Assembly (NCBI GenBank): GCA_035546775.1
Contig: DASZWD010000061.1
Span: 1-64,000 of the forward strand
DNA from: Acidimicrobiales bacterium
Lineage (GTDB): Bacteria; Actinomycetota; Acidimicrobiia; Acidimicrobiales; JACCXE01
Reading direction: 5' to 3'
Length of the DNA: 64,000 nucleotides
Shown here: positions 1 through 64,000 of the stretch, piece after piece
How the letters are laid out: the number at the start of each line of letters is the position of its first letter
Position numbering within the stretch: position 1 is the first letter of the stretch
Position numbers and translations under genes: made by a program
Notes under the pieces: model-generated
What the model saw: only the letters and a program-made list of their open reading frames with translations
Told to the model about the DNA's origin: nothing
Database searches by the model: none

Positions 1-1872
1 GTGACGGATACCGCGTCGAAAGACGTGCAAGAGCTCGACCATGTGGTCATCCGGTTCGCCGGCGACTCCGGTGACGGGATGCAGCTCACCGGCGACCGGT
101 TCACCAGCGCCTCGGCGCTGTTCGGCAACGACCTGTCGACCTTGCCCGACTTCCCAGCAGAGATCAGAGCGCCCGCCGGAACCCTGGCGGGCGTTTCTGC
201 GTTCCAGGTCAACATTTCGGACCACGACATCCTCACCCCGGGCGACTTCCCGTCGGTGCTGATCGCCATGAACCCCGCGGCGCTCAAGGCCAACATCGCC
301 GACGTGCCCCGCGGCGGCACGCTCATCGTCAACAGCGACGCCTTCGAAGAGCGCAACCTGAAAAAAGCGGGCTATCCCGCCAACCCGCTGACCGACGGCA
401 CTCTCGACGCCTTCACCGTGTTCGAAGTCCCGATGACGTCGCTCACGATTGAATCGGTCAAGGAACTCGGCGTGAAGCCGCGCGACGCCGAGCGATCGAA
501 GAACTTCTTCGCCCTCGGCGTCGTCAGCTGGCTCTACACGCGGCCCATCGAGAGCACGACGAAGTGGATCGAGGAGCGCTTCGCCAAGAACGAGATGGTG
601 AAGCAGTCGAACCTGGCCGCGTTCAAGGCGGGGTACAACTTCGGCGAGACCGCCGAGCTCTTCGCGTCGAGCTATGAGATCAAGCCAACGACGTTCGACC
701 CCGGCGAGTACACCAACGTCAGCGGCAACACCGCGCTGGCGTGGGGCCTCGTCGCCGCGTCGCAGCTGGCCAAGTTGCCCTTGTTTCTCGGTTCGTATCC
801 GATCACGCCCGCGTCCGACATCCTCCACGAGCTGTCGAAGCACAAGAACTTCGGCGTGCGCACCATGCAGGCCGAAGACGAGATCGCCGGCATCTCGGCC
901 GCCATCGGTGCGGCGTTCGGCGGCCACCTCGGCATCACCACCACGTCGGGCCCCGGCGTCGACCTCAAATCCGAGGCGATGGGTCTGGCGGTGTCGCTCG
1001 AGTTGCCGCTGATCATCGTCGACATCCAGCGCGGCGGCCCGTCGACGGGTCTGCCGACCAAGACCGAACAGTCTGACCTCATGCTCGCCATGTACGGCCG
1101 CCACGGCGAGTCGCCGATGCCGATCATCGCCGCCAAGACGCCGTCGCACTGTTTCGAGACCGCCATCGAAGCGGCGCGCATCGCCCTCAAGTACCGCACG
1201 CCGGTGTTGCTGCTCTCCGACGGCTACATCGCCAACGGCGCCGAGCCGTGGAAGCTGCCCGACGTCTCGACCCTGCCCGACATCTCGGTCGCGTTCGCCA
1301 CGGAGCCGAACCACGAGGACGCCGAGGGCAACCCCGAGTTCTGGCCCTACCTGCGCGACGACAACCTGGCGCGGCCGTGGGCCGTCCCCGGTACGCCCGG
1401 CCTCGAGCACCGCATCGGCGGTCTCGAGAAACAGGACGGCACGGGCAACGTCAACTACGACGGCGTCAACCACGAGCGCATGACGCGCTTGCGCGCCGCC
1501 AAGGTCGCCGGCATCGCCGAGGACATCCCCGACGTCGAAGTGGACGACGACGGCGGCAGCGACATCCTCGTCGTCGGGTGGGGGTCGACCTTCGGTGCCA
1601 TCGGCGCGGCGGTACGCCGCGTGCGCGCGCGCGGGCTGAAGGCGAGCCACGCGCACCTCGTCCACCTCTTCCCGTTCCCGAAAAATCTGGGCGACGTGCT
1701 GCACCGCTACAAGAAGGTTCTCGTGCCCGAGATGAACATGGGCCAGCTGTCGCGGCTGCTGCGCGCCGAGTTCCTCGTTGACGCCCAGTCGCTCAACAAG
1801 ATCCAGGGTCTGCCGTTCAAGGCCTCCGAAATCGAAGCCGCCATGCTCACGCTGTTGGAGGGTGCGAAGTGA
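1..1872 (+). CDS. korA: 2-oxoglutarate:ferredoxin oxidoreductase, alpha (gamma-alpha fused) subunit
   Basis: This subunit works with KorB to decarboxylate 2-oxoglutarate to succinyl-CoA and pass electrons to ferredoxin, an alternative to the lipoate-dependent dehydrogenase. The 623-residue protein starts with a gamma domain (RFAGDSGDGMQLTG near residue 18). A pyrimidine-binding alpha domain follows (GSYPITPASD near 266, TTTSGPGVDLKSEAMGL near 312, QRGGPSTGLPTKTEQSD near 345), then a C-terminal domain with WGSTFGAIGAA. Fused gamma-alpha subunits of this length are typical of the actinobacterial KorAB type. The GTG start is the first base of the window, so its upstream signals cannot be seen and a longer start cannot be excluded. 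The stop overlaps the korB start (GTGA). The 2-oxoglutarate specificity comes from family resemblance; other 2-oxoacids are possible. Confidence 0.93.
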   Translation: MTDTASKDVQELDHVVIRFAGDSGDGMQLTGDRFTSASALFGNDLSTLPDFPAEIRAPAGTLAGVSAFQVNISDHDILTPGDFPSVLIAMNPAALKANIADVPRGGTLIVNSDAFEERNLKKAGYPANPLTDGTLDAFTVFEVPMTSLTIESVKELGVKPRDAERSKNFFALGVVSWLYTRPIESTTKWIEERFAKNEMVKQSNLAAFKAGYNFGETAELFASSYEIKPTTFDPGEYTNVSGNTALAWGLVAASQLAKLPLFLGSYPITPASDILHELSKHKNFGVRTMQAEDEIAGISAAIGAAFGGHLGITTTSGPGVDLKSEAMGLAVSLELPLIIVDIQRGGPSTGLPTKTEQSDLMLAMYGRHGESPMPIIAAKTPSHCFETAIEAARIALKYRTPVLLLSDGYIANGAEPWKLPDVSTLPDISVAFATEPNHEDAEGNPEFWPYLRDDNLARPWAVPGTPGLEHRIGGLEKQDGTGNVNYDGVNHERMTRLRAAKVAGIAEDIPDVEVDDDGGSDILVVGWGSTFGAIGAAVRRVRARGLKASHAHLVHLFPFPKNLGDVLHRYKKVLVPEMNMGQLSRLLRAEFLVDAQSLNKIQGLPFKASEIEAAMLTLLEGAK

Positions 1873-2891
1873 CCACCGTGGATGTCCCGATCACGTCACG
1901 CAAGGACTGGATGTCGGACCAGGAGGTCCGCTGGTGTCCGGGGTGCGGCGACTACTCGATCCTTGCTGCCGTCCAGCTGCTCATGCCCGACCTCGGCGTG
2001 CGCCGGGAGAACACAGTGTTCATCTCGGGCATCGGTTGTGCGGCGCGCTTCCCGTACTACATGAACACCTACGGCATGCACGGCATCCACGGCCGGGCGC
2101 CGGCGCTGGCGACGGGCCTCGCGGTGGCCCGCCCCGACCTCGACGTGTGGGTGATCTGTGGCGACGGCGACGCGCTGTCGATTGGGGGCAACCACCTCAT
2201 CCACGCGCTGCGCCGCAACGTCAACGTGACGATCCTCATGTTCAACAACCAGATCTACGGCTTGACGAAGGGGCAGTACTCACCGACCTCGGAGGTCGGC
2301 AAGGTCACGAAGTCGACGCCGTTCGGCTCGGTCGACCAGCCGTTCAACCCGATCTCGCTGGCGCTCGGTGCCGAGGCCACCTTCGTGGCCCGCACCCACG
2401 ACATGGACCGCGCCCACATGGTCGAGACGTTCAAGCGGGCCCACGACCACAAGGGGGCGTCGTTCGTCGAGGTGTACCAGAACTGCAACGTCTTCAACGA
2501 CGGCGCCTTCGAAGGGATCACGTCGAAGGAGAACCGCAGCGACAATCTCATCCCGCTGGTGCACGGCGAGAAGATCATCTTCGGTTCCAACATGGACAAG
2601 TGCGTTGCGCCCGACGCTCAGGGCCACTTCCAGGTCGTGAACGTCGCCGACGTCGACGAGAGCCGCATCGTCGTGCACGACGAGACGCTCGAGCGTCCGG
2701 GTCACGCGTTCTCCCTCGGCCGGCTGGCACGGGGCCCGCACGAGCCGACGCCGATCGGCGTGTTCCGCGCCGTCGAGCGCCCGAACTACGGCCAGCTCGT
2801 CGGCGACCAGCTCGTGGCGGCCCAGGAACAGCGCGGCGCCGGTGATCTCGCGGCGTTGCTGCGCTCGGGCTCGACCTGGACGGTCGACTAA
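1869..2891 (+). CDS. korB: 2-oxoglutarate:ferredoxin oxidoreductase, beta subunit
   Basis: This is the thiamine-diphosphate-binding partner of KorA. Near the N-terminus is CPGCGDYSILAAVQ. The TPP/magnesium region is ICGDGDALSIGGNHLIHALRRN (shown here as ICGDGDALSIGG plus the following helix) near residue 97, and MFNNQIYGLTKGQYSPTSE follows. The length of 340 residues is normal for stand-alone KorB, and no extra iron-sulfur domain is present. The GTG start at 1869 overlaps the korA stop by four bases, which implies translational coupling. At the 3' end the TAA shares the tetranucleotide CTAA with the stop of the convergent gene at 2888. Confidence 0.94.
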   Translation: MTTVDVPITSRKDWMSDQEVRWCPGCGDYSILAAVQLLMPDLGVRRENTVFISGIGCAARFPYYMNTYGMHGIHGRAPALATGLAVARPDLDVWVICGDGDALSIGGNHLIHALRRNVNVTILMFNNQIYGLTKGQYSPTSEVGKVTKSTPFGSVDQPFNPISLALGAEATFVARTHDMDRAHMVETFKRAHDHKGASFVEVYQNCNVFNDGAFEGITSKENRSDNLIPLVHGEKIIFGSNMDKCVAPDAQGHFQVVNVADVDESRIVVHDETLERPGHAFSLGRLARGPHEPTPIGVFRAVERPNYGQLVGDQLVAAQEQRGAGDLAALLRSGSTWTVD

Positions 2892-3895
2892 CGCGCCGCC
2901 CGGAACCGGCGCACGCCCACTGACGCCGCGACGGCGACAGCAAGGAGTGCGAAGCCGATCATCACCGGCAACGCCATCGAACCTCGGCCGGCCGGTCGTC
3001 GGCTGACGACGATCGCGAACGACTCCACCTTGGGCTTGCCGGTGGCGTCGGTGCCGGTGAGCACGACGTGGTGCGTTCCGACTTCGGCGTCGACGGGCAC
3101 CCAGGCTGCGGTCTTAACGCGGCCTCTCGCGTCGGCGGTCACGCTGCCGATCCGATGCGGCGTCGAGTGGAACTCGATGACCACCTCGGTGCCGGGAAGG
3201 AAACCGGAGGCGTCGATCGTGATCTCGCCGCCCGGCGACGCTGACGATTCACCGATGCCATCGCCAGGCGTGACTTCGGGCTCGGTCGTCGTTGTCGCAG
3301 GCGGCGGCGCGACCGTCGTCGGCTCGGGTTCCACGGTGGTCGACGTCGAGGTCGACGTCGTCGGGGCGGGCGTGCCGCAGTCGGGCGCAGTCGCGCACAG
3401 ATCGAACACCGAGCCGGTGATCTCGCCGTAGGCGTGCCATGGCCCGTTGGTCACGGTTCCGGCGTCAACCCCGGCGATGTGCGTGGCGTAGCCGCAGGCG
3501 AACGACACCCGGTAGGCGCCCGGGTCCAACGCCCCCCAGCCACCGGTGGCGCCCACCGTGAGGTAGCCCTGCCATGGTTCCGTGCCGCTGACATCGAGGA
3601 ATGAGCCGTCCTGCTCCTGGATGAACGGGAGCCAGCCGTCGCTGTCCAATGTCGGGGCGGGTTCGTCGGCCGAGGCCACTTGGTAGACGATGTTGGGTCC
3701 GACGTTGACCAGTGTCGGGTCCGCGTTCTCCGGGACGGCGGGACACGTGTCAGGACTCGAGGCTTGCAGTTCGGTCCCGTTCGCACCCGAGGTAGGGGAG
3801 ATGGCGACGGACAGTGGCGTCGCCTGCGCTCCGACGACGAAGATCAAGCTCGCGACGAGAGCGCCGCTAAGTACGACGCTGAAGCGTTTGAACAT
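2888..3895 (-). CDS. secreted, membrane-anchored Ig-like protein of unknown function
   Basis: The function is not recognised. The 335-residue protein has a clear signal peptide (MFKRFSVVLSGALVASL..., likely cut after GAQA near residue 25). An extracytoplasmic domain with several cysteines follows, then a Thr/Pro-rich linker (TSTSTSTTVEPEPTTVAPPP) near residues 178-205. After the linker comes a beta-rich domain resembling an Ig-like fold (GGEITIDASGFLPGTEVVI). A final hydrophobic helix (residues about 307-325) ends in the basic tail RRFRAAR. It therefore looks anchored at its C-terminus with its bulk outside the cell. AAGGAA lies seven bases before the ATG (3903-3908), so this start uses a Shine-Dalgarno sequence, unlike most operon heads here. 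It converges on korB with a four-base overlap. Confidence 0.75.
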   Translation of the reverse strand: MFKRFSVVLSGALVASLIFVVGAQATPLSVAISPTSGANGTELQASSPDTCPAVPENADPTLVNVGPNIVYQVASADEPAPTLDSDGWLPFIQEQDGSFLDVSGTEPWQGYLTVGATGGWGALDPGAYRVSFACGYATHIAGVDAGTVTNGPWHAYGEITGSVFDLCATAPDCGTPAPTTSTSTSTTVEPEPTTVAPPPATTTTEPEVTPGDGIGESSASPGGEITIDASGFLPGTEVVIEFHSTPHRIGSVTADARGRVKTAAWVPVDAEVGTHHVVLTGTDATGKPKVESFAIVVSRRPAGRGSMALPVMIGFALLAVAVAASVGVRRFRAAR

Positions 3896-4049
3896 TCCGT
3901 TGTTCCTTGACTCACGCCCCTAAGCCGCCTGGGCACGACACCCATCGTCAGGTCTGCACGAGAGTTGAGCAAATGTTGGGAAATACTTGGTCGCCCGTTG
4001 ACACTCTGTGGCCACCAGTCCCGGTGCGCCGAACTCTGGCGACGGCGTT

Positions 4050-4055
4050 TACGCT
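4050..4055 (+). promoter_or_regulatory. putative -10 hexamer TACGCT of the acyl-CoA mutase gene
   Basis: TACGCT ends six bases before the ATG at 4062. There is no Shine-Dalgarno sequence, so the mRNA would begin at or next to the start codon. The same layout recurs at most operon heads in the window. Confidence 0.6.
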
Positions 4056-4061
4056 GGCAGC

Positions 4062-5642
4062 ATGGCTGATGACGCGCGGCGGACGGACTCCGGCATAGAG
4101 ATCAAGCCCTTCTACGGGCCTGACGACCTGGCGAACTGGGACGCGGCGAGCAAGGTCGGTTCGCCGGGCAAATACCCCTACACCCGCGGCATCCGCGAGT
4201 CGTTGTACCGGGCGCGTACGTGGACGATCCGTCCGTACTCGGGCTTCGGCACGGCCGAGGCGACCAACGAGCGCTGGAAGCTGCTGCTGGCCAACGGCTC
4301 GATGGGCCTGTCGTGCGCCTTCGACCTGCCGACGCAGATGGGCTACGACTCCGACAACCCGCGCGCCGAAGGCGAAGTCGGCAAGGTCGGCGTCGCCATC
4401 GACTCGATCGACGACATGCGGGTGCTGCTCGACGGGATGCCGCTCGACAAGATCTCGACGTCGATGACCATCAACTCGACGGCGTCGATCCTCCTGCTGC
4501 TCTACCAACTCGTCGCCGAGGAGCAGGGCGTGCCGGGCGACAAGCTCAACGGCACCATCCAGAACGACATCTTGAAGGAGTACGTGGCCCGCGGCACCTA
4601 CGTGTTCCCGCCGCGCCCGTCCATGCGGGTCATCACCGACATCTTCAGCTACTGCAAGGAGAACATCCCGCAGTGGAACACGATCTCGATCTCGGGCTAC
4701 CACATCCGTGAAGCCGGCTCGACGGCCGTGCAGGAGATCGCGTTCACCATCGCCAACGGCATCGCGTATGTCGAAGCGGCGATCGCGTCGGGGATGGACG
4801 TCGACGACTTTGCCCCGAACCTGTCGTTCTTCTGGAACGCCCACAACAACTTCTTCGAAGAGGTCGCCAAGTTCCGCGCCGCGCGCCGCATGTGGGCGCG
4901 CATCATGACGGAGCGCTTCGGCGCCAAGAACGAGAAGTCCAAGCTGCTGCGGTTCCACACCCAGACCGGCGGCTCGACGCTGACCGCCCAGCAGCCGGAG
5001 AACAACATCATGCGCGTCACGCTCCAGGCGCTCGCGGCGGTGATGGGCGGCACGCAGTCGCTGCACACCAACGGCTTCGACGAAGCGCTCGGTCTGCCCA
5101 CGGCGCGCGCCGCCACCCTGGCGCTGCGCACCCAGCAGATCATCGCCAACGAGGTCGGCGTGGTCGACGCCACCGACCCGCTCGGCGGTTCGTGGCTCGT
5201 CGAGAGCCTGACCGACGAGGTCGAAGCGGCGGCGATGGCCTACATCGACAAGATCGACGGCATGGGCGGCGCCGTCGCCGCCATCGAGGCCGGCTTCATG
5301 CAGGACGAGATCGAGCAGGCGGCCTACGCCTACACCAAGGCGATCGACGCCGGCGACAAGGTGATCGTGGGCGTCAACAAGTTCCAGACCGAAGAGGTCG
5401 AGCCACCCGAAGTGTTCCCGATCGACCCGGCGATGCAGCAGGCGCAGATCGATCGCGTCCGCAACACGCGCGCCACGCGCAATCAGGCCGAGGTCGACGC
5501 CGCGCTGGCCGACGTCGAGGCGGCGGCGCGGGGCACCCAGAACCTGCTGGTGCCGATGAAGGTGGCGCTCAAGGCGCGGGCGACGCTCGGCGAGGTCAGC
5601 GACACGCTGCGGGGTGTCTTCGGGGTACACCAACCGCGTTGA
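4062..5642 (+). CDS. methylmalonyl-CoA mutase-family protein, large (substrate-binding) subunit
   Basis: This is a B12-dependent acyl-CoA mutase subunit, which rearranges the carbon skeleton of a branched or dicarboxylic acyl-CoA. From ATG 4062 the protein has 526 residues. Family motifs are [16 protein letters not shown] (near 57), [15 protein letters not shown] (near 88), [20 protein letters not shown] (near 305) and [19 protein letters not shown]. The tyrosine of RPY and the arginine of LRFH match positions that bind the substrate carboxylate in methylmalonyl-CoA mutases, which favours methylmalonyl-CoA. I cannot exclude ethylmalonyl- or isobutyryl-CoA. The cobalamin-binding domain (DxHxxG) is absent, so a separate small subunit must exist elsewhere. 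In-frame codons run upstream to 4008, but ATG 4062 is preferred because of the hexamer at 4050. The stop overlaps the lpdA start (TTGA). Confidence 0.88.
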
Positions 5643-7000
5643 CGACCAAGTTCGTCATCATCGGCGGCGGGCCGGCGGGGGTGCAGGCGGCCACGTGGGC
5701 GGCGCGCCTCGGCGCCGAGGTCACGCTCATCGAGCGCGACGTCGTCGGCGGCGCGGCGAACCTGTGGGACTGCATCCCGTCCAAGGCGATGATCGCCACC
5801 GGCGGCTTCATGACCGAAGCCGGGCGCGCCGACGGCATGGGACTCCAGCCGCTCGACGCCAAGCCCGACCTCGCCGCGCTCGAGGAGCGTGTGGGTCGCA
5901 TCACTGCACACCTCAACCGCACGAACACCGTGCTGCTCGAGAGCCAGGGCATCCGCCTCATCAACGGCACGGCCAAGCTGACGGGCGCGCACTGCGTCGC
6001 CGTCGACAGCGACGCCGGCCACGAAGAACTCGAGGCCGATGCCATCCTGATCTCGACCGGGAGCCGGCCGCGCCTGCCCGAGTGGGCGCCGATCGACGGC
6101 GAGCGCGTGCTGACGACGCGCCAGGCATACCCGCCCAAGGAGTTGCCGTCGCACCTCATCGTCGTCGGCTCGGGCGTGACCGGCGTGGAGTTCGTGCACA
6201 TGTTCCGGTCCTTCGGCTCCAAGGTGACGCTGCTGGTGTCGCGCCAGCAGGTGCTGCCGGGCAAGGACGCCGAAGTGGCGGCCGCCCTCGAAGACGACTT
6301 CCTCAAGACCGGCGTCGTGCTGCTCAAGGGCGCGCGCGCCAGCGCCATCAGCCGCGAGAGCGACGAGGTCACCGTCACGTGCGAGGACGGCCGCATCGTG
6401 AAGGGTTCACACGTCGTGCTCGCTATCGGCTCGCTCCCGAACTCCGAAGGCCTCGGCCTCGAGGAGGCCGGCGTGCACGTCGACGCCAACGGCTACGTCC
6501 CGGTCAACCAGCACTGCGTCACCAACCTCGGCCACGTCTACGCCGCCGGCGACGTGTCGGGCCGGCTGCCGCTGGCGTCGGTGGCGTCGATGCAGGGCCG
6601 CAAGGTGGCCGAGCACGTGATGGGCCTGCACACGCGCGAGCACCGCCACCTCGACTACGACAAGGCGGCGTCGGCCATCTTCACCGAACCCGAGATCGCC
6701 GACGTCGGCCTCGCCGAAGCCGAGGCGTTCGCCATCGGTCGCAAGCTGCGCGTCACCAAGGTGCCCTTCGCCGCCAACGCCCGGGCGTTGATCGACGGCG
6801 ACCCGCGGGGCTTCGTCAAGATCCTGAGCGACCCGGCGACGGGCGTCGTACTCGGCGGCTCGATCGTCGGGCGGGGCGCAGCGGAGTTGATCTCGGTCAT
6901 CGCGCTGGCGGTGACGGCCAACCTGAAGGTCACCGACATCGTTGAGTCGTTGCTCGTCCACCCCGCGCTCGCCGAAGCGCTCGCCGACGCTGCTGAGTAG
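5639..7000 (+). CDS. lpdA: flavoprotein NAD(P)H:quinone reductase, LpdA type
   Basis: This is a pyridine nucleotide-disulfide oxidoreductase family flavoprotein of 453 residues. It has an FAD-binding N-terminus ([15 protein letters not shown]), an NAD(P)-binding motif ([17 protein letters not shown] near 172) and the second FAD motif (VYAAGDVSG near 300). The redox motif reads [13 protein letters not shown] (residues 37-49). The first cysteine of the usual CxxxxC pair is alanine and only Cys45 remains. The mycobacterial LpdA (Rv3303c) group has this feature and reduces quinones rather than lipoamide; quinone reduction here is inferred from that resemblance. The C-terminus has VHPALAEAL in place of the HxHPT catalytic motif. 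The TTG start at 5639 overlaps the mutase stop (TTGA). The 3' end is overlapped by the next gene. Confidence 0.85.
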
Positions 7001-7904
7001 GCGACTCCTCGTCGTCGTCGCCGTGGCGCTGACGGCGACGAGCGCGTGCAGCAAGTCCACGACCCGCCACACCACGACGCGGGTGGCGCCCACCACGTCG
7101 ACGACCGTGCCCGTTTCGGCCGACGCGCCGCTGGTCGTGGCCGCCGGCGACATTGCGTGTCCGCCGAACCTCAAACCGAGCCTCGGCCAGTGCCAGCAGG
7201 AGGCGACGGCCGAGACGGTCGAGTCGCTGCATCCCGCCGCCGTGCTCGCCCTCGGCGACCTCCAGTACGAGTCGGGCGAAGCGCGCAACTTCATGGCGTC
7301 GTACGACGCGTCGTGGGGCCGGTTCAAGAGCATCACGCATCCGGCGCCGGGCAATCACGACTGGTCGACGCCCAACCTCGCCGGCTACCGCCAGTACTGG
7401 GGCCTGAAGGCGGCGTCGCCCTGGTATTCGTTCGACGTCGGCGCGTGGCACCTCATCGCTCTCGACTCCGACTGCCGCAGCGTCGGCGGGTGCCAGGCGG
7501 GGTCGGTGGAGGAGCAGTGGCTCAAGGCGGACCTCGCGGCCCATCCGGCGCGCTGCATCCTCGCCTACTGGCATCACCCGCGCTGGTCGTCGGGCATCCA
7601 CGGCAGCGACGACGGTTACGACGACTTCTGGAAGGACCTGTCAGCGGCGGGTGCCGACGTCGTGCTCGTCGGCCACGACCACCACTACGAGCGCTTCGGG
7701 CCCGACCGCGGCGTGCGCGAGTTCGTCGTCGGGACCGGCGGGCGCAGCCTCTATCCCACGATCTCCGTCGAGCAGCGCAGCGAGGCGCGCAGTTCGAACA
7801 CTTTCGGCGTGCTCGCCCTGCACCTGGGAGACGGGTCCTACTCGTGGCAGTTCGTGCCGTCGGCGGGCGGCGGCTTCACGGACTCGGGCTCGGCTCGCTG
7901 CTGA
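6942..7904 (+). CDS. calcineurin-like metallophosphoesterase, probable lipoprotein
   Basis: This is a metal-dependent phosphoesterase related to purple acid phosphatases and PhoD-like enzymes; the substrate is unknown. Metal-binding motifs are in order: GDIACP, GDLQYESGE, GNHDW, HHPRWSSG and GHDHHYERFGP. A hydrophobic stretch ([18 protein letters not shown]) ends in a lipobox-like TSAC, so the protein is probably lipid-anchored outside the membrane. A Thr-rich linker follows. The start is uncertain. TTG 6942 is the first available codon and overlaps the end of lpdA by 59 bases, but the signal peptide seems to begin near 6993, where only CTG codons are available; a GTG at 7023 would cut into it. 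It converges on the amidase gene with one base between the stop codons. Confidence 0.8.
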   Translation: MSRCSSTPRSPKRSPTLLSRRLLVVVAVALTATSACSKSTTRHTTTRVAPTTSTTVPVSADAPLVVAAGDIACPPNLKPSLGQCQQEATAETVESLHPAAVLALGDLQYESGEARNFMASYDASWGRFKSITHPAPGNHDWSTPNLAGYRQYWGLKAASPWYSFDVGAWHLIALDSDCRSVGGCQAGSVEEQWLKADLAAHPARCILAYWHHPRWSSGIHGSDDGYDDFWKDLSAAGADVVLVGHDHHYERFGPDRGVREFVVGTGGRSLYPTISVEQRSEARSSNTFGVLALHLGDGSYSWQFVPSAGGGFTDSGSARC

Positions 7905-7905
7905 G

Positions 7906-8955
7906 TTACATGCGGGCGGCCACGGCGTCACGCACTGCCGGTAACGACGCGTAGAACACGCCGCCCGGACAGTCGGTGTCGCCGACGTCGCGGTGGCCGG
8001 CGATGTTGGGGAACGTGCGCTGGTGGCCGTCGATGGGGCTCGTGTAGACGGCGGCGCCGTGCGGGTCGATGCCGTGGGCGTCGGCTTCCCAGGCGAGCAG
8101 GTCCTCGAGCGCGTTCTTCTGCGCCGGCGTCGCGTCCTGGGTGTCGAGCGTGCCCAACAGCGACACGCCGACCGAGCCGGCGTTGTAGCCCTTGGCGTGG
8201 GCGCCGATGACGCCGTAACCGCGCGTGTCCTCACCGGTGATGGTGTCGTTGCCGTCGGCGCCGTGGGAGTTGCGGCCCTTGTAGATCCGGCCGCTGGCGT
8301 CGATGAGGAAGTTGTAACCGATGTCGCCCCAACCGCGGGTTATCGCGTGGAAGTAGTAGATCGCCCGCACGGTCGACGCCGGGTTCGGATCGTTGTTGGC
8401 GGTGTCGGTGTGATGGAGGATCAGCTTGTGCACCGGTTCGAACACCGGCGGCCACGACTCCTTGCCGTTGCTGTAGCGCAGCGACTCGTCGGCGCCCCAC
8501 TGCGCGCGCGACAGGATTGGCGGCCGCGCGGCGTGACCAACCGTCGGCGCCGGCGCCGGTGCCTTGTGCAGCACGTGCTTGATTTTCACCTTCAGCGGAT
8601 CGGCGATGGCGAGCACGTGGAGCTTGGCGATCGGCTGGTTGCTGACGATGCGCAGCCGCGTCGCGCGCGGTGCGACGATGATGGCGCCGAACGTGCGGCC
8701 GTGGTCATTGGCGCCGGGCTCGTCGCGGCCGGCGTCCACCAGACGGCCGTCGGCGAACGCAACGAGCACCCGCGCGTCGCGGTGCCCGACCCAGTACAGC
8801 GCCACGTGGTCAGCGGCGAAGGGAAGGCGCACGGTACGGGCCCGGGCGACGCGCATGACGCGGTCGACGACGCGCAGTCCGGTGTCAGCGCCGGCCGCGG
8901 CCGGAAGGAACGAAAGCGCCGTCGCCAGCGCGACGAACAGCGCGGCCCGCTTCAC
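7906..8955 (-). CDS. secreted N-acetylmuramoyl-L-alanine amidase (PGRP / amidase_2 type)
   Basis: This zinc amidase is expected to cut the bond between muramic acid and the stem peptide of peptidoglycan. From GTG 8955 the protein has 349 residues. It starts with a signal peptide (VKRAALFVALATALSFLPAAAGA) and an N-terminal beta-rich domain (about residues 25-135). The PGRP-type catalytic domain begins at ILSRAQWGADESL. Zinc ligands visible are LILHHTDTA, the histidine of NIAGHRDVG and the cysteine of DTDCPGG. GWGDIGYNFLID and GRIYKGR are family motifs. GTG 8955 overlaps the stop of the upstream M20 gene (GTGA) and sits exactly at the signal peptide, which decides the start. Confidence 0.9.
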   Translation of the reverse strand: MKRAALFVALATALSFLPAAAGADTGLRVVDRVMRVARARTVRLPFAADHVALYWVGHRDARVLVAFADGRLVDAGRDEPGANDHGRTFGAIIVAPRATRLRIVSNQPIAKLHVLAIADPLKVKIKHVLHKAPAPAPTVGHAARPPILSRAQWGADESLRYSNGKESWPPVFEPVHKLILHHTDTANNDPNPASTVRAIYYFHAITRGWGDIGYNFLIDASGRIYKGRNSHGADGNDTITGEDTRGYGVIGAHAKGYNAGSVGVSLLGTLDTQDATPAQKNALEDLLAWEADAHGIDPHGAAVYTSPIDGHQRTFPNIAGHRDVGDTDCPGGVFYASLPAVRDAVAARM

Positions 8956-10103
8956 TTGAGCAGGCGGTCGCGCACCGAGTCGGTCGTCGCGAGGTCGACG
9001 ACGGTCCACGCCATGCCGGTGGCGCCGTCCAGCAAAGCCTTGTCGGCCGTCGGCGTGGCGCAGAAGGCGGCGAACTCCGGCTGGTGGTTGCTGATCGGGA
9101 AGCAGCCGAGACCGAGCATCGGGTGGATCGTCGGGATGGCGAGGCTCACGTTGGCCATGTCGGTCGAGCCGACGATCTTGTCACCCAGCTCGCCGAGCTC
9201 GGGGAACTGGCGGCCGAGCTGCTGCGCGTTGGCCTTGTAGATGGCGCGCAGCTCGGCGTCGTCGCGCATCTCGGAGTACTTGGGGCTCATCTCCTGGACG
9301 TCGACGGTGCAACCCGTGGCCAGGGCGCCGGCTTCGAAGCAGCGGTGCACCTTCGGCTCGAGCTCGGCGAGCTCGCCGAGCGTGGCCGAACGGATGTACC
9401 ACTTGCCCGTGGTCTCGGCGGGCACGACGTTGGGCGCTTCGCCGCCGTAGGTGACGATGCCGTGGATGCGATCGGTCTGGCGAATGTGCTGGCGCAGCAG
9501 CCCGATCGCCGTTTGGGCGACGGTCAGGGCGTCGGCGGCGTTGATGCCAAGCTCGGGGAACGCCGACGCGTGCGCCGCCTTGCCGTGGTAGTGCACGTCG
9601 ACGTGCGACACCGCCAGGCACGGCATGCGGTCCATTTCCGTCGGCGCCGGGTGCACCATCATCGCCGCGTGCACGCCGGCGAACACGCCTTTGTCGAGCA
9701 TGATGATCTTGCCGCCGCCGCCCTCTTCGGCGGGCGTGCCGAAGACCTTGATCGTGATCCCGAGGTCGTCGGCGAGGGGTGCGAGCGCGAGGCCGGCGCC
9801 CACCGCCGCTGACGCGATGACGTTGTGCCCGCAGGCGTGACCGATGCCGGGCAGGGCGTCGTACTCGGCGCAGATCCCGACGGTGAGCGGACCGCTTCCG
9901 GCCGTGGCCACGTAGGCCGTCGGCAGGTCGGCGACGCCCGTTTCGATCGAGAAGCCAGCGTCGTTGAGCTGCGCAGCGGTCCACTCGGCCGCGCTGAATT
10001 CTTCGAAACACGTCTCGGGATGGGCGTGGATGCGATGGCTCAGTTCGACGAGCCGTTCGCTCTGATCGCTGATGGTTCCCTGCGCGGCCTGCTTCGCATC
10101 CAT
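8952..10103 (-). CDS. M20 family amidohydrolase (AbgB / aminoacylase-like)
   Basis: This is a metal-dependent amidohydrolase of the M20D type, which splits N-acyl or p-aminobenzoyl amino acids; the substrate is not known. The protein has 383 residues. Motifs are LSHRIHAHPETCFEEF (near 24), GICAEYDALPGIGHACGHN (near 76) and GTPAEEGGGGK (near 122). These contain the family's metal-binding His, Asp, Cys and Glu residues. The dimerisation domain includes YHGKAAHAS. It forms a two-gene operon with the amidase gene (GTGA overlap), which may link it to cell-wall peptide turnover (inference). Its start faces the VOC gene at 10127 across 23 bases that hold back-to-back -10 hexamers. Confidence 0.87.
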   Translation of the reverse strand: MDAKQAAQGTISDQSERLVELSHRIHAHPETCFEEFSAAEWTAAQLNDAGFSIETGVADLPTAYVATAGSGPLTVGICAEYDALPGIGHACGHNVIASAAVGAGLALAPLADDLGITIKVFGTPAEEGGGGKIIMLDKGVFAGVHAAMMVHPAPTEMDRMPCLAVSHVDVHYHGKAAHASAFPELGINAADALTVAQTAIGLLRQHIRQTDRIHGIVTYGGEAPNVVPAETTGKWYIRSATLGELAELEPKVHRCFEAGALATGCTVDVQEMSPKYSEMRDDAELRAIYKANAQQLGRQFPELGELGDKIVGSTDMANVSLAIPTIHPMLGLGCFPISNHQPEFAAFCATPTADKALLDGATGMAWTVVDLATTDSVRDRLLK

Positions 10104-10110
10104 GCGGTTG

Positions 10111-10120
10111 ACCCTACGCT
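10111..10120. promoter_or_regulatory. back-to-back -10 hexamers, M20 amidohydrolase / VOC gene
   Basis: The ten bases ACCCTACGCT read as TACGCT on the plus strand, six bases before ATG 10127. They read as TAGGGT on the minus strand, seven bases before ATG 10103. The two hexamers share the central TA. No Shine-Dalgarno sequence is visible on either side. Confidence 0.55.
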
Positions 10121-10126
10121 CCGCGC

Positions 10127-10567
10127 ATGGACCAGCGCGTCAGCATTGTCACCCTCGGCGTCGTCGACCTGGCGCGCGCCCGGGCGTTCTACGAAGCCCT
10201 CGGGTGGAGCGGTCAGGAGGTCGAAGAAACGGTGTTCTTCCAAGCCGGCGGGATGGCCGTCGTGCTGTGGGGGCGCGAGAAATTAGCGGCCGACGCGCGC
10301 GTCGACGACGACGTATCGAGCCGCTACGGCGGAATCGTGCTGGCGCAGAACGTCGGCTCGCGCGCCGAAGTCGACGCCGTCTTGCGTGCCGCCGCGGGCG
10401 CGGGCGCCGTCGTGACCAAGCCGGCCGAGGAGACGTTCTACGGGGGCTACGCCGGCCACTTCCGCGACCTCGACGGCCACGTCTGGGAGATCGCGCACAA
10501 CCCGGGCTTCACTCTGAACGCCGACGGGACGCTCACCCTGCCCGACTTCGGCGCTCTGGGCGGCTAA
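10127..10567 (+). CDS. VOC (glyoxalase/bleomycin-resistance fold) family protein
   Basis: This is a small protein (146 residues) of the vicinal oxygen chelate superfamily. It begins with a typical first beta-alpha unit (VSIVTLGVVDLARARAFYEA) and has a second half ending in YAGHFRDLDGHVWEIAHNPG. That last pattern contains the conserved Glu of the metal site in this superfamily. No substrate can be assigned; members include isomerases, dioxygenases and resistance proteins. It is a single-gene unit facing the M20 gene. Its TAA shares CTAA with the stop of the convergent carboxylase gene. Confidence 0.85.
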   Translation: MDQRVSIVTLGVVDLARARAFYEALGWSGQEVEETVFFQAGGMAVVLWGREKLAADARVDDDVSSRYGGIVLAQNVGSRAEVDAVLRAAAGAGAVVTKPAEETFYGGYAGHFRDLDGHVWEIAHNPGFTLNADGTLTLPDFGALGG

Positions 10568-12366
10568 GCCGAGGCGGGTTCGACGACGACGACGACGTCG
10601 CCGGCGCCGACCGTTTGGCCGGCTTCGACCTTGACGGCCTTCACCTCGCCGGCGACCTCGCTCATGATGTTGTTCTCCATCTTCATGGCTTCGAGGACGC
10701 ACACGGCCTGACCGGCGGTGACGGTATCGCCCACCGCGACCATCACCTTCACGATCGTGCCTTGCATCGGCACGGCGATGTCGCCGGCGTGCGCACCGCC
10801 GACGGCTCCCGCCCCCGCAGTGGGCGCCTGCGGGCGTCCGGGTGCGGCGCCGCCGGCGCGGGCCGGCCCGGCGGCGGCGACGGCCACGGGCGCGATGTCG
10901 GGCACCCACAGCTTCACGCTGTACTTGCGGCCGTCGACTTCGGCGTCGACCTCGCGCAGCACCTTCTTCTCGCCGTCCTCGCCCACGACGGGCGCGGCCG
11001 GCGCCGACGACACGCCGGTGAAGTCGAGGCGTTCCTCGACCCACTTCGTCGAGTGCTCGCCGGCGATGAAGTCGGGGTGGCTGAGGATGGCGATGTGCGC
11101 CGGGATCGTGGTGGCGATGCCCTGGATGTCGGTCTCGGCGAGGGCGCGCAGCATGCGGCGCCGGGCGCTGTCGCGGTCGGGACCCCACGTGATGAGCTTG
11201 GCGACGAGGTTGTCGTAGTACTGGCTCACGGTGTCGCCGGCGTCATAACCGGCGTCGACGCGCACGCCGAAGCCATCGGGCCGGTCGAACTTGGTGAGCG
11301 TGCCGGGCGCGGGCAGGAACTTGCCGCCCGCCGGGTCCTCGGCGTTGATGCGCACCTCGATGGCGTGGCCGCGCTTGCGCTGCGCGATCTGCTTCTGGTT
11401 GATCGGCAGCTTCTCGCCCGCGGCGATGCGCAGCTGCAACTCCACGAGGTCCATGCCGCACACCAACTCGGTGACCGGATGCTCGACCTGGAGGCGGGTG
11501 TTCATCTCGAGGAAGAAGAAGTCGCCCTCCTGGTAGAGGAACTCGACGGTGCCGGCGTTGACGTAGCCACAGGCCTTCGCGACGGCGACGGCCGCCGCGC
11601 CCATGCGCTCGCGGATCTCGTCGGGGAAGTTGACTGCCGGTGACTCCTCGACGAGCTTCTGGTGACGGCGCTGGCACGAGCAGTCACGCTCGCCGAGCCA
11701 CACGCCGTTGCCCTTGGTGTCGCAGAACACCTGCATCTCGATGTGACGCGGCCACGTGAGGTACTTCTCCACGTAGCACTCGTCACGCCCGAAGCCCTTG
11801 AGCGCCTCGGACTGGGCGCTGGCCAGCGCGGCGTCGGCGTCATCCGCGGTGTGCACGACGCGCATGCCGCGGCCGCCGCCGCCGTAGGCCGCCTTGATGG
11901 CGACCGGCCAGCCGTGCTTGTCGCCGAAGGCCACGACCTGGGCACCGCTGGTCAGGATCGTGTTGTCGCCGGGCACGCCCGAGACGCCGGCCTTCTCCGC
12001 CGCGATACGCGACGAGATCTTGTCGCCCATGACCTCGATGGCCTCGGGCGGCGGGCCGATGAACGTGACGCCCTTGGCTGCAATAGCGCGGGCGAAGTCG
12101 GTGTTCTCGGAGAAGAAGCCGTAACCCGGGTGGACCGCGTCGGCGCCGCTGCGCTCGATGACGTCGAGGATGGCCTCGGTGTTGAGATAGCTCTCGGCCG
12201 CGGTGGTGCCGCCGAGCGCGTAGGCCTCGTCGGCCAGGCGCACGTGCATGGCGTCGCGATCGAGGTCCGAGTAGATGGCGACAGTGGCGATGCCGAGTTC
12301 ACGGCAGGTGCGGATGACGCGGACAGCAATCTCTCCGCGATTGGCGATCAGAACCTTGGAGAACAT
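10564..12366 (-). CDS. acyl-CoA carboxylase alpha subunit (biotin carboxylase + BCCP)
   Basis: This subunit carboxylates biotin with ATP and bicarbonate and carries it on its own BCCP domain. A separate beta subunit, not in this window, moves the carboxyl group to acetyl- or propionyl-CoA. The protein has 600 residues. The biotin carboxylase domain begins FSKVLIANRGEIAVRVIR and includes the ATP-grasp glycine loop AAYGGGGRGMRVV (near 170), then EMNTRLQVEHPVTE. An Ala/Pro/Gly-rich linker near 490-520 leads to the biotinyl domain, with the biotinylation motif VLEAMKMENN near the end. The layout matches AccA-type subunits of actinomycetes. The gene faces birA across 20 bases and converges on the VOC gene with a four-base overlap. 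Confidence 0.93.
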   Translation of the reverse strand: MFSKVLIANRGEIAVRVIRTCRELGIATVAIYSDLDRDAMHVRLADEAYALGGTTAAESYLNTEAILDVIERSGADAVHPGYGFFSENTDFARAIAAKGVTFIGPPPEAIEVMGDKISSRIAAEKAGVSGVPGDNTILTSGAQVVAFGDKHGWPVAIKAAYGGGGRGMRVVHTADDADAALASAQSEALKGFGRDECYVEKYLTWPRHIEMQVFCDTKGNGVWLGERDCSCQRRHQKLVEESPAVNFPDEIRERMGAAAVAVAKACGYVNAGTVEFLYQEGDFFFLEMNTRLQVEHPVTELVCGMDLVELQLRIAAGEKLPINQKQIAQRKRGHAIEVRINAEDPAGGKFLPAPGTLTKFDRPDGFGVRVDAGYDAGDTVSQYYDNLVAKLITWGPDRDSARRRMLRALAETDIQGIATTIPAHIAILSHPDFIAGEHSTKWVEERLDFTGVSSAPAAPVVGEDGEKKVLREVDAEVDGRKYSVKLWVPDIAPVAVAAAGPARAGGAAPGRPQAPTAGAGAVGGAHAGDIAVPMQGTIVKVMVAVGDTVTAGQAVCVLEAMKMENNIMSEVAGEVKAVKVEAGQTVGAGDVVVVVEPASA

Positions 12367-12370
12367 AAGA

Positions 12371-12380
12371 GCCGTAGCCT
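12371..12380. promoter_or_regulatory. divergent promoter between the carboxylase gene and birA
   Basis: On the plus strand TAGCCT (12375-12380) ends six bases before the birA ATG. On the minus strand TACGGC (12376 down to 12371) ends four bases before the carboxylase ATG and shares the TA. The minus-strand hexamer lacks the final T and is less certain. Only 20 bases separate the two start codons, so both transcripts must be essentially leaderless or start inside the opposite gene. Confidence 0.5.
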
Positions 12381-12386
12381 TGCAGA

Positions 12387-13124
12387 ATGACGTCGCGCTT
12401 TGAGATTCATCGCTTCGCGACCATCGATTCGACCAATACCTGGGCGATGGAGCAGGCCCGCCGCGGTGCCCCCGAAGGCCTCGTGGCCGTCGCCGAGGAG
12501 CAGACCGCCGGGCGTGGCCGGCTCGGGCGGACGTGGGTGGCGCCGCGTGGGGCGTCGCTGCTGATGAGCGTGCTGCTGCGCCCCACCGAACTGCCCGCCG
12601 ACCGGCTGCACCTGGCGACCGCGGCGGTCGCCATGGCCGGCGCCGACGCCGTCACCCTGGTGGCCGGCGTCGCCCCGGCGCTCAAGTGGCCCAACGACTT
12701 GCTCATCGGCGACCGCAAGCTGGCCGGCGTCCTGACCGAAGTCGAGGGCGTCCCACCGGCGGCGGCCGTCGTCGTCGGCATCGGGATCAACTGCACCTGG
12801 CCCGACGAGTTGCCCCCCGAGGTCGCCGGCATTGCGATCGCGGCGTCGCACGCGGCCGGCCGGCCCGTCCACACCGAGGACGTGCTCGACGTCCTGCTCG
12901 ACAACCTGGCGACGCGGCTCGACGACGGCTGGGACGCCGTCGCGGGGGAGTACCGGACCCGCTGCTCGACCATCGGCCTCGACGTCCGCGTCGAACTAGC
13001 CGACGGCACCGTCACCGGTACGGCCACCGGCGTCGACGACGACGGCGCCCTCGTCGTCTCGACCGATGCCGGCCCCCGCCGCGTCATCGCCGGCGACGTG
13101 ATGCATCTTCGCCCCGCAACCTGA
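12387..13124 (+). CDS. birA: biotin--[acetyl-CoA-carboxylase] ligase
   Basis: This enzyme activates biotin with ATP and attaches it to the lysine of BCCP domains, most plausibly including the one encoded next door. The 245-residue protein has the catalytic domain motifs TIDSTNTWAMEQARRG (near 10), TAGRGRLGRTWVAPRG (near 38), LKWPNDLLIGDRKLAGVLTE (near 94) and a C-terminal SH3-like domain. There is no N-terminal helix-turn-helix, so it is a pure ligase (group I) and not a BirA repressor. The stop codon TGA forms the loop of a perfect hairpin (13110-13136). Confidence 0.94.
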   Translation: MTSRFEIHRFATIDSTNTWAMEQARRGAPEGLVAVAEEQTAGRGRLGRTWVAPRGASLLMSVLLRPTELPADRLHLATAAVAMAGADAVTLVAGVAPALKWPNDLLIGDRKLAGVLTEVEGVPPAAAVVVGIGINCTWPDELPPEVAGIAIAASHAAGRPVHTEDVLDVLLDNLATRLDDGWDAVAGEYRTRCSTIGLDVRVELADGTVTGTATGVDDDGALVVSTDAGPRRVIAGDVMHLRPAT

Positions 13125-13136
13125 GGTTGCGGGGCG
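13110..13136 (+). terminator. hairpin spanning the birA stop codon
   Basis: CGCCCCGCAACC and GGTTGCGGGGCG form a perfect 12-bp stem, and the three-base loop is the birA stop codon TGA (13122-13124). No long T-tract follows, so it is a likely but not canonical intrinsic terminator. Confidence 0.6.
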
Positions 13137-13164
13137 ATCTGTTCGCCTACGTCTCGGAGCCTCC

Positions 13165-13183
13165 GGGCCGAGCAAGTCGGCCC
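13165..13183 (-). terminator. small hairpin downstream of pabC
   Basis: GGGCCGA and TCGGCCC form a 7-bp stem with loop GCAAG, just beyond the pabC stop codon on the minus strand. With the hairpin at 13110 it separates the two convergent genes. There is no T-tract. Confidence 0.4.
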
Positions 13184-13190
13184 TGCGGCC

Positions 13191-14027
13191 TCACGTCTCG
13201 CCGCGGCGCCGCTTTGTGTAGGCCGCTTGTGCGGCTTCGGTGACGGGGCCGGGGGCGGTGGCGCGGAGGTCGACGATGCCGATGACCTGGCAGACCGCTT
13301 GGACCTCGCGGGTGGTGGAGGTGACGAAGACTTCGGTGGCGCGGCGCAGGTCGTCGAGGGAGAACAGCTTCTCGGTGGCGCCGTAGGCGTCGATGACCAC
13401 GTGGCGGGTGACGCCCGAGAGGCAGCCCGTCGTCAGCGGCGGGGTCACCAACTCGCCGTCGATGACGGCGAACACGTTGGTCCCGGTGCCTTCGCACACG
13501 TTGCCCCGCGTGTCGCAGAACAGCGCCTCGTCGGCGCCGGCTTCGTGGGCGGCGTGCAGGGCCACGACGTTCTCGGCGTAACTGGTCGTCTTGAGCCCGG
13601 CCAGCGCGCCCCGCTCGTTCCGCGGCCAGGGGACGGGCGCCAGCGTCGCCGTCGGCGGCCACGGCTTCTGGGCCGTGGCGGCGACGATCACCGTCGGGGA
13701 CGCGCCGCCGCGGTCGGACCCGAGTGGGCCGGCGCCGCCGGTGACGGTCAGGCGAATGCGCACGCAGGCGTCGCCCCGCGGCTCGGACGCCACCACCTCG
13801 TCGATGGCGGCGAGCAAGGCGGCGTCGTCGAAAGGCACCTCGAGGTAGATGCCGGCGGCCGAGGACCGCAGCCGGCGCAGGTGCTCGGCCGCCCAGGCCA
13901 CGCCGGTGTCGGGGTAGCACAGCATCGTCTCGAACACGCCGTCGCCGACGGTCGTGCCGTGGTCGAACACCGACAGCGTGGCCGCCGACTCGTCGAGCAG
14001 CGCGCCGTTCAACCAGACGTGACTCAC
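13191..14027 (-). CDS. pabC: class IV aminotransferase, probable aminodeoxychorismate lyase
   Basis: This is a PLP enzyme of fold type IV with 278 residues. Motifs include SVFDHGTTVGDGVFETM near the N-terminus and LKTTSYAENVVALHAAHEAG, which holds the PLP lysine. EALFCDTRGNVCEGTGTNVF and CLSGVTRHVV follow. The fold is shared by branched-chain aminotransferases and D-amino acid transaminases. The lyase role (4-aminobenzoate from aminodeoxychorismate, for folate) is chosen because the gene overlaps pabB by four bases (GTGA, start 14027). In-frame codons upstream lie inside pabB and are rejected as a start. Confidence 0.82.
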   Translation of the reverse strand: MSHVWLNGALLDESAATLSVFDHGTTVGDGVFETMLCYPDTGVAWAAEHLRRLRSSAAGIYLEVPFDDAALLAAIDEVVASEPRGDACVRIRLTVTGGAGPLGSDRGGASPTVIVAATAQKPWPPTATLAPVPWPRNERGALAGLKTTSYAENVVALHAAHEAGADEALFCDTRGNVCEGTGTNVFAVIDGELVTPPLTTGCLSGVTRHVVIDAYGATEKLFSLDDLRRATEVFVTSTTREVQAVCQVIGIVDLRATAPGPVTEAAQAAYTKRRRGET

Positions 14028-14995
14028 GTCGACGAAGCTACCGACAGGAGGCGCCGAGCCTTCAACTCTGTCTCTGCCCACTCGCCCTCGGGCGTCGAGT
14101 CCCACGTGATGCCGCCGCCCGTGCCGAAGTGGATGCGGCCGTCGGCCAACCAGAACGTGCGGATACCGACGTTGAGGTCGCCCACGTTGCGCCCGGCGTC
14201 GACCCAGCCGATGGCGCCGCAGTACGGGCCGCGGGCGACGGGTTCGAGGGCGCGGATCATGTCGAGGGCCGCCAGCTTGGGTGCGCCGGTGACGGAGCCG
14301 GGCGGGAACGTGGCGGCGAGCACATCGGACCAGCCATACCCGGCGCGCAACCGCCCCCGCACCGTCGACACGAGATGGAAAAGACCCGGATGCGGTTCGA
14401 CGGCGCACAACGCCGGCACCTCGACCGACCCGAACGCGCAGCACCGGCCGAGGTCGTTGCGCACGAGGTCGACGATCATGACGTTCTCGGCGTAGTCCTT
14501 GGCCAGGAAGCCGTCGATGGTGGCCGCCGTTCCCTTGATCGGTTGCGAGACGACGACGTCACCGTCGCGGCGCACGAACCGTTCGGGCGACGCGCTGGCC
14601 ACGTGCACGTTCTGCTCCGGCAGGCGCACCACGGCGGCGAACGGCGCCGGGTTGCCCTCCGCGAGCGCGGCGCCGAGCGCGGCCACATCCGCGTCGGCAG
14701 CGACGCGCGCCGAGAGCACCCGACACAGGTTGACCTGGTACACGTCGCCGCAGCCGATGGCGTCGCGAATCGTCTGCACGCCCTTCTTGAACGCCGCCTC
14801 GTCCAGCGAGCTCGTCCACGCATCGCGCGCCGGGCCGCGCCAGGCGGCGCCGGGCCACGGGGTCGCCGGCCGGACGTCGTCGAAGCGGGCGCACACGACG
14901 TCGCCCTCGAAGTCGGCGACGACGGCCCAAACGCCCGCACCACCGTCGAGCGCCGCGGGGTCGCGCGTCACGTCGCGCAGACCGGTGAGGAGCAT
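14024..14995 (-). CDS. pabB: aminodeoxychorismate synthase component I
   Basis: This enzyme aminates chorismate to 4-amino-4-deoxychorismate, the first step to 4-aminobenzoate and folate. The chorismate-binding domain shows SQPIKGTAAT (the PIKGT lysine is typical of PabB; anthranilate synthase has PIAGT), YAENVMIVDLVRNDLGR, FPPGSVTGAPKLAALDMI and GTGGGITWDS. The true start is uncertain. ATG 14995 gives 323 residues but seems to cut a conserved N-terminal strand. In-frame homology-like sequence (LAVVGGMLLTGLRDVT) runs upstream to CTG 15028, which lies seven bases after a TAGGCT hexamer on the minus strand. The protein is short for PabB in any case and lacks most of the N-terminal TrpE-like domain. 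Its stop overlaps pabC. Confidence 0.85.
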   Translation of the reverse strand: MLLTGLRDVTRDPAALDGGAGVWAVVADFEGDVVCARFDDVRPATPWPGAAWRGPARDAWTSSLDEAAFKKGVQTIRDAIGCGDVYQVNLCRVLSARVAADADVAALGAALAEGNPAPFAAVVRLPEQNVHVASASPERFVRRDGDVVVSQPIKGTAATIDGFLAKDYAENVMIVDLVRNDLGRCCAFGSVEVPALCAVEPHPGLFHLVSTVRGRLRAGYGWSDVLAATFPPGSVTGAPKLAALDMIRALEPVARGPYCGAIGWVDAGRNVGDLNVGIRTFWLADGRIHFGTGGGITWDSTPEGEWAETELKARRLLSVASST

Positions 14996-15035
14996 CCCTC
15001 CGACGACGGCGAGCGGGGTGGTGGTCAGACGCGCC

Positions 15036-15045
15036 AGCCTACGAT
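15036..15045. promoter_or_regulatory. back-to-back -10 hexamers, pabB / acyl-CoA dehydrogenase
   Basis: AGCCTACGAT reads as TACGAT on the plus strand, ten bases before ATG 15056. On the minus strand it reads as TAGGCT, directed towards pabB. The hexamers share the central TA, the same geometry as at 10111. Confidence 0.5.
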
Positions 15046-15055
15046 TCGGTCCCTG

Positions 15056-16198
15056 ATGGATCATTCGTTTACCGACGAGCAGGAACAGTTCCGCAAGGTG
15101 GTGCGCGACTTCGCCGCCGCCGAGATCGCACCGCACGCGGAGGTGTGGGACCGCGATCACTCCTTCCCCGTCGAGACGGTCCAGGCGATGGGCGAGCTCG
15201 GGCTCTTCGGTCTGCCCTTCCCCGAGGAGTACGGCGGGTCCAACGCAGATTTCACGACGCTGTGCCTCGCCATCGAGGAGCTCGGCCGCGTCGACCAGTC
15301 CCTCGCCATCACGCTCGAGGCCGGCGTCGGTCTCGGTGCCAACCCGATCTTCCAGTTCGGGACCGAGGAGCAGCGCCAGCAGTGGCTGCCCGATCTCGTC
15401 GCGGGACGGCGGCTCGCCGGCTTCGGCCTCACCGAGCCCGACGCCGGCAGCGACGCCGGAGGTACCCGCACGACGGCCACCCTCGAGGGCGACGAATGGG
15501 TGATCAACGGCGAGAAGGCGTTCATCACCAATTCGGGGTCGTCCATCACGTCGCTCGTGACGGTGACGGCGCGCACCGGTCCGGGCGAGATCTCCGCCCT
15601 GATCGTCCCCGCGGGGACGCCCGGCTTCACCGCGCAGCCGCCGTACCGCAAGATGGGCTGGCACGCGTCCGACACCCACGGCCTTACCTTCAGCGACGCG
15701 CGGGTCCCGGCGGCCAACCTGCTCGGCGCCCGCGGCCAGGGCTTCCGCCAGTTCCTGTCGATTCTCGACGAGGGCCGCATCGCCATCGCGGCGCTGGCGG
15801 TCGGCGTCATCCAGTGCTGCCTCGACGAGAGCGTCGAGTACGCCAAGAACCGCAACGCCTTCGGCAAGGCCATCGGGACCAACCAAGCCGTCGCGTTCGC
15901 TTGCTCCGACCTGGCGGTGATGGCCGACGCCGCGCGCGCCCTTGTGTACAAGGCGGCGTGGCTGAAGGACACCGGCCGGCCGTTCAAGCTCGAAGCGGCG
16001 GCAGCGAAGCTGTATTCGACCGAAGCGGCGGTCACCGCCACGCGTATGGCGACGCAGGTGTTCGGCGGCTACGGCTTCATGGACGAGACCCTCGTGGCCC
16101 GCCAGTACCGCGACGCCAAGATCCTCGAGATCGGCGAGGGCACCAGCGAGATCCAGCGCCTAGTGATTGCTCGCGGCTTGGGCTTGCCCGTCGAGTAA
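15056..16198 (+). CDS. acyl-CoA dehydrogenase
   Basis: This FAD enzyme introduces the alpha-beta double bond into an acyl-CoA and passes electrons to ETF. The 380-residue protein has all family landmarks: DHSFTDEQEQFRKVVRDFA at the N-terminus, GFGLTEPDAGSDAGGTRTTA (near 120), INGEKAFITNSGSS, FGKAIGTNQAVAFACSDLA and QYRDAKILEIGEGTSEIQR. The Glu of GEGTSE is at the catalytic base position used by short- and branched-chain acyl-CoA dehydrogenases. Chain-length specificity is not readable. Its last 39 bases are also read on the other strand as the end of clpP. Confidence 0.92.
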   Translation: MDHSFTDEQEQFRKVVRDFAAAEIAPHAEVWDRDHSFPVETVQAMGELGLFGLPFPEEYGGSNADFTTLCLAIEELGRVDQSLAITLEAGVGLGANPIFQFGTEEQRQQWLPDLVAGRRLAGFGLTEPDAGSDAGGTRTTATLEGDEWVINGEKAFITNSGSSITSLVTVTARTGPGEISALIVPAGTPGFTAQPPYRKMGWHASDTHGLTFSDARVPAANLLGARGQGFRQFLSILDEGRIAIAALAVGVIQCCLDESVEYAKNRNAFGKAIGTNQAVAFACSDLAVMADAARALVYKAAWLKDTGRPFKLEAAAAKLYSTEAAVTATRMATQVFGGYGFMDETLVARQYRDAKILEIGEGTSEIQRLVIARGLGLPVE

Positions 16199-16807
16199 AC
16201 CGAGCGCGGTGGCCGATAGGCCGCGGCGCGGTTGGATGATCTCGTCGATGATCCCGTAGTCCTTCGCCTCCTGCGCCGTCATGAAGTAGTCGCGGTCGAT
16301 GTCGCGCTCGACTTCCTCGACGGTCCTGCCCGAGTGGTAGGCGATGATCTCGGCCATCCGCCTTGTCGTGGAGAGCACCTCGCGCAGCTGGATCTCCATG
16401 TCGCGCGGCGACACGCGGCCGGTGCCGGCCGAGCCCTGGTGGATCATGATCTTGGCGCTGGGTAGGGCGAAGCGCTTACCTGGGGCACCTGCCGTCAGCA
16501 ACATCGCCGCGGCCGACATGCCCATGCCGACGCAGATCGTCGACACCTCACACTGCGTGTGCTGCATCACGTCGTAGATCGCCATGCCGCCGTAGGCGAG
16601 GCCCCCGGGGGAGTTGATGTACAGGTGGATGTCGCGCTCGGGGTCCTGCGCGTCGAGGTAGAGGATCTGGGCGATCAGCAGGTTGGCGATCTGGTCGTCG
16701 ACTTCCTGGCCGAGGAACACGATGCGTTCCTTCAGCAACAACGAGAAGATGTCGTACGCGCGTTCACCGCGTGACGACTGATCGAGCACGGTGGGGATCA
16801 GGGTCAT
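16160..16807 (-). CDS. clpP: ATP-dependent Clp protease proteolytic subunit
   Basis: This is the serine peptidase core that degrades proteins unfolded by ClpX, ClpC or ClpA. The 215-residue protein contains YINSPGGLAYGGMAIYDVM, the nucleophile region TICVGMGMSAAAMLLTAG (Ser aligned to the ClpP nucleophile), the catalytic histidine in KIMIHQGSAG and the later DRDYFMTAQEAKDYGIIDEI. Actinomycetes usually carry clpP1-clpP2 in tandem with clpX, but here clpP stands alone. ATG 16807 follows a TATCGT hexamer by seven bases. The 3' end overlaps the convergent acyl-CoA dehydrogenase gene by 39 bases. Confidence 0.92.
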   Translation of the reverse strand: MTLIPTVLDQSSRGERAYDIFSLLLKERIVFLGQEVDDQIANLLIAQILYLDAQDPERDIHLYINSPGGLAYGGMAIYDVMQHTQCEVSTICVGMGMSAAAMLLTAGAPGKRFALPSAKIMIHQGSAGTGRVSPRDMEIQLREVLSTTRRMAEIIAYHSGRTVEEVERDIDRDYFMTAQEAKDYGIIDEIIQPRRGLSATALGLLDGQAQAASNH

Positions 16808-16814
16808 ATCAAAT

Positions 16815-16820
16815 ACGATA
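16815..16820 (-). promoter_or_regulatory. putative -10 hexamer TATCGT of clpP
   Basis: On the minus strand TATCGT is followed after seven bases by the clpP ATG. The surrounding 20 bases are unusually AT-rich for this window. No Shine-Dalgarno sequence is seen. Confidence 0.5.
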
Positions 16821-16848
16821 TCTCGCCCAAGAGATGACACGGGCGCGA

Positions 16849-17679
16849 TCACGTTTTCGTGCTGGTCGCCAACTTCCACTCGGGGTGACCGCGTCGCGCC
16901 GTTATCGCGGCGGCGAATTTCACCGCCGCCAGGGTGGCGACGAAGGGCCACTCCTTGGGTGGGTACGCCACCAGCGTCTTGTAGATCGAAGCGGTTTCGG
17001 CCGCGGGCTCGGCCAACGGCAGGCCGAGGGCGCGTAGCTGCTGCTTGCCGGCCTCGGCCCGCACCCGCTGGCGCCACAGGTCGCGCCAGCGCGTCGGCAG
17101 CTGCACGGTGGCGGTGGCGAGGGGCACGGGCTCGATGCGGCCGTGGGCGCCGAGCTGCGCGAACAGCCAGGCGTCGTCGAGCAGCACGTTGGTCGGCATC
17201 TCGTCGGGCAAGGCGGCGCTGCGCACGGCGTAGAGCGTGCCCAGCAGGCCGCCCCATTCGAGGCGGTGGGGAACGAGGGCGACATGGGCCACGACCCCGT
17301 CGCCGAGGTGGTCCTGCTTGGCCGCGGCCGCCACGACGCCCTTGGCGGCGACGGCGTCGACCAGCGCCGGGATGGCCCAGGCGTTGACGACGACGTCGGC
17401 GTCGGCGAACACGTGCACGTCGGCGGGTTCGTGACGCAGGACGTTCCACGCCGCCGGCTTCGAGCCGACGTCGAGTAGGCGAAGCGTGACGCGACTCGAC
17501 GCCGGGGCGGTGCGCACGGCGTCGGCGGCCGCGCTGCGCGCCGAGTCGGTGCCGTTGACGCACACCACGATGCGCCAGTCGTGCTCGAGGCGCGCCGCTG
17601 AGGCCGCCAGCGACTCGATCGTGCGCCCGATGCTCGGCTCGTCGCGATGGCAGCACACCCCGATGACCACCCGGCTCAT
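16849..17679 (-). CDS. family 2 glycosyltransferase
   Basis: This is a GT-A type sugar transferase of 276 residues; donor and acceptor are unknown. The nucleotide-binding start is MSRVVIGVCCHRDEPSIGRTIESLAAS. The metal-binding DxD-like motif is VFADADVVVN near residue 93, and LLDDAWLFAQLG lies where the catalytic acidic residue is expected. The C-terminus is Arg/Lys-rich, consistent with membrane association. Its ATG overlaps the stop of the next upstream glycosyltransferase (ATGA), so the two are co-translated. The pair opens the envelope-polysaccharide locus. Confidence 0.8.
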   Translation of the reverse strand: MSRVVIGVCCHRDEPSIGRTIESLAASAARLEHDWRIVVCVNGTDSARSAAADAVRTAPASSRVTLRLLDVGSKPAAWNVLRHEPADVHVFADADVVVNAWAIPALVDAVAAKGVVAAAAKQDHLGDGVVAHVALVPHRLEWGGLLGTLYAVRSAALPDEMPTNVLLDDAWLFAQLGAHGRIEPVPLATATVQLPTRWRDLWRQRVRAEAGKQQLRALGLPLAEPAAETASIYKTLVAYPPKEWPFVATLAAVKFAAAITARRGHPEWKLATSTKT

Positions 17680-18509
17680 CGCGTCAGCGCTTTCCACGCG
17701 GCGCGGGCCTGGCTGCGATGGCGCCCGAGTCCGTAGACGAGCGTGCCCACGGCACCGAAGGCGCGGCGAGCCAGCGCGCCGTCGTACTTGTCGAGGTAGG
17801 TGGCCAGCGCCCGCGTCCGCATACCGGCGAGGGCGTCGGCGTCGTGCGACGCGTCCATCGACGCGCCGCCCACGTGGGTGACGGTGACGTCGGGCGTGAT
17901 CACGACGCGGCGGCCCAGGGCGCGCACGCGGCGGCAGAGGTCGGCGTCCTCGGCGAAGAGGAAGAACCGCTCGTCGAAACCGCCGAGGGCCCGCACGACG
18001 CCGATCGGCACGAGCGCCGCGGCAGTGTGGAGCCATTCGACGTCGCCCGCTCCGGTCTGAGGTCGCACCGGCGGCCCCAGCCGCGTCATGCCCCGCACGG
18101 CGGCGCCGAGCGAGAGGTCGCGCTCGACGATCGGCTGCGGCGCGCCGTCCTCACCGACGAGCGTAGGGCTGAGCAAGCCAATCGAGTCGTCGAGGCGGCG
18201 CACCAACTCGTCGATCGAACCCGACGGCCACACGGTGTCGGGGTTGGCGAACAGCACGTAGTTGGTGTGCTCGTCGAGGGCGGCCACGCCCGCGTTGTTG
18301 GCGGCGCCGTATCCCGTGTTGGTCGCCTGACTGATGACCACGGCGTCGGGCGCGGCGGCGCGTGCCGCGGCGACGGAATCGTCGGGCGACGCGTTGTCGA
18401 CCACCACGATCTCGATCGGCGCCGCCGACGCACGGTGTAAGGAGGACAAACACTCCCGAATCGTCCCCGCCGAGCGGTACGTGACGACGACGACGCCCAC
18501 GTTCGCCAT
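17676..18509 (-). CDS. family 2 glycosyltransferase, rhamnosyltransferase-like
   Basis: The 277-residue protein has a GT2 fold with VGVVVVTYRSAGTIRECLSSL at the N-terminus. IEIVVVDNASPDDS and NTGYGAANNAGV follow, with the metal motif FANPDTVWP near 87. The acceptor-side motif is LGGFDERFFLFAEDADLCRR near 175, the usual ED-motif of WbbL-like transferases. The dTDP-rhamnose genes nearby suggest rhamnose as donor (inference). ATG 18509 lies seven bases after a TACGAT hexamer on the minus strand. Confidence 0.82.
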   Translation of the reverse strand: MANVGVVVVTYRSAGTIRECLSSLHRASAAPIEIVVVDNASPDDSVAAARAAAPDAVVISQATNTGYGAANNAGVAALDEHTNYVLFANPDTVWPSGSIDELVRRLDDSIGLLSPTLVGEDGAPQPIVERDLSLGAAVRGMTRLGPPVRPQTGAGDVEWLHTAAALVPIGVVRALGGFDERFFLFAEDADLCRRVRALGRRVVITPDVTVTHVGGASMDASHDADALAGMRTRALATYLDKYDGALARRAFGAVGTLVYGLGRHRSQARAAWKALTR

Positions 18510-18516
18510 GGGCAGG

Positions 18517-18522
18517 ATCGTA
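18517..18522 (-). promoter_or_regulatory. putative -10 hexamer TACGAT of the GT2 pair
   Basis: TACGAT on the minus strand ends seven bases before the ATG at 18509. No Shine-Dalgarno sequence is visible. Confidence 0.5.
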
Positions 18523-18555
18523 GGGGGTGATCCTCCGAAAACGGGGATGTGGCAC

Positions 18556-18561
18556 TACCGT
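18556..18561 (+). promoter_or_regulatory. putative -10 hexamer TACCGT of the LCP gene
   Basis: TACCGT ends eleven bases before ATG 18573. An in-frame GTG at 18549 lies upstream of this hexamer and would be outside such a transcript, which favours ATG 18573 as the start. Confidence 0.4.
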
Positions 18562-18572
18562 GGACGCCGCAC

Positions 18573-20261
18573 ATGGGCATTCCTCCCGTTCCGGGCAAGA
18601 AACTGTCGCGCCAGCACAGCGCGTCGAAACGCGCTCCCGCACACAGTGCCGCCAAGCGACCGGTGGCCAAGAAGGTTGCGGTCCAGGAACCCACGCCGCA
18701 GCCGCAACCGGCGCAGGTGCGCGCCCCCAAAGAACATCACCCGCACCGCGGCCTGCACCGGCTGCTGATCGGGCTCAACATCTTCGTCGGCCTGTGCGTG
18801 CTGTCGGCCGGCATCGGCTATGGCTACCTGAAGTTTCGCCTCGGTCAGCTCGACAAGATTTCCTTCGGTTGCAACGTGCTGCGCAACTGCGGCTCAGACG
18901 ACCCGGGCAAGCCGATGAACGTGTTGCTCGTGGGCTCCGACACGCGCTCGTTCGTCAAGGACAAGTCCGATCAGGCGCAGTTCGGCAACGAGAACACCGT
19001 CGGCGGCGAACGCACCGACACCATGATGGTGCTCCACGTCGACCCGACGGCGCAGAAGGCGTCCATCTTGTCGATCCCCCGCGACCTGTGGGTGCCGATC
19101 GCCGGCATGGGCTACCGCGAACGCATCAACACCGCGTTCGGCATCAAGACCACCGGAGCGCACGCCGCGACTACGGCGCGCCAGTCGACGGTCACCACGA
19201 CGAACGCGCTCGGCGCCACCGTCACGACATCGTCCGCCGTGATTCACGACGGGCCGGAGCGGCTCATCGCCACGATCCGCCAGAGCCTCGACATCGAGAT
19301 CGACCACTACATGGAGGTCAACTTCGCCGGGTTCCGTTCGATCGTGAACGCCATCGGGGGCGTCACGGTCCCGTTCCCGGCGCCGGCGCGCGACAAGTTC
19401 TCGGGCCTCGACGTGAAGACCGCGGGCTGCGTCAACCTCACGGGCGACCAGGCGCTCGGCTACGTGCGCAGCCGCCACTTCCAGTACTTCGAATCCGGCC
19501 GTTGGCGCTCCGACCCGACGGGTGACATCGGGCGGATTCAGCGCCAGCAGGACTTCATCCGCCGCGTGCTCCGCAAGGCCATCAGCAAGGGCGTGCGCAA
19601 CCCGGTCAAGCTCAACGCCCTCATCGGCGCCGGCATCAAGAACCTCAAGCTCGACTCGGCGCTGTCGACCAAGGACCTGCTGCGGCTCGGCAAGCAGTTC
19701 CACTCGCTCGAGCCCGAAGCCGTCGACATGCTGACGCTGCCCACCGACGGTTTCCGCACCCCTGCGGGCGCGTCGGTGCTCAAGCTGCGCGAGGACGAAG
19801 CGCGCACGATCATCAACCGGTTCAACGGCGTCGGCCAGGCGCCGACCACGAGCAACGGCCCGGTGCCCAAGATCCCGCCCGCGACCGTGCGCGTCCTCGT
19901 CCTCAACGGCACCGGGGTCAACGGCCAGGCCGGTCAGGTGCAGCGGCAGCTGACCACGGCCGGCTTCGGCGTCGGCGGCGTGGGCGACGCCAAGTCGTAT
20001 AACAACCCGGTCACCACTATCCGCTACGGCGCCGGACAGATTCAGAAGGCGCAACTGCTCCAGGCCTACATCGTCGGTGGCGCCAAGATCGTGCTCGACA
20101 ACACGCTGACCGGCGGCGACATCCAGCTCATCGTCGGCGCTGGTTTCGGCGGGGTGCGCACGTCGCTCACCGGCACGTCGTCGTCGACGACGACGCCGTC
20201 GACCACCGTCACCACGGCGGCGGGCACGTCGTCGCGGGGTGCCGCGACGCTGGCCTGCTAA
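18573..20261 (+). CDS. LytR-CpsA-Psr (LCP) family glycopolymer ligase
   Basis: LCP enzymes transfer lipid-linked glycopolymers onto peptidoglycan outside the membrane. The 562-residue protein has a long basic cytoplasmic tail (residues 1-60) and one membrane helix ([20 protein letters not shown]). The LCP domain follows, with [29 protein letters not shown] and [14 protein letters not shown], where the phosphate-binding Arg and Asp residues sit. Near residues 437-535 there is a LytR_C domain ([20 protein letters not shown]). The tail is Ser/Thr-rich. Its place next to rfbABD matches the LCP ligase beside the rml genes in mycobacteria and suggests it attaches a rhamnose-containing polymer (inference). 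Confidence 0.9.
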
Positions 20262-20267
20262 TAGGTT
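20262..20267 (+). promoter_or_regulatory. putative -10 hexamer TAGGTT of rfbA
   Basis: TAGGTT starts directly after the LCP stop codon TAA and ends seven bases before the rfbA ATG. It could give rfbA its own leaderless transcript inside the run of plus-strand genes. Confidence 0.5.
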
Positions 20268-20274
20268 TGCGGCG

Positions 20275-21156
20275 ATGAAGGGCATCGTTCTCGCCGGCGG
20301 CAGCGGTACGCGGCTGCACCCGGTCACGCTCGGCGTGTCGAAGCAGCTGCTGCCGGTCTACGACAAGCCGATGATCTACTACCCGCTGTCGGTGCTGCTG
20401 CTGGCGGGCATTCGCGAGATCCTCGTGATTTCGACGCCCCACGACCTGCCTCGCTTCGAGAGCCTGCTCGGTGACGGCCGCGACATCGGTGTGTCGTTCT
20501 CGTACCGTGAGCAACCGACGCCGGGCGGCTTGGCCGAGGCGTTCACCATCGGCGCCGAGTTCATCGGCAACGACAACGTGTGCCTCGTGCTCGGCGACAA
20601 CATCTTCCACGCCGAAGGCCTCGGCGGCATGCTGCGCACTGCGGTCGACACGCTGCAGGGCGCGACCGTCTTCGGCTACAAGGTCGACGACCCGGAGCGT
20701 TACGGCGTGGCCGAAGTCGACGCCAACGGCCGCGTGTTGTCGATCGAAGAGAAGCCGGCGGTGCCGAAGTCGAACGTGGCGGTTACCGGGCTGTACTTCT
20801 ACGACAACCAGGTCGTCGACATCGCGGCGAACCTGCCGCGCTCGGCGCGGGGTGAACTCGAGATCACCGACGTCAACCGCGTGTACCTCGACCGCGGCCA
20901 GCTCAACATGGTCAAGCTCGGCCGCGGCACGGCGTGGCTCGACACGGGCACCCACGACTCGCTGCTCGAGGCGGGAACGTTCGTGCAGGCGCTCATCCAC
21001 CGCCAGGGCCTCCAGATCGCGTGCCTCGAAGAGATCGCGTTCCGCGAGGGCTACATCGACCTCGACCAGCTCACCGTGCTGGGCGACAAGCTCGGAAAGT
21101 CCAGGTACGGGGACTATTTGCGGGCGGTGGCGGCCGACCCCGACCGCTTCGCTTGA
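20275..21156 (+). CDS. rfbA: glucose-1-phosphate thymidylyltransferase
   Basis: This enzyme makes dTDP-glucose from dTTP and glucose-1-phosphate, the first step to dTDP-L-rhamnose. The 293-residue protein begins with the nucleotide-binding motif [18 protein letters not shown]. It also has [31 protein letters not shown] and [17 protein letters not shown]. The length and motifs match RmlA of the short (about 290 residue) type. Upstream in-frame codons lie inside the LCP gene and are rejected. The next genes encode RmlB and RmlD; RmlC is not in the window. Confidence 0.95.
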
Positions 21157-21162
21157 CCCCGG

Positions 21163-21168
21163 TAGCCT
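21163..21168 (+). promoter_or_regulatory. putative -10 hexamer TAGCCT of rfbB
   Basis: TAGCCT ends ten bases before ATG 21179 in the 22-base gap between rfbA and rfbB. No Shine-Dalgarno sequence is visible. Confidence 0.45.
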
Positions 21169-21178
21169 TTCTCGCCTT

Positions 21179-22138
21179 ATGAAGCTCTTTGTGACCGGCG
21201 GGGCCGGGTTCATCGGCTCGAACTACGTGCGCTGGGTGTTCGCCAATACCGACGACGAAGTCACCGTGTACGACGCGCTGACCTACGCCGGGAACCTGTC
21301 GACGTTGAAGGACGTCGACGACAGCCCTCGCTACAACTTCGTCAAGGGCAACATCTGCGATCCGGGCACGCTCGAAGACGCCATGCGCGGCCATGACGCC
21401 GTCGTGCACTTCGCCGCCGAGAGCCACGTCGACCGCTCGATCGTCGGCTCCGACGACTTCGTGAACACCAACTGCTTCGGCACCAACGTCGTGATGGACA
21501 CCGCGCGTCGCCTCGAGATCGGCCGCGTTATCCACATCGGCACCGACGAGGTGTACGGGTCGGTCGAGGTCGGCTCGTCCAAGGAGACCGACCCGCTCGA
21601 GCCCCGCTCGCCGTACTCGGCGTCGAAGGCCGGCTCCGACCTGATCGCGCTGTCGTACCACTCGACCCACGGGCTGCCGGTCACGGTCACCCGCTGCACG
21701 AACAACTTCGGGCCGTGGCAGTACCCGGAGAAGGTCATCCCGCTGTTCACCACCAACCTGCTCGACGGCAAGAAGCTGCCGCTGTACGGCGACGGGATGA
21801 ACGAGCGCGACTGGCTCTTCGTCGACGACCACTGCTCGGGCGTGCACCTTGTGCTGCAGCAGGGCAACCCCGGCGAGATCTACAACATCGGCGCCGGCAA
21901 CGAGACGCCCAACCGCGTGCTCGTCGACAAGCTGCTGGCGCTGCACGGCAAGGGCGAGGAGATGGTGGAGTACGTGGAGGACCGCAAGGGCCACGACCGC
22001 CGCTACTCCGTCGACATCGCCAAGATCACTGCGCTCGGCTGGCGCAAGCAGCGCACCCTCGACGAGGCGCTCGAGGAAACCGTCAAGTGGTACGCCGACA
22101 ACCGTTGGTGGTGGGAACCGCTGAAGAACGCCAAGTGA
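21179..22138 (+). CDS. rfbB: dTDP-glucose 4,6-dehydratase
   Basis: This enzyme converts dTDP-glucose to dTDP-4-keto-6-deoxyglucose with bound NAD. The 319-residue extended SDR protein starts with [40 protein letters not shown] and the substrate motif GTDEVYG follow. The catalytic YSASK tetrad lies near residue 143, and NNFGPWQYPEKVIPLF comes after it. All are typical of RmlB. The stop overlaps the rfbD start (GTGA). Confidence 0.95.
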   Translation: MKLFVTGGAGFIGSNYVRWVFANTDDEVTVYDALTYAGNLSTLKDVDDSPRYNFVKGNICDPGTLEDAMRGHDAVVHFAAESHVDRSIVGSDDFVNTNCFGTNVVMDTARRLEIGRVIHIGTDEVYGSVEVGSSKETDPLEPRSPYSASKAGSDLIALSYHSTHGLPVTVTRCTNNFGPWQYPEKVIPLFTTNLLDGKKLPLYGDGMNERDWLFVDDHCSGVHLVLQQGNPGEIYNIGAGNETPNRVLVDKLLALHGKGEEMVEYVEDRKGHDRRYSVDIAKITALGWRKQRTLDEALEETVKWYADNRWWWEPLKNAK

Positions 22139-22980
22139 CGCAGCGCATCCTCGTCACCGGAGCCGGCGGGCAGCTGGGCCACGACCTCGTCGCCGCGTTC
22201 GACGACTCGGCGCGCTACGAGGTGCTCGGCACGACTCACGCGTCGATGAACCTGGCCGACCGCGATCGCGTCCTGGCGGTCGTCTGCGACTTCGAGCCCG
22301 ACGTCGTCATCCACGCCGGGGCGTGGACGGCCGTCGACAAGGCCGAGTCCGAAGCCGACGCCGCGTACGCCGCCAACGCGTTCGGCACCCGCAACGTGGC
22401 CGAGGGGGCACGTCGGGTTGGCGCCCACGTCGTGTACGTGTCGACCGACTTCGTGTTCGACGGCACCAAGGAGGGGCCCTACCGCGAGTGGGACGCCACC
22501 GGCCCGACGTCGGTGTACGGCGCGTCGAAGTTGGCGGGCGAGCACGAGATCGATCCGGGCTCGGCCATCGTGCGGATCTCGTGGGTGTGCGGTGCCCACG
22601 GGAACAACTTCGTCAAGACGATGCTGCGCCTGGCGAACGAGCGCGACACGTGGGGCGTCGTCGACGACCAGCGCGGCTGCCCGACGTTCACCGCCGAGGT
22701 GGCGCCGGCGATCAAGGAATTGGCGATCGGCCGCGTCCCCGGCACGTTCCATCTCTCCAACAGCGGCCCGACCACGTGGTACGGCTTCGCTTGCGCCATC
22801 CTCGAAGCCGCCGGCCACGATCCGGCGCGCATCACGCCGATCACCACGGCCGACTACCCGACGCCCGCCACCCGTCCCGCGAACTCCGTGCTCGACAACG
22901 GCGCCTGGCGCCTGGCCGGCTTCGCCCCCCTCGACGACTGGCACGCGCCACTCGCCCGCATGATCAAGGAGATCAGCTAA
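22135..22980 (+). CDS. rfbD: dTDP-4-dehydrorhamnose reductase
   Basis: This enzyme performs the last step to dTDP-L-rhamnose. The 281-residue SDR protein has the NAD(P) motif ILVTGAGGQLGHDLV, VVIHAGAWTAVDKAESE, STDFVFDG and the YGASK catalytic pair. GCPTFTAEVAPAI is a typical RmlD motif. GTG 22135 overlaps the rfbB stop. The 3,5-epimerase RmlC needed between RmlB and RmlD is absent and must be encoded elsewhere. Confidence 0.94.
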   Translation: MTQRILVTGAGGQLGHDLVAAFDDSARYEVLGTTHASMNLADRDRVLAVVCDFEPDVVIHAGAWTAVDKAESEADAAYAANAFGTRNVAEGARRVGAHVVYVSTDFVFDGTKEGPYREWDATGPTSVYGASKLAGEHEIDPGSAIVRISWVCGAHGNNFVKTMLRLANERDTWGVVDDQRGCPTFTAEVAPAIKELAIGRVPGTFHLSNSGPTTWYGFACAILEAAGHDPARITPITTADYPTPATRPANSVLDNGAWRLAGFAPLDDWHAPLARMIKEIS

Positions 22981-22988
22981 GGCTCCCG

Positions 22989-22994
22989 TAACCT
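22989..22994 (+). promoter_or_regulatory. putative -10 hexamer TAACCT of ugd
   Basis: TAACCT ends six bases before ATG 23001 in the 20-base gap after rfbD. The hexamer and spacing are identical to those before the ATA codon at 62654. Confidence 0.55.
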
Positions 22995-23000
22995 TGGCGG

Positions 23001-24272
23001 ATGGCTGACATTGCAGTAATCGGCACCGGCTACGTCGGGCTGACGACGGGTGCGTATCTCGCGCACCTCGGGCACAACGTCGTGTGTGCCGACGTCGTGC
23101 CAGAGAAGGTCGAGGCGCTCAACCGCGGCGAAGTGCCGATTCACGAAGCCGGACTCGACGAGATGGTCGAGCAGGGGATTGAAGCCGGCCGCCTGAAGTT
23201 CGTGCTCGGTGCCGTCACCGCCGCGGCCGAGGCCGAGTTCATCTTCCTGTGCCTGCCCACCCCGCAGGGCGAAGACGGCTCCGCCGACCTGTCCTACGTG
23301 GAAGCCGTCGCGCGTGACATCGGCCCCCACATCCGACCGGAGAGCATCGTGGTCAACAAGTCGACGGTGCCGGTCGGGTCGAACCTGCGCGTGGCCGCGC
23401 TGCTCAACCGCGACGACGTGTTCGTCGTGTCGAATCCCGAGTTCCTGCGCGAGGGCCAGGCGCTGCAGGACTCGCTGAACCCCGACCGCATCGTCATCGG
23501 CGCCAATGACCAGGAAGCCGCACTGCGTCTCGCCGAGTTGTACGAGTCGCTGCACGCGCCGGTGCTCGTGACCGATCCGGCGTCGGCCGAGACGATCAAG
23601 TACGCCGCCAACGCGTTTCTCGCCACCAAGGTGTCCTTCATCAACGCCGTCGCCCACTTCTGCGAGCTCGTCGGCGCCGACATCAAAGACGTGGCGCTCG
23701 GCATGGGCCAGGACAAGCGCATCGGCTTCGAGTTCCTCCGCCCGGGCCCCGGATGGGGCGGTAGTTGTTTTCCGAAGGATTCGCGGGCGCTGATTCACAT
23801 GGCGGAGGACCGTGGGTACGGGTTCGACCTGCTGCGCAGCGTCGTGGCGGTGAACGACGAGCAGTACGAGCGCGTGGCCGACAAGATCGCGTTCGCCGCC
23901 GGTGGTTCGCTCGAAGGCAAGACGATCGCCGTGTGGGGGCTGACGTTCAAGGCGCGCACCGACGACACGCGTGAGTCGCCGGCGCTGTTCATCATCGAGC
24001 GGCTGCTGGCGCGCGGCGCCAAGGTGCAGGCGTTCGACCCGATGGCGAGTCGGCAGTTCGACGAGTTCGCCGTGTGCGACGACGCCTACGCCGCAGTCGA
24101 AGGTGCGGCGGCGCTGGCCGTGCTGACGGAGTGGGAGGAGTTCCGCTTCGTCGACCTGACGAAGGTGCGCAGCCTGATGGTGGGCACCAACATCGTCGAC
24201 GCCCGCAACCTGCTCGACCCGGCCGCGGTGCGCCGCCACGGGTTCACCTACGACGGCATCGGGCGGCTGTAG
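23001..24272 (+). CDS. ugd: UDP-glucose 6-dehydrogenase
   Basis: This enzyme oxidises UDP-glucose twice to UDP-glucuronate using NAD. The 423-residue protein begins with ADIAVIGTGYVGLTTGAYLAH. It has LPTPQGEDGSADLSYVEAVA, the hinge motif ETIKYAANAFLATKVSFINA and the catalytic cysteine in GPGWGGSCFPKD near residue 260. WGLTFKARTDDTRESPA is near 312. The next gene probably decarboxylates its product, so the pair would supply UDP-xylose and leave UDP-glucuronate available. Confidence 0.95.
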   Translation: MADIAVIGTGYVGLTTGAYLAHLGHNVVCADVVPEKVEALNRGEVPIHEAGLDEMVEQGIEAGRLKFVLGAVTAAAEAEFIFLCLPTPQGEDGSADLSYVEAVARDIGPHIRPESIVVNKSTVPVGSNLRVAALLNRDDVFVVSNPEFLREGQALQDSLNPDRIVIGANDQEAALRLAELYESLHAPVLVTDPASAETIKYAANAFLATKVSFINAVAHFCELVGADIKDVALGMGQDKRIGFEFLRPGPGWGGSCFPKDSRALIHMAEDRGYGFDLLRSVVAVNDEQYERVADKIAFAAGGSLEGKTIAVWGLTFKARTDDTRESPALFIIERLLARGAKVQAFDPMASRQFDEFAVCDDAYAAVEGAAALAVLTEWEEFRFVDLTKVRSLMVGTNIVDARNLLDPAAVRRHGFTYDGIGRL

Positions 24273-24278
24273 CGAACG

Positions 24279-25211
24279 ATGCGGGTAGTCGTCACCGGCG
24301 GCGCCGGTTTCATCGGGTCGCACCTGTGTCGCGCGCTGCTGGCGCGCGGCGACGAGGTCGTGGCCATCGACAACCTGCTCACCGGCAACATCGCCAACAT
24401 CGAGGAGTTGTTCGGCACGCCCGGCTTCACGTTCATGCGCCACGACGTGAGCAACTTCGTGCACGTGCCCGGCCGGGTGGACGCCGTACTGCACTTCGCC
24501 AGCCCGGCGAGCCCCGCCGACTTCGAGCGCATCCCGATCCAGATCCTCAAGGTCGGCAGCCTCGGGACCCACCACATGCTGGGTCTGGCCAAAGACAAGG
24601 GGGCGAAGTTCTTCCTGGCGTCGACGAGCGAGGTGTACGGCGACCCGCAGGTGCATCCGCAGCCCGAGACGTACTGGGGCCACGTCAACCCGATCGGTCC
24701 ACGCGGCGTGTACGACGAGGCGAAGCGCTTCGCCGAGGCGATGACATTCGCCTACCACCGCGCCCACGGCGTCGATGTGCGCGTGGCGCGCATATTCAAT
24801 ACGTACGGTGACCTAATGCGACCCGACGACGGGCGTCTCGTCACCAACCTGCTCGTGCAGGGCCTGCGGGGGGAGTCGCTCACCGTCTACGGCGAGGGTA
24901 AGCAGACGCGCAGCTTCTGCTTCATCGACGACGAAGTGCGCGGCCTGCTGGCGCTGCTCGACAGTGACTATGTGGGTCCGGTCAACATCGGCAACCCCGC
25001 GGAGTACACGGTGGCCGAGTTCGCCGAGATCGCCCGTGAGGTGACGGGCAACCGTTCCGAGATCGTGCACCAGCCGCTGCCGATGGACGACCCGATGCAA
25101 CGCCGCCCCGACATCACCCTGGCGCGCCAGATCCTCGGATGGGAGCCGACGATCGGTCTGCGCGAAGGCCTCGAGCGCACGGCGGAGTACTTCCGCCGGA
25201 TTCTCGGGTGA
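24279..25211 (+). CDS. UDP-glucuronate decarboxylase (UDP-xylose synthase)-like SDR
   Basis: This is an extended SDR of 310 residues. It begins [21 protein letters not shown] and has [36 protein letters not shown] and the catalytic Y in [34 protein letters not shown] follows. These stretches are the signature of UDP-xylose synthases (UXS). Together with ugd six bases upstream this gives UDP-glucose to UDP-glucuronate to UDP-xylose. The specific reaction is inferred from motifs. It is followed without a gap by a glycosyltransferase (TGATG). Confidence 0.88.
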
Positions 25212-26065
25212 TGCGCGTCGCGGCGGTCGTCGTCAACTACAACGCCGGCGCGTACCTCCTCGACTGCGTGCGCTCGCTGCACGGTGCCGGCCTCGACACC
25301 GTCGTGGTCGCCGACAACGCCAGCACCGACTCGTCGCTGGCGGACCTAAAGCGCGCCGAGCCGTGGGTGACGATCGTGGAGACGGGCGCGAACTACGGCT
25401 ACGGCGGTGGCGTGAACCGGGGCGCGGCCGCGCTCGCGCCTGACGCCGCCGACGTGTTGCTGGTGTGCAACGCCGACATCGTCGTGGAGCCCAGCGCAGT
25501 GAAGGCGCTCGTCGCGGCCCTCGAAGCGGACGTACAGCTCGGCATCGTGGGACCGCGCATCGACAACACCGACGGCACTCTCTACCCTTCAGCGCGCATC
25601 GTGCCGCGTCCCCTTGACGCCGCCGGGCACGCCTTTCTCGGTCTCGTGATGCCGAACAACCGCTTCACCCGCCGCTACCGCCTGCTCGACTGGGACCACG
25701 CCTCGCCGCGCCGTGTCGACTGGGTGTCGGGGGCGTGCTTCGCCATTCGGCGCGATCTGTTCGACCGGCTCGGCGGCTTCAACGAGGACTACTACATGTA
25801 CCTCGAAGACATCGACCTGTGTCATCGCGCCGGCGTGCTCGGCGCCGGGGTCGGCTACGACCCGGCGGCCCGCGTGATCCACGAGGGTGGCGTGTCGACG
25901 CGGCAGTTGCCCTACCGCATGCTCGCCGAGCACCACCGGTCGGTGTTGCGCTTCTGGTGGTCGTCGCACACCTGGCCGACGCGCGCCGTGTTCCCCTTCG
26001 TCGCGCTCGGCATGGGTGTGCGCCTGGTGCTGTCGGTGCTCGCCCGATCCCTGCGTCGTTCGTGA
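25211..26065 (+). CDS. family 2 glycosyltransferase, WbbL-like
   Basis: The 284-residue GT2 enzyme has VAAVVVNYNAGAYLLDCVRSL at its start. VVVADNASTDSSL, NYGYGGGVNRGAAAL and the metal site LVCNADIVVEP near 87 follow. LGGFNEDYYMYLEDIDLCHR near 187 is the acceptor-side motif. A hydrophobic C-terminal stretch (FPFVALGMGVRLVLSVLA) suggests membrane attachment. Mycobacterial WbbL attaches rhamnose to the lipid carrier and lies in a comparable neighbourhood, so rhamnosyl transfer to a lipid-linked sugar is a reasonable guess. The ATG overlaps the upstream stop by one base. Confidence 0.83.
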   Translation: MRVAAVVVNYNAGAYLLDCVRSLHGAGLDTVVVADNASTDSSLADLKRAEPWVTIVETGANYGYGGGVNRGAAALAPDAADVLLVCNADIVVEPSAVKALVAALEADVQLGIVGPRIDNTDGTLYPSARIVPRPLDAAGHAFLGLVMPNNRFTRRYRLLDWDHASPRRVDWVSGACFAIRRDLFDRLGGFNEDYYMYLEDIDLCHRAGVLGAGVGYDPAARVIHEGGVSTRQLPYRMLAEHHRSVLRFWWSSHTWPTRAVFPFVALGMGVRLVLSVLARSLRRS

Positions 26066-26586
26066 CTGAGGCACCGTTGCTCGGGCGCGAGGACGCCGTC
26101 CCGCGGCGGCGCTGGCGTTGGCTGCTGCCCCTGTGCGTAGTGGTGGCGCTGATGGCGCTGGTGCTCAGCCTCGTGGTCCGCGGTGGCAACGGCCACAGCG
26201 CCAAAGGCGTCCTCAGCTCGTATCTCACGGCGGTGCAGGACGGCGACACCGCGACGGCCTACGGCATGTTGTGCGCCGGCTCGTCGACGCCGAGCAAGGC
26301 CGACTTCGCGAGGCAGGTCGCCGAGGAGCGACAGAACTTCGGCGGCGTGAAGCGCCACCGCATGGGCACGACGAAGACCCTCGCCGGCGGAGACGAACTC
26401 GTGAGCTACACGATCCAGTACCACAACACCTACCGGTGGTACGAAGCACGCATGACGCACAAAACGGGTGCATGGTTGGTGTGCGGGTTCAAGGAGATCC
26501 CCCGGCCCGACATCCGGGTGCCGTTCGAGCCGCTGCCCACGCCCCCGGGCGCCGGTGACACCGGCGATACGACCACCACGTTGTAG
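26062..26586 (+). CDS. small membrane-anchored protein with DUF4878-like domain
   Basis: The function is unknown. The 174-residue protein has a basic N-terminus (RRRWRW), one membrane helix (LLPLCVVVALMALVLSLVV, residues about 17-36) and an extracytoplasmic domain. That domain starts with VLSSYLTAVQDGDTATAYGMLC, a pattern of DUF4878 or NTF2-like accessory domains. Two cysteines (MLCAGSS and WLVCGF) could form a disulfide. The C-terminus is Pro/Thr-rich. GTG 26062 overlaps the glycosyltransferase stop (GTGA), so it is coupled to that gene and may assist it at the membrane (inference). Confidence 0.7.
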   Translation: MTEAPLLGREDAVPRRRWRWLLPLCVVVALMALVLSLVVRGGNGHSAKGVLSSYLTAVQDGDTATAYGMLCAGSSTPSKADFARQVAEERQNFGGVKRHRMGTTKTLAGGDELVSYTIQYHNTYRWYEARMTHKTGAWLVCGFKEIPRPDIRVPFEPLPTPPGAGDTGDTTTTL

Positions 26587-26589
26587 CCT
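26584..26589 (+). promoter_or_regulatory. putative -10 hexamer TAGCCT superimposed on a stop codon
   Basis: The first three bases are the TAG stop of the gene ending at 26586. The hexamer ends eleven bases before ATG 26601. Confidence 0.4.
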
Positions 26590-26600
26590 CACACCCCGCT

Positions 26601-27311
26601 ATGGGTAAGGCGTCACAGGCAAAGAAGGTCAACCGCGCGGCAGCGACCGGCGGCGGGCGTACCGCGGGCAAGAAGACCCCCGTCGGCTGGTACAGCGCGC
26701 TGTTCGTGGTCGTGGTCCTCGGGGTGCTCGGCGTCTTCATGGCATCGAAGAACCTCGACGACACCAAGGCGAGCGCGTCCACGGTGCCGCCCGTCGTCAA
26801 CAAGGACCACTGGCATACCGCCTATGGCTTCAACCTGTGCGGTAAGTGGGCCGCGCCGCTCAAGGACGGCCCCCAGGGCGACCAGACCGGCATCCACACC
26901 CATGAAGACGGCCTGGTGCACATCCACCCGTTCGTCGCCTCGGTGGCCGGCAAGAACGCTACTTTCGGCAAGTTGTTTGACGACACGGGTGTGACCGTCA
27001 CCGCCACGTCGGTCAACCTCAAGCGCGCCGGTGAGAAGTTCAAGAACGGCGACAAGTGCGGCAAGAAGCCAGGCGAGCTCACGACGTACGTGTTCAAGAA
27101 CCTGAAGGACACGAAGGGCACGAAGTTCTCGGGGAACCCGTCAGACATCCGCCTGAAGGACGGGATGCTGATCACGGTCAGCTTCAATCCCAAGGGCTTC
27201 AAGGTCACGCAGCCGCCGTCGGCCGCGACGCTGCCCAACCCGGCGGACCTGCAGCAGACGACGAATCCGACGGACACCGTCCCGCAGGACACGTCGACTT
27301 CTGCTCCGTGA
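26601..27311 (+). CDS. membrane-anchored His-rich protein, probable metal binder
   Basis: No function is recognised. The 236-residue protein has a basic N-terminus, a single membrane helix (residues about 31-47) and an extracytoplasmic domain. Its histidines cluster: DHWHTAYGFNLCG (His70, His72, Cys80) and GIHTHEDGLVHIHPF (His99, His101, His107, His109). A second cysteine follows in GDKCGKK. Alternating HxH pairs are typical of metal sites, so a copper- or zinc-binding role outside the membrane is likely, but this is inference. The C-terminus is a low-complexity Thr/Pro tail. Its stop overlaps the next gene's GTG start. Confidence 0.7.
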   Translation: MGKASQAKKVNRAAATGGGRTAGKKTPVGWYSALFVVVVLGVLGVFMASKNLDDTKASASTVPPVVNKDHWHTAYGFNLCGKWAAPLKDGPQGDQTGIHTHEDGLVHIHPFVASVAGKNATFGKLFDDTGVTVTATSVNLKRAGEKFKNGDKCGKKPGELTTYVFKNLKDTKGTKFSGNPSDIRLKDGMLITVSFNPKGFKVTQPPSAATLPNPADLQQTTNPTDTVPQDTSTSAP

Positions 27312-28234
27312 AAGCGATCGTCCTCGTCGGAGGCGAGGGCACGCGGCTCAGGCCGCTGACGTACACGACACCGAAGCAACTGCTGCCCGTCGCCGGCGTG
27401 CCGATGCTCGAGCGTGCCGTCGCCCACCTCGCCCGCCACGGCGTCGACGAAGTGATCCTGTCGATGGGCTACAAGGCCGACGCGTTCCTTGCCGCCTATC
27501 CCGACGGTCACTGCGCCGGCGTACCCGTGCGCTACGTCGTGGAGGCCGAGCCGCTGGACACGGGTGGCGCCATCGCCTACGCCGCCGACGAAACCGCGGT
27601 TGACGATCGCTTCCTCGTCGTCAACTCCGACGTGCTCACCGACATGGACTACAGCGCGCTGATCATGACCCACGCGGCGACGGGCGCGCTCACGACGATC
27701 GGGCTCACCCCCGTCGAAGACCCGTCACGCTTCGGCGTGGTCGTGACCGACAGCGACGGGCGGGTTACGGCGTTCATCGAGAAGCCAGCACCGGGCACGG
27801 CGCCGACGAACCTCATCAACGCCGGCATCTACGTCATGGAGCCCGCGGCGCTCGAGGTCATCGAGCGCGGGCGTCGGGTCTCAGTCGAGCGTGAAGTGTT
27901 CCCGGCGATGGTCGAACGCGGCGTGCTGTACGCCGCCGCCGTCGAGGGCTACTGGATCGACATCGGCAACCCGGCGGCCTACGTCCAGGCGAACCTCGAC
28001 ATCGCGGGCCGCTCCGTCATCGACGCCACGGCGAAGGTCGAACCCTCGGCGGTCGTCATCGACTCCGTCGTGCAGGCCAACGCGTTCGTCGGCGCCAACG
28101 CCGTCGTCGACCGCTCCGTCATCGGGGTCGGTGCCACGGTGGGTGTGAGCGCATCAGTGCGCGAGTTCGCCGTCGTGGGTCCCGGCGCAACCGTGCCCGA
28201 CTTCGCCGAGGTCGTCGGCGGGACAGTGGAGTAG
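27308..28234 (+). CDS. sugar-1-phosphate nucleotidyltransferase, mannose-1-phosphate guanylyltransferase-like
   Basis: This 308-residue enzyme activates a sugar-1-phosphate with an NTP. The N-terminal Rossmann-like domain begins VKAIVLVGGEGTRLRPLTY and includes TPKQLLPVAGVPMLERAV, VVNSDVLTDMD, FIEKPAPG and EGYWIDIGNPAAY. The C-terminal part is hexapeptide-like (VIDSVVQANAFVGANAVVD), a left-handed beta helix. The arrangement matches actinobacterial ManB/ManC proteins that make GDP-mannose, such as Rv3264c, whose neighbourhood also has F420 and rml genes. Glucose-1-phosphate specificity cannot be excluded. GTG 27308 overlaps the previous stop (GTGA). Confidence 0.83.
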   Translation: MKAIVLVGGEGTRLRPLTYTTPKQLLPVAGVPMLERAVAHLARHGVDEVILSMGYKADAFLAAYPDGHCAGVPVRYVVEAEPLDTGGAIAYAADETAVDDRFLVVNSDVLTDMDYSALIMTHAATGALTTIGLTPVEDPSRFGVVVTDSDGRVTAFIEKPAPGTAPTNLINAGIYVMEPAALEVIERGRRVSVEREVFPAMVERGVLYAAAVEGYWIDIGNPAAYVQANLDIAGRSVIDATAKVEPSAVVIDSVVQANAFVGANAVVDRSVIGVGATVGVSASVREFAVVGPGATVPDFAEVVGGTVE

Positions 28235-28236
28235 CG

Positions 28237-29193
28237 ATGCGGTACTTGGTCACCGGCGGCGCCGGTTTCATCGGTTCGAACCTCGTCGACCGGTTGCTCG
28301 CCGAAGGTCACGAGGTCGACGTCATCGATGACCTCTCGGGCGGCAAACTCTCCAACCTCGCCGACGCCCGCGCCAACGCCGACGGCGCGCTCAAGATCCA
28401 CACGCTCGACATCCGCTCGCGCGACACCGTCGCGCTCATCCAGCGCCGGGAGCCGGAGGCCATCGTGCACCTGGCGGCGCAGCTCAGCGTGCGCGACTCG
28501 GTCGCCGATCCCGTCAACGACGCGTCGATCAACATCATCGGGCTGCTCAACGTGCTCGAGGGCGCCCGCGCCGCCCACGCCGCGAAGGTCATCTTCAGCT
28601 CGAGTGGCGGCACCATCTACGGGACCGTCCCCGAGGACGCGTTGCCGGTGCGCGAAAGCCAGCCGCAGCGGCCACTGTCGCCTTACGGCATCAGCAAGAA
28701 GGCGAGTACCGACTACCTCAACGCGTACCGCGAGCTGTACGAGCTCGATTTCACGTCGTTGGCCCTGTCGAATGTGTACGGCCCGCGGCAGAACCCGCAC
28801 GGCGAGGCGGGCGTCGTCGCCATCTTCGCCGGGCTGTTGCTCGACGGGCGCCAGTGCACCATCTTCGGCGACGGCGGCAAGACGCGCGACTACATCTACG
28901 TCGACGACGTCGTCGACGCCGTCGTACGGGCGACGCATCGCGGCGGCGGGCTGCTGTGCAACATCGGCACCGGCGTCGAAACGTCAGACCGGCAGGTGCA
29001 CGACTCTGTCGCACGCGCCGTCGGTGTCGACGCCCAGCCCATCTTCGCCGCCGATCGTCCCGGTGACCTTCAGCGCAGCTGCCTCGATCCCGGACGCGCC
29101 GCCATGCAGCTGGGTTGGCAACCCTTCACCGCCTTCGACGACGGCGTGGCGCAAACCGTCGAATGGTTCCGCGCGAATCGCGCCGCGAGCTAG
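28237..29193 (+). CDS. NAD-dependent sugar epimerase/dehydratase, GalE-like
   Basis: This extended SDR has 318 residues. It shows the NAD motif [54 protein letters not shown], the catalytic YGISK near 150 and NVYGPRQNPHGEAGVVA. The pattern resembles UDP-glucose 4-epimerases of the actinobacterial GalE group, but related dehydratases look alike, so the exact reaction is open. It ends the plus-strand sugar block that starts at 18573. Its TAG shares CTAG with the stop of the convergent cofE. Confidence 0.82.
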   Translation: MRYLVTGGAGFIGSNLVDRLLAEGHEVDVIDDLSGGKLSNLADARANADGALKIHTLDIRSRDTVALIQRREPEAIVHLAAQLSVRDSVADPVNDASINIIGLLNVLEGARAAHAAKVIFSSSGGTIYGTVPEDALPVRESQPQRPLSPYGISKKASTDYLNAYRELYELDFTSLALSNVYGPRQNPHGEAGVVAIFAGLLLDGRQCTIFGDGGKTRDYIYVDDVVDAVVRATHRGGGLLCNIGTGVETSDRQVHDSVARAVGVDAQPIFAADRPGDLQRSCLDPGRAAMQLGWQPFTAFDDGVAQTVEWFRANRAAS

Positions 29194-29888
29194 CGGAAAA
29201 GGTCTTCGGCCGGGGGGCGGACGATCTCACTCGCCACCGACGACTCGCGCAACCAATCGGCGTCGATGCCGCGCACGACGGCGACCGGGATGCCCGACGC
29301 CTTGCCCATGACCAACTCGGCCGCCGACGCGATCTCGTCCGCGATGGCGACCTCGGTCACCTGCAGTTCGCGTCCCAACGCGTCGGTCGTCCCGCGCAGG
29401 TCGACCACCGCCGCGATCCCGGCGACGCCGATCGCCACGTCGGTGAGTCCGCGCCGCCACGGGCGACCGAACGTGTCGGAGACGATCACGCCGACGTCGA
29501 TGCCGAGGTCGGCGCGCAGGCCGTCGCGAATGCGTCGCGCCGAGCGATCGGAGTCGACAGGTAGCAACGCGGCGTAGCCCGACGGCACGTTGGACAGGTC
29601 GATGCCGGCGTTGGCGCAGACGAAGCCGTGTTTGGTCTCGCTGATGATGAGGTCGCCGCGGCGGCGCACGATGCGCACCGACTCTTCCTCGACGAGGGCC
29701 TTGGCCGACAGCGGGTCTTCGGGGTTCACCGGTACGAGCCGGCCCTCCGCCTTCGACACGATCTTCTGCGTGACGACCAGTACGTCGCCCGCCTGCAACG
29801 CGCCGGCCGCGGCGTCGGCGATGAGCGTGGCCAGACGATCGCCGTCGTGGACCTCGCCGATGCCCTCGAGGGGGAAGATCGTGATCAC
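29190..29888 (-). CDS. cofE: coenzyme F420-0:L-glutamate ligase
   Basis: CofE adds glutamates to F420-0 with GTP. The 232-residue protein contains IGEVHDGDRLATLIADA, VVTQKIVSKAEGR, VRRRGDLIISETKHGFVCANAGID, IVSDTFGRPWRRGLTDVAIG and GKASGIPVAVVRG, all family signatures. Mycobacterial FbiB has a second, C-terminal flavin domain. Here only the ligase domain is present, as in archaeal CofE. The start overlaps the cofD stop (ATGA), so the two F420 genes are coupled. Confidence 0.93.
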   Translation of the reverse strand: MITIFPLEGIGEVHDGDRLATLIADAAAGALQAGDVLVVTQKIVSKAEGRLVPVNPEDPLSAKALVEEESVRIVRRRGDLIISETKHGFVCANAGIDLSNVPSGYAALLPVDSDRSARRIRDGLRADLGIDVGVIVSDTFGRPWRRGLTDVAIGVAGIAAVVDLRGTTDALGRELQVTEVAIADEIASAAELVMGKASGIPVAVVRGIDADWLRESSVASEIVRPPAEDLFR

Positions 29889-30826
29889 GCCGGTGATGAT
29901 GCCGCGTCGAGGCAGACGCGAGCCAACGCCGCCGCGGCGTCCGCGTCGTGCATGATCGTGGGAGCGACAACGCAGCGCATGCCCGCGTCTTCGACCGCCG
30001 GTGCGAGGTCACGATCGGCTTCGTCGATCACGAGGGTCGCCGCGAGGTCGCGGTACAAGCGGGCGACGCCCACGACCGATGCGTCGTGGCCGAGTTCGCG
30101 CAGCATGCGATCCGCCGGGCCCTTGAGAGCGGTGCCGGCGACGATGGGCGACACCGCCACCGCGTCAGCGCGGCGCGCCTCGACCGCGGCGCGCACGCCG
30201 GGCACGGCAAGCACCGGCCCGATCGAGACGATCGGATTCGAGGGGCAGATGAGCACGACGTCAGCGTCGGCGAGCGCGGCGAGCACGCCGGGCGTGGGGT
30301 GGGCCTCCTCGGCGCCGGCGAAGCGCACGTCGGTCACCGTCACGTTGTGCTGCCGGCCGACGAAGTACTCCTGGAACCCGATCTCGCCTTCGCCGTCGAC
30401 CGTCACCCGCGTCTCGAGGCGGTCCTCGGTGACCGGGATGACGCGCACGTCGATATCCCACGCCTGGGTGATCTCGGCCGTCACGTCCGCGAGGCTCGCA
30501 CCGTCGCGCAGACGCTGCGTGCGGTACAGGTGCGTGGCGAGGTCCTTGTCGCCGAGGCGAAACCACGTGAGGCCGCGGTAGCGGTCCAAGGCGGTCATCG
30601 CCTGCCACGACTCACCGGCGAGGCCCCAGCCCGTCTCCGGGTTGATGGCCTCGGCCAGCGTGTAGGTGATGGTGTCGAGGTCCGGGCTGATGTGCAGGCC
30701 GTGCAGCACGACGTCGTCGCCGGTGTTGACGACGGCGGTGACGTCCGTCGGGCGGACGGCGCGCATCACCCCCCGCAGCATCTTGGCCGCGCCGACGCCG
30801 CCGGCGAGGGCGCAGACCCGCGTCAC
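29885..30826 (-). CDS. cofD: 2-phospho-L-lactate (or enolpyruvyl) transferase of F420 synthesis
   Basis: CofD/FbiA joins the activated phospho-lactate or phosphoenolpyruvyl group to the deazaflavin Fo. The 313-residue protein begins RVCALAGGVGAAKMLRGV and has VVNTGDDVVLHGLHISPDLDT, ETGWGLAGESW, TWFRLGDKDLATHLYRTQRL and ICPSNPIVSIGPVLAVPGV, which are highly characteristic. It is followed by cofE (ATGA overlap). Its start overlaps the stop of the SpoIID gene by four bases, so five minus-strand genes from 35451 to 29190 form one apparent operon. Confidence 0.94.
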   Translation of the reverse strand: MTRVCALAGGVGAAKMLRGVMRAVRPTDVTAVVNTGDDVVLHGLHISPDLDTITYTLAEAINPETGWGLAGESWQAMTALDRYRGLTWFRLGDKDLATHLYRTQRLRDGASLADVTAEITQAWDIDVRVIPVTEDRLETRVTVDGEGEIGFQEYFVGRQHNVTVTDVRFAGAEEAHPTPGVLAALADADVVLICPSNPIVSIGPVLAVPGVRAAVEARRADAVAVSPIVAGTALKGPADRMLRELGHDASVVGVARLYRDLAATLVIDEADRDLAPAVEDAGMRCVVAPTIMHDADAAAALARVCLDAASSPA

Positions 30827-32958
30827 TGGAGCGCGATCACACGCAGCAGGGAGGGGCCGCCGGTTCCGGAGCCGGCGACGACGGCGCCGCCGGGCACGTG
30901 GGCCGCGGCAACGCGGGCGCCGTGGTCGCTCGAGGTGGCGAAGGCCATGAACTCGGTGACCACGCCGCCCGCCTGGTCGAACACGCGCACGTGCGGACCG
31001 CCGGCCTCACCGGCGCCCGTGATGACCTCGGGCGCCGCGTCGCCCGTGACGTTGCCGCCGGCGACGTAGACGCCGCCGGTGAACGCCGGGTCATACGCCA
31101 TCCACCCGACGGTCGACGCGCCGAGCAGGTCGAACAGGCGCACGTGGGGCCCGCCGCCGGGCCCGGGCCCGGTGACGATGTTGGCGCCCGCCGCCGCCAC
31201 CCTGACGCCGCCGGTGAAGTGCGGGTCATAAGCCATGAACTCGCCCCGCAGGTTGCCGTCGCGATCGAACACGCGCACGTGCGGGCCGCCGCCGGCGCCG
31301 GCGCCGGTGATGATCTCGTCGCCCGGGTTCGTCGGGTCGACGTCGCCACAGCCCACGTAGACGCCGCCGGTGAAGCCCGGGTCGTAGGCCATGAAGCCGC
31401 CGTTGTGGGGCGAGCCGTCGGCGTTCCACACGCGCACGTGCGGGCCGCCGCCCGCCCCGGGCGACGTGACGATCGAATCGAGAGCGTCGTCACCGAAATG
31501 GCACACCGCCACGCGCACGCCGCCGGTGAAGTGCGGGTCGTACGCCATGAACTCGACGCCGGTGGCGTCGCCGTCGGGCGTGAGTACGCGCACGTGCGGG
31601 CCGCCGCCCTTGTCGGCGCCGGTGACGATGCGGTTGGTGTCGCCGTTGGTGAGGTGCCCGGCGGCCACGAAGACCCCGCCGGTGAAGCCGCCGTAGGGAC
31701 TCGAGCCGCCGATGCGCATCAGCGTGCTCGGGAGTCGGCCACCCGAGGGCGGGGTCGGCCCGGGAGCGGCATTGACGATCGACTGGAACGTCGGCCCGCT
31801 CACGTGCTTGGTGCCGCTGGAACCCACGATGCGCACGCCGCCGCTGCCGTCGCTGTTGGCCTTCGTCACGCGGCCCGAGACGCCGAGGGGGTTGAGGAAG
31901 TCGATCGACTGGAGGGTGCCCACCGCCGTGGCGGAGTTCGAGTTGACGAAGCTCTGCATGTCGGCGAGCGACCAGTCGCGCTTCCACGTGTGCAGACTGT
32001 TCTGGCCGTTGGCCGAGTCGTAGGGGTCGGGTACGCCGCGCAGGTAGGGCACGGTCGCCGAGAAGACGTTCTCGCTGTTCTCGGTGTAGCCGCCCGACGA
32101 CGACGAATAGAACGTCTCGGCGACGCCGCCGTTGTAGGTGACCATCTCGTTGCCGGTGCCGTCGACGGCGGAGACCCAGTTCGAACCGCCGCTGTTGGTT
32201 TCCTTGTCGTAGCCGACGTAGTTCTGGTCGCGCACGTCGCCGTAGAGGAAGGTCGCGCCGTGCTCGAGCTTGTACTCGGCGTACGAGCGCGCCGCCAGCA
32301 CCTGGGCCTTGAGCGCGTTGACCGGCCACGACGACGGCACCTCGCCGAGGCCGCGTAGGTACTCGTTCATCCCCATGCTGGCGATGGTCGAGCGCAACTC
32401 GGTGGCCGAGGGCGCGTTCAGTTCGATCTGGCCGTACTTGTAGTCGTGGCCGGTGTCGTTCACGTGAACGGGGGAGTTGTTGTACTCGACGTAGATGTTG
32501 TCGCCGCCGCCGCCGACTTGCGTGAGAACTTGGGTGCCGTTGACGGTCACGTCGAACTTGCCGTTGTTCACCGTCGCCACGATCGGCTGGTTCGCTTCGG
32601 CGGCGGCGACGATCTGACCCTTCAGCACGAGGTTGACGTGCGCGGTCGGCACGACGGTGAGGTCGGCGGGAGCGGTGGTGTCGTCGCCGATCTGGATGCG
32701 CACCTCGGGCTTGGGTGCGACGGACGTGACCGCGGTGCCGGTGAAGTAGTGCGTGAGGATGTCGGCGTAGCCGTAGCCCTGCTGGGCGTAACCGAGGGCG
32801 CCGTACTGGCTCATGCCGACGCCGTGGCCGAAGCCGCCTCCCTCGATGTGGAAGGTGGACGGCGTGGCGCTCGCAGGCGGAGCAACGGCGAAGACGACGC
32901 CCACGACCGACGCGATGACGGCGGCCGCGGCGAGCAGGCGGGGGAGTGGGCGGAGCAC
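30823..32958 (-). CDS. secreted SpoIID/LytB-domain protein with C-terminal beta-propeller-like repeats
   Basis: SpoIID/LytB domains bind or cleave peptidoglycan glycans, or stimulate amidases. The 711-residue protein has a signal peptide (LLAAAAVIASVVGVVFAVAP...). GGGFGHGVGMSQYGALGYAQQ follows, then EYLRGLGEVPSSWP with LKAQVLAARSYAEYKL in the core domain (about residues 40-400). From about residue 410 to the end it has repeats of about 50 residues built on IVTGxGxGGGPHVRV and EFMAYDPxFTGGVxV. These FG-GAP-like repeats are common in secreted propeller proteins. Start GTG 32958 is preceded by TAGGAG, which may act as a ribosome site. It lies in one run with cofD (overlap) and the glycosyltransferases upstream (four-base gap). 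Confidence 0.85.
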   Translation of the reverse strand: MLRPLPRLLAAAAVIASVVGVVFAVAPPASATPSTFHIEGGGFGHGVGMSQYGALGYAQQGYGYADILTHYFTGTAVTSVAPKPEVRIQIGDDTTAPADLTVVPTAHVNLVLKGQIVAAAEANQPIVATVNNGKFDVTVNGTQVLTQVGGGGDNIYVEYNNSPVHVNDTGHDYKYGQIELNAPSATELRSTIASMGMNEYLRGLGEVPSSWPVNALKAQVLAARSYAEYKLEHGATFLYGDVRDQNYVGYDKETNSGGSNWVSAVDGTGNEMVTYNGGVAETFYSSSSGGYTENSENVFSATVPYLRGVPDPYDSANGQNSLHTWKRDWSLADMQSFVNSNSATAVGTLQSIDFLNPLGVSGRVTKANSDGSGGVRIVGSSGTKHVSGPTFQSIVNAAPGPTPPSGGRLPSTLMRIGGSSPYGGFTGGVFVAAGHLTNGDTNRIVTGADKGGGPHVRVLTPDGDATGVEFMAYDPHFTGGVRVAVCHFGDDALDSIVTSPGAGGGPHVRVWNADGSPHNGGFMAYDPGFTGGVYVGCGDVDPTNPGDEIITGAGAGGGPHVRVFDRDGNLRGEFMAYDPHFTGGVRVAAAGANIVTGPGPGGGPHVRLFDLLGASTVGWMAYDPAFTGGVYVAGGNVTGDAAPEVITGAGEAGGPHVRVFDQAGGVVTEFMAFATSSDHGARVAAAHVPGGAVVAGSGTGGPSLLRVIALQ
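30840..31720 (-). repeat. tandem repeat units of about 150 bp inside the SpoIID gene
   Basis: The coding sequence for GGGPHVRV recurs near 30987, 31141, 31275, 31433 and 31590, giving steps of about 154, 134, 158 and 157 bases. Each unit encodes one propeller-like blade of roughly 50 residues; one unit is shorter. Partial units flank the array. The boundaries are approximate. Confidence 0.75.
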
Positions 32959-32962
32959 GCTC

Positions 32963-34813
32963 CTATCTTTGTCGACGCGCCAGGCGCGAAGGGACGCGCT
33001 TGACGATGCCCACCGGCCCGTGGCGGCGGAAGGTCCGGTACGAGCGCCACAGAAAGGCCCGGAAACGGCGGTACTGCATGCGTACGGGCGGGGGCAGCAT
33101 GACGCTCCAGCGGCGCGGCAATTCGTAGCGCTCGAGGGGCCGGTCGACGAACGGTTCGCTCGGCGCCACCACGTCGGTCCAGTTCGACTGGCGGGTCGTG
33201 GGCGTCGCCGAACGGAGAATGTCGGCGTACACGTGGGCCTGGAGGTGGGGCGACCACCGCAGGAGCGCGTCGCGCCGGGCGCGGGCGCCGATGCGGGCGC
33301 GCAACGCCGGTTCGGTCACGAGCGCTTCGAGCGCTGCGGTCCACTCGTCGAGCGTCTCTGCGAGCAGGCCGTTGCGGCCGTGCTGCACGGCTTCGCGAAA
33401 CGGTTCCGTGGGCGAGGCCACCGTCGGCGTCGCCACCAGCGCCGCTTCGAGCCACTTGATGGCGCTCTTGGCTTCGTTGAAGCGGCTGCCGGCGGTGAGC
33501 GGCGCCAGGTTGACGTCGAGGTCGCGCAACACCTTGGGCAACGCCGTCCACTCGGTGAAGCCGATGCGCTTCACGCGCGCGGCGTACGCGTCGAGCGCCG
33601 GAGAGGGCGTCACCAGACCGACGAGCCATAACTCGACGTCGGGGTGGCGCGCCAGCACCGCGGCGACGGCGGGCTCGACCATCGCCCAGTCGTGGTCGTG
33701 GGTGTTGGTCCCCGACAGGTACCCCATACGCACCGGACCGGCGGTGCGCGGCTTGCGCAGCGCGGCGTCGCTTTGCTGGCCCACCAGCAGGCCGACACCG
33801 TTGGGGAAGCGGTAGGTCGGCATTCCCGTCACGGCGGCGGCGTGGGCGCACAACCCCGCGGTGCTGCCGACGAAGCCGTCGCACGCTTCCATCGCGGTGC
33901 GGTAGCGGCGCACGCCTTCGAGCCACAGCGCGGCTTCGTCCGGCGGCAGGATCGACAACGCGGGAATCTCGGCGGCCAGCTCCGGGTCGAAGATCAGGTC
34001 GTCGACGTCGTAGAGCACCACGACGCCGCGGGCGCGCGCCGCGGCGATGACGTCGAGTACCTCGGCGGTCGCCGGCACGCGGTACACGACGATGGCGTCA
34101 GCCTGGCGCGCCAGCTCGGGCACCGACGCGTCGGAGTAGTAGCGCACGTCGGCGTGCACGCCCAACAGCCCGAGCGCCTCCGCCGGCAGGAACGCGCGAT
34201 AGCGCAGCGGCGCCCCGTCGATCCCGACGAGAAACAGCACCCGCCGCCCAACCCCCGAACTGGTCTCGCCGGACGCCTGTTTCCGGCCCTCGGGCGAGAC
34301 CAGTTCGGCGTAGAGGGCAAGAAGGCCGTCGACTTGGTCTTGGATCGGGCGAACGGGGATGTCATGGCAGGCGGCGCGCATGCTGTCGACGAGCGCGGGC
34401 TCGTCGATGAAGCGGCGCATGGCGTCGGCGAGCGCGGACGCGTCGGCCGCCGGGACGACGAGGCCGTTGACGCCGTCCTCGACGACTTCTTCGGGCCCAA
34501 GCGTGTCGGTGCAGATGACGGGCACGCCGGCGGTGAGCGCCTCGCGCGTTACCAGCGAGTGCGACTCCCGCATGATGCTCGGCACCAGCAGGACGTCGGT
34601 GTTCGCCCACACGGCCGCGGCCTCGGAGGGCGCGAAGCTGGGCACCGTTTCGACGGGCAAACCCGCGAGCGACACGTTGTTGGCGACGACGAAGTCGTCG
34701 ATGTTATGGGTGACGATCCGCCAGTCGCCGGGCGGAAGCAGGCGCACCGCGTCGAGTACGACGCGCACCCCCTTCATCTCGTTCCACCCGCCGGTGTAGC
34801 GAAACGTGATCAC
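32963..34813 (-). CDS. glycosyltransferase: GT4 C-terminal half fused to a second GT4-like module
   Basis: The 616-residue protein has two parts. Residues 1-190 are the donor-binding half of a GT4 enzyme (ITFRYTGGWNEMKGVRVVL, LLVPSIMRESHSLVTREAL, GPEEVVEDGVNGLVVPA). The matching acceptor half is the separate gene upstream (34810-35451). Residues about 196-616 form another GT1/GT4-type transferase (VLFLVGIDGAPLRYRAFLPA, DVDDLIFDPELAA, MGYLSGTNTHDHDW, LAPLTAGSRFNEAKSAIKWL, VASPTEPFREAVQHGRNG). Start GTG 34813 overlaps the upstream stop by four bases (GTGA). The split may be a natural fission or a frameshift in one long gene. Donor and acceptor are unknown. Confidence 0.78.
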   Translation of the reverse strand: MITFRYTGGWNEMKGVRVVLDAVRLLPPGDWRIVTHNIDDFVVANNVSLAGLPVETVPSFAPSEAAAVWANTDVLLVPSIMRESHSLVTREALTAGVPVICTDTLGPEEVVEDGVNGLVVPAADASALADAMRRFIDEPALVDSMRAACHDIPVRPIQDQVDGLLALYAELVSPEGRKQASGETSSGVGRRVLFLVGIDGAPLRYRAFLPAEALGLLGVHADVRYYSDASVPELARQADAIVVYRVPATAEVLDVIAAARARGVVVLYDVDDLIFDPELAAEIPALSILPPDEAALWLEGVRRYRTAMEACDGFVGSTAGLCAHAAAVTGMPTYRFPNGVGLLVGQQSDAALRKPRTAGPVRMGYLSGTNTHDHDWAMVEPAVAAVLARHPDVELWLVGLVTPSPALDAYAARVKRIGFTEWTALPKVLRDLDVNLAPLTAGSRFNEAKSAIKWLEAALVATPTVASPTEPFREAVQHGRNGLLAETLDEWTAALEALVTEPALRARIGARARRDALLRWSPHLQAHVYADILRSATPTTRQSNWTDVVAPSEPFVDRPLERYELPRRWSVMLPPPVRMQYRRFRAFLWRSYRTFRRHGPVGIVKRVPSRLARRQR

Positions 34814-35451
34814 AGTTCGAGGCCGTTCTCGTCGACGCGCAGCTTCGCTGGGTCGACCCCGTTGGCCGCCATCACCGCCGCGGCCGACGCCGAGGGGCAC
34901 AGCACCACGTCGACGTGCTCGAGCGCGGCCCGCAGCCGGTCGTTGCGCAGACCGAGCCATCGGTGGTCGACCTCGCACTGGCACACCCCGCAGTCGACGA
35001 CGAGGCTGCACGGCGTGAAGGTGCGGTCGACGAGGAACTGCCGGGCGCAGTTCCACCAGAAGTCGTGCATCGTCAGCACGACCGGCACACCCGCCGCCTT
35101 CGCCGCCTCGATCACGCCCACGCCGAGGCCCTGACACGAGTGGACGTGCACGACGTCGGGCTGCGTCGTCACCAGCCAGTCGACGAAGTCCGAGCTGACA
35201 TTCGGATTGTCGAAGTTGTGGTCGTCGGCCCAGCCGATCCAGGGGTTGATCTCGATCCAGTGGACGTTGACGCCGGCCTCGTCGGTCTCGTCCCAGCTCG
35301 AACCGGCGCGCCGGTTCCTGTCGAGGTGGCCGGCGTAGACGAATACGTCGTGGCCGGCGGCGGCGAAGGCGCGCGCCAGCCGCTGGGGTGCGAGCGTGCC
35401 GCCCGAAGTGAAGTTCGGCGGGAAGTGAGAGGAGACGACCCCGATCCGCAT
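34810..35451 (-). CDS. GT4 glycosyltransferase N-terminal half (split gene)
   Basis: The 213-residue product corresponds only to the acceptor-binding half of a GT4 enzyme: MRIGVVSSHFPPNFTSGGTLA, QRLARAFAAAGHDVFVY, DVVHVHSCQGLGVGVIEAA and VLTMHDFWWNCARQF. It ends in KLRVDENGLEL, the position where GT4 proteins normally cross into the second domain. The continuation (VITFRYTGGWNEMKG) is found one frame away in the next gene. A CxxC-rich stretch (PCSLVVDCGVCQCEV) lies near residue 155. Alone it should be inactive; the two halves may associate. ATG 35451 follows a TAGTGT hexamer by nine bases. Confidence 0.75.
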   Translation of the reverse strand: MRIGVVSSHFPPNFTSGGTLAPQRLARAFAAAGHDVFVYAGHLDRNRRAGSSWDETDEAGVNVHWIEINPWIGWADDHNFDNPNVSSDFVDWLVTTQPDVVHVHSCQGLGVGVIEAAKAAGVPVVLTMHDFWWNCARQFLVDRTFTPCSLVVDCGVCQCEVDHRWLGLRNDRLRAALEHVDVVLCPSASAAAVMAANGVDPAKLRVDENGLEL

Positions 35452-35460
35452 TGCGGTTTC

Positions 35461-35466
35461 ACACTA
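35461..35466 (-). promoter_or_regulatory. putative -10 hexamer TAGTGT of the minus-strand GT/SpoIID/cof operon
   Basis: On the minus strand TAGTGT ends nine bases before ATG 35451. It would drive the five-gene run down to cofE. Confidence 0.4.
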
Positions 35467-35476
35467 AAGGGGTAAC

Positions 35477-35482
35477 TACGCT
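35477..35482 (+). promoter_or_regulatory. putative -10 hexamer TACGCT of the Wzm/Wzt operon
   Basis: TACGCT ends nine bases before ATG 35492. With the divergent hexamer at 35461 it fills a 40-base intergenic gap. Confidence 0.45.
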
Positions 35483-35491
35483 GGTCCCGTC

Positions 35492-36316
35492 ATGGCGACG
35501 GTCTCGGAGCTAGCCGAAGCCCGCGAACTCTTCCGCAACCTCACTCTGCGTGAGCTACGCGGCAAGTACAAGCGGTCGGCCTTGGGGTGGGCGTGGTCGA
35601 TGATCAACCCGCTCGCGACCATGGCGATCTTCTGGTTGGTCTTCCACTTCGTCATCCGGGTCGACCCCGACACCGGCAATCCGTCCGGTTTGCACAACTT
35701 CGGCTTCTTCCTGTTGTGCGGCCTGCTGCCGTGGAACTTCCTGCTCAACAGCCTCATGGGCGGCATGGGAGCGCCGCTGGCGAACGCCGGCCTGATCAAG
35801 AAGGTGTACTTCCCGCGCGAAGTGCTGGCGGCGTCGGTGATCGCGTCCTGGGCGGTGCAGTTTCTGATCGAACTCGGGGTGCTCATCGCCGCGTTGTTGT
35901 TCGTGGGCAACGTGGCCATTCAATACATCCCCGGCGTGGTCCTCGTCGTCGCCCTCGAGATGTTCTTCGCCTACGGCATCGCCCTCGCGCTCGGTGCCAT
36001 GAACGTGTATTTCCGCGACGTGCAGCACTTCCTCGCGCTGTTGCTCCAGCTCTGGTTCTACGCCACCCCCATCGTGTATCCGAAGAGCCTCGTGCCACGC
36101 ACGGCAAAGCTGTTCGGGCACACGCTGCCGGTCGAGCGCCTGTACGGGCTCAACCCGATGGTTCGCTTCGTCGACATGTACCGCAACCTGATGTACGACC
36201 TGCGCTGGCCCCCGCTGTACGACTTTGCCTACGTGGCGGGCGCCGCGATCCTGAGCGTGCTCATCGGTCGCTGGATCTTCATGAAGCTCGAACCGCGCTT
36301 CGCCGAGGAGCTGTAA
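35492..36316 (+). CDS. wzm: ABC-2 type polysaccharide exporter, permease
   Basis: This is the membrane part of an ABC transporter that exports completed lipid-linked polysaccharide. The 274-residue protein starts with the cytoplasmic segment ELFRNLTLRELRGKYKRSALG (given in part) and then has about six membrane helices. Examples are MINPLATMAIFWLVFHFVI and PREVLAASVIASWAVQFLIE. FYATPIVYPKSLVP and LNPMVRFVDMYRNLMYD are hallmarks of the Wzm/TagG/RfbA family. The next gene, overlapping by one base (TAATG), is the ATPase. The presence of this pair suggests an ABC-transporter-dependent route, not a Wzx/Wzy route, for this polymer. Confidence 0.92.
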   Translation: MATVSELAEARELFRNLTLRELRGKYKRSALGWAWSMINPLATMAIFWLVFHFVIRVDPDTGNPSGLHNFGFFLLCGLLPWNFLLNSLMGGMGAPLANAGLIKKVYFPREVLAASVIASWAVQFLIELGVLIAALLFVGNVAIQYIPGVVLVVALEMFFAYGIALALGAMNVYFRDVQHFLALLLQLWFYATPIVYPKSLVPRTAKLFGHTLPVERLYGLNPMVRFVDMYRNLMYDLRWPPLYDFAYVAGAAILSVLIGRWIFMKLEPRFAEEL

Positions 36317-37527
36317 TGAGCGAACCGGCAGTCCTGGCCGAGCACGTCTCGAAACGTTTTCGCTTGTACCACGAGCGCAACGACTCGCTGAAGGTGGCGC
36401 TGATGCGCGGCGGGCGCGCGAAGTACGAAGAGTTCTGGGCGCTCAAGGACGTGTCACTCGAAGTGCCGAAGGGCTCCACCTTCGGCCTCATCGGAGAGAA
36501 CGGCTCGGGCAAGTCGACCCTGCTCAAGTGCATGGCGCGCATCCTGCGCCCCGACAAGGGCCGCACCGCCATCGTCGGCAAGACGAGCGCGCTGCTCGAA
36601 GTGGGCGCCGGCTTCCACCCCGAGCTGTCCGGGCGCGACAACGTCTACCTGAACGGTTCGATCCTCGGCCTCTCGAAGAAGGAGCTCGACGCCAAGTTCG
36701 ACGGCATCGTCGAGTTCGCCGGTCTCGAACGCTTCATCGACACGCCGGTCAAGAACTACTCCTCGGGCATGTACGTGCGCCTCGGCTTCTCCGTGGCCAT
36801 CAACGTCGATCCCGACGTGCTGCTGGTCGACGAGATCCTGGCGGTGGGCGACGAGAACTTCCAGCGCAAGTGCGCCGAGAAGTTCGCCGACCTCCACAAC
36901 GAAGGCAAGACGATCGTCGTCGTCAGCCACGCGTTGGGGACGGTCCGCAATCTGTGCGACCACGTCGCCCTGCTCGAACACGGCGTGCTCAAGCAGGTCG
37001 GCACCGCGGCGGACGTCATCGACAATTACATGGCCGACGCCCACGTCGCCCGCCACGACGAGGGCATCGGCGGGTCGCGCTGGGGCTCAGGCGAGGGCCG
37101 CATCGACAAGGTCGAGATCATCGGGCGCGACGGGGTGCCGACCCAGCAGGTGCGCACCGGTGAACGCGTCACGTTCCGCCTGCACTACACGACGAGCGAA
37201 CCGATCGCGCGGCCGGTGTTCGGCATCGGCATAACCACGCTCAACGGCATCGACCTGTCCGGGCCGAACACGCGCGACGTCGGCGTGATCCCCGAGAAGG
37301 TCAACGGCTCGGGTGTTGTCGACATGACCGTCGAGGGTCTGCCCTTGCTGGCGGGAACCTACGACTTGGCGGTCGGCTTCTACGACTACAGCGCGACGCA
37401 TCCCTACGACCACCGTCTGCACGCGCTGCGCTTCGACGTCGAACCCGGCACGCCCCGCCAGCAGCACGGTTTCGTCGCCCTCGACGCGACGTGGACCGTG
37501 GACGGCGCGTCGCCGCGCCTGCCGTGA
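36316..37527 (+). CDS. wzt: ABC-type polysaccharide exporter, ATPase with Wzt C-terminal domain
   Basis: The 403-residue ATPase partner of Wzm has a Walker A motif in GLIGENGSGKSTLLKC near residue 60. The signature is NYSSGMYVRLGFSVAIN, Walker B is VLLVDEILAVGDENF, and the switch histidine is in VVVSHALG. Residues about 250-400 form an added beta-sandwich domain (IDKVEIIGRDGVPTQQVRTG...) like the Wzt C-domain, which recognises the capped end of the O-polysaccharide before export. Such a domain suggests the polymer carries a terminal modification. The methyltransferase domain encoded at 38887 could supply it (inference). Confidence 0.92.
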   Translation: MSEPAVLAEHVSKRFRLYHERNDSLKVALMRGGRAKYEEFWALKDVSLEVPKGSTFGLIGENGSGKSTLLKCMARILRPDKGRTAIVGKTSALLEVGAGFHPELSGRDNVYLNGSILGLSKKELDAKFDGIVEFAGLERFIDTPVKNYSSGMYVRLGFSVAINVDPDVLLVDEILAVGDENFQRKCAEKFADLHNEGKTIVVVSHALGTVRNLCDHVALLEHGVLKQVGTAADVIDNYMADAHVARHDEGIGGSRWGSGEGRIDKVEIIGRDGVPTQQVRTGERVTFRLHYTTSEPIARPVFGIGITTLNGIDLSGPNTRDVGVIPEKVNGSGVVDMTVEGLPLLAGTYDLAVGFYDYSATHPYDHRLHALRFDVEPGTPRQQHGFVALDATWTVDGASPRLP

Positions 37528-38882
37528 AGATCCTCGTCATCACGAATGACGCCCTGGGCGCCCGCATGGCCGGCCCGGCGATCCGCGCGTGGAAGATGGC
37601 TACGGCGCTGTCGCAGCGCGGTCACGACGTCACGCTGTTCACCACCGGCAACTGTGATCCGCTGCCGTCGTCGTTCGCGGTGCGTCGCGGCTGGACCGAC
37701 GAACTGAAGGCGCTCGAAGCATGGTGCGACGTCATCGTGTTCCAGGGCTTCGTCATCGACGGCCAGCCGTGGCTGGCGCACACCGACAAGGTCATGGTTG
37801 TCGACCTCTACGACCCGTTCCACCTCGAGCAACTCGAACTGTCGCGCGAGGCCAGTGAGCACGACGTGCGCGTCGAAGTCGTGGCGTCGACCGTCGCCGT
37901 GCTCAACGAGCAGATCGCGCGCGGTGACTACTTCCTGTGCGCCAGCGAGAAGCAGCGCGACTTCTGGCTCGGCGCCCTCGGCGCTCTCGGGCGCATCAAC
38001 CCCTTGACCTACGACGCCGATCCGTCGTTGCGGTCGCTGATCGACGTCGTCCCCTTCGGTGTGGACGACGAACCCGCGTCGCAGCAGCGCCATGCAATCC
38101 GCGGCGCGGTCGCCGGCATCGCCGCGGACGACGAGGTCCTGCTGTGGGGTGGCGGCGTCTACAACTGGTTCGACCCGCTGACCCTCATCCGCGCCGTCGA
38201 CGCGCTCAAGGCGCGCCGGCCGAAGCTGCGCTTGTACTTCCTCGGCATGAAGCACCCGAATCCCGAGGTGCCGCAGATGCGCATGGCGACCGAAGCCCTG
38301 GCGTTGTCCGAACAGCTCGGCCTTACCGGCAAGCACGTCTTCTTCAACCACGACTGGGTGCCCTACGAACAACGCGCCGACTGGCTGCTCGACGCCGACA
38401 TCGGGGTGAGTACGCACCTCGACCACGTCGAGACGGCGTTTTCGTTCCGCACCCGCGTGCTCGACTACCTGTGGGCCGGCCTGCCGATCGTGTGCACCGC
38501 CGGCGACGCCATGGGCGAACTCGTCGAAGCCCACCACCTCGGTACGGCGGTGCCCGCCGACGACGTGTCGGCGCTCGCCAACGCCATCGACGCGCTGCTC
38601 TCCGACGACGCGGCGCGCGCCGAAGCGTCCGCCGCCGTGCGCAAGGTGGCGCCCGACTTCGCTTGGAGCAAGGCGCTCGCCGCGCTCGTTGCCTTCTGTG
38701 ACGCGCCGCGGCGCGCGCCGGATCTCGTCGACCGCGAGACCGCCGGGCGGTTGGCGGCGGTCGGTCGCGGGGCGGCCCGGCAACGGCGCGGCCCCTTCCA
38801 CGTGGCCGCGTCGCTGCGCCGCCACGTCCGCAACGGGCGCGGGCCGGAACTGCTGCGCATGGCGCTGCGCCGCCTACGCTGA
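37524..38882 (+). CDS. GT4 family glycosyltransferase
   Basis: The 452-residue protein has the two-domain GT-B layout. The first domain includes KILVITNDALGARMAGPAIR and DKVMVVDLYDPFHLEQLELS. The second includes DEVLLWGGGVYNWFDPLTL, LRLYFLGMKHPNPEV and TAFSFRTRVLDYLWAGLPIV. It is clearly related to the third domain of the next protein (GPAIRAfEMA, DxYDPF, CASExQRDxWLG, IDVVPFG, VxLWGGGVxxWFDP), so the two arose by duplication. GTG 37524 overlaps the wzt stop (GTGA). A Arg-rich tail follows. Donor sugar unknown. Confidence 0.84.
   Translation: MKILVITNDALGARMAGPAIRAWKMATALSQRGHDVTLFTTGNCDPLPSSFAVRRGWTDELKALEAWCDVIVFQGFVIDGQPWLAHTDKVMVVDLYDPFHLEQLELSREASEHDVRVEVVASTVAVLNEQIARGDYFLCASEKQRDFWLGALGALGRINPLTYDADPSLRSLIDVVPFGVDDEPASQQRHAIRGAVAGIAADDEVLLWGGGVYNWFDPLTLIRAVDALKARRPKLRLYFLGMKHPNPEVPQMRMATEALALSEQLGLTGKHVFFNHDWVPYEQRADWLLDADIGVSTHLDHVETAFSFRTRVLDYLWAGLPIVCTAGDAMGELVEAHHLGTAVPADDVSALANAIDALLSDDAARAEASAAVRKVAPDFAWSKALAALVAFCDAPRRAPDLVDRETAGRLAAVGRGAARQRRGPFHVAASLRRHVRNGRGPELLRMALRRLR
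38875..38880 (+). promoter_or_regulatory. putative -10 hexamer TACGCT at the 3' end of the GT4 gene
   Basis: TACGCT ends on the T of the GT4 stop codon TGA (38880-38882) and lies six bases before GTG 38887. It supports that start for the fusion gene and could give it its own transcript. Confidence 0.45.
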
Positions 38883-38886
38883 GCCG

Positions 38887-41800
38887 GTGCGGTGGCTTCG
38901 TTCGCAGAGTTTCGACCTCTACAGCCGGTACTCACACGTCTTCCAGATCCGGCGCACGAGCCTGCCGCCGGAACGCATTCGCATTCTCGACGTCGGTGAT
39001 CCCTTCGGCACGATCGCGTCGATCTTCCCCGAAGACGAAACGGTCAGCCTCGACGTCTACCAGGACAACCCCAACACCGACGGCCATGCCCACATCCTCG
39101 GTTCGGGCTTCGAGCTGCCTTTCGCCGACAACTCGTTCGACCTCGTCTGTTCGCACGACGTGCTCGAGCACTTGCCGCCCCAGCGTCGCACCGAGTTCCT
39201 CGCCGAGCTGCTGCGCGTCAGCCGCGGCCCCGTCGTCGCGGTGGCACCGTGGTTCGACCCGCGCTCGGTGCGCGTCGAGCACCTCGTCAACTCGTACTTC
39301 GTCGCCAAGCTCGGCCACACGCTGGCGCCCCTCGACGAACACACCGAGTTCTCGCTGCCCGACGGCGACGCCATCACCGCTTGGCTCGCCGACCGCGGGA
39401 TCGACTACCGCCTCTTCGGCGACGGCTGGCTGTTCCACTGGGTGGCGCTCTACTACCTGAAGGCGCACCTGCTGATCCGCGGCGCCGAAGACGTGCTGCA
39501 CCGCATCGACGCGCTGTGCAACGACCTGCTGCTCGAGACTGATCACCGCCCGCCGCACTACCGCACCACGCTCGTGCTGCGGCCGCCGGCCACACTGCCC
39601 GACCTGCCGGCGCACGTGCCGCTGCCGGCGAAGGATCAGCTGCGCGACGACGTCGACGAACTGACCGAAGTGGCGATGTCGCTCGCCGAGGCGTTGCGCC
39701 CCGAAGAGGACCCGCTCAGCCCGCGTTCGCGGCTGGCGGCGTGGATCGAAGCGCGCCAGCACGCTGACAGCGACGCCCAGCGCACGCTGGCCGCGTCGCT
39801 CGCCACTGTGTTCGAGCGGCTGCGCCACCGCCCGTCACCCGACGAAGCCGAACTGTTGCCGCCCGCCTCGCCGGCGGGACGGCGCGTCGCCGTGGTCCTC
39901 GTCAACTTCAACGGCATCGAGCACCTCCCGCCGTGCCTCGAGTCGCTGGCGGCGCAGGACTACCCGCGCGAGCTCGTCGAGGTGATCGTGGTCGACAACG
40001 GGTCGACCGACGGATCGCTCGAACTGCTGGCGAACGACTACCCGTGGGTCAAGGTGCTGCCGCAGGGCTACAACACCGGGTTCGCGCCGGCGGTGACGAC
40101 GGGTGTCGAGGCGAGCGGGTCGGAGTGTGTCGCCTTCATCAACAACGACATGCGTGCCGATCCGCGCTGGCTGTCCGAACTGGTCGCCGCCTACGCACCG
40201 GCCAACGGCGTGGTGTGCGTGGCCGGCCAGATCCGCGGGTGGGACGGCGACAAGGTCGACTTCGTCGACGCCGTCGTCAACTTCTACGGCATGGGCGACC
40301 AGGTTGGCTACGGCAAGCCGCTCGAAGACGTCGACGCCCGCGACGGTGCGCCGTTGCTGTTCGCCTGCGGCGGCTCGATGCTCGTGAGCCGTGAGGTGTA
40401 CCTCAACACCGGGGGCTTCGACCCGAAGTTCTTCGCGTATTTCGAAGACGTCGACTTCGGCTGGCGCCTGTGGCTGCTCGGCTACGAGGTGCGCTTCGCC
40501 GAGAACGCCATCACGTTCCACCGCATGCACGGTACGTCGTCGCGCTTCGCACAGCACCAGCGCATGCTGCTGTACGAACGCAACGCGCTGCGCGCCGTCA
40601 TCAAGAACTACGGCGACGACACGCTGGCGCGCGTGCTGGCCCCCGCGCTGCTCGTCATGATCGACCGCGCCGTCCAGCGCGGCGACCTGCCCGCAAATCG
40701 CGACGCCTACGACCCCGGTGGTGACACCGCGCCGACCGAAGAGGTCTCGCGCATCACGCTGTCGCATCTCCACGCCATTCACGACCTGCTCACCGACATC
40801 GACGGCCTGATCGCCGAGCGGAGCAAGATTCAGCGCGCCCGGCGCCGCGAGGACGACGACATCCTCGCCCTGTTCGGGTCGCCGTTCTCGCCCGTCCTGA
40901 CCGACCGCGAGCACGTCGACGTGCAGCGCAAGGTCGTCGACGGCTTCGGACTCGCCAAGGTGTTCGAGCGCCACCGCGCCAAGCGGGTGCTGTTCATCTC
41001 GGCGAACGAGGTCGGCGAGAAGATGCGCGGCCCCGCGATCCGCGCCTTCGAGATGGCCAAGGCGCTGTCGTCGACGACGAACGTCGCGGTGGCCGCTCCG
41101 GGTGAGACCAACACCGAAGTCGACGGCGTGCCCATCTACGGCTATCCCGACGAGACGACCCTGGTACGCCTGGCCAGCGCGGCTGAAGTCGTCGTGCTGC
41201 AGGGCTACCAGCTGCGCGAGTACCCGAAGCTGGCGAACGTCGAGACCGTGCTCGTGGCCGACATGTACGACCCGTTCCTATTCGAGAACGCCGAATTGCA
41301 CGGCGAAGGGGCGGCCGCCGATCTGGCGCTGCGCCAGGACGCGTCGGTCCTCAACGAACTGCTTGACGCCTGCGACTACTTCATCTGCGCGTCGGAGCGC
41401 CAGCGCGACTACTGGCTCGGCATGCTGAGCTCGCGCGGCCGACTCGACTCGGTGACCTACGCCACCGACCCGACGCTGCGCCAGCTCATCGACGTGGTGC
41501 CCTTCGGCTTGCCGCGGCACCGGCCGCGCCATCCCGAGCCCGTGCTGAAGGGCGTGCATCCCAAGATCGGCGTCGACGACCTCGTCGTGCTGTGGGGCGG
41601 CGGCGTGTGGGACTGGTTCGACCCGATCTCGGTAGTCGAGGCGTTCCGCCTCGTGCTGCATCGGGTGCCGAACGCCAAGCTCTACTTCCTCGGCCTGCAG
41701 CTGTCGAGTCCTGACGTACCGCCGATGCGCATGGCCGAAGCCGTCGTGCACCACGTCGCGGCTCTCGGTCTCGACGACGCCGTCGTCTTCGGCGACTGGA

Positions 41801-42414
41801 CGGGCTATGACGAGCGCGAAGCGTTCCTCGTCGAGTCCGACATCGCCATCTCTGCTGCCCGCGACCTTGCCGAGACGCGGCTGGCATTCCGTAGCCGCAT
41901 CCTCGACTACCTGTGGGCGGGACTCCCGGTCGTCACGACGGGAGGCGACGTGTTCGCCGACATCGTCGAGCGCGAAGACCTCGGCATCGTCGTCGCACCG
42001 GGTGACGTGAACGGCCTGGCGCGCGCCATCGTCGACTTGTTGCGCGATCCGGAACGACGCCGCGAGGCCTCGGCGCGCGCGATCCAGGTTGCCGACTCCA
42101 TGACGTGGGCCGACAACGTGGCGCCGCTGCGCCGCGTCGCCCTGGAGCCGTGGCGGTGGCGTCAGACGCGGGCCGCACGCCAGCGCGGTCGCATCGTCAC
42201 CCAGGACGTGCAGATGCTGCTCGACGACCGCGACGCAGAGGTGGCGCGCCATCGCGCCTTCACCGACGAGCTGTTCTTCCTGCGCAAGCACGTCGAAGAA
42301 CTCGAGGCGATCGTCGAGCACAAGGACCGCCCCTACGCCATCGCCCGCAAGGCGCCGGGCGTACAGAAGATCGTCGGCGTGGCGCGCCGGGCCCGCGGGC
42401 AGTCGCGCCAGTAA
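38887..42414 (+). CDS. trifunctional fusion: SAM methyltransferase - GT2 - GT4
   Basis: The 1175-residue protein has three modules. Residues about 1-240 are a class I SAM-dependent methyltransferase (IRILDVGDPFGTIAS, then FDLVCSHDVLEHLPP). Residues about 332-560 are a GT2 transferase (VAVVLVNFNGIEHLPPCLES, VVDNGSTDGS, FINNDMRADPRW, GFDPKFFAYFEDVDFGWR). Residues about 697-1090 are a GT4 transferase (KRVLFISANEVGEKMRGPAI, VLWGGGVWDWFDPISV, RSRILDYLWAGLPVV) that is a paralogue of the preceding gene. A charged, probably coiled-coil tail ends the protein. A plausible role is to add two sugars and a methyl cap to the growing polymer before Wzm/Wzt export (inference). GTG 38887 follows a TACGCT hexamer by six bases. 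Confidence 0.85.
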   Translation: MRWLRSQSFDLYSRYSHVFQIRRTSLPPERIRILDVGDPFGTIASIFPEDETVSLDVYQDNPNTDGHAHILGSGFELPFADNSFDLVCSHDVLEHLPPQRRTEFLAELLRVSRGPVVAVAPWFDPRSVRVEHLVNSYFVAKLGHTLAPLDEHTEFSLPDGDAITAWLADRGIDYRLFGDGWLFHWVALYYLKAHLLIRGAEDVLHRIDALCNDLLLETDHRPPHYRTTLVLRPPATLPDLPAHVPLPAKDQLRDDVDELTEVAMSLAEALRPEEDPLSPRSRLAAWIEARQHADSDAQRTLAASLATVFERLRHRPSPDEAELLPPASPAGRRVAVVLVNFNGIEHLPPCLESLAAQDYPRELVEVIVVDNGSTDGSLELLANDYPWVKVLPQGYNTGFAPAVTTGVEASGSECVAFINNDMRADPRWLSELVAAYAPANGVVCVAGQIRGWDGDKVDFVDAVVNFYGMGDQVGYGKPLEDVDARDGAPLLFACGGSMLVSREVYLNTGGFDPKFFAYFEDVDFGWRLWLLGYEVRFAENAITFHRMHGTSSRFAQHQRMLLYERNALRAVIKNYGDDTLARVLAPALLVMIDRAVQRGDLPANRDAYDPGGDTAPTEEVSRITLSHLHAIHDLLTDIDGLIAERSKIQRARRREDDDILALFGSPFSPVLTDREHVDVQRKVVDGFGLAKVFERHRAKRVLFISANEVGEKMRGPAIRAFEMAKALSSTTNVAVAAPGETNTEVDGVPIYGYPDETTLVRLASAAEVVVLQGYQLREYPKLANVETVLVADMYDPFLFENAELHGEGAAADLALRQDASVLNELLDACDYFICASERQRDYWLGMLSSRGRLDSVTYATDPTLRQLIDVVPFGLPRHRPRHPEPVLKGVHPKIGVDDLVVLWGGGVWDWFDPISVVEAFRLVLHRVPNAKLYFLGLQLSSPDVPPMRMAEAVVHHVAALGLDDAVVFGDWTGYDEREAFLVESDIAISAARDLAETRLAFRSRILDYLWAGLPVVTTGGDVFADIVEREDLGIVVAPGDVNGLARAIVDLLRDPERRREASARAIQVADSMTWADNVAPLRRVALEPWRWRQTRAARQRGRIVTQDVQMLLDDRDAEVARHRAFTDELFFLRKHVEELEAIVEHKDRPYAIARKAPGVQKIVGVARRARGQSRQ

Positions 42415-42422
42415 CCGGGCGC

Positions 42423-42439
42423 GCCGCGCTTAGCGCGGC
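42423..42439. terminator. hairpin between convergent genes, stop codon in the loop
   Basis: GCCGCGC and GCGCGGC form a 7-bp stem around TTA, which is the TAA stop of the minus-strand DUF2304 gene (42430-42432). It can serve both convergent genes. There is no T-tract. Confidence 0.45.
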
Positions 42440-42804
42440 TCGCCGACGTTGTCGCCGGGCGACGGCGACTCTGCTTTTTCGGCGGTGACGAGGGCGATGT
42501 ACTCGGCCAGCGTTCGCACGCGCTCTTCGAGGCGCGACAACTCCCAGGAGAAGTGCACGACGACGAGTAGCAGGACGAGGATCGCCAGCATGAACAGCAG
42601 CGCCGGCGCATAGTCGACCCCGACCGCCGACGCCGTCCGATCCAGCAGGCCGGGCACCACGGCGAGCACGAGCGCTCCCAGACCGAGGCCCAGCCAGATG
42701 AAGCTGTACTTGGCGCGCATCTGCCGGCGCCGCACGAGGCGGAGCACGAAGCCGACGAGCCCGATGGCGAGCAGCAGCACGAAGATGTGGGCCCGTCCGC
42801 TCAT
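42430..42804 (-). CDS. DUF2304 family small membrane protein
   Basis: The 124-residue protein has three hydrophobic segments: AHIFVLLLAIGLVGFVLRLV, YSFIWLGLGLGALVLAVVPG and PALLFMLAILVLLLVVVHFS. An amphipathic coiled-coil-like segment (SRLEERVRTLAEYIALV) follows. DUF2304 proteins commonly sit next to dolichol-phosphate-mannose-synthase-like GT2 genes, as here, and are thought to support polyprenol-phosphate-sugar synthesis or flipping; that role is unproven. ATG 42804 overlaps the stop of the GT2 gene (ATGA). Confidence 0.83.
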   Translation of the reverse strand: MSGRAHIFVLLLAIGLVGFVLRLVRRRQMRAKYSFIWLGLGLGALVLAVVPGLLDRTASAVGVDYAPALLFMLAILVLLLVVVHFSWELSRLEERVRTLAEYIALVTAEKAESPSPGDNVGEPR

Positions 42805-43562
42805 CCGCGCGTTCCCGTGGGTTGGCGGCGGCTGCGTGACGCGGACACCACGAGGACGATCATGAGTCGCACGTAGTGGTAAATCAAGCGGAAGCGCCGG
42901 TTCGACGGCGCGCCGCCCGTTCGTTGATGCATCGCCGTCGGCACCTCGCCGACGCGGAAGTTGGCGTAGCACGCCAGGAGTAGCGATTCGACCGACTCCA
43001 TGTAGTCGAGTGGGTAGCTGCGGGCGAAGAATTCGATGACGGGTCGCGAGAACGCCCGGAAGCCGGACGACGTGTCGCTGAAGCGCTGACCGGCGAGGAT
43101 GTAGAGCAGCAACCGCAGCATCCCCATGGCGCCCCGGCGCGTACGCCCGGCGTCGTATTCACCCGCACCGGCGAAGCGGCTGCCGATCACCATGTCGAAG
43201 CCGGAGTCCAGTGCGTCGAGCAGGTGGCCGATCTCGCGCGCATCGTGCTGGCCGTCGCCGTCGAACTGGATGCAGCGTTCGTAGCCGTGTGCCCGGGCGT
43301 AGGCGAACCCGGTGCGCAGCGCGCCGCCGATGCCCAAGTTGAACGGCAGCGTCGCGACGGTCGCGCCGTGGGCGTAGGCAACCTCGGCGGTGGCGTCGGT
43401 GGCGCCGTCCACTACGACCAGCACGTCGAGGGTGGGCGCGAACTGCTTGAGGTCGGCGATGACACCCGGCAGTGACTCCTCCTCGTTGTACGCGGGGATG
43501 ATCACGAGCGTGTTCGAACGCGGCGCCAAGTTGGCGCGCCGGATGCTGGGCGTCGCCGTCAC
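42801..43562 (-). CDS. polyprenyl-phosphate sugar transferase-like GT2 (DPM1-like)
   Basis: The 253-residue GT2 enzyme shows LVIIPAYNEEESLPGVIADL, VLVVVDGATDATAEVA, NLGIGGALRTGFAYARAHGY and the metal motif IQFDGDGQHDAREI. FSDTSSGFRAFSRPVIEFF follows. These are typical of dolichol- or undecaprenyl-phosphate glycosyltransferases, which load a single sugar onto the lipid carrier for use outside by membrane GT-C enzymes. Candidate users here are the large membrane proteins at 44557, 49925 and 53834. GTG 43562 overlaps the lipoprotein stop (GTGA), and the gene is coupled to the DUF2304 gene. Confidence 0.86.
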   Translation of the reverse strand: MTATPSIRRANLAPRSNTLVIIPAYNEEESLPGVIADLKQFAPTLDVLVVVDGATDATAEVAYAHGATVATLPFNLGIGGALRTGFAYARAHGYERCIQFDGDGQHDAREIGHLLDALDSGFDMVIGSRFAGAGEYDAGRTRRGAMGMLRLLLYILAGQRFSDTSSGFRAFSRPVIEFFARSYPLDYMESVESLLLACYANFRVGEVPTAMHQRTGGAPSNRRFRLIYHYVRLMIVLVVSASRSRRQPTGTRG

Positions 43563-44545
43563 GGCCCCGAAGTCGTCGTCGTCGTTGCCGGCGGAGCCGT
43601 CGTCGGCGGCGTCGTCGTGGTGACGTGCGTGGTCGTCGTCGCCGGTGCCGCGGTCGTCGTCGTGTGGCGGATGGTGGTCGTGGTGCGCCCCGTCTTCGAC
43701 GTCGTCGTCGTCTCGTTGACGAAGTCGACGGTCGTGGAGGTGGTCGTCGTCGATCCCTGTTTCGTCCGGTCGCACAGGCAGTTGGCGCCCACGAAGATGT
43801 CGATCTGTTTGCCGGTATGGATGTCGACCACGGTGAAGCTGTCGACGGTGCGCCCGCTGGTGACGGCGACGAGCTTCTTGGGGTCGAAGCCGTCCCACTT
43901 CGTGCCGCGGTACTTCGGCGACGACGCCGGCACCGGGGGCGTCAGCGGGCTGAAGGCGGCGCAGCGCACGCGCGGGATGCCCTGCGCGTCGACCATCACC
44001 GCGGTGCCGTGCTGGAGGACGGCCTGGAACGCCGGCGATCGGTTGCCCGAGAACGCATGGTCGGTGACCCGCGTGTCGTTACGCAGGATGACCGAGGTCA
44101 ACTCGCCGACGTAGGTGGTGATGTCCTCGGCCGCAAGTTTCGAGCCGCCGCTCCACGTGAGGTCGCTGTCGGTGTTGAGGGCGTCGACCCACGCCTGGGC
44201 GGTGGCGTCGTGGTCGAGCAGTGACGCCACGGCGGCGTTCGGGTCGCACGCCTGCTGGGATCCCGAACCGCCGTACAGGCCGGCCGTCGTCCCCGCGATC
44301 GAGCGCAGCCCCTGCGTCGACGATCCGCCGGTGGTCCCGGCGACGCCGATCGCCGGCACGGGCGCCAGGGCGACGCTGTGCGTGAACGTGTTCGGCCCGG
44401 ACTCCGTCAGGGCTTCGAGGAAGACGTCGCCGCCTTTGGGATGGAGGCGATCGCCTTGGCTCGCGCCGCCCGACCCGCCGCTACAGGCGGCGGCCGACAG
44501 CAGTACGAGAACCGGCACGAGCAGGCGCAGTCGGGGGCAACGCAC
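43559..44545 (-). CDS. secreted lipoprotein with Thr-rich tail, function unknown
   Basis: The protein has 328 residues. A signal peptide (LRLLVPVLVLLSAAACSGG) ends in a lipobox, so it is probably lipid-anchored. The mature part has repeated Gly/Ser motifs, several cysteines (SQQACDPNA, RVRCAAFSP, ANCLCDRTK) and DTRVTDHAFSGNRSPAFQAV. The last 65 residues are almost pure Thr/Pro/Ala (TTTTS repeats), as in wall-spanning linkers. I recognise no enzymatic motif; a scaffold or wall-associated role is only a guess. GTG 44545 lies eight bases after a TAGTTT hexamer. Confidence 0.72.
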   Translation of the reverse strand: MRCPRLRLLVPVLVLLSAAACSGGSGGASQGDRLHPKGGDVFLEALTESGPNTFTHSVALAPVPAIGVAGTTGGSSTQGLRSIAGTTAGLYGGSGSQQACDPNAAVASLLDHDATAQAWVDALNTDSDLTWSGGSKLAAEDITTYVGELTSVILRNDTRVTDHAFSGNRSPAFQAVLQHGTAVMVDAQGIPRVRCAAFSPLTPPVPASSPKYRGTKWDGFDPKKLVAVTSGRTVDSFTVVDIHTGKQIDIFVGANCLCDRTKQGSTTTTSTTVDFVNETTTTSKTGRTTTTIRHTTTTAAPATTTTHVTTTTPPTTAPPATTTTTSGP

Positions 44546-44553
44546 GACTGCAC

Positions 44554-44559
44554 AAACTA
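44554..44559 (-). promoter_or_regulatory. putative -10 hexamer TAGTTT superimposed on a stop codon
   Basis: On the minus strand the TAG stop of the large membrane protein gene (44559 down to 44557) is also the first half of TAGTTT. The hexamer ends eight bases before GTG 44545. Confidence 0.45.
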
Positions 44560-46887
44560 GATGGCGGGGTGGTCCGATCCCGTGATCGGGCGCCGTTCCG
44601 GCACCACTACGAGGCCGAACGCGACCAGCACGGCGAGGGCCCCGACGGCGCGGCCCTGCGCCGTCGCCGGGTTGCGGTAACGCCAGTTGACGGTGTGGGT
44701 GCCGGATGGGACGACGACGGCCCGGAAGACGCCGTCGGCGCGCAGCACGCGGGTGCGGTGGCCGTCGACGCTCGCCGTCCACCCGCGGTCGTAACGGCCG
44801 GACACGCGCAACACGCTCGTGCCGTCGGCGCGGACGGTGTAGCGCTGCGTGTCGGCCGTGGCGTGCACGAGGTGCACCCGGCCCCTCCCGCCCGCAGGCT
44901 GTGAGAGGCCCTGAACGTAGGCCACGCTCGCGATGTCCTGCGGCGCCTGCTTGAGATGACGCCACACTTCGGCGTCGCTGGCGGGCACGCCGCGCACGAG
45001 CGTCGCCGGTCCGAGCGCGTTCGGCCGGTGCAGGATGCGAACTGGGCCTTCGGTGCCGACGACGGGGTAGGGCAACGGCGTCGTGATCCCGGGGTCGACG
45101 AGCACGGTCGTCACGTCGAGGGCGTCGAGCAGCGGTGAGGTCAGCGCCGGCGCCGTCGTCAGCGGCGGCTCGACGTTGGTCGCCTCGGCGAAGTCGCCGT
45201 GTTGCTCGACGACGTTCATGTAGCGGTCAATGTCCTTGGGAAAGAACACGGCCCAGCCCGACGCGTCGGACAGACGATAGGCGAGCGGCACGTCGGCGAG
45301 CACCGGCGGCAACTGGGTCAACGCCGGCGTGTACCGGATGAGGCGGCCGTGCGCCGCCGCGGCGCGCAGCTGCGCCAGCGGCAAGAGAGCGTCGGACTCG
45401 CGGTGGGCGCCGTACCAGGTGGTGGTGTGGGCCACGCCTTCGGCGAGGACGACGACGGTGGCGAGGCCGAGAGCGGCGCGCGCCGCGTTGCGGCCGCGCA
45501 GATTGGCGGCGACGAACACCAGCGCCGCCAGCACCACGACGAAGGCACAGTCGCTGGCGAAGCGGCGCGCCGGCACGCTCGTCTTCACGATGCCCACGAC
45601 GACGGGCAGGGTGGCGAGTCCGGCGATCGCAATCGCCGCGACGGAAACGGCGCGGCGGGCGTCACGCGCCCGGTCGTAGAGCGCGCTCAGCCCGACGGCA
45701 GCCAGCGGCAGCACGAACCAGCCGAACAGCGAGATCCACCGCCCGGAGTTGCGGAAGTGGTTGTAGCCGGGCACGACGGCGTAGAGCACGCGGTGGATGG
45801 GGCCGACGAAGCTGAGCACGGCCACGGCCGCCGCCGCACCGACCGTCACCGCCACGTCGCGCCGCCGCCGCGCCACGACGATCGCCCCGGCGGCCAGCAT
45901 CAGCGCACCGACGCCGATGAAGGGCGAGTCGACCTCGTATTCGACGTTCTCGACGTGGCCCCAGTTGAAGCCGTCGGGGTGGCGCCACGTCGGCAGGACG
46001 AGGCGGAACACGTCGCCGCTCGGCAGGTGCGTCTGCGTCGTCGACGTCACGGGCTCCTGGGTCCGCAGGATCAGGTTCGACGCCGCCAGCGTCGGAATCA
46101 GGGCTGGCGCCGCGAGCGCGGCCGCCAGGGCCGCCCCGGCACCGATGCGTGCCCCCGCGCGGGCGATAGGGCGCCACCCGCCTCCGGCGGCGAGCGCCAG
46201 CACAACGCCGTAGCCGGCGCAGGCCAGGCTCAGGTAGTAGGCGAACTGGGTGCCCCCGCCGAGCCAGGACATCGCCAGCGGCACACCCATGGCGGCGACA
46301 CCGCGCCATCGGCGCTGCGTCACGGCGTAGTGCGTGCCCGCCAGGGCCAGGCCGCTCCAGCTGATCGACACGAGGTGGCTGAGATGCGTCGACAGGTGCA
46401 CGAGCATGCTGACGACGAAGCCGCCGAGCCCCCCGATGAGCGCGGCGAGAAAACGCGCCCCGAGCCGCCGCGCCAACGCGTACACGCCGATCGCCGCGAT
46501 GACGAGGTGGGCCCACACGAACGCGTTGTAGCCGTCGAACGGTGCGAGGTAGCGATCGAACCACGTCAGCGGATACGTCGTGGAGACATTGCCGTTGGGC
46601 TCGACGCGCACGCCGCCGAGGATGTCGGGGTTCCACTCCGGCACGTGACCCGTCCGCAACTCGCGCCCCGTCCAGGCCCACCACCCGAGGAACTGGAAGG
46701 GCGCGTCGCTCGGAGACGCCACGTGCACGTGAGGCGCCGGCGGCAGGCTGCGCCACGGCTCGACGGCTTCGAGGATGTCGACTTCGAGCAGCGTGCGGCC
46801 CGGCCGGATCGACGGCGCCAACAGCGCAGCGCCCACGACCATGTACACCACCAGCGCCGCCGCCCAGCGCGGCCGCGTGCGCGTCAT
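44557..46887 (-). CDS. YfhO-like polytopic membrane protein, putative GT-C transferase
   Basis: The 776-residue protein has about a dozen hydrophobic helices followed by a large soluble C-terminal region ending near another helix. After the first helix comes LLEVDILEAVEPWRS and a loop with FQFLGWWAWTGRELRTGHVP and YPLTWFDRYLAPFDGYNAFV. This acidic first loop and the following pattern resemble YfhO-family proteins, which use polyprenyl-phosphate sugars to modify wall polymers outside the cell. The function is inferred from the family. ATG 46887 lies eight bases after the epimerase stop, so the gene belongs to the minus-strand operon that begins at 49869. Confidence 0.75.
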   Translation of the reverse strand: MTRTRPRWAAALVVYMVVGAALLAPSIRPGRTLLEVDILEAVEPWRSLPPAPHVHVASPSDAPFQFLGWWAWTGRELRTGHVPEWNPDILGGVRVEPNGNVSTTYPLTWFDRYLAPFDGYNAFVWAHLVIAAIGVYALARRLGARFLAALIGGLGGFVVSMLVHLSTHLSHLVSISWSGLALAGTHYAVTQRRWRGVAAMGVPLAMSWLGGGTQFAYYLSLACAGYGVVLALAAGGGWRPIARAGARIGAGAALAAALAAPALIPTLAASNLILRTQEPVTSTTQTHLPSGDVFRLVLPTWRHPDGFNWGHVENVEYEVDSPFIGVGALMLAAGAIVVARRRRDVAVTVGAAAAVAVLSFVGPIHRVLYAVVPGYNHFRNSGRWISLFGWFVLPLAAVGLSALYDRARDARRAVSVAAIAIAGLATLPVVVGIVKTSVPARRFASDCAFVVVLAALVFVAANLRGRNAARAALGLATVVVLAEGVAHTTTWYGAHRESDALLPLAQLRAAAAHGRLIRYTPALTQLPPVLADVPLAYRLSDASGWAVFFPKDIDRYMNVVEQHGDFAEATNVEPPLTTAPALTSPLLDALDVTTVLVDPGITTPLPYPVVGTEGPVRILHRPNALGPATLVRGVPASDAEVWRHLKQAPQDIASVAYVQGLSQPAGGRGRVHLVHATADTQRYTVRADGTSVLRVSGRYDRGWTASVDGHRTRVLRADGVFRAVVVPSGTHTVNWRYRNPATAQGRAVGALAVLVAFGLVVVPERRPITGSDHPAI

Positions 46888-46895
46888 GCGCCGGA

Positions 46896-47930
46896 TCAGA
46901 TCGTCCCGTCGTGCACGGCCTGCACGATCCACGGCACCACTTCGTCGAGCATCTCGTCGAGCGTGGTGGTGGCTTCGAAGCCGAGGACGCGCTTGGCCTT
47001 CTCGACCGACGGCACGCGCCTGGCGACGTCGTGTTCGAAGCCCGGATCGCTGACGAAGCTGAAGGGCTTGGCGCCGCCGTGCACCTTGTTCCAGATCACT
47101 TCGGCGAGTTGGAGCACCGTCGTCGACTCGGCCGTCGACAGGTTGAAGTCGTCGTTGCGGGCGTCGGGATGCGACATCGCCGTCACGATCCCGCGCGCCA
47201 GGTCGCCGCCATAGGTGTAGTGCCGAACCTGGCTGCCGTCGCCCAGGATGTGCAGCGGGTCCTGTCCCTTGACCGTCTTCTGCACGAGGTCGGGCACGAC
47301 GTGGCTCATGGCCAGCTTCACGTTCCCCGACATCACGTCGACGTCACCGAGGGCGCGGCGCTCGCCGATACCGACGCAGTTGAACGGCCGCACGATCGTG
47401 TACGGCAGCTGGTACTGGTCCCACGCGGCGCGGGCGTAGTACTCGACGGCCAGCTTCTGGAAGCCGTAAGACGACAGCGGCGGCGGGATCTTGCGCTCGT
47501 CGCCCTCGGTCGAGGGCCAGTGGTCCGTCGACTCGAACACCATCGACGAGCTCATATACGTCACCTTTTGAAGCCGACCAGCCTTGTGCGCTTCGATGGC
47601 GGCGTCACACGTCGTCGCCATGATCCGCTCGTTGGCGGCCAACAGGTCGTAGGCGTAGGTGTGGAAGTACGAGATGCCGCCGATGAGGGCGGCACCGGCG
47701 ATGAGGTGGTCGACGTCCATCAGCGTCTCGGTCATGAGGTCGATGTCGCGGCAGTCGCCCTCGATGAAGGTGTAGTTGGCGTCGCTGTCGTAGCTCTTGG
47801 TGACGCGGCCGTACTTGCTGAGGTTGTCGATGCCCACGACGCGGTAGCCGCGGCTCAACAACTCCTCGACGATGTAGCCGCCGATGAACCCGGCTGAACC
47901 GGTGACGAGAACGGACTCCTGCTCGGTCAC
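46896..47930 (-). CDS. NAD-dependent sugar epimerase/dehydratase
   Basis: This is an extended SDR of 344 residues. It has VLVTGSAGFIGGYIVEELLS, IDNLSKYGRVTKSYDSD, MSSSMVFESTDHWPS, the catalytic tyrosine in LSSYGFQKLAVEYY and IVRPFNCVGIGERRALGDVD. It is not close to RmlB or UXS; the substrate is unknown. GTG 47930 overlaps the stop of the upstream GT2 gene (GTGA), and GGAAG lies a few bases before the start. The order dehydrogenase - GT2 - epimerase suggests it makes a sugar used by the neighbouring transferase (inference). Confidence 0.82.
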   Translation of the reverse strand: MTEQESVLVTGSAGFIGGYIVEELLSRGYRVVGIDNLSKYGRVTKSYDSDANYTFIEGDCRDIDLMTETLMDVDHLIAGAALIGGISYFHTYAYDLLAANERIMATTCDAAIEAHKAGRLQKVTYMSSSMVFESTDHWPSTEGDERKIPPPLSSYGFQKLAVEYYARAAWDQYQLPYTIVRPFNCVGIGERRALGDVDVMSGNVKLAMSHVVPDLVQKTVKGQDPLHILGDGSQVRHYTYGGDLARGIVTAMSHPDARNDDFNLSTAESTTVLQLAEVIWNKVHGGAKPFSFVSDPGFEHDVARRVPSVEKAKRVLGFEATTTLDEMLDEVVPWIVQAVHDGTI

Positions 47931-48685
47931 GAAACTGCTTCCTTTCGCGCGGCCTTGGCCCGCACTTGGTCGAGGGTGAGCTGGGGTCCGAAGGCGAAGC
48001 GGTACCAGCGCAAATAGCGCGGCAGCCACGCCGCCATCTTGAAGTTGCTGACGCCGAAGGTGCGGTCGAGCCAGATCGTGGGTAGCTCGGCGATCGGCAG
48101 GCGCAGCCGGCGCGCCTTGGCCACGAGTTCGAGGCCGACCTCGAAGCCGTCGTCGGAGTCGATGCCGACGTCCTGCACGAACCGGCGGTTGTACGCCTTG
48201 AACGAGTTGGTGGCGTCGTGCGTTCCCGCGCGGGCGAGCGTGTACAGCGAGCGGCCCGCGGCGCGCGACAAGAAGCTCTTGAACGCCGGCCCACCCACCT
48301 GCTGGCCGCCGCGCATGTAGCGCGACGCCGCCGCAATTACGACGCCGCGCTCGACCAGACGGGTCAACTGGTCGATCTGCTGCGGGTCGTCACACCCGTC
48401 GGCCATCGTCACGACGACGACCTCGGCGCGCGCCGCGTCGATGCCAAAACGAATGGCGCGGGCGGGACCGCGCCCGTACGTGTTCACCGTCGGCAGCAGC
48501 CGCGCCTCGCTGCGGGCGTACTTCTCGAGATAGGGCATGGTCGAGTCGTCGGCGCTGTCGACGACGACGAGCACCTCGCAGGGCAGCGTCACGGCTTCGA
48601 AGATGCGGTCGAGGTGCGGCAGGATCGCCTCGCCCTCTTCGTAGGCGGTGACGACGACTGAAACCCGCGGCTCGGCCGATGTCAT
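47927..48685 (-). CDS. family 2 glycosyltransferase
   Basis: The 252-residue GT2 enzyme has VSVVVTAYEEGEAILPHLD, VLVVVDSADDSTMPYLEKYA and YGRGPARAIRFGIDAA. The metal motif is VVTMADGCDDPQQID, and the downstream part has RAGTHDATNSFKAYNRRFV and IWLDRTFGVSNFKM. These features resemble polyprenyl-phosphate or cytoplasmic transferases of the DPM1 branch. ATG 48685 overlaps the stop of the dehydrogenase (ATGA), and its own stop overlaps the epimerase start. Confidence 0.83.
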   Translation of the reverse strand: MTSAEPRVSVVVTAYEEGEAILPHLDRIFEAVTLPCEVLVVVDSADDSTMPYLEKYARSEARLLPTVNTYGRGPARAIRFGIDAARAEVVVVTMADGCDDPQQIDQLTRLVERGVVIAAASRYMRGGQQVGGPAFKSFLSRAAGRSLYTLARAGTHDATNSFKAYNRRFVQDVGIDSDDGFEVGLELVAKARRLRLPIAELPTIWLDRTFGVSNFKMAAWLPRYLRWYRFAFGPQLTLDQVRAKAARKEAVS

Positions 48686-49869
48686 ATACGCGTGCCGTTG
48701 CCCGTGAAGCCCCACACGTCGACGAGCGGTGTTGGCGTGCGGAGGTCGCGGTACTCGGGGTGGGGTGCAGCGAGTACGAGGACGTCGGCGACGCGCAGTA
48801 CGTCCTCGAGCGGGACGAGCGACGCGTCGGTCGTGACGTAGGGGTCGGTGCACACGACTTGGCGCGCCTTGAAGCGCAGGATCCGGCGCAGCTTGTAGGC
48901 AAGCGAGTCGCGCACGTCGTCGCTGCCGCCCTTGAACGCCATGCCGAGGATGCCGACCGTGGCACCGGCGAGGTCGAAGGACTCCTCCATCTTCGAAACG
49001 ATGTAAAGCGGCAGCCCCTCGTTCACCATCATCGACGCGTGGCCGAGAACGAAGTTGTTGTTGTTGAAGGCCGCGAGCTGCATCGTGTCTTTGAGCAGGC
49101 ACGGGCCGGCCGCGAACCCGGGACCGGGCAGGTCGTTGGCGCGCGGATAGTCGAACATCATGGCGGCGCGAATCCGGCCGAAGTCGAGGCCGAAGTCGTT
49201 GGCGATCATGAACAACTGGTTGGCAGTGGCGAACTTGATGTAGCGCCACGTGTTGGTGAACAGCTTCGCCAACTCGGCTTCTTCGGGTGACAGCGGCACC
49301 GTCGAGGCCGTCAACGCGCCGAATAGCTTCTCGGCGCGCTCCTGGCCCCGCTCGCTGCGACTGGCGACGATCTGGGGCAGGTCGAACAGCTCCTTGAGCG
49401 CCGCGCCCTCCGCGATGCGCTCGGGGCAGAACGCCACTGCGACGTCGACGCCGAGACGCTCGATGAGCTTCTCCACCATGGCGGTGACGCCGGGATACAG
49501 CGTCGAGCGCAGCACGAGGAGCTGGCCGTCGCGCAGGTGGGGCGCCAACGCTTCGACGGCATCGGGCACCGCCGTCGGCCGCGGGTCGAGGTGCTCATCG
49601 ACAGGCGTGCCGATGACGACGATGACGTTCTCGGCGCGCGCCACGTCGGCCGGGTCCATGGTGGCCACGAGGTTGCTGCCGACGCGAGCCAATACGTCCT
49701 CGGCGCCATCTTCCTGGAACGGCATCTCGCCGCGCGTCACCTGGTCGACGGCCGCGGCGTTCACGTCGTAGAGCGCCACCGAGAGCCCACGATCGGCGAA
49801 CGCCAGCCCCAGTGGCAGGCCGACCCGCCCGCAGCCACCGACGATGACCAGGTCCAGGTCGAACGGCAT
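48682..49869 (-). CDS. nucleotide-sugar dehydrogenase, UDP-ManNAc dehydrogenase (WecC)-like
   Basis: The 395-residue protein belongs to the UDP-glucose/UDP-ManNAc dehydrogenase family but is distinct from ugd at 23001. Its NAD motif is DLVIVGGCGRVGLPLGLAFAD, an unusual Cys-Gly-Arg version of the common GxGYVGLP. It has VIVVIGTPVDEHLDPRPTA, AELAKLFTNTWRYIKFATAN, the catalytic cysteine in AAGPCLLKDTMQLA and ILGMAFKGGSDDVRDSLAYK. It probably makes a uronic acid sugar, perhaps UDP-ManNAcA, but the substrate is not proven. ATG 49869 lies six bases after a TAGAAT hexamer. Confidence 0.84.
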   Translation of the reverse strand: MPFDLDLVIVGGCGRVGLPLGLAFADRGLSVALYDVNAAAVDQVTRGEMPFQEDGAEDVLARVGSNLVATMDPADVARAENVIVVIGTPVDEHLDPRPTAVPDAVEALAPHLRDGQLLVLRSTLYPGVTAMVEKLIERLGVDVAVAFCPERIAEGAALKELFDLPQIVASRSERGQERAEKLFGALTASTVPLSPEEAELAKLFTNTWRYIKFATANQLFMIANDFGLDFGRIRAAMMFDYPRANDLPGPGFAAGPCLLKDTMQLAAFNNNNFVLGHASMMVNEGLPLYIVSKMEESFDLAGATVGILGMAFKGGSDDVRDSLAYKLRRILRFKARQVVCTDPYVTTDASLVPLEDVLRVADVLVLAAPHPEYRDLRTPTPLVDVWGFTGNGTRI

Positions 49870-49875
49870 CGCCGG

Positions 49876-49881
49876 ATTCTA
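49876..49881 (-). promoter_or_regulatory. putative -10 hexamer TAGAAT of the minus-strand envelope operon
   Basis: TAGAAT, close to the consensus TATAAT, ends six bases before ATG 49869. It would drive the genes from the dehydrogenase down to the membrane protein at 44557. On the plus strand its TA continues as TACGAG. Confidence 0.6.
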
Positions 49882-49924
49882 CGAGATGGTCCGATGCGAC
49901 CTCATGATCGGTCCGCCAGCAAAT

Positions 49925-51571
49925 ATGGCGCTCGTGGCGAGGCCGACGAAGACGTGGACGTGGCTGCACGCCGCCTCGTTGGTGCTCGTCCTCATCGTGC
50001 TCGTCGTGGCGAACCGCGGGCAGTGGTTCTTCGGCGACGAGTGGGATTTCATCTTGCGTCGGGGCCTGCACCACGCGCAGTACGGCCTGCTGCGACCCCA
50101 CAACGAGCACTGGAGCACGCTGCCGATCCTGTGGTGGCGCGCCACCTACAGCGTGTACCACCTCCACACGTACTGGCCGTACCTCTTCGGGCTCTTCGCC
50201 ACCCACCTCGTCGTCGTGCACGCGGCGTGGCGGCTGATGCGCCGATCGCAGGTGGGAGCGCCGCTGGCCACGGGCGTCGCGCTGGTGCTGGGCCTCTTCG
50301 GTGCCGGATCGGAGAACTTGAGCTGGGCGTTCCAGGTCGGCTTCGTCGGCTCGCTCGCCGCTGGGCTGCTGCTTCTGTTGCTCGTCGACGACACCGGCGA
50401 GCGCCGGCGCGTGGCGCTGGTGGCGACCGGGGCCGTCGCGTCGCTGATGCTGTCGGGCATCTCCGTCGTGATGGTCGTCGCCGTCGGCTTGGCCGCCCTG
50501 GCGCGTTGGGGCTGGCGCAAGGCCGCGGCCATGACCGCGCCGGCGGCCGCGGTGTACCTCGTGTGGCTGAAGTTCTGCGGACGCGTCGGACTCGAGGGCG
50601 GGACCTCGGCGCTGCACGGCGGCCCGGGCGACATCCCGCGCTACGTGTGGGGCGGCATGGCGGCGACGCTGGGAGCGCCGTTCAAGAGCCAGCACATCGG
50701 TGACGCGTTGCTCGTCGCCCTGCTCGTCGTGGTCGTCGTGCGCGGCGCCGACTGGTGGCGGCGCGCGCCGCTGGTCCTGGCGCTGGCCGCCGCGAGCCCG
50801 ATCATGCTGGCGGTGATCTCGCAGGGCCGTGGCGCCGTCCAGAGCCCGGCCGCACCCCGCTACTTGTATCTCTGCGCAGCGATGCTGCTCCCGCTGATTG
50901 CCTTCGCCGCCCAGCAAGTGGTGCGCGACGACACGCCGCGCGTGGCCCTGGCGCTGGTCGCCTGCGCGCTGCTGACCGGCCTCGGCACCAACGAGTTGTT
51001 CGACAGCCTGCACTTCGACCGCAACGTCGAACTCACGCTGCGGGGCCAGATGCTGGCCGCGCTGTCGCTGGGCGGCGAGCACCTCGTGAGCCAGTTCCCC
51101 GAATTCAGCTACGCCCGCGACGTGAGCATCGCCGACCTGCGTCGGCTCCAGCGCCGCGGTGACCTCCCGGCGTTCACGCCCAACGTCGCCAACCTCGCGT
51201 GGGCCCGTCTCGGCACCGAGGTCGCGCCCGGTGCGCCGACCGACGCTGTGGGGAGCGCCGCCGCCGCACTGACGACGCCCCGCCGCGCCAAGGTGCAGCC
51301 CCGCGGCGACTGCTTTGTCGTCGACCCGCACGGTTTTCCCGTCATGATCACGCGTGTGCCGAGCATCGCCGACGCCGTGATCTCGGTGACGACGCGCGCG
51401 GCCACCGGAGTCGACGCTTTCGTTCCCTACGCCGGAGGCGGCCGCGCCGGGCCGCGCTCGTTCGCCGGCAGCGGCGCCGCGCCCGTCGTGGTGCACGACA
51501 GCGTCGCCGGCCCTTTGCTGCTGCAGTGGAACGGGACCGCAACGGTGTGCGGGGTGACGTGGCAGAAGTAG
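49925..51571 (+). CDS. polytopic membrane protein, putative GT-C glycosyltransferase
   Basis: The function is not certain. From ATG 49925 the protein has 548 residues, with about nine to ten hydrophobic helices in the first 370 and a soluble C-terminal part. After the first helix comes RGQWFFGDEWDFILRR; an acidic DE/D motif in the first external loop is the usual catalytic mark of GT-C transferases, which use polyprenyl-phosphate sugars. It lies among transferase genes, which fits. Earlier in-frame starts (49886, 49904) are possible. I prefer 49925 because the N-terminus then begins just before the first helix. The next gene starts inside its last codons. Confidence 0.68.
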   Translation: MALVARPTKTWTWLHAASLVLVLIVLVVANRGQWFFGDEWDFILRRGLHHAQYGLLRPHNEHWSTLPILWWRATYSVYHLHTYWPYLFGLFATHLVVVHAAWRLMRRSQVGAPLATGVALVLGLFGAGSENLSWAFQVGFVGSLAAGLLLLLLVDDTGERRRVALVATGAVASLMLSGISVVMVVAVGLAALARWGWRKAAAMTAPAAAVYLVWLKFCGRVGLEGGTSALHGGPGDIPRYVWGGMAATLGAPFKSQHIGDALLVALLVVVVVRGADWWRRAPLVLALAAASPIMLAVISQGRGAVQSPAAPRYLYLCAAMLLPLIAFAAQQVVRDDTPRVALALVACALLTGLGTNELFDSLHFDRNVELTLRGQMLAALSLGGEHLVSQFPEFSYARDVSIADLRRLQRRGDLPAFTPNVANLAWARLGTEVAPGAPTDAVGSAAAALTTPRRAKVQPRGDCFVVDPHGFPVMITRVPSIADAVISVTTRAATGVDAFVPYAGGGRAGPRSFAGSGAAPVVVHDSVAGPLLLQWNGTATVCGVTWQK

Positions 51572-52410
51572 ACGTCGTCATCGTCACCTACGGCGGCGGC
51601 GCCGACCTGCCGGCCTGCGTCGCCGCCGTGCGGGCGCAGGGTCCGGTCGTCGCACGCATCGTCGTGATCGACAACGCGTCGCCCGACGACACCGCGGCGC
51701 GTGCCGAGGCGATCGGCGGCGTCGAAGTCGTGCACAACCCCCGCAATGTCGGATACGCGGCCGCGATGAACCAGGGCTACGCCCTGACCCACGCGCCGTA
51801 TCTGCTGTCCCTCAACGCCGACTGCGAATTGGGTGACGGCTACGTCGCAGCGTGCGTCGCGGCGCTCACGGCGAACGATCGCGTCGCGGCGGTCACCGGC
51901 GTGCTGCGCCTGCCCGACGGTCGCGTGGACTCGACGGGCATCGAGTTCGACGGCGCGTACCGCGCCCGCGATCGCGACCGGCACGCCCCGGTGCCCTCGA
52001 CCGACGCGCCCTTCGGCGTATCCGGCGCGGCGGCGCTGTGGCGGCGCGCCGCCCTCGACGCCATCGGCCCCAAGCCGTGGTGGGAGTGGCTCTTCGTCTA
52101 CTGGGACGACGTCGAGATCGCCTGGCGGCTGCGCGACCACGGCTGGAGCTTCGCCTGCGTCCCGGGCGCTAGCGCCGTCCACCGCCGCGGCAGCGACACC
52201 GCCGATCCCGATTTCGTCGAGTCGCAGTCGCTGCGCAACCGCCTGGCCACGATCGCCCGCCACACCGGCCGCGCCGGTCTCGTGCACCCGCGCAGCGCCG
52301 CGGTCAGCGTGTTCACGATCGCCCGACTGGCGCTGCGTCACCCGCAGGCGCTGCGCCGCGCCCGGCCACTCACCGCGGTGAGGGTCGGGCTGGCCGAGCG
52401 CATCCAATAG
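51559..52410 (+). CDS. family 2 glycosyltransferase
   Basis: The 283-residue GT2 enzyme has VDVVIVTYGGGADLPACVAA, IVVIDNASPDDTAARAEA, NVGYAAAMNQGYAL and LLSLNADCELGDGYV. WWEWLFVYWDDVEIAWRLRDHG is the acceptor-side acidic motif. Its closest pattern is the rhamnosyltransferase-like WbbL group. GTG 51559 overlaps the preceding gene by 13 bases in another frame. The TAG stop at 52408 forms part of a -10-like hexamer for the next gene. Confidence 0.82.
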   Translation: MAEVDVVIVTYGGGADLPACVAAVRAQGPVVARIVVIDNASPDDTAARAEAIGGVEVVHNPRNVGYAAAMNQGYALTHAPYLLSLNADCELGDGYVAACVAALTANDRVAAVTGVLRLPDGRVDSTGIEFDGAYRARDRDRHAPVPSTDAPFGVSGAAALWRRAALDAIGPKPWWEWLFVYWDDVEIAWRLRDHGWSFACVPGASAVHRRGSDTADPDFVESQSLRNRLATIARHTGRAGLVHPRSAAVSVFTIARLALRHPQALRRARPLTAVRVGLAERIQ

Positions 52411-52413
52411 GGT
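52408..52413 (+). promoter_or_regulatory. putative -10 hexamer TAGGGT superimposed on a stop codon
   Basis: The TAG stop of the glycosyltransferase (52408-52410) is the first half of TAGGGT. The hexamer ends eight bases before ATG 52422. Confidence 0.45.
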
Positions 52414-52421
52414 CCACGCCC

Positions 52422-53312
52422 ATGCGGGTGTTCGTGACCGGCGGCCACGGGTTTGTCGGGACGTATCTGGTCGAGCATCTGCGCGCTCTGGGAGACGACG
52501 TGACCGCGCCGCACCAGAACGACGTCGACCTCGGCGATCAGTCGACCCTGACCGCGGCGGTGCTCGCCGCCTCCCCCGACGCCGTCATTCACCTCGCCGC
52601 GCTGGCACACGTGGGGGAGAGCTGGAAGGACCCGGCGCGCACCTTTGACGTGAACGCCGTCGGCACCCTGCATCTCCTCGAGGCAACCCGGCGGGTCGAG
52701 CCAGCGCCGCGGGTGCTGTTGATCGGATCAGCCGAGGTGTACGGACCGGTCCGGCCCGAGGACCTGCCGCTCACCGAAGACCACAAGCTCAACCCCGTCA
52801 CCCCCTATGCGGTCAGCAAGGTTGCCGCGGAATACCTGGGCGTGCAGTACCACCTCGGCTTCGGCGTGCCGGTCGTGCGCGCCCGGTCGTTCAACCACAT
52901 CGGCCCCGGCCAGGCGGGGCGCTTCGTGGTGGCCGACATCGCCGGGCGGATCGCCGAGGCGATCAAGAGCGGCGACACGTCGCCGATCAAGGTCGGCAAT
53001 CTCAGCGCCCGGCGTGATTACACCGACGTGCGCGACGTCGTGCGCGCCTATCGCCTGCTCGTCACCGAGGGGACAGCGGGGGAGGCGTACAACGTCTGCT
53101 CCGGTGTCGACGTCTCGGTCGAGACGCTGGCGCAGAAGCTGTTGGCGCTCGCCGACGTCGACCTGCGGGTAGAAGTCGACCCGGCGCTGGTGCGGCCGGT
53201 CGACGTGCCGGTGCTCGTCGGGAGCAACGCCCGCCTGCGCGCCGCGACAGGCTGGCAGCCGGAGATCTCCCTCGACGACACGCTGCGCGACGTCCTCGCC
53301 GCGCTCCTTTAA
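52422..53312 (+). CDS. GDP-4-keto-6-deoxy-D-mannose reductase-like SDR
   Basis: This extended SDR has 296 residues. It has RVFVTGGHGFVGTYLVEHLR, VIHLAALAHVGESWKDPART, LIGSAEVYGPVRPEDLPLTE, the catalytic YAVSK near 129 and RSFNHIGPGQAGRFVVADIA. The NHIGPGQ stretch is typical of Rmd, which makes GDP-D-rhamnose or related 6-deoxyhexoses. The dehydratase Gmd that should precede it is not in the window. A GDP-mannose source may be the nucleotidyltransferase at 27308. A perfect inverted repeat starts four bases after its stop. Confidence 0.8.
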   Translation: MRVFVTGGHGFVGTYLVEHLRALGDDVTAPHQNDVDLGDQSTLTAAVLAASPDAVIHLAALAHVGESWKDPARTFDVNAVGTLHLLEATRRVEPAPRVLLIGSAEVYGPVRPEDLPLTEDHKLNPVTPYAVSKVAAEYLGVQYHLGFGVPVVRARSFNHIGPGQAGRFVVADIAGRIAEAIKSGDTSPIKVGNLSARRDYTDVRDVVRAYRLLVTEGTAGEAYNVCSGVDVSVETLAQKLLALADVDLRVEVDPALVRPVDVPVLVGSNARLRAATGWQPEISLDDTLRDVLAALL

Positions 53313-53315
53313 CAA

Positions 53316-53368
53316 CGAACCGGTACGCGGTTTGTGCCCTTGCAGGGCACAAACCGCGTACCGGTTCG
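53316..53368. terminator. perfect 25-bp inverted repeat, probable bidirectional terminator
   Basis: The arms 53316-53340 and 53344-53368 are perfectly complementary (arm starts CGAACCGGTACGCGG) with the three-base centre TGC. It lies four bases after the Rmd-like stop and 22 bases before the stop of the convergent gene at 53391, so it can end transcripts from both sides. There is no T-tract. A perfect stem of this length is unusual for a simple terminator and could also be a mobile palindromic repeat. Confidence 0.7.
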
Positions 53369-53390
53369 GCTGGGTGGGGGACGCTGACCG

Positions 53391-53729
53391 CTACGCGGTA
53401 GCGACGCGGGAGCGCAGCTGCTGGCGGGCGTCCTTGCTCGCCTGGCGCGCCGGCTCGACGAGCGTGCGGGCCTGGGCCGGCAGCGCGTTGACGACGTTGT
53501 CGACCTGGGCTTCGAGGGCGTCGACGACGGGCGAGATGGCGGCGTCGGCCTGCTTGAGCGCCTCGCTCACCAGGTTCACGACTTCGGCGCCGCGGGACTC
53601 GAAGGCGGCGCGCTGGTCGGCGAACTGCTTGCGCAGGTCCTGACGGCGGGTCTGGGCGCGCTGGAAACCGATGACGCCCATACCGATGGCGATGTACGCG
53701 GCGTCGCGAAGATTGTCATTGATGGTCAC
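53391..53729 (-). CDS. small alpha-helical, coiled-coil protein of unknown function
   Basis: The 112-residue protein begins TINDNLRDAAYIAIGMGVIG, a short moderately hydrophobic segment. It then continues as long amphipathic helices (TRRQDLRKQFADQRAAFESR, VSEALKQADAAISPVVDALE). The composition recalls phasin-like or heparin-binding-hemagglutinin-like helical proteins, but I cannot assign it. Unlike its neighbours it has both a strong Shine-Dalgarno sequence (GAGGAG at 53735-53740, five bases before GTG 53729) and a consensus-type promoter upstream. It therefore probably has a true 5' leader and high expression. Confidence 0.75.
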   Translation of the reverse strand: MTINDNLRDAAYIAIGMGVIGFQRAQTRRQDLRKQFADQRAAFESRGAEVVNLVSEALKQADAAISPVVDALEAQVDNVVNALPAQARTLVEPARQASKDARQQLRSRVATA

Positions 53730-53763
53730 GGGTACTCCTCAGCCTCGTGGTGCGGTGCTAACC

Positions 53764-53792
53764 ACATTACACGGTTTGCATAACAGTTGCAA
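53764..53792 (-). promoter_or_regulatory. housekeeping-type promoter of the helical protein gene
   Basis: On the minus strand TTGCAA (53792 down to 53787) and TAATGT (53769 down to 53764) are separated by 17 bases. This is the best -35/-10 pair I found in the window. It would give a leader of about 25-30 bases containing the GAGGAG ribosome site. Confidence 0.65.
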
Positions 53793-53817
53793 GCAGATGG
53801 CCTTGGGGGACGGCAAG

Positions 53818-53823
53818 TAGGTT
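53818..53823 (+). promoter_or_regulatory. putative -10 hexamer TAGGTT of the GT2/membrane fusion gene
   Basis: TAGGTT ends ten bases before ATG 53834. A TTG at 53822 in the same frame overlaps this hexamer and is rejected as the start. Confidence 0.4.
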
Positions 53824-53833
53824 GAGACCCCCC

Positions 53834-56800
53834 ATGCCCCCCGAAACGGCCCCGCAGCCGGTACTGGACCCGGACGACTCGGAGGTCGACGGCGAGCTCA
53901 CGTCGTTGCCGCCGGTGGTCGCGGTCGTGGTGACGCGTGATCCGGGGCCGTGGTTCGACTCGGCCGTGGCGGCCCTCGCCGCCCAGGACTACGGCGATCT
54001 GTCGATCCTCGTGCTCGACGCCGGCAGCGCCGAGGACCCGACGGCGCGCGTCGCCGCCGTCGCCCCCGACGCCTTCGTGCGCCGACTCGGCAACGACCCG
54101 GGCTGGCCGGCGGCGACGAACGAGGCCCTCGGCATGGTGCAGGGCGCCGCCTACCTGTTGTTCTGCCACGACGACTGCGCCCCGGCGCCCGACGCCGTGC
54201 GCCTGCTCGTCGAGGAGGCCTACCGGTCGAATGCCGGCGTCATCGGCCCGAAGATCGTCGACTGGGACGAGCACAACCGCATTGTCTCGGTCGGCGTCAC
54301 CATCGACAAGACCGGTGTGGTCGCCCCGCTGGCCGAGCCGGGCGAACTCGACCAGGAGCAGCACGACGCCGTGCGCGACGTGTTCGCCGTCGACGGCGCC
54401 TGCATGCTCGTACGCGCCGACCTGGCGGCGTCACTCGGCGGCTTCGACCCGAAGCTGTGGCCCCACGGCGAGGACATCGACTTCTGCTGGCGCGCCCAGA
54501 TCATGGGTGCCCGCGTGATGGTCGCGCCCGCGGCGCGGGCGTCGCATCGCGGCGCGACGCGCAACGGCTTCCGCGCCGGGCTCGGCAACGCCGCCCGACC
54601 CGTCGACAAGCGCGACCGGTCACGACATCGCGACGAGGTGCGCGCCGCCGAGGTGCGTCACCGCGTGCGCATGGTGCTCACCAACTACTCGGCGCCACAC
54701 CTTCTACGGGTGCTGCCCCAGTTGGTGATCGTGCAGATCGCCGAGTTGCTCTACGCCCTCCTCGCCGGCCGGCGACGTGTCGCCGCCGCCATCGTCGGGG
54801 GATGGACCGAGGTGCTGGGCGACCTCAAGTCCGTGCGCGCCGCCCGCATACGCGTCAACAAAGCGCGGCTGTTCCCCGATAGCGAAGTGCGCCGCCTCCA
54901 GGCGCGCGGCTTCGCCCGGCTCAACCAGTTCGTGCGCGGGCAGCTGCACGGCGAGGACCGCGCCCGCGCCTTCGCCGAGTCGAGCGCCGACCTCGTGCGC
55001 GAGCTTGCCGGTTCGCGGGGCGCGCTCATCACCTGGGGCGGTCTCCTGCTCGTGTTGCTCGTCGGTCTGCGCGGCCTGATCTTCGGTCACTTACCCGCCG
55101 TGGGGCAGTTCGCCTCCGTGCCCGGCGTGGGCACGCTGCTGCACCAGTTCGCGTCGGGCTGGCGCCTCACCGGCCTCGGTGGCGAGACACCGGCGCCTCC
55201 GGCTTTCGCCTTCCTGGCGGCCGCCGGCACCGTGTTGCTCGGTGCCGCGAGCCAGGCACAGAAGCTGCTCGTGCTCGGGATGATCCCGCTCGGGCTCTTC
55301 GGCGCCTACCGCCTCTCGCGCACCCTCGACGTGCCCCGCGCCGGTCTCGTCGGACTGCTGGCGTACGCCGTGGTGCCACTGCCCTACGCGGCGTTGGCGC
55401 GCGGTCGCTGGGACGGGCTGGTGGCCTACGCCGTCGTGCCGTTCGTGTTCGCCCGCATGCGCCGCGGCGCGGAGGGTATGGGTGTGCGGGCGACGGAGCC
55501 CGCCGACGGCCGCCACCGCGCCCCGTACCTGTTCGAGTGGCGCTCGGCGCTTGGCATCGGTATCGGCCTCGCGATTGCGTCGGCCTTCGCTCCACAGTTG
55601 CTGGCGATGACCCTGCTGCTGGCCGTCGGCATCGCCGTGGGTTCGCTGCTCGTCGGCGAGTTCGGCGACGCTCGGCGCGCCGTCGAAACCGGCGTGGTTG
55701 CCACCGGGGTGGCCCTGCTGCTGCTGGCGCCGTGGTCGTTCACGTTGCTGAGCCCCCAGGGACTGGTGCACGCGCTGTTCGGGCCCGGGCTCGCCACCCG
55801 CGACGGCTTGTCGCTCGGCGCCGCGCTGCGGCTCGAAACCGGCCGCATCGGGGGTCCGCCCTTCGGTTGGGCGCTGCTGCTCGCCGCCGCGCTGCCCCTC
55901 GCCATCGGCCGGGGCTGGCGCTTCAGCTGGGCCGTGCGCTGCTGGTCGGTCGTCGTCGTCGACGCGATCTTCGTGGTCGCGGTTGGGCGCGGCTGGATCG
56001 GCCTGCCCGTGCCGAGTCCCGAAGTGTTCCTGGCGCCTGCTGCGATCGCGCTGGCGTGGCTCGTCGCCCTCGGGTTCATCTCGTTCCGCGTCGACCTGTC
56101 GGAGTTCCGCTTCGGCGTGCCGCAGGCGGCCGCCATCGCAGCCAGCGTCGCGTTCGGCTTCGCCGCGTTGCCCATCGTGGGCGCGGCGGTGTCGGGCCGT
56201 TTCGACCTGGCCACGTCGAATTACGGCACGACGCTCGGCGGCTATCTCGACACCGCCAAGCACGGCGACTTCCGGGTGCTGTGGGTCGGCGACCCCGAAG
56301 TGCTGCCGGTGGCGAGCTGGCCCATCGCCGCCGGCATCGCCTACGGCACGTCACGCAACGGCGTGGGTGACGTCACCGATCAGTGGGCCCCGACGCGGCC
56401 GGGCCCGTCGCGGGTCCTGGGCGACGCCGTCAAGGTGGCGCTCACCGGGCGCACGACCCGCCTCGGTCATCTGCTCGGGCCGATGGCGGTGCGCTACGTC
56501 GTCGTGCCGCGCCGTGTCGGCCCCGCGGCGCACGGCCGGCCCGTCCTCGAGCCGTCGCGCGACGTTGCCGGTGCACTGTCGGAACAGGTCGACTTCCGTC
56601 AGCTCGACGCGACCGCCGACTTCGCCATCTTCGAGAACGCCGCCTGGGTGCCGCTGCGGGCCACGCTCACGCCGGCGCAGGCGACCAACGTCGTGAGCGC
56701 CGGCAAGGGTTTCCGCGCCGCCGGCGACAACGAGCTCAGCGACATCGACCCGGCGCTGACGAAGAAGGAGTCGGACTTCCACTACTCCGGGACCACCGCG

Positions 56801-57055
56801 GCCGACACCGCCGTGCTCTTTGCCGAGACGCCCTCGCCGCGCTGGCACCTTCGCGTCGGTGGCCACAGCGCCAAGCGCTCATCGGCGTACGGGATCGGAT
56901 CGGTCTACGCGACGGGCAACGGCGGCAAGACGTCGCTGCGGTACTCGACGTCCATCCTGCGCTACCTCTCGCTGGTGCTCGAGTTGGGCGTGTGGGTGGT
57001 GGCGATCCGCGCCGCCTGGAACTGGCGCAAGTCGACGCGCGGGGTGGTCGTGTGA
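53834..57055 (+). CDS. GT2 domain fused to a large polytopic membrane region
   Basis: The 1073-residue protein has an N-terminal cytoplasmic GT2 domain (residues about 20-270: VVAVVVTRDPGPWFDSAVAA, FCHDDCAPAPDAVRLL, LGGFDPKLWPHGEDIDFCWR). A linker follows, then about 14 hydrophobic helices from residue 395 on (GALITWGGLLLVLLVGLRGL, AGLVGLLAYAVVPLPYAALA and others). An extracytoplasmic segment and a final helix end it. Similar GT2-membrane fusions are widespread in actinomycetes next to DUF5719 genes, as here. It may build and move a lipid-linked sugar in one protein, but this has not been shown. ATG 53834 is chosen over TTG 53822. Confidence 0.82.
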   Translation: MPPETAPQPVLDPDDSEVDGELTSLPPVVAVVVTRDPGPWFDSAVAALAAQDYGDLSILVLDAGSAEDPTARVAAVAPDAFVRRLGNDPGWPAATNEALGMVQGAAYLLFCHDDCAPAPDAVRLLVEEAYRSNAGVIGPKIVDWDEHNRIVSVGVTIDKTGVVAPLAEPGELDQEQHDAVRDVFAVDGACMLVRADLAASLGGFDPKLWPHGEDIDFCWRAQIMGARVMVAPAARASHRGATRNGFRAGLGNAARPVDKRDRSRHRDEVRAAEVRHRVRMVLTNYSAPHLLRVLPQLVIVQIAELLYALLAGRRRVAAAIVGGWTEVLGDLKSVRAARIRVNKARLFPDSEVRRLQARGFARLNQFVRGQLHGEDRARAFAESSADLVRELAGSRGALITWGGLLLVLLVGLRGLIFGHLPAVGQFASVPGVGTLLHQFASGWRLTGLGGETPAPPAFAFLAAAGTVLLGAASQAQKLLVLGMIPLGLFGAYRLSRTLDVPRAGLVGLLAYAVVPLPYAALARGRWDGLVAYAVVPFVFARMRRGAEGMGVRATEPADGRHRAPYLFEWRSALGIGIGLAIASAFAPQLLAMTLLLAVGIAVGSLLVGEFGDARRAVETGVVATGVALLLLAPWSFTLLSPQGLVHALFGPGLATRDGLSLGAALRLETGRIGGPPFGWALLLAAALPLAIGRGWRFSWAVRCWSVVVVDAIFVVAVGRGWIGLPVPSPEVFLAPAAIALAWLVALGFISFRVDLSEFRFGVPQAAAIAASVAFGFAALPIVGAAVSGRFDLATSNYGTTLGGYLDTAKHGDFRVLWVGDPEVLPVASWPIAAGIAYGTSRNGVGDVTDQWAPTRPGPSRVLGDAVKVALTGRTTRLGHLLGPMAVRYVVVPRRVGPAAHGRPVLEPSRDVAGALSEQVDFRQLDATADFAIFENAAWVPLRATLTPAQATNVVSAGKGFRAAGDNELSDIDPALTKKESDFHYSGTTAADTAVLFAETPSPRWHLRVGGHSAKRSSAYGIGSVYATGNGGKTSLRYSTSILRYLSLVLELGVWVVAIRAAWNWRKSTRGVVV

Positions 57056-57071
57056 CGAGACGTACTGCCAT

Positions 57072-57096
57072 CCGGCGGGGTTGGGGTCCCCGCCGG
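57072..57096 (+). terminator. GC-rich hairpin in the leader of the DUF5719 gene
   Basis: CCGGCGGGG and CCCCGCCGG form a perfect 9-bp stem with loop TTGGGGT in the 91-base gap between the fusion gene and the DUF5719 gene. It may weaken read-through between the two genes or only be a stable mRNA structure. No T-tract is present. Confidence 0.4.
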
Positions 57097-57146
57097 GTTG
57101 CGACGGGAGGCCGTAAGCCGCACGGAGCCGAAGAGGCGGTGGTGGT

Positions 57147-58583
57147 GTGAAGTCGGATCGGCGCTTTGTCGCCATCGCCATCCTCGCCGCGGTGCTCGTC
57201 CTCGTCGGCCTGCTCGACCGCGCCGACCGGCCGCCGCTCACGCCCGCCGGCGCGCGGTTGGCAACGGCGTACGCCCCGGCGGCGTCGCCCCCCGACGCCT
57301 TCGCGTCGACGTGGTACTGCCCGGCGGGCACGGCCACCGGCGGTAGCGCCGACAGCACGGTTGTCGTCTTCAACCCGACGGGGCGGCGGTTGCGCGGCTC
57401 GGTCGACGTGTTCGGTTCCGACGGCAATCGCGGTTCGCACAGCCTGAGCGTCGGCCCACGCGAGCGTGTCGCCGTGCGGGAGGCCGACGTGCTGAAGGCC
57501 GCCTACGTCGCCGCCATGGTGCGACTCGACGGCGGCGGCGCCACGGTCGAGCACGCCACCACCGGTCCACTCGGCGAGGCGGTCGGGACGTGCGCGTCGT
57601 CGGCGTCGACCAACTGGTACGTGCCCGAAGGTGCCACCACGCGCAGCGCCCAGCTGATCTACGCGCTGTTCAACCCGTTCCCGGACGACGCCATCGTCGA
57701 CATGAGCTTCGCCACCGAGCAGGGCCGCGCCGCGCCCGCGGCGTTCCAGGGCATCGTCGTGCCGGCCAACGGGCTCGTACCGCTCGACGTCGGCACGCAC
57801 GTGCGCCGCCGCGCCCACGTCAGCGCCGCCATCCACGCGCGGCGCGGGCGCGTCGTCGTCGAGACGCTCCAGGTGCACAACGGCGACGGCCGGCGCGGCG
57901 TCGGCTTGATGCTCGGCCTGCCCCGCACCGCCACGTCGTTCGTCTTCCCGGACGGGATCGCCAGCCCCGAGCGATTCGAACAGCTGCACCTGTTCAACCC
58001 GAACCGCGGCGAGGCGTCGGTACAGCTGGACCTCGTGCTCGACGCCGGGAAGGCGCAGCCGTTCCAGCTGCGGGTGCCGGCGCAGGGTCGCATCACCGTC
58101 GACTTGACCTCCGAGTCGCGGGTGCCGAAAAACGTCGGCCACGCACTCCTGCTGCGGGTGTCGAACGGCGTGCCGATCGCGGTGTCGCGCACGACCGACG
58201 TCGGTCCGCCCGCAGCGCGGCGCGGTTACCTCACCGACGAGGGTGCCACCGCCGCGGCGCTGCACTGGGGCTTCGCGGCGGGCGGTGTCACGCCGGGCCT
58301 CGACGAGTGGATCGCCGTCATCAACGAGGCGCCCACCGCCGTGACCGTCGACCTCACGACGCTCACCGACGGTCGGCTCACCGCGCTGGCGGGCCTCAAC
58401 GGCGTGCGCATCCCTCGCGGTGGCCGCCGCGTCTTCCGCCTCGCCGACCACGGCGCCACGCCGGACACGCCGATCATCGTGAACGCCACCGGCCCCGTCG
58501 TCGCCGAGCGCAGCCTCTACTCCGTCGGCGGCACCGGCGCCTCCGCCGTCATGGGCGCGGTGTTATCGACGGCGGAGGGCTAG
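57147..58583 (+). CDS. DUF5719 family membrane-anchored extracytoplasmic protein
   Basis: The 478-residue protein has an N-terminal membrane helix (FVAIAILAAVLVLVGLLD). Repeated beta-sandwich-like segments follow, with motifs such as STWYCPAGTATGG, STVVVFNPTGRRLRG, TNWYVPEGATTRSAQLIYAL and LHLFNPNRGEASVQLDL. This pattern matches the DUF5719 family, whose role is unknown but which accompanies GT2-membrane fusion genes in actinomycetes. It may be a partner that presents or binds the polymer outside (inference). GTG 57147 is the only good start before the helix. Its TAG shares CTAG with the stop of the convergent transporter. Confidence 0.75.
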   Translation: MKSDRRFVAIAILAAVLVLVGLLDRADRPPLTPAGARLATAYAPAASPPDAFASTWYCPAGTATGGSADSTVVVFNPTGRRLRGSVDVFGSDGNRGSHSLSVGPRERVAVREADVLKAAYVAAMVRLDGGGATVEHATTGPLGEAVGTCASSASTNWYVPEGATTRSAQLIYALFNPFPDDAIVDMSFATEQGRAAPAAFQGIVVPANGLVPLDVGTHVRRRAHVSAAIHARRGRVVVETLQVHNGDGRRGVGLMLGLPRTATSFVFPDGIASPERFEQLHLFNPNRGEASVQLDLVLDAGKAQPFQLRVPAQGRITVDLTSESRVPKNVGHALLLRVSNGVPIAVSRTTDVGPPAARRGYLTDEGATAAALHWGFAAGGVTPGLDEWIAVINEAPTAVTVDLTTLTDGRLTALAGLNGVRIPRGGRRVFRLADHGATPDTPIIVNATGPVVAERSLYSVGGTGASAVMGAVLSTAEG

Positions 58584-59977
58584 GAGGCGCCGCCTTCGAG
58601 TTCGGCGGCGTCGGCGGCCTTGCGCTCCTGGTCTTCCTGCATGGCTTTGAGGATGGCTTCGAAGATCTTGGCGGCATCCGCGTCGAGGTGGTTGCGGGCT
58701 CGTAGGAGGACGAGCGCGCCGATGAAGACGGGCGGGCTGCAGATGAAGAACGCCGTGCGGATGTCGTTGCCGAAGGCGCCGGCGAGGCTGAACACGATGA
58801 TCGACGCCGCCGCCTGGCCGAACACCACTGACACGAGGTTGAACGCACCGAAGCCGGCGCCGCGCAGGTGGGCGGGAACGGCGTCGGACAATCCCGCTCG
58901 CAGCGCCGGCACCGCCATCACCGTGATGAAGAACCCGACGACCTCGAGCAGGAACACCACGCCGAGGCTGAGCTTCGGGATCCACGACAACACGAACAGG
59001 GTGTTGCCGGCGAGCAGGCAATACGCCGGGATCGCCATGCGCGCCCCCTTGATGCGCGTCGCGTAGCGGTCGGCGAGACGCCCGCCGAGGAGCACGCCGG
59101 GGATGCCGCCGAGGATCACGAGCAGACCGACCAGGGCGGTGCCGCGGGCGGCGGTGGTGTGCATCTGCTCCTCGTAGAACTTCGGCAGACCGGCGGCGAT
59201 CGCGGTGACCGTGAACAGGAGCGTCGAGACGCCCACCAGCGCGTATTTCATCGTCGTGATCGACCAGATGGTGCGCAGGTCGCCCCGCAGGCCGTCGATC
59301 ATGTCGCCGAAGAACCGCTTGACGCCGTGCTCGAACATCGGCGGATGCTCGACGTCGGGATCGTCGCCGGCGTCGACGCCCACGTGGGCCATGTCCGACT
59401 CGCCCCGGCGCGGCTCGCGCAGGCGATAGGCGGCGATGGCGATCACCATGCCGGGAAGGCTGACGATCGGGAACGCGGCGCGCCAGCCCCACCGCGATGC
59501 GATGCCGCCGCCGAGGGCGACGCCGAGGCCGATGCCGACGAACAACAGCACCTGCTGGATCGAAAACGCCAGCCCGCGTTCTTCGGCGGGGTAGTAGTCG
59601 GCGAGCAGTGACGCACAGCACGGTTCGGTGATCGCCTGTCCGAAACCGAGGGCGCCGCGCACCGCCAGCAGGGACGTGTAGTTCGGCATGACCGCGGTCG
59701 CAGCCGACAACCCCGACCACGCCACGATCGTGTGGCCGACGGTCCGATTACGCCGAAACCGATCGGCAAGGTAGCCGGCCGGCACGCTGATAAGGCCGTT
59801 CACGAGAATGAACGCGGACAGCAGGATCCCGATCTGGAAGTCCGAAAGGTGCAGGTCCTTCTGGAGATTCGTCTGCACGCCGCGCAGCAGGTTCTGGTCG
59901 ACCTGGTCGATCATGATCACGAACCCGAGGACCCACATGGGCCACCTCGACGTCCGCCCCTTCGTCGCAGTTGTCAC
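58580..59977 (-). CDS. MFS transporter (Spinster-like)
   Basis: This is a major facilitator protein with about 12 membrane helices and 465 residues. Family motifs are visible: SDFQIGILLSAFILVNGLIS, then the loop YLADRFRRNRTVG (the GxxxDRxxR pattern), ALGFGQAITEPCCASLLADY and, in the second half, GRLADRYATRIKGARMA. A long cytoplasmic loop (residues about 200-240) separates the halves. The substrate is unknown; Spinster-like members carry lipids or organic acids. In-frame codons extend to GTG 60001, but GTG 59977 lies six bases after a TACAAC hexamer and is preferred. It faces the thioredoxin gene. Confidence 0.83.
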   Translation of the reverse strand: MTTATKGRTSRWPMWVLGFVIMIDQVDQNLLRGVQTNLQKDLHLSDFQIGILLSAFILVNGLISVPAGYLADRFRRNRTVGHTIVAWSGLSAATAVMPNYTSLLAVRGALGFGQAITEPCCASLLADYYPAEERGLAFSIQQVLLFVGIGLGVALGGGIASRWGWRAAFPIVSLPGMVIAIAAYRLREPRRGESDMAHVGVDAGDDPDVEHPPMFEHGVKRFFGDMIDGLRGDLRTIWSITTMKYALVGVSTLLFTVTAIAAGLPKFYEEQMHTTAARGTALVGLLVILGGIPGVLLGGRLADRYATRIKGARMAIPAYCLLAGNTLFVLSWIPKLSLGVVFLLEVVGFFITVMAVPALRAGLSDAVPAHLRGAGFGAFNLVSVVFGQAAASIIVFSLAGAFGNDIRTAFFICSPPVFIGALVLLRARNHLDADAAKIFEAILKAMQEDQERKAADAAELEGGAS

Positions 59978-59983
59978 TCGAAT

Positions 59984-60002
59984 GTTGTAGTCGGCTAACA
60001 CT
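59984..60002. promoter_or_regulatory. divergent promoter region, MFS transporter / thioredoxin
   Basis: On the minus strand TACAAC (59989 down to 59984) lies six bases before GTG 59977. On the plus strand TAACACT (59996-60002) lies eight bases before ATG 60011. Neither hexamer is a perfect TANNNT, so the assignment is tentative. Confidence 0.35.
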
Positions 60003-60377
60003 GGCGACGTATGAATCGGTTGGTCGCCGTCGTCGTGGTGTTCGCCGTCGCCGGAGTGGTGGCGTGGCTACTGCAGCGGCGCAAGCCGGCGCCGCCGACC
60101 CAGCCGACGGCCTATCCCGTCCCCACCCAGCTCGATCGCGCCGATTTCACCCGTCCCGACGCACCGTGGCTCGTCGTGCTGTTCTCATCCGAGACCTGCG
60201 GTGGGTGCGCGTCGGTGCGCGAGAAGACGCGTGTGCTTGCCGCCACCGATGTCGCCTACCAAGAAGTGAGCTATCAGACCGACAAGGAGCTGCACACCCG
60301 CTACAGCATCGAAGCGGTGCCGCTCGTCGTGATCGCCGATGCCGAAGGAGTGGTCGTGAACTCCTTCGTCGGCGAAG

Positions 60378-62333
<1,956 letters not shown>

Positions 62334-62409
62334 TGGAGTCTCATTCTCTCACCTACCCGTAACAACTTCGGAAGCGGGGACCATCCACCTATTTGTCCTG
62401 CGTACTCAA

Positions 62410-62415
62410 TACGTT
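62410..62415 (+). promoter_or_regulatory. putative -10 hexamer TACGTT of the DUF3499 gene
   Basis: TACGTT ends seven bases before ATG 62423, with no Shine-Dalgarno sequence. A TTG at 62393 in the same frame lies upstream of it and is rejected. Confidence 0.5.
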
Positions 62416-62422
62416 GGACCAC

Positions 62423-62644
62423 ATGTCGCGTACTCCCCGTTGCGCCCGGCCCGGCTGTGGCGCGTCCGCCGACGCCACACTTAGTTACGACTATGCCAGC
62501 CGCACGGTTTGGCTCGACCCCGTCGATCGCGGGGTCGAAGGTGGCTGGTTCCTTTGCCCGACGCACGCGTCCAACGTCCGTGCCCCTGTCGGCTGGGCCG
62601 TCGACGACCGCCGCGCTTCGAACATTCGCCGGCTGGCTGTTTAA
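62423..62644 (+). CDS. DUF3499 family small protein
   Basis: The 73-residue protein contains SRTPRCARPGCGASADATLS, YDYASRTVWLDP and WFLCPTHASNVRAPVGW. This Cys-x4-Cys ... Cys-x2-His arrangement is the mark of DUF3499, a small family found almost only in actinomycetes. It probably binds zinc through these residues; the function is unknown. ATG 62423 is supported by the hexamer at 62410. Its stop TAA is also the start of a -10-like hexamer for the next gene. Confidence 0.85.
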   Translation: MSRTPRCARPGCGASADATLSYDYASRTVWLDPVDRGVEGGWFLCPTHASNVRAPVGWAVDDRRASNIRRLAV

Positions 62645-62647
62645 CCT
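62642..62647 (+). promoter_or_regulatory. putative -10 hexamer TAACCT on the DUF3499 stop codon, before an ATA start
   Basis: The stop TAA (62642-62644) is the first half of TAACCT. The hexamer ends six bases before the ATA codon at 62654. The same hexamer with the same spacing precedes ugd at 22989. Confidence 0.5.
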
Positions 62648-62653
62648 TTTCGC

Positions 62654-63364
62654 ATAGAAACCCCGACCGTCACTGTCGAGCGCGCGCCGCGCTCGGAGAT
62701 CCGCCTCTACGACGTCGTCGCCGTCTTCTTCTTCTCGATCGTCACCGGCAGCATCGGGATCGGGATCGGCAACTCGATCGGGGGGACGGGGTCGTACGCC
62801 GAGACGATCGGCAGCCTTGTGGGCCTGTGGTTCGGCCTGATCCCCGGCGCCATCCTCGTGTGCCGGCTGCGTGGGACGGGCAGCCTGGTCAAGGACCTCG
62901 GGCTCACCTTCCGCTTCCCGGCTGACCTCATCGGGATCCCGGCGGGGCTGGCGTCGCAGTTCGTCCTGCTGCCGCTGATCTACGTCGTCGTGCAGCTCTT
63001 CGTGAGCCACGACCTCACCAAGGATCTCCAGAAGCCGGCGCAAGATCTCACCGACAACGCCCACGGCACCGGCTTCTGGCTCCTGGCCGTGCTCCTGGTC
63101 GTCGGCGCGCCGCTCGTGGAAGAGATCTTCTACCGCGGCATGTTGCTGCGGTCGCTGAAGCGCTCGCTACCGCCCTGGCCCGCGATCGTCACGTGCGGCG
63201 TCGTGTTCGGCGCCGCCCACTTCGACCTGGTGACCTTGCCCGGGCTCGCGGCGTTCGGCATCGTGCTCGCTTGGCTCTCCCACCGCTCCGACCGCCTCGG
63301 GCCGAACATCCTCGCCCACGCCGCGTTCAACGCGGCCACCGTCGTGGCGCTGTGGCATGGCTGA
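62654..63364 (+). CDS. CPBP family intramembrane metalloprotease, apparent ATA start
   Basis: The conserved part has the CPBP (Abi/CaaX protease-like) motifs APLVEEIFYRGMLLRSL (the EExxxR site), VVFGAAHFDLVT and ILAHAAFNAATVV, with several membrane helices. CPBP proteases cut prenylated or membrane substrates; the target here is unknown. The only canonical start, GTG 62819, would remove a complete N-terminal helix (VVAVFFFSIVTGSIGIGIG). The open frame continues back to the DUF3499 stop. It contains no ATG, GTG, TTG or CTG but has ATA at 62654, six bases after TAACCT, giving 236 residues that begin (I/M)ETPTVTVERAPRSE. I annotate that start, but GTG 62819 (181 residues) remains possible. Confidence 0.75.
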   Translation: METPTVTVERAPRSEIRLYDVVAVFFFSIVTGSIGIGIGNSIGGTGSYAETIGSLVGLWFGLIPGAILVCRLRGTGSLVKDLGLTFRFPADLIGIPAGLASQFVLLPLIYVVVQLFVSHDLTKDLQKPAQDLTDNAHGTGFWLLAVLLVVGAPLVEEIFYRGMLLRSLKRSLPPWPAIVTCGVVFGAAHFDLVTLPGLAAFGIVLAWLSHRSDRLGPNILAHAAFNAATVVALWHG

Positions 63365-64000
63365 CCCCGCAGTCCGCACCGAACCCGTCAAAATGAGCGG
63401 CGTGGACGAGGCCAAGCGCATCCGGATCGAGCGCGCCATCACCGTGGCGGTGCTCGTGGCGGCCGTCGCCTTCACCTTCGCCCACCTGCACCCGAACCTG
63501 CTGTTCACCAACACCACGACGGCCGGTGGCGACATGGGTGCCCACGTGTGGACCCCCGCCTACCTGCGCGACCACCTCTTGCCCCACGGCCGCCTCACCG
63601 GTTGGGCCCCCGACTGGTACGGCGGTTTCCCCGCGCTCACCTTCTACTTCCCGCTGCCGAGTCTGCTGATCGTCCTCGCCGACCTCGTGATGCCCTACAA
63701 CATCGCGTTCAAGCTGATCTCGGTCTCGGGTCTGTTGACGCTGCCCGTCGCCGTGTGGTTCTTCGCCAAGAGCCTGCGGCTGCGCTTCCCCGGCCCGGCG
63801 CTGATCGCGTTGGCGACGGTGCCGTTCATGTTCGACCGCACCTTCACGATCTACGGCGGCAACATCGCGTCGACGCTGGCGGGCGAGTTCGCCATGTCGA
63901 TCAGCCTCTCGTTCTGCCTCGTGTTCCTCGGGTTGTTCAACCGTGTGCTCGAGACGGGCAAGCACAAGACCCTGTGCGCCCTGATGCTGGCGTGCACCGG
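63357..64000 (+). CDS. polytopic membrane protein, PTPS-related family (partial, 3' end outside window)
   Basis: This is the first 214 codons of a gene cut by the window end. ATG 63357 overlaps the CPBP stop by eight bases; a second ATG lies at 63393. The product has a first helix (AITVAVLVAAVAFTFAHL) and an external loop with TTAGGDMGAHVWTPAYLRD. The signature WAPDWYGGFPALTFYFPLPS and further helices follow. The GFPxxxFYFPLP pattern is typical of large 6-pyruvoyl-tetrahydropterin-synthase-related membrane proteins, thought to be GT-C-like glycosyltransferases. The aspartate in the first loop fits that idea. No C-terminal information is available. Confidence 0.72.
   Translation, partial: MADPAVRTEPVKMSGVDEAKRIRIERAITVAVLVAAVAFTFAHLHPNLLFTNTTTAGGDMGAHVWTPAYLRDHLLPHGRLTGWAPDWYGGFPALTFYFPLPSLLIVLADLVMPYNIAFKLISVSGLLTLPVAVWFFAKSLRLRFPGPALIALATVPFMFDRTFTIYGGNIASTLAGEFAMSISLSFCLVFLGLFNRVLETGKHKTLCALMLACT

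Follow-up and report, generated by a model that had tools for sequence, protein, structure and literature searches.

An AUA codon at the proposed extreme 5′ end of its mRNA is the probable start of a CPBP-family protease gene in the window analysed here, a 64,000-nucleotide stretch of DNA from an Acidimicrobiales bacterium, and the gene would thereby join a small class of leaderless genes with AUH starts (AUA, AUC or AUU) in this order of Actinomycetota. The class as a whole is better supported than its CPBP member alone, and the sequence patterns described below make its existence likely with rather more assurance. Leaderless initiation is taken to demand a 5′ AUG, with GUG admitted as well in mycobacteria, and the feature of such messages that ribosomes recognise is still debated; these bacteria seem to start some of their proteins at codons thought unusable on leaderless RNAs. 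In the open papers that we searched, no leaderless bacterial mRNA is described as starting at AUC or AUA.

The features of the window that bear on this reading are as follows:
22989-23003 (+), ugd, an ordinary leaderless comparator in the sequence: TAACCT at 22989-22994, six bases (N6), then ATG at 23001
62423-62644 (+), DUF3499 gene upstream of the CPBP gene (PF12005, E = 8e-13)
62642-62647 (+), TAACCT, candidate −10 hexamer for CPBP, from the sequence and the enrichment of TANNNT before ATG and GTG starts
62648-62653 (+), TTTCGC, six-base spacer in the sequence, N6 being the sole spacing seen for ATH starts
62654-62656 (+), ATA, proposed leaderless start codon, the only ATN besides ATC 62699 between the stop and the PRSEIRL block and favoured by the enrichment of its class
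62654-63364 (+), CPBP (Rce1-like) glutamic intramembrane protease gene, 236 codons from ATA to the TGA at 63362-63364, from PF02517 and the translation
62819-62821 (+), GTG, first canonical start triplet in the CPBP frame, rejected as the start from the CTC of the sister species and purifying selection on the 44 preceding codons

The first-pass annotation had described the CPBP frame as open back to the DUF3499 stop without ATG, GTG, TTG or CTG before GTG 62819, and a codon-by-codon reading bore this out: within the frame (62645-63361, forward strand), the 58 codons of 62645-62818 hold no NTG, and the in-frame ATN codons are ATA 62654, ATC 62699, ATC 62738 and then later ones. It was equally right that ATA 62654 follows TAACCT by six bases, the same hexamer and distance as at ugd. 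The TAA at 62642-62644 is at once the stop of DUF3499 and the first three bases of the hexamer, and the two genes share one reading frame in the window as well as in the sister species. By eye, the bases preceding the ATA contain no GGAG-like stretch that could serve as a Shine-Dalgarno sequence, and the TTTCGC spacer would place the start of CPBP transcription on the A of the ATA.

In all else the encoded protein is an ordinary CPBP/Rce1-like protease. It matches PF02517 with E = 1.6e-20 and 73.6 bits (gathering cut-off 22.4), the NCBIfam CPBP models match it too, every one below its cut-off, and its translation carries EEIFYRG, FGAAHFD and HAAFNA, within which EEIFYR, FGAAH and HAAFN are instances of EExxxR, FxxxH and HxxxN, which we take to be the glutamic active-site motifs of these proteases. 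Only the start is unusual: ATA here, and ATC in the other members of the class, would stand in place of the AUG or GUG expected of leaderless genes. The upstream DUF3499 gene is itself probably leaderless, with TACGTT (62410-62415), seven bases and ATG 62423 in the window and TACGCT-N6-ATG in the sister. The adjacency of DUF3499 and CPBP is kept across many families of the order.

Selection on the N-terminus was assessed against the sister species (G001); the genus has just this one further genome, and searches of genus and family for close relatives gave no others. Its CPBP orthologue occupies the same place behind DUF3499 and is 73% identical. Between the two species, the 44 codons from PRSEIRL to GTG 62819 have dN 0.25, dS 1.25 and dN/dS ~0.20, and the remainder of the gene has dN 0.17, dS 0.81 and dN/dS ~0.21, so that purifying selection acts alike on the two parts. 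Translation from GTG 62819, which would yield a shorter protein lacking the first helix and which the annotation had offered as an option, has in its favour that this is the first canonical triplet in frame; the conservation of the 44 codons before it and the CTC that the sister carries at the matching codon rule it out for practical purposes, and we give it a very small chance. The same two observations place the start upstream of ~62699, where ATA 62654 and ATC 62699 are the only ATN codons available. Readthrough of the DUF3499 TAA into a DUF3499-CPBP fusion would suit the shared frame of the two genes in both species, but most orthologous CPBP frames have NTG starts of their own and a fusion does not predict an ATH codon at N6, which leaves this explanation just as improbable.

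The sister sequence is less helpful on the start codon itself. Its CPBP region holds an ATG (MTVPHPTTETVPEDEPRSDIRL) and a GTG ten codons further on, with no TANNNT at a leaderless distance from either, and the CPBP case therefore lacks conservation of its own. The annotation had read the start as an ATG changed to ATA and had called for alignment with a related genome; the alignment returned an ATG nearby, which makes a plain substitution plausible, but the sister stretch from stop to block is ~75 bases longer and the ATA pairs with the ATG only across gaps, so that a simple swap at an aligned site was not established. The ATG nevertheless speaks for a start lost by recent substitution, or for an error in the consensus of a 75-contig draft, in a gene now weakly expressed or dying; a lineage-specific AUA start is known at citZ of S. 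aureus, with ~10% of AUG expression (PMC13009471). Against a dying gene, the CPBP frame is unbroken, its active-site motifs are complete, and purifying selection acts on both; against a one-off mutation or error, the same exact layout recurs at six more start-less loci, which errors would not produce. We consider this explanation unlikely, and of the three options put forward in the annotation the real leaderless AUA start is the best supported.

The recurrence of the layout was quantified with a test motif that was set by the CPBP finding (hexamer, six bases, AT-codon) and then generalised to TANNNT and ATH. Sites near coding onset were examined in 2.46 Mb of sequence from the same genome, the sister and related genomes (~2,000 genes), and a context was called start-less if no ATG, GTG or TTG lay within 20 codons on either side. 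In start-less contexts TANNNT-N6 stood before 7 of 35 ATH codons (ATA, ATC or ATT) as opposed to 3 of the 2,831 codons of other kinds (p = 2.5e-12 by Fisher's test; p = 1.4e-10 with CPBP removed). TA...T was the commonest hexamer class at N6 before these ATH codons, TANNNT was absent before them at spacings of 3-5 or 7-14, and no TANNNT-N6 was found before start-less-context GTH, CTH, ACH or TTH codons. When all ATH codons near gene starts were counted, whatever their context, TANNNT-N6 was mildly enriched, at 9 of 1,127 versus ~2.4 per 1,000, two of the nine sites being ATT-GTG starts; the decisive evidence comes from the start-less contexts only.

Ordinary leaderless starts appear to be common in the genome that contains the window. 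Before its ATG and GTG starts TANNNT is strongly enriched at N6 to N10 with N6 the commonest spacing, and 64 ATG and 38 GTG sites of leaderless type occur at N6 in the 1.82 Mb covered (about half of the genome). Since the motif accompanies ATH codons at N6 alone, as opposed to N6 to N10 for ATG and GTG, the candidate AUH starts are restricted to the spacing that would leave no leader. Genes in the 1.82 Mb were called by codon composition (1,602 genes) and ranked by coding potential upstream of the first ATG, GTG or TTG. CPBP ranked top of 418 genes in the window plus 400 kb and second of all 1,602, the first being a single frame that looks spurious and whose coding score is low. The PhyH-family, rarA and acyltransferase genes listed below ranked among those that followed.

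The layout was found with ATC at at least five genes beyond CPBP, in the same genome and its relatives, and the class comprises seven loci in all, of which CPBP alone has ATA and the other six have ATC:
PhyH-family gene, same genome: TAGCAT-N6-ATC, Pfam domain from residue 29 after the ATC
rarA/MgsA, same genome: TAGGTT-N6-ATC, RuvB_N from residue 31 and AAA from residue 64 after the ATC
acyltransferase gene, same genome: TAACCT-N6-ATC, Pfam domain from residue 19 after the ATC
transmembrane (TM) protein gene, same genome, C2:16693: TACCGT-N6-ATC, overlapping the end of the upstream gene
rarA, sister species (L210): TACGGT-N6-ATC, 87% identical to the rarA above
Pyridox_ox_2 gene, a genome of another family (G023): TACGAT-N6-ATC, domain from residue 23, no NTG before ~codon 41

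In the PhyH and acyltransferase genes the first NTG falls inside the Pfam domain, and these two and the Pyridox_ox_2 gene need a start upstream of their first NTG. The same holds for rarA by its orthologues, most of which start further upstream than the first NTG of the own copy, 20 codons in and just ahead of the PLADRLRP block. In the sister, rarA lacks any NTG between 21 codons upstream and codon 31. Both species of the genus thus have the rarA layout, yet a DNA alignment does not pair the two ATC codons, and they differ by three codons in their distance to the conserved block, so that what the genus shares is a common architecture and not an aligned base. In other families rarA starts with ATG or GTG, preceded at N6 to N8 by boxes such as TAGGGT, TAGCGT and TACCCT; orthologues of the Pyridox_ox_2 gene are often leaderless, one of them (in G014) having TACGGT-N6-ATG at the same position. 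For both genes, TANNNT-N6/7 ahead of ATG or GTG is frequent among the orthologues of other families. The sister yielded no close orthologue of the PhyH, acyltransferase or C2 gene whose start was comparable.

The position of the hexamer at CPBP also invites an account in which ribosomes ending DUF3499 re-initiate at the AUA nine bases past the stop, with no promoter of its own. Re-initiation occurs in E. coli, the DUF3499 stop adjoins the CPBP gene in the same frame, and the TAR of the hexamer likewise closes an upstream coding frame at the PhyH and acyltransferase genes, as it does at 13 of the 102 ordinary N6 starts; because it doubles as a stop, re-initiation or readthrough is allowed at these three loci. 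Both rarA genes and the G023 gene have the same layout with no upstream gene ending at the hexamer, however, and re-initiation therefore cannot explain the class, nor would it require a TANNNT at exactly N6. For CPBP we regard it as a doubtful explanation, on a par with loss of the start.

The leaderless AUA start remains our preferred reading, and for it we infer the following mechanism. CPBP would be transcribed from the −10 box TAACCT, which shares its TAA with the DUF3499 stop, yielding an mRNA that begins at the A of ATA 62654, and the ordinary initiator tRNA (anticodon CAU) would read the 5′-terminal AUA as start codon through a mismatch at the third position. Leaderless mRNAs load on 70S ribosomes, antagonised by IF3 (PMC9031893, PMC4611024), and IF3 disfavours start codons whose third base is not G (PMC4611024); on the 70S route its check of the third base of the start codon would be absent. 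A purine preference at transcription starts may exclude UUG and CUG and so leave AUG, GUG and AUH. We lean, by a modest degree, towards the wider view that in this order strictly leaderless mRNAs regularly use a 5′-terminal AUC or AUA, with the third base free, as a start signal under selection, through escape from IF3 proofreading. With a natural set of AUC and AUA leaderless genes confined to the exact leaderless spacing, the idea that IF3 is bypassed could be tested directly.

A pattern search of the genome that allowed any anticodon gave two initiator tRNAs, both CAU, and no initiator tRNA with a GAU or UAU anticodon, so that no special tRNA is needed or seen. The second copy (G000:C60:128939, L268) has AGG/CCU in its anticodon stem in place of the GGG/CCC of the canonical copy (C67:933, L265), and such relaxed features might influence the choice of start codons. 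The infC gene of this genome (G000:C60 ~108106, L098) begins with an ATC nine bases after AAGGAG and has no in-frame NTG before it, and the ribosomes of this bacterium appear to accept AUC there behind a Shine-Dalgarno sequence.

Starts of the infC type have counterparts in S. aureus, where AUA serves as the start at ccpN and citZ and AUA starts behind a strong Shine-Dalgarno give ~10-30% of AUG output (PMC13009471). Those at infC, ccpN, cvfC1 and citZ are AUH starts too, but leadered ones with a strong Shine-Dalgarno, whereas the class described here has no Shine-Dalgarno and a −10 box at leaderless distance; CPBP shares with them the absence of an N-terminal NUG. The leaderless mRNAs of Actinomycetota (M. 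tuberculosis, M. smegmatis, Streptomyces) are alike in the layout seen as TAACCT-N6 at CPBP, N6 being the commonest spacing for ATG and GTG here too, and differ in beginning with AUG or GUG (PMC9094748, PMC9031893) where AUC or AUA is proposed here. According to published work, AUG is required for leaderless translation in E. coli (PMC4611024), and either AUG or GUG in the case of mycobacteria (PMC9094748); non-AUG codons on leaderless mRNAs are described as poor or dead in E. coli, GUG as good in both mycobacteria and Streptomyces (PMC9031893). Caulobacter crescentus, likewise a bacterium rich in leaderless mRNAs with rare non-NUG starts, has near-cognate starts at 0.25% of CDSs, one GTC being verified by mass spectrometry; in the accessible part of that paper they are linked neither with leaderless transcripts nor with any single class of codon (PMC4117421). 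For 36 genome groups with 61,358 ancestral AUG starts, the accessible part of another study gives one switch to AUU and lists none to AUA or AUC (PMC5622118). If the class is real, gene callers that admit only NUG starts systematically truncate, misplace or miss a few leaderless genes per genome (five in half of this one).

Other unusual starts were noted in passing. A CPBP relative in Acidimicrobiaceae palsa_688 (L036:2237 onward) has no NTG for 62 codons, and rarA of another genome (G008, reverse strand; L230) has none between 49 codons ahead of the conserved start and 17 codons beyond it, with GTA behind AAGGGAG where orthologues carry GTG; both lack a near-start NTG, but the N6 motif is absent as well and they were left out of the count. 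On the minus strand of G000:C30, at ~168588, a gene beginning KVSFHGVRGSCPCP has CTG as its only start, behind a GGGGGGA stretch, and its product looks like an MBL-fold protein.
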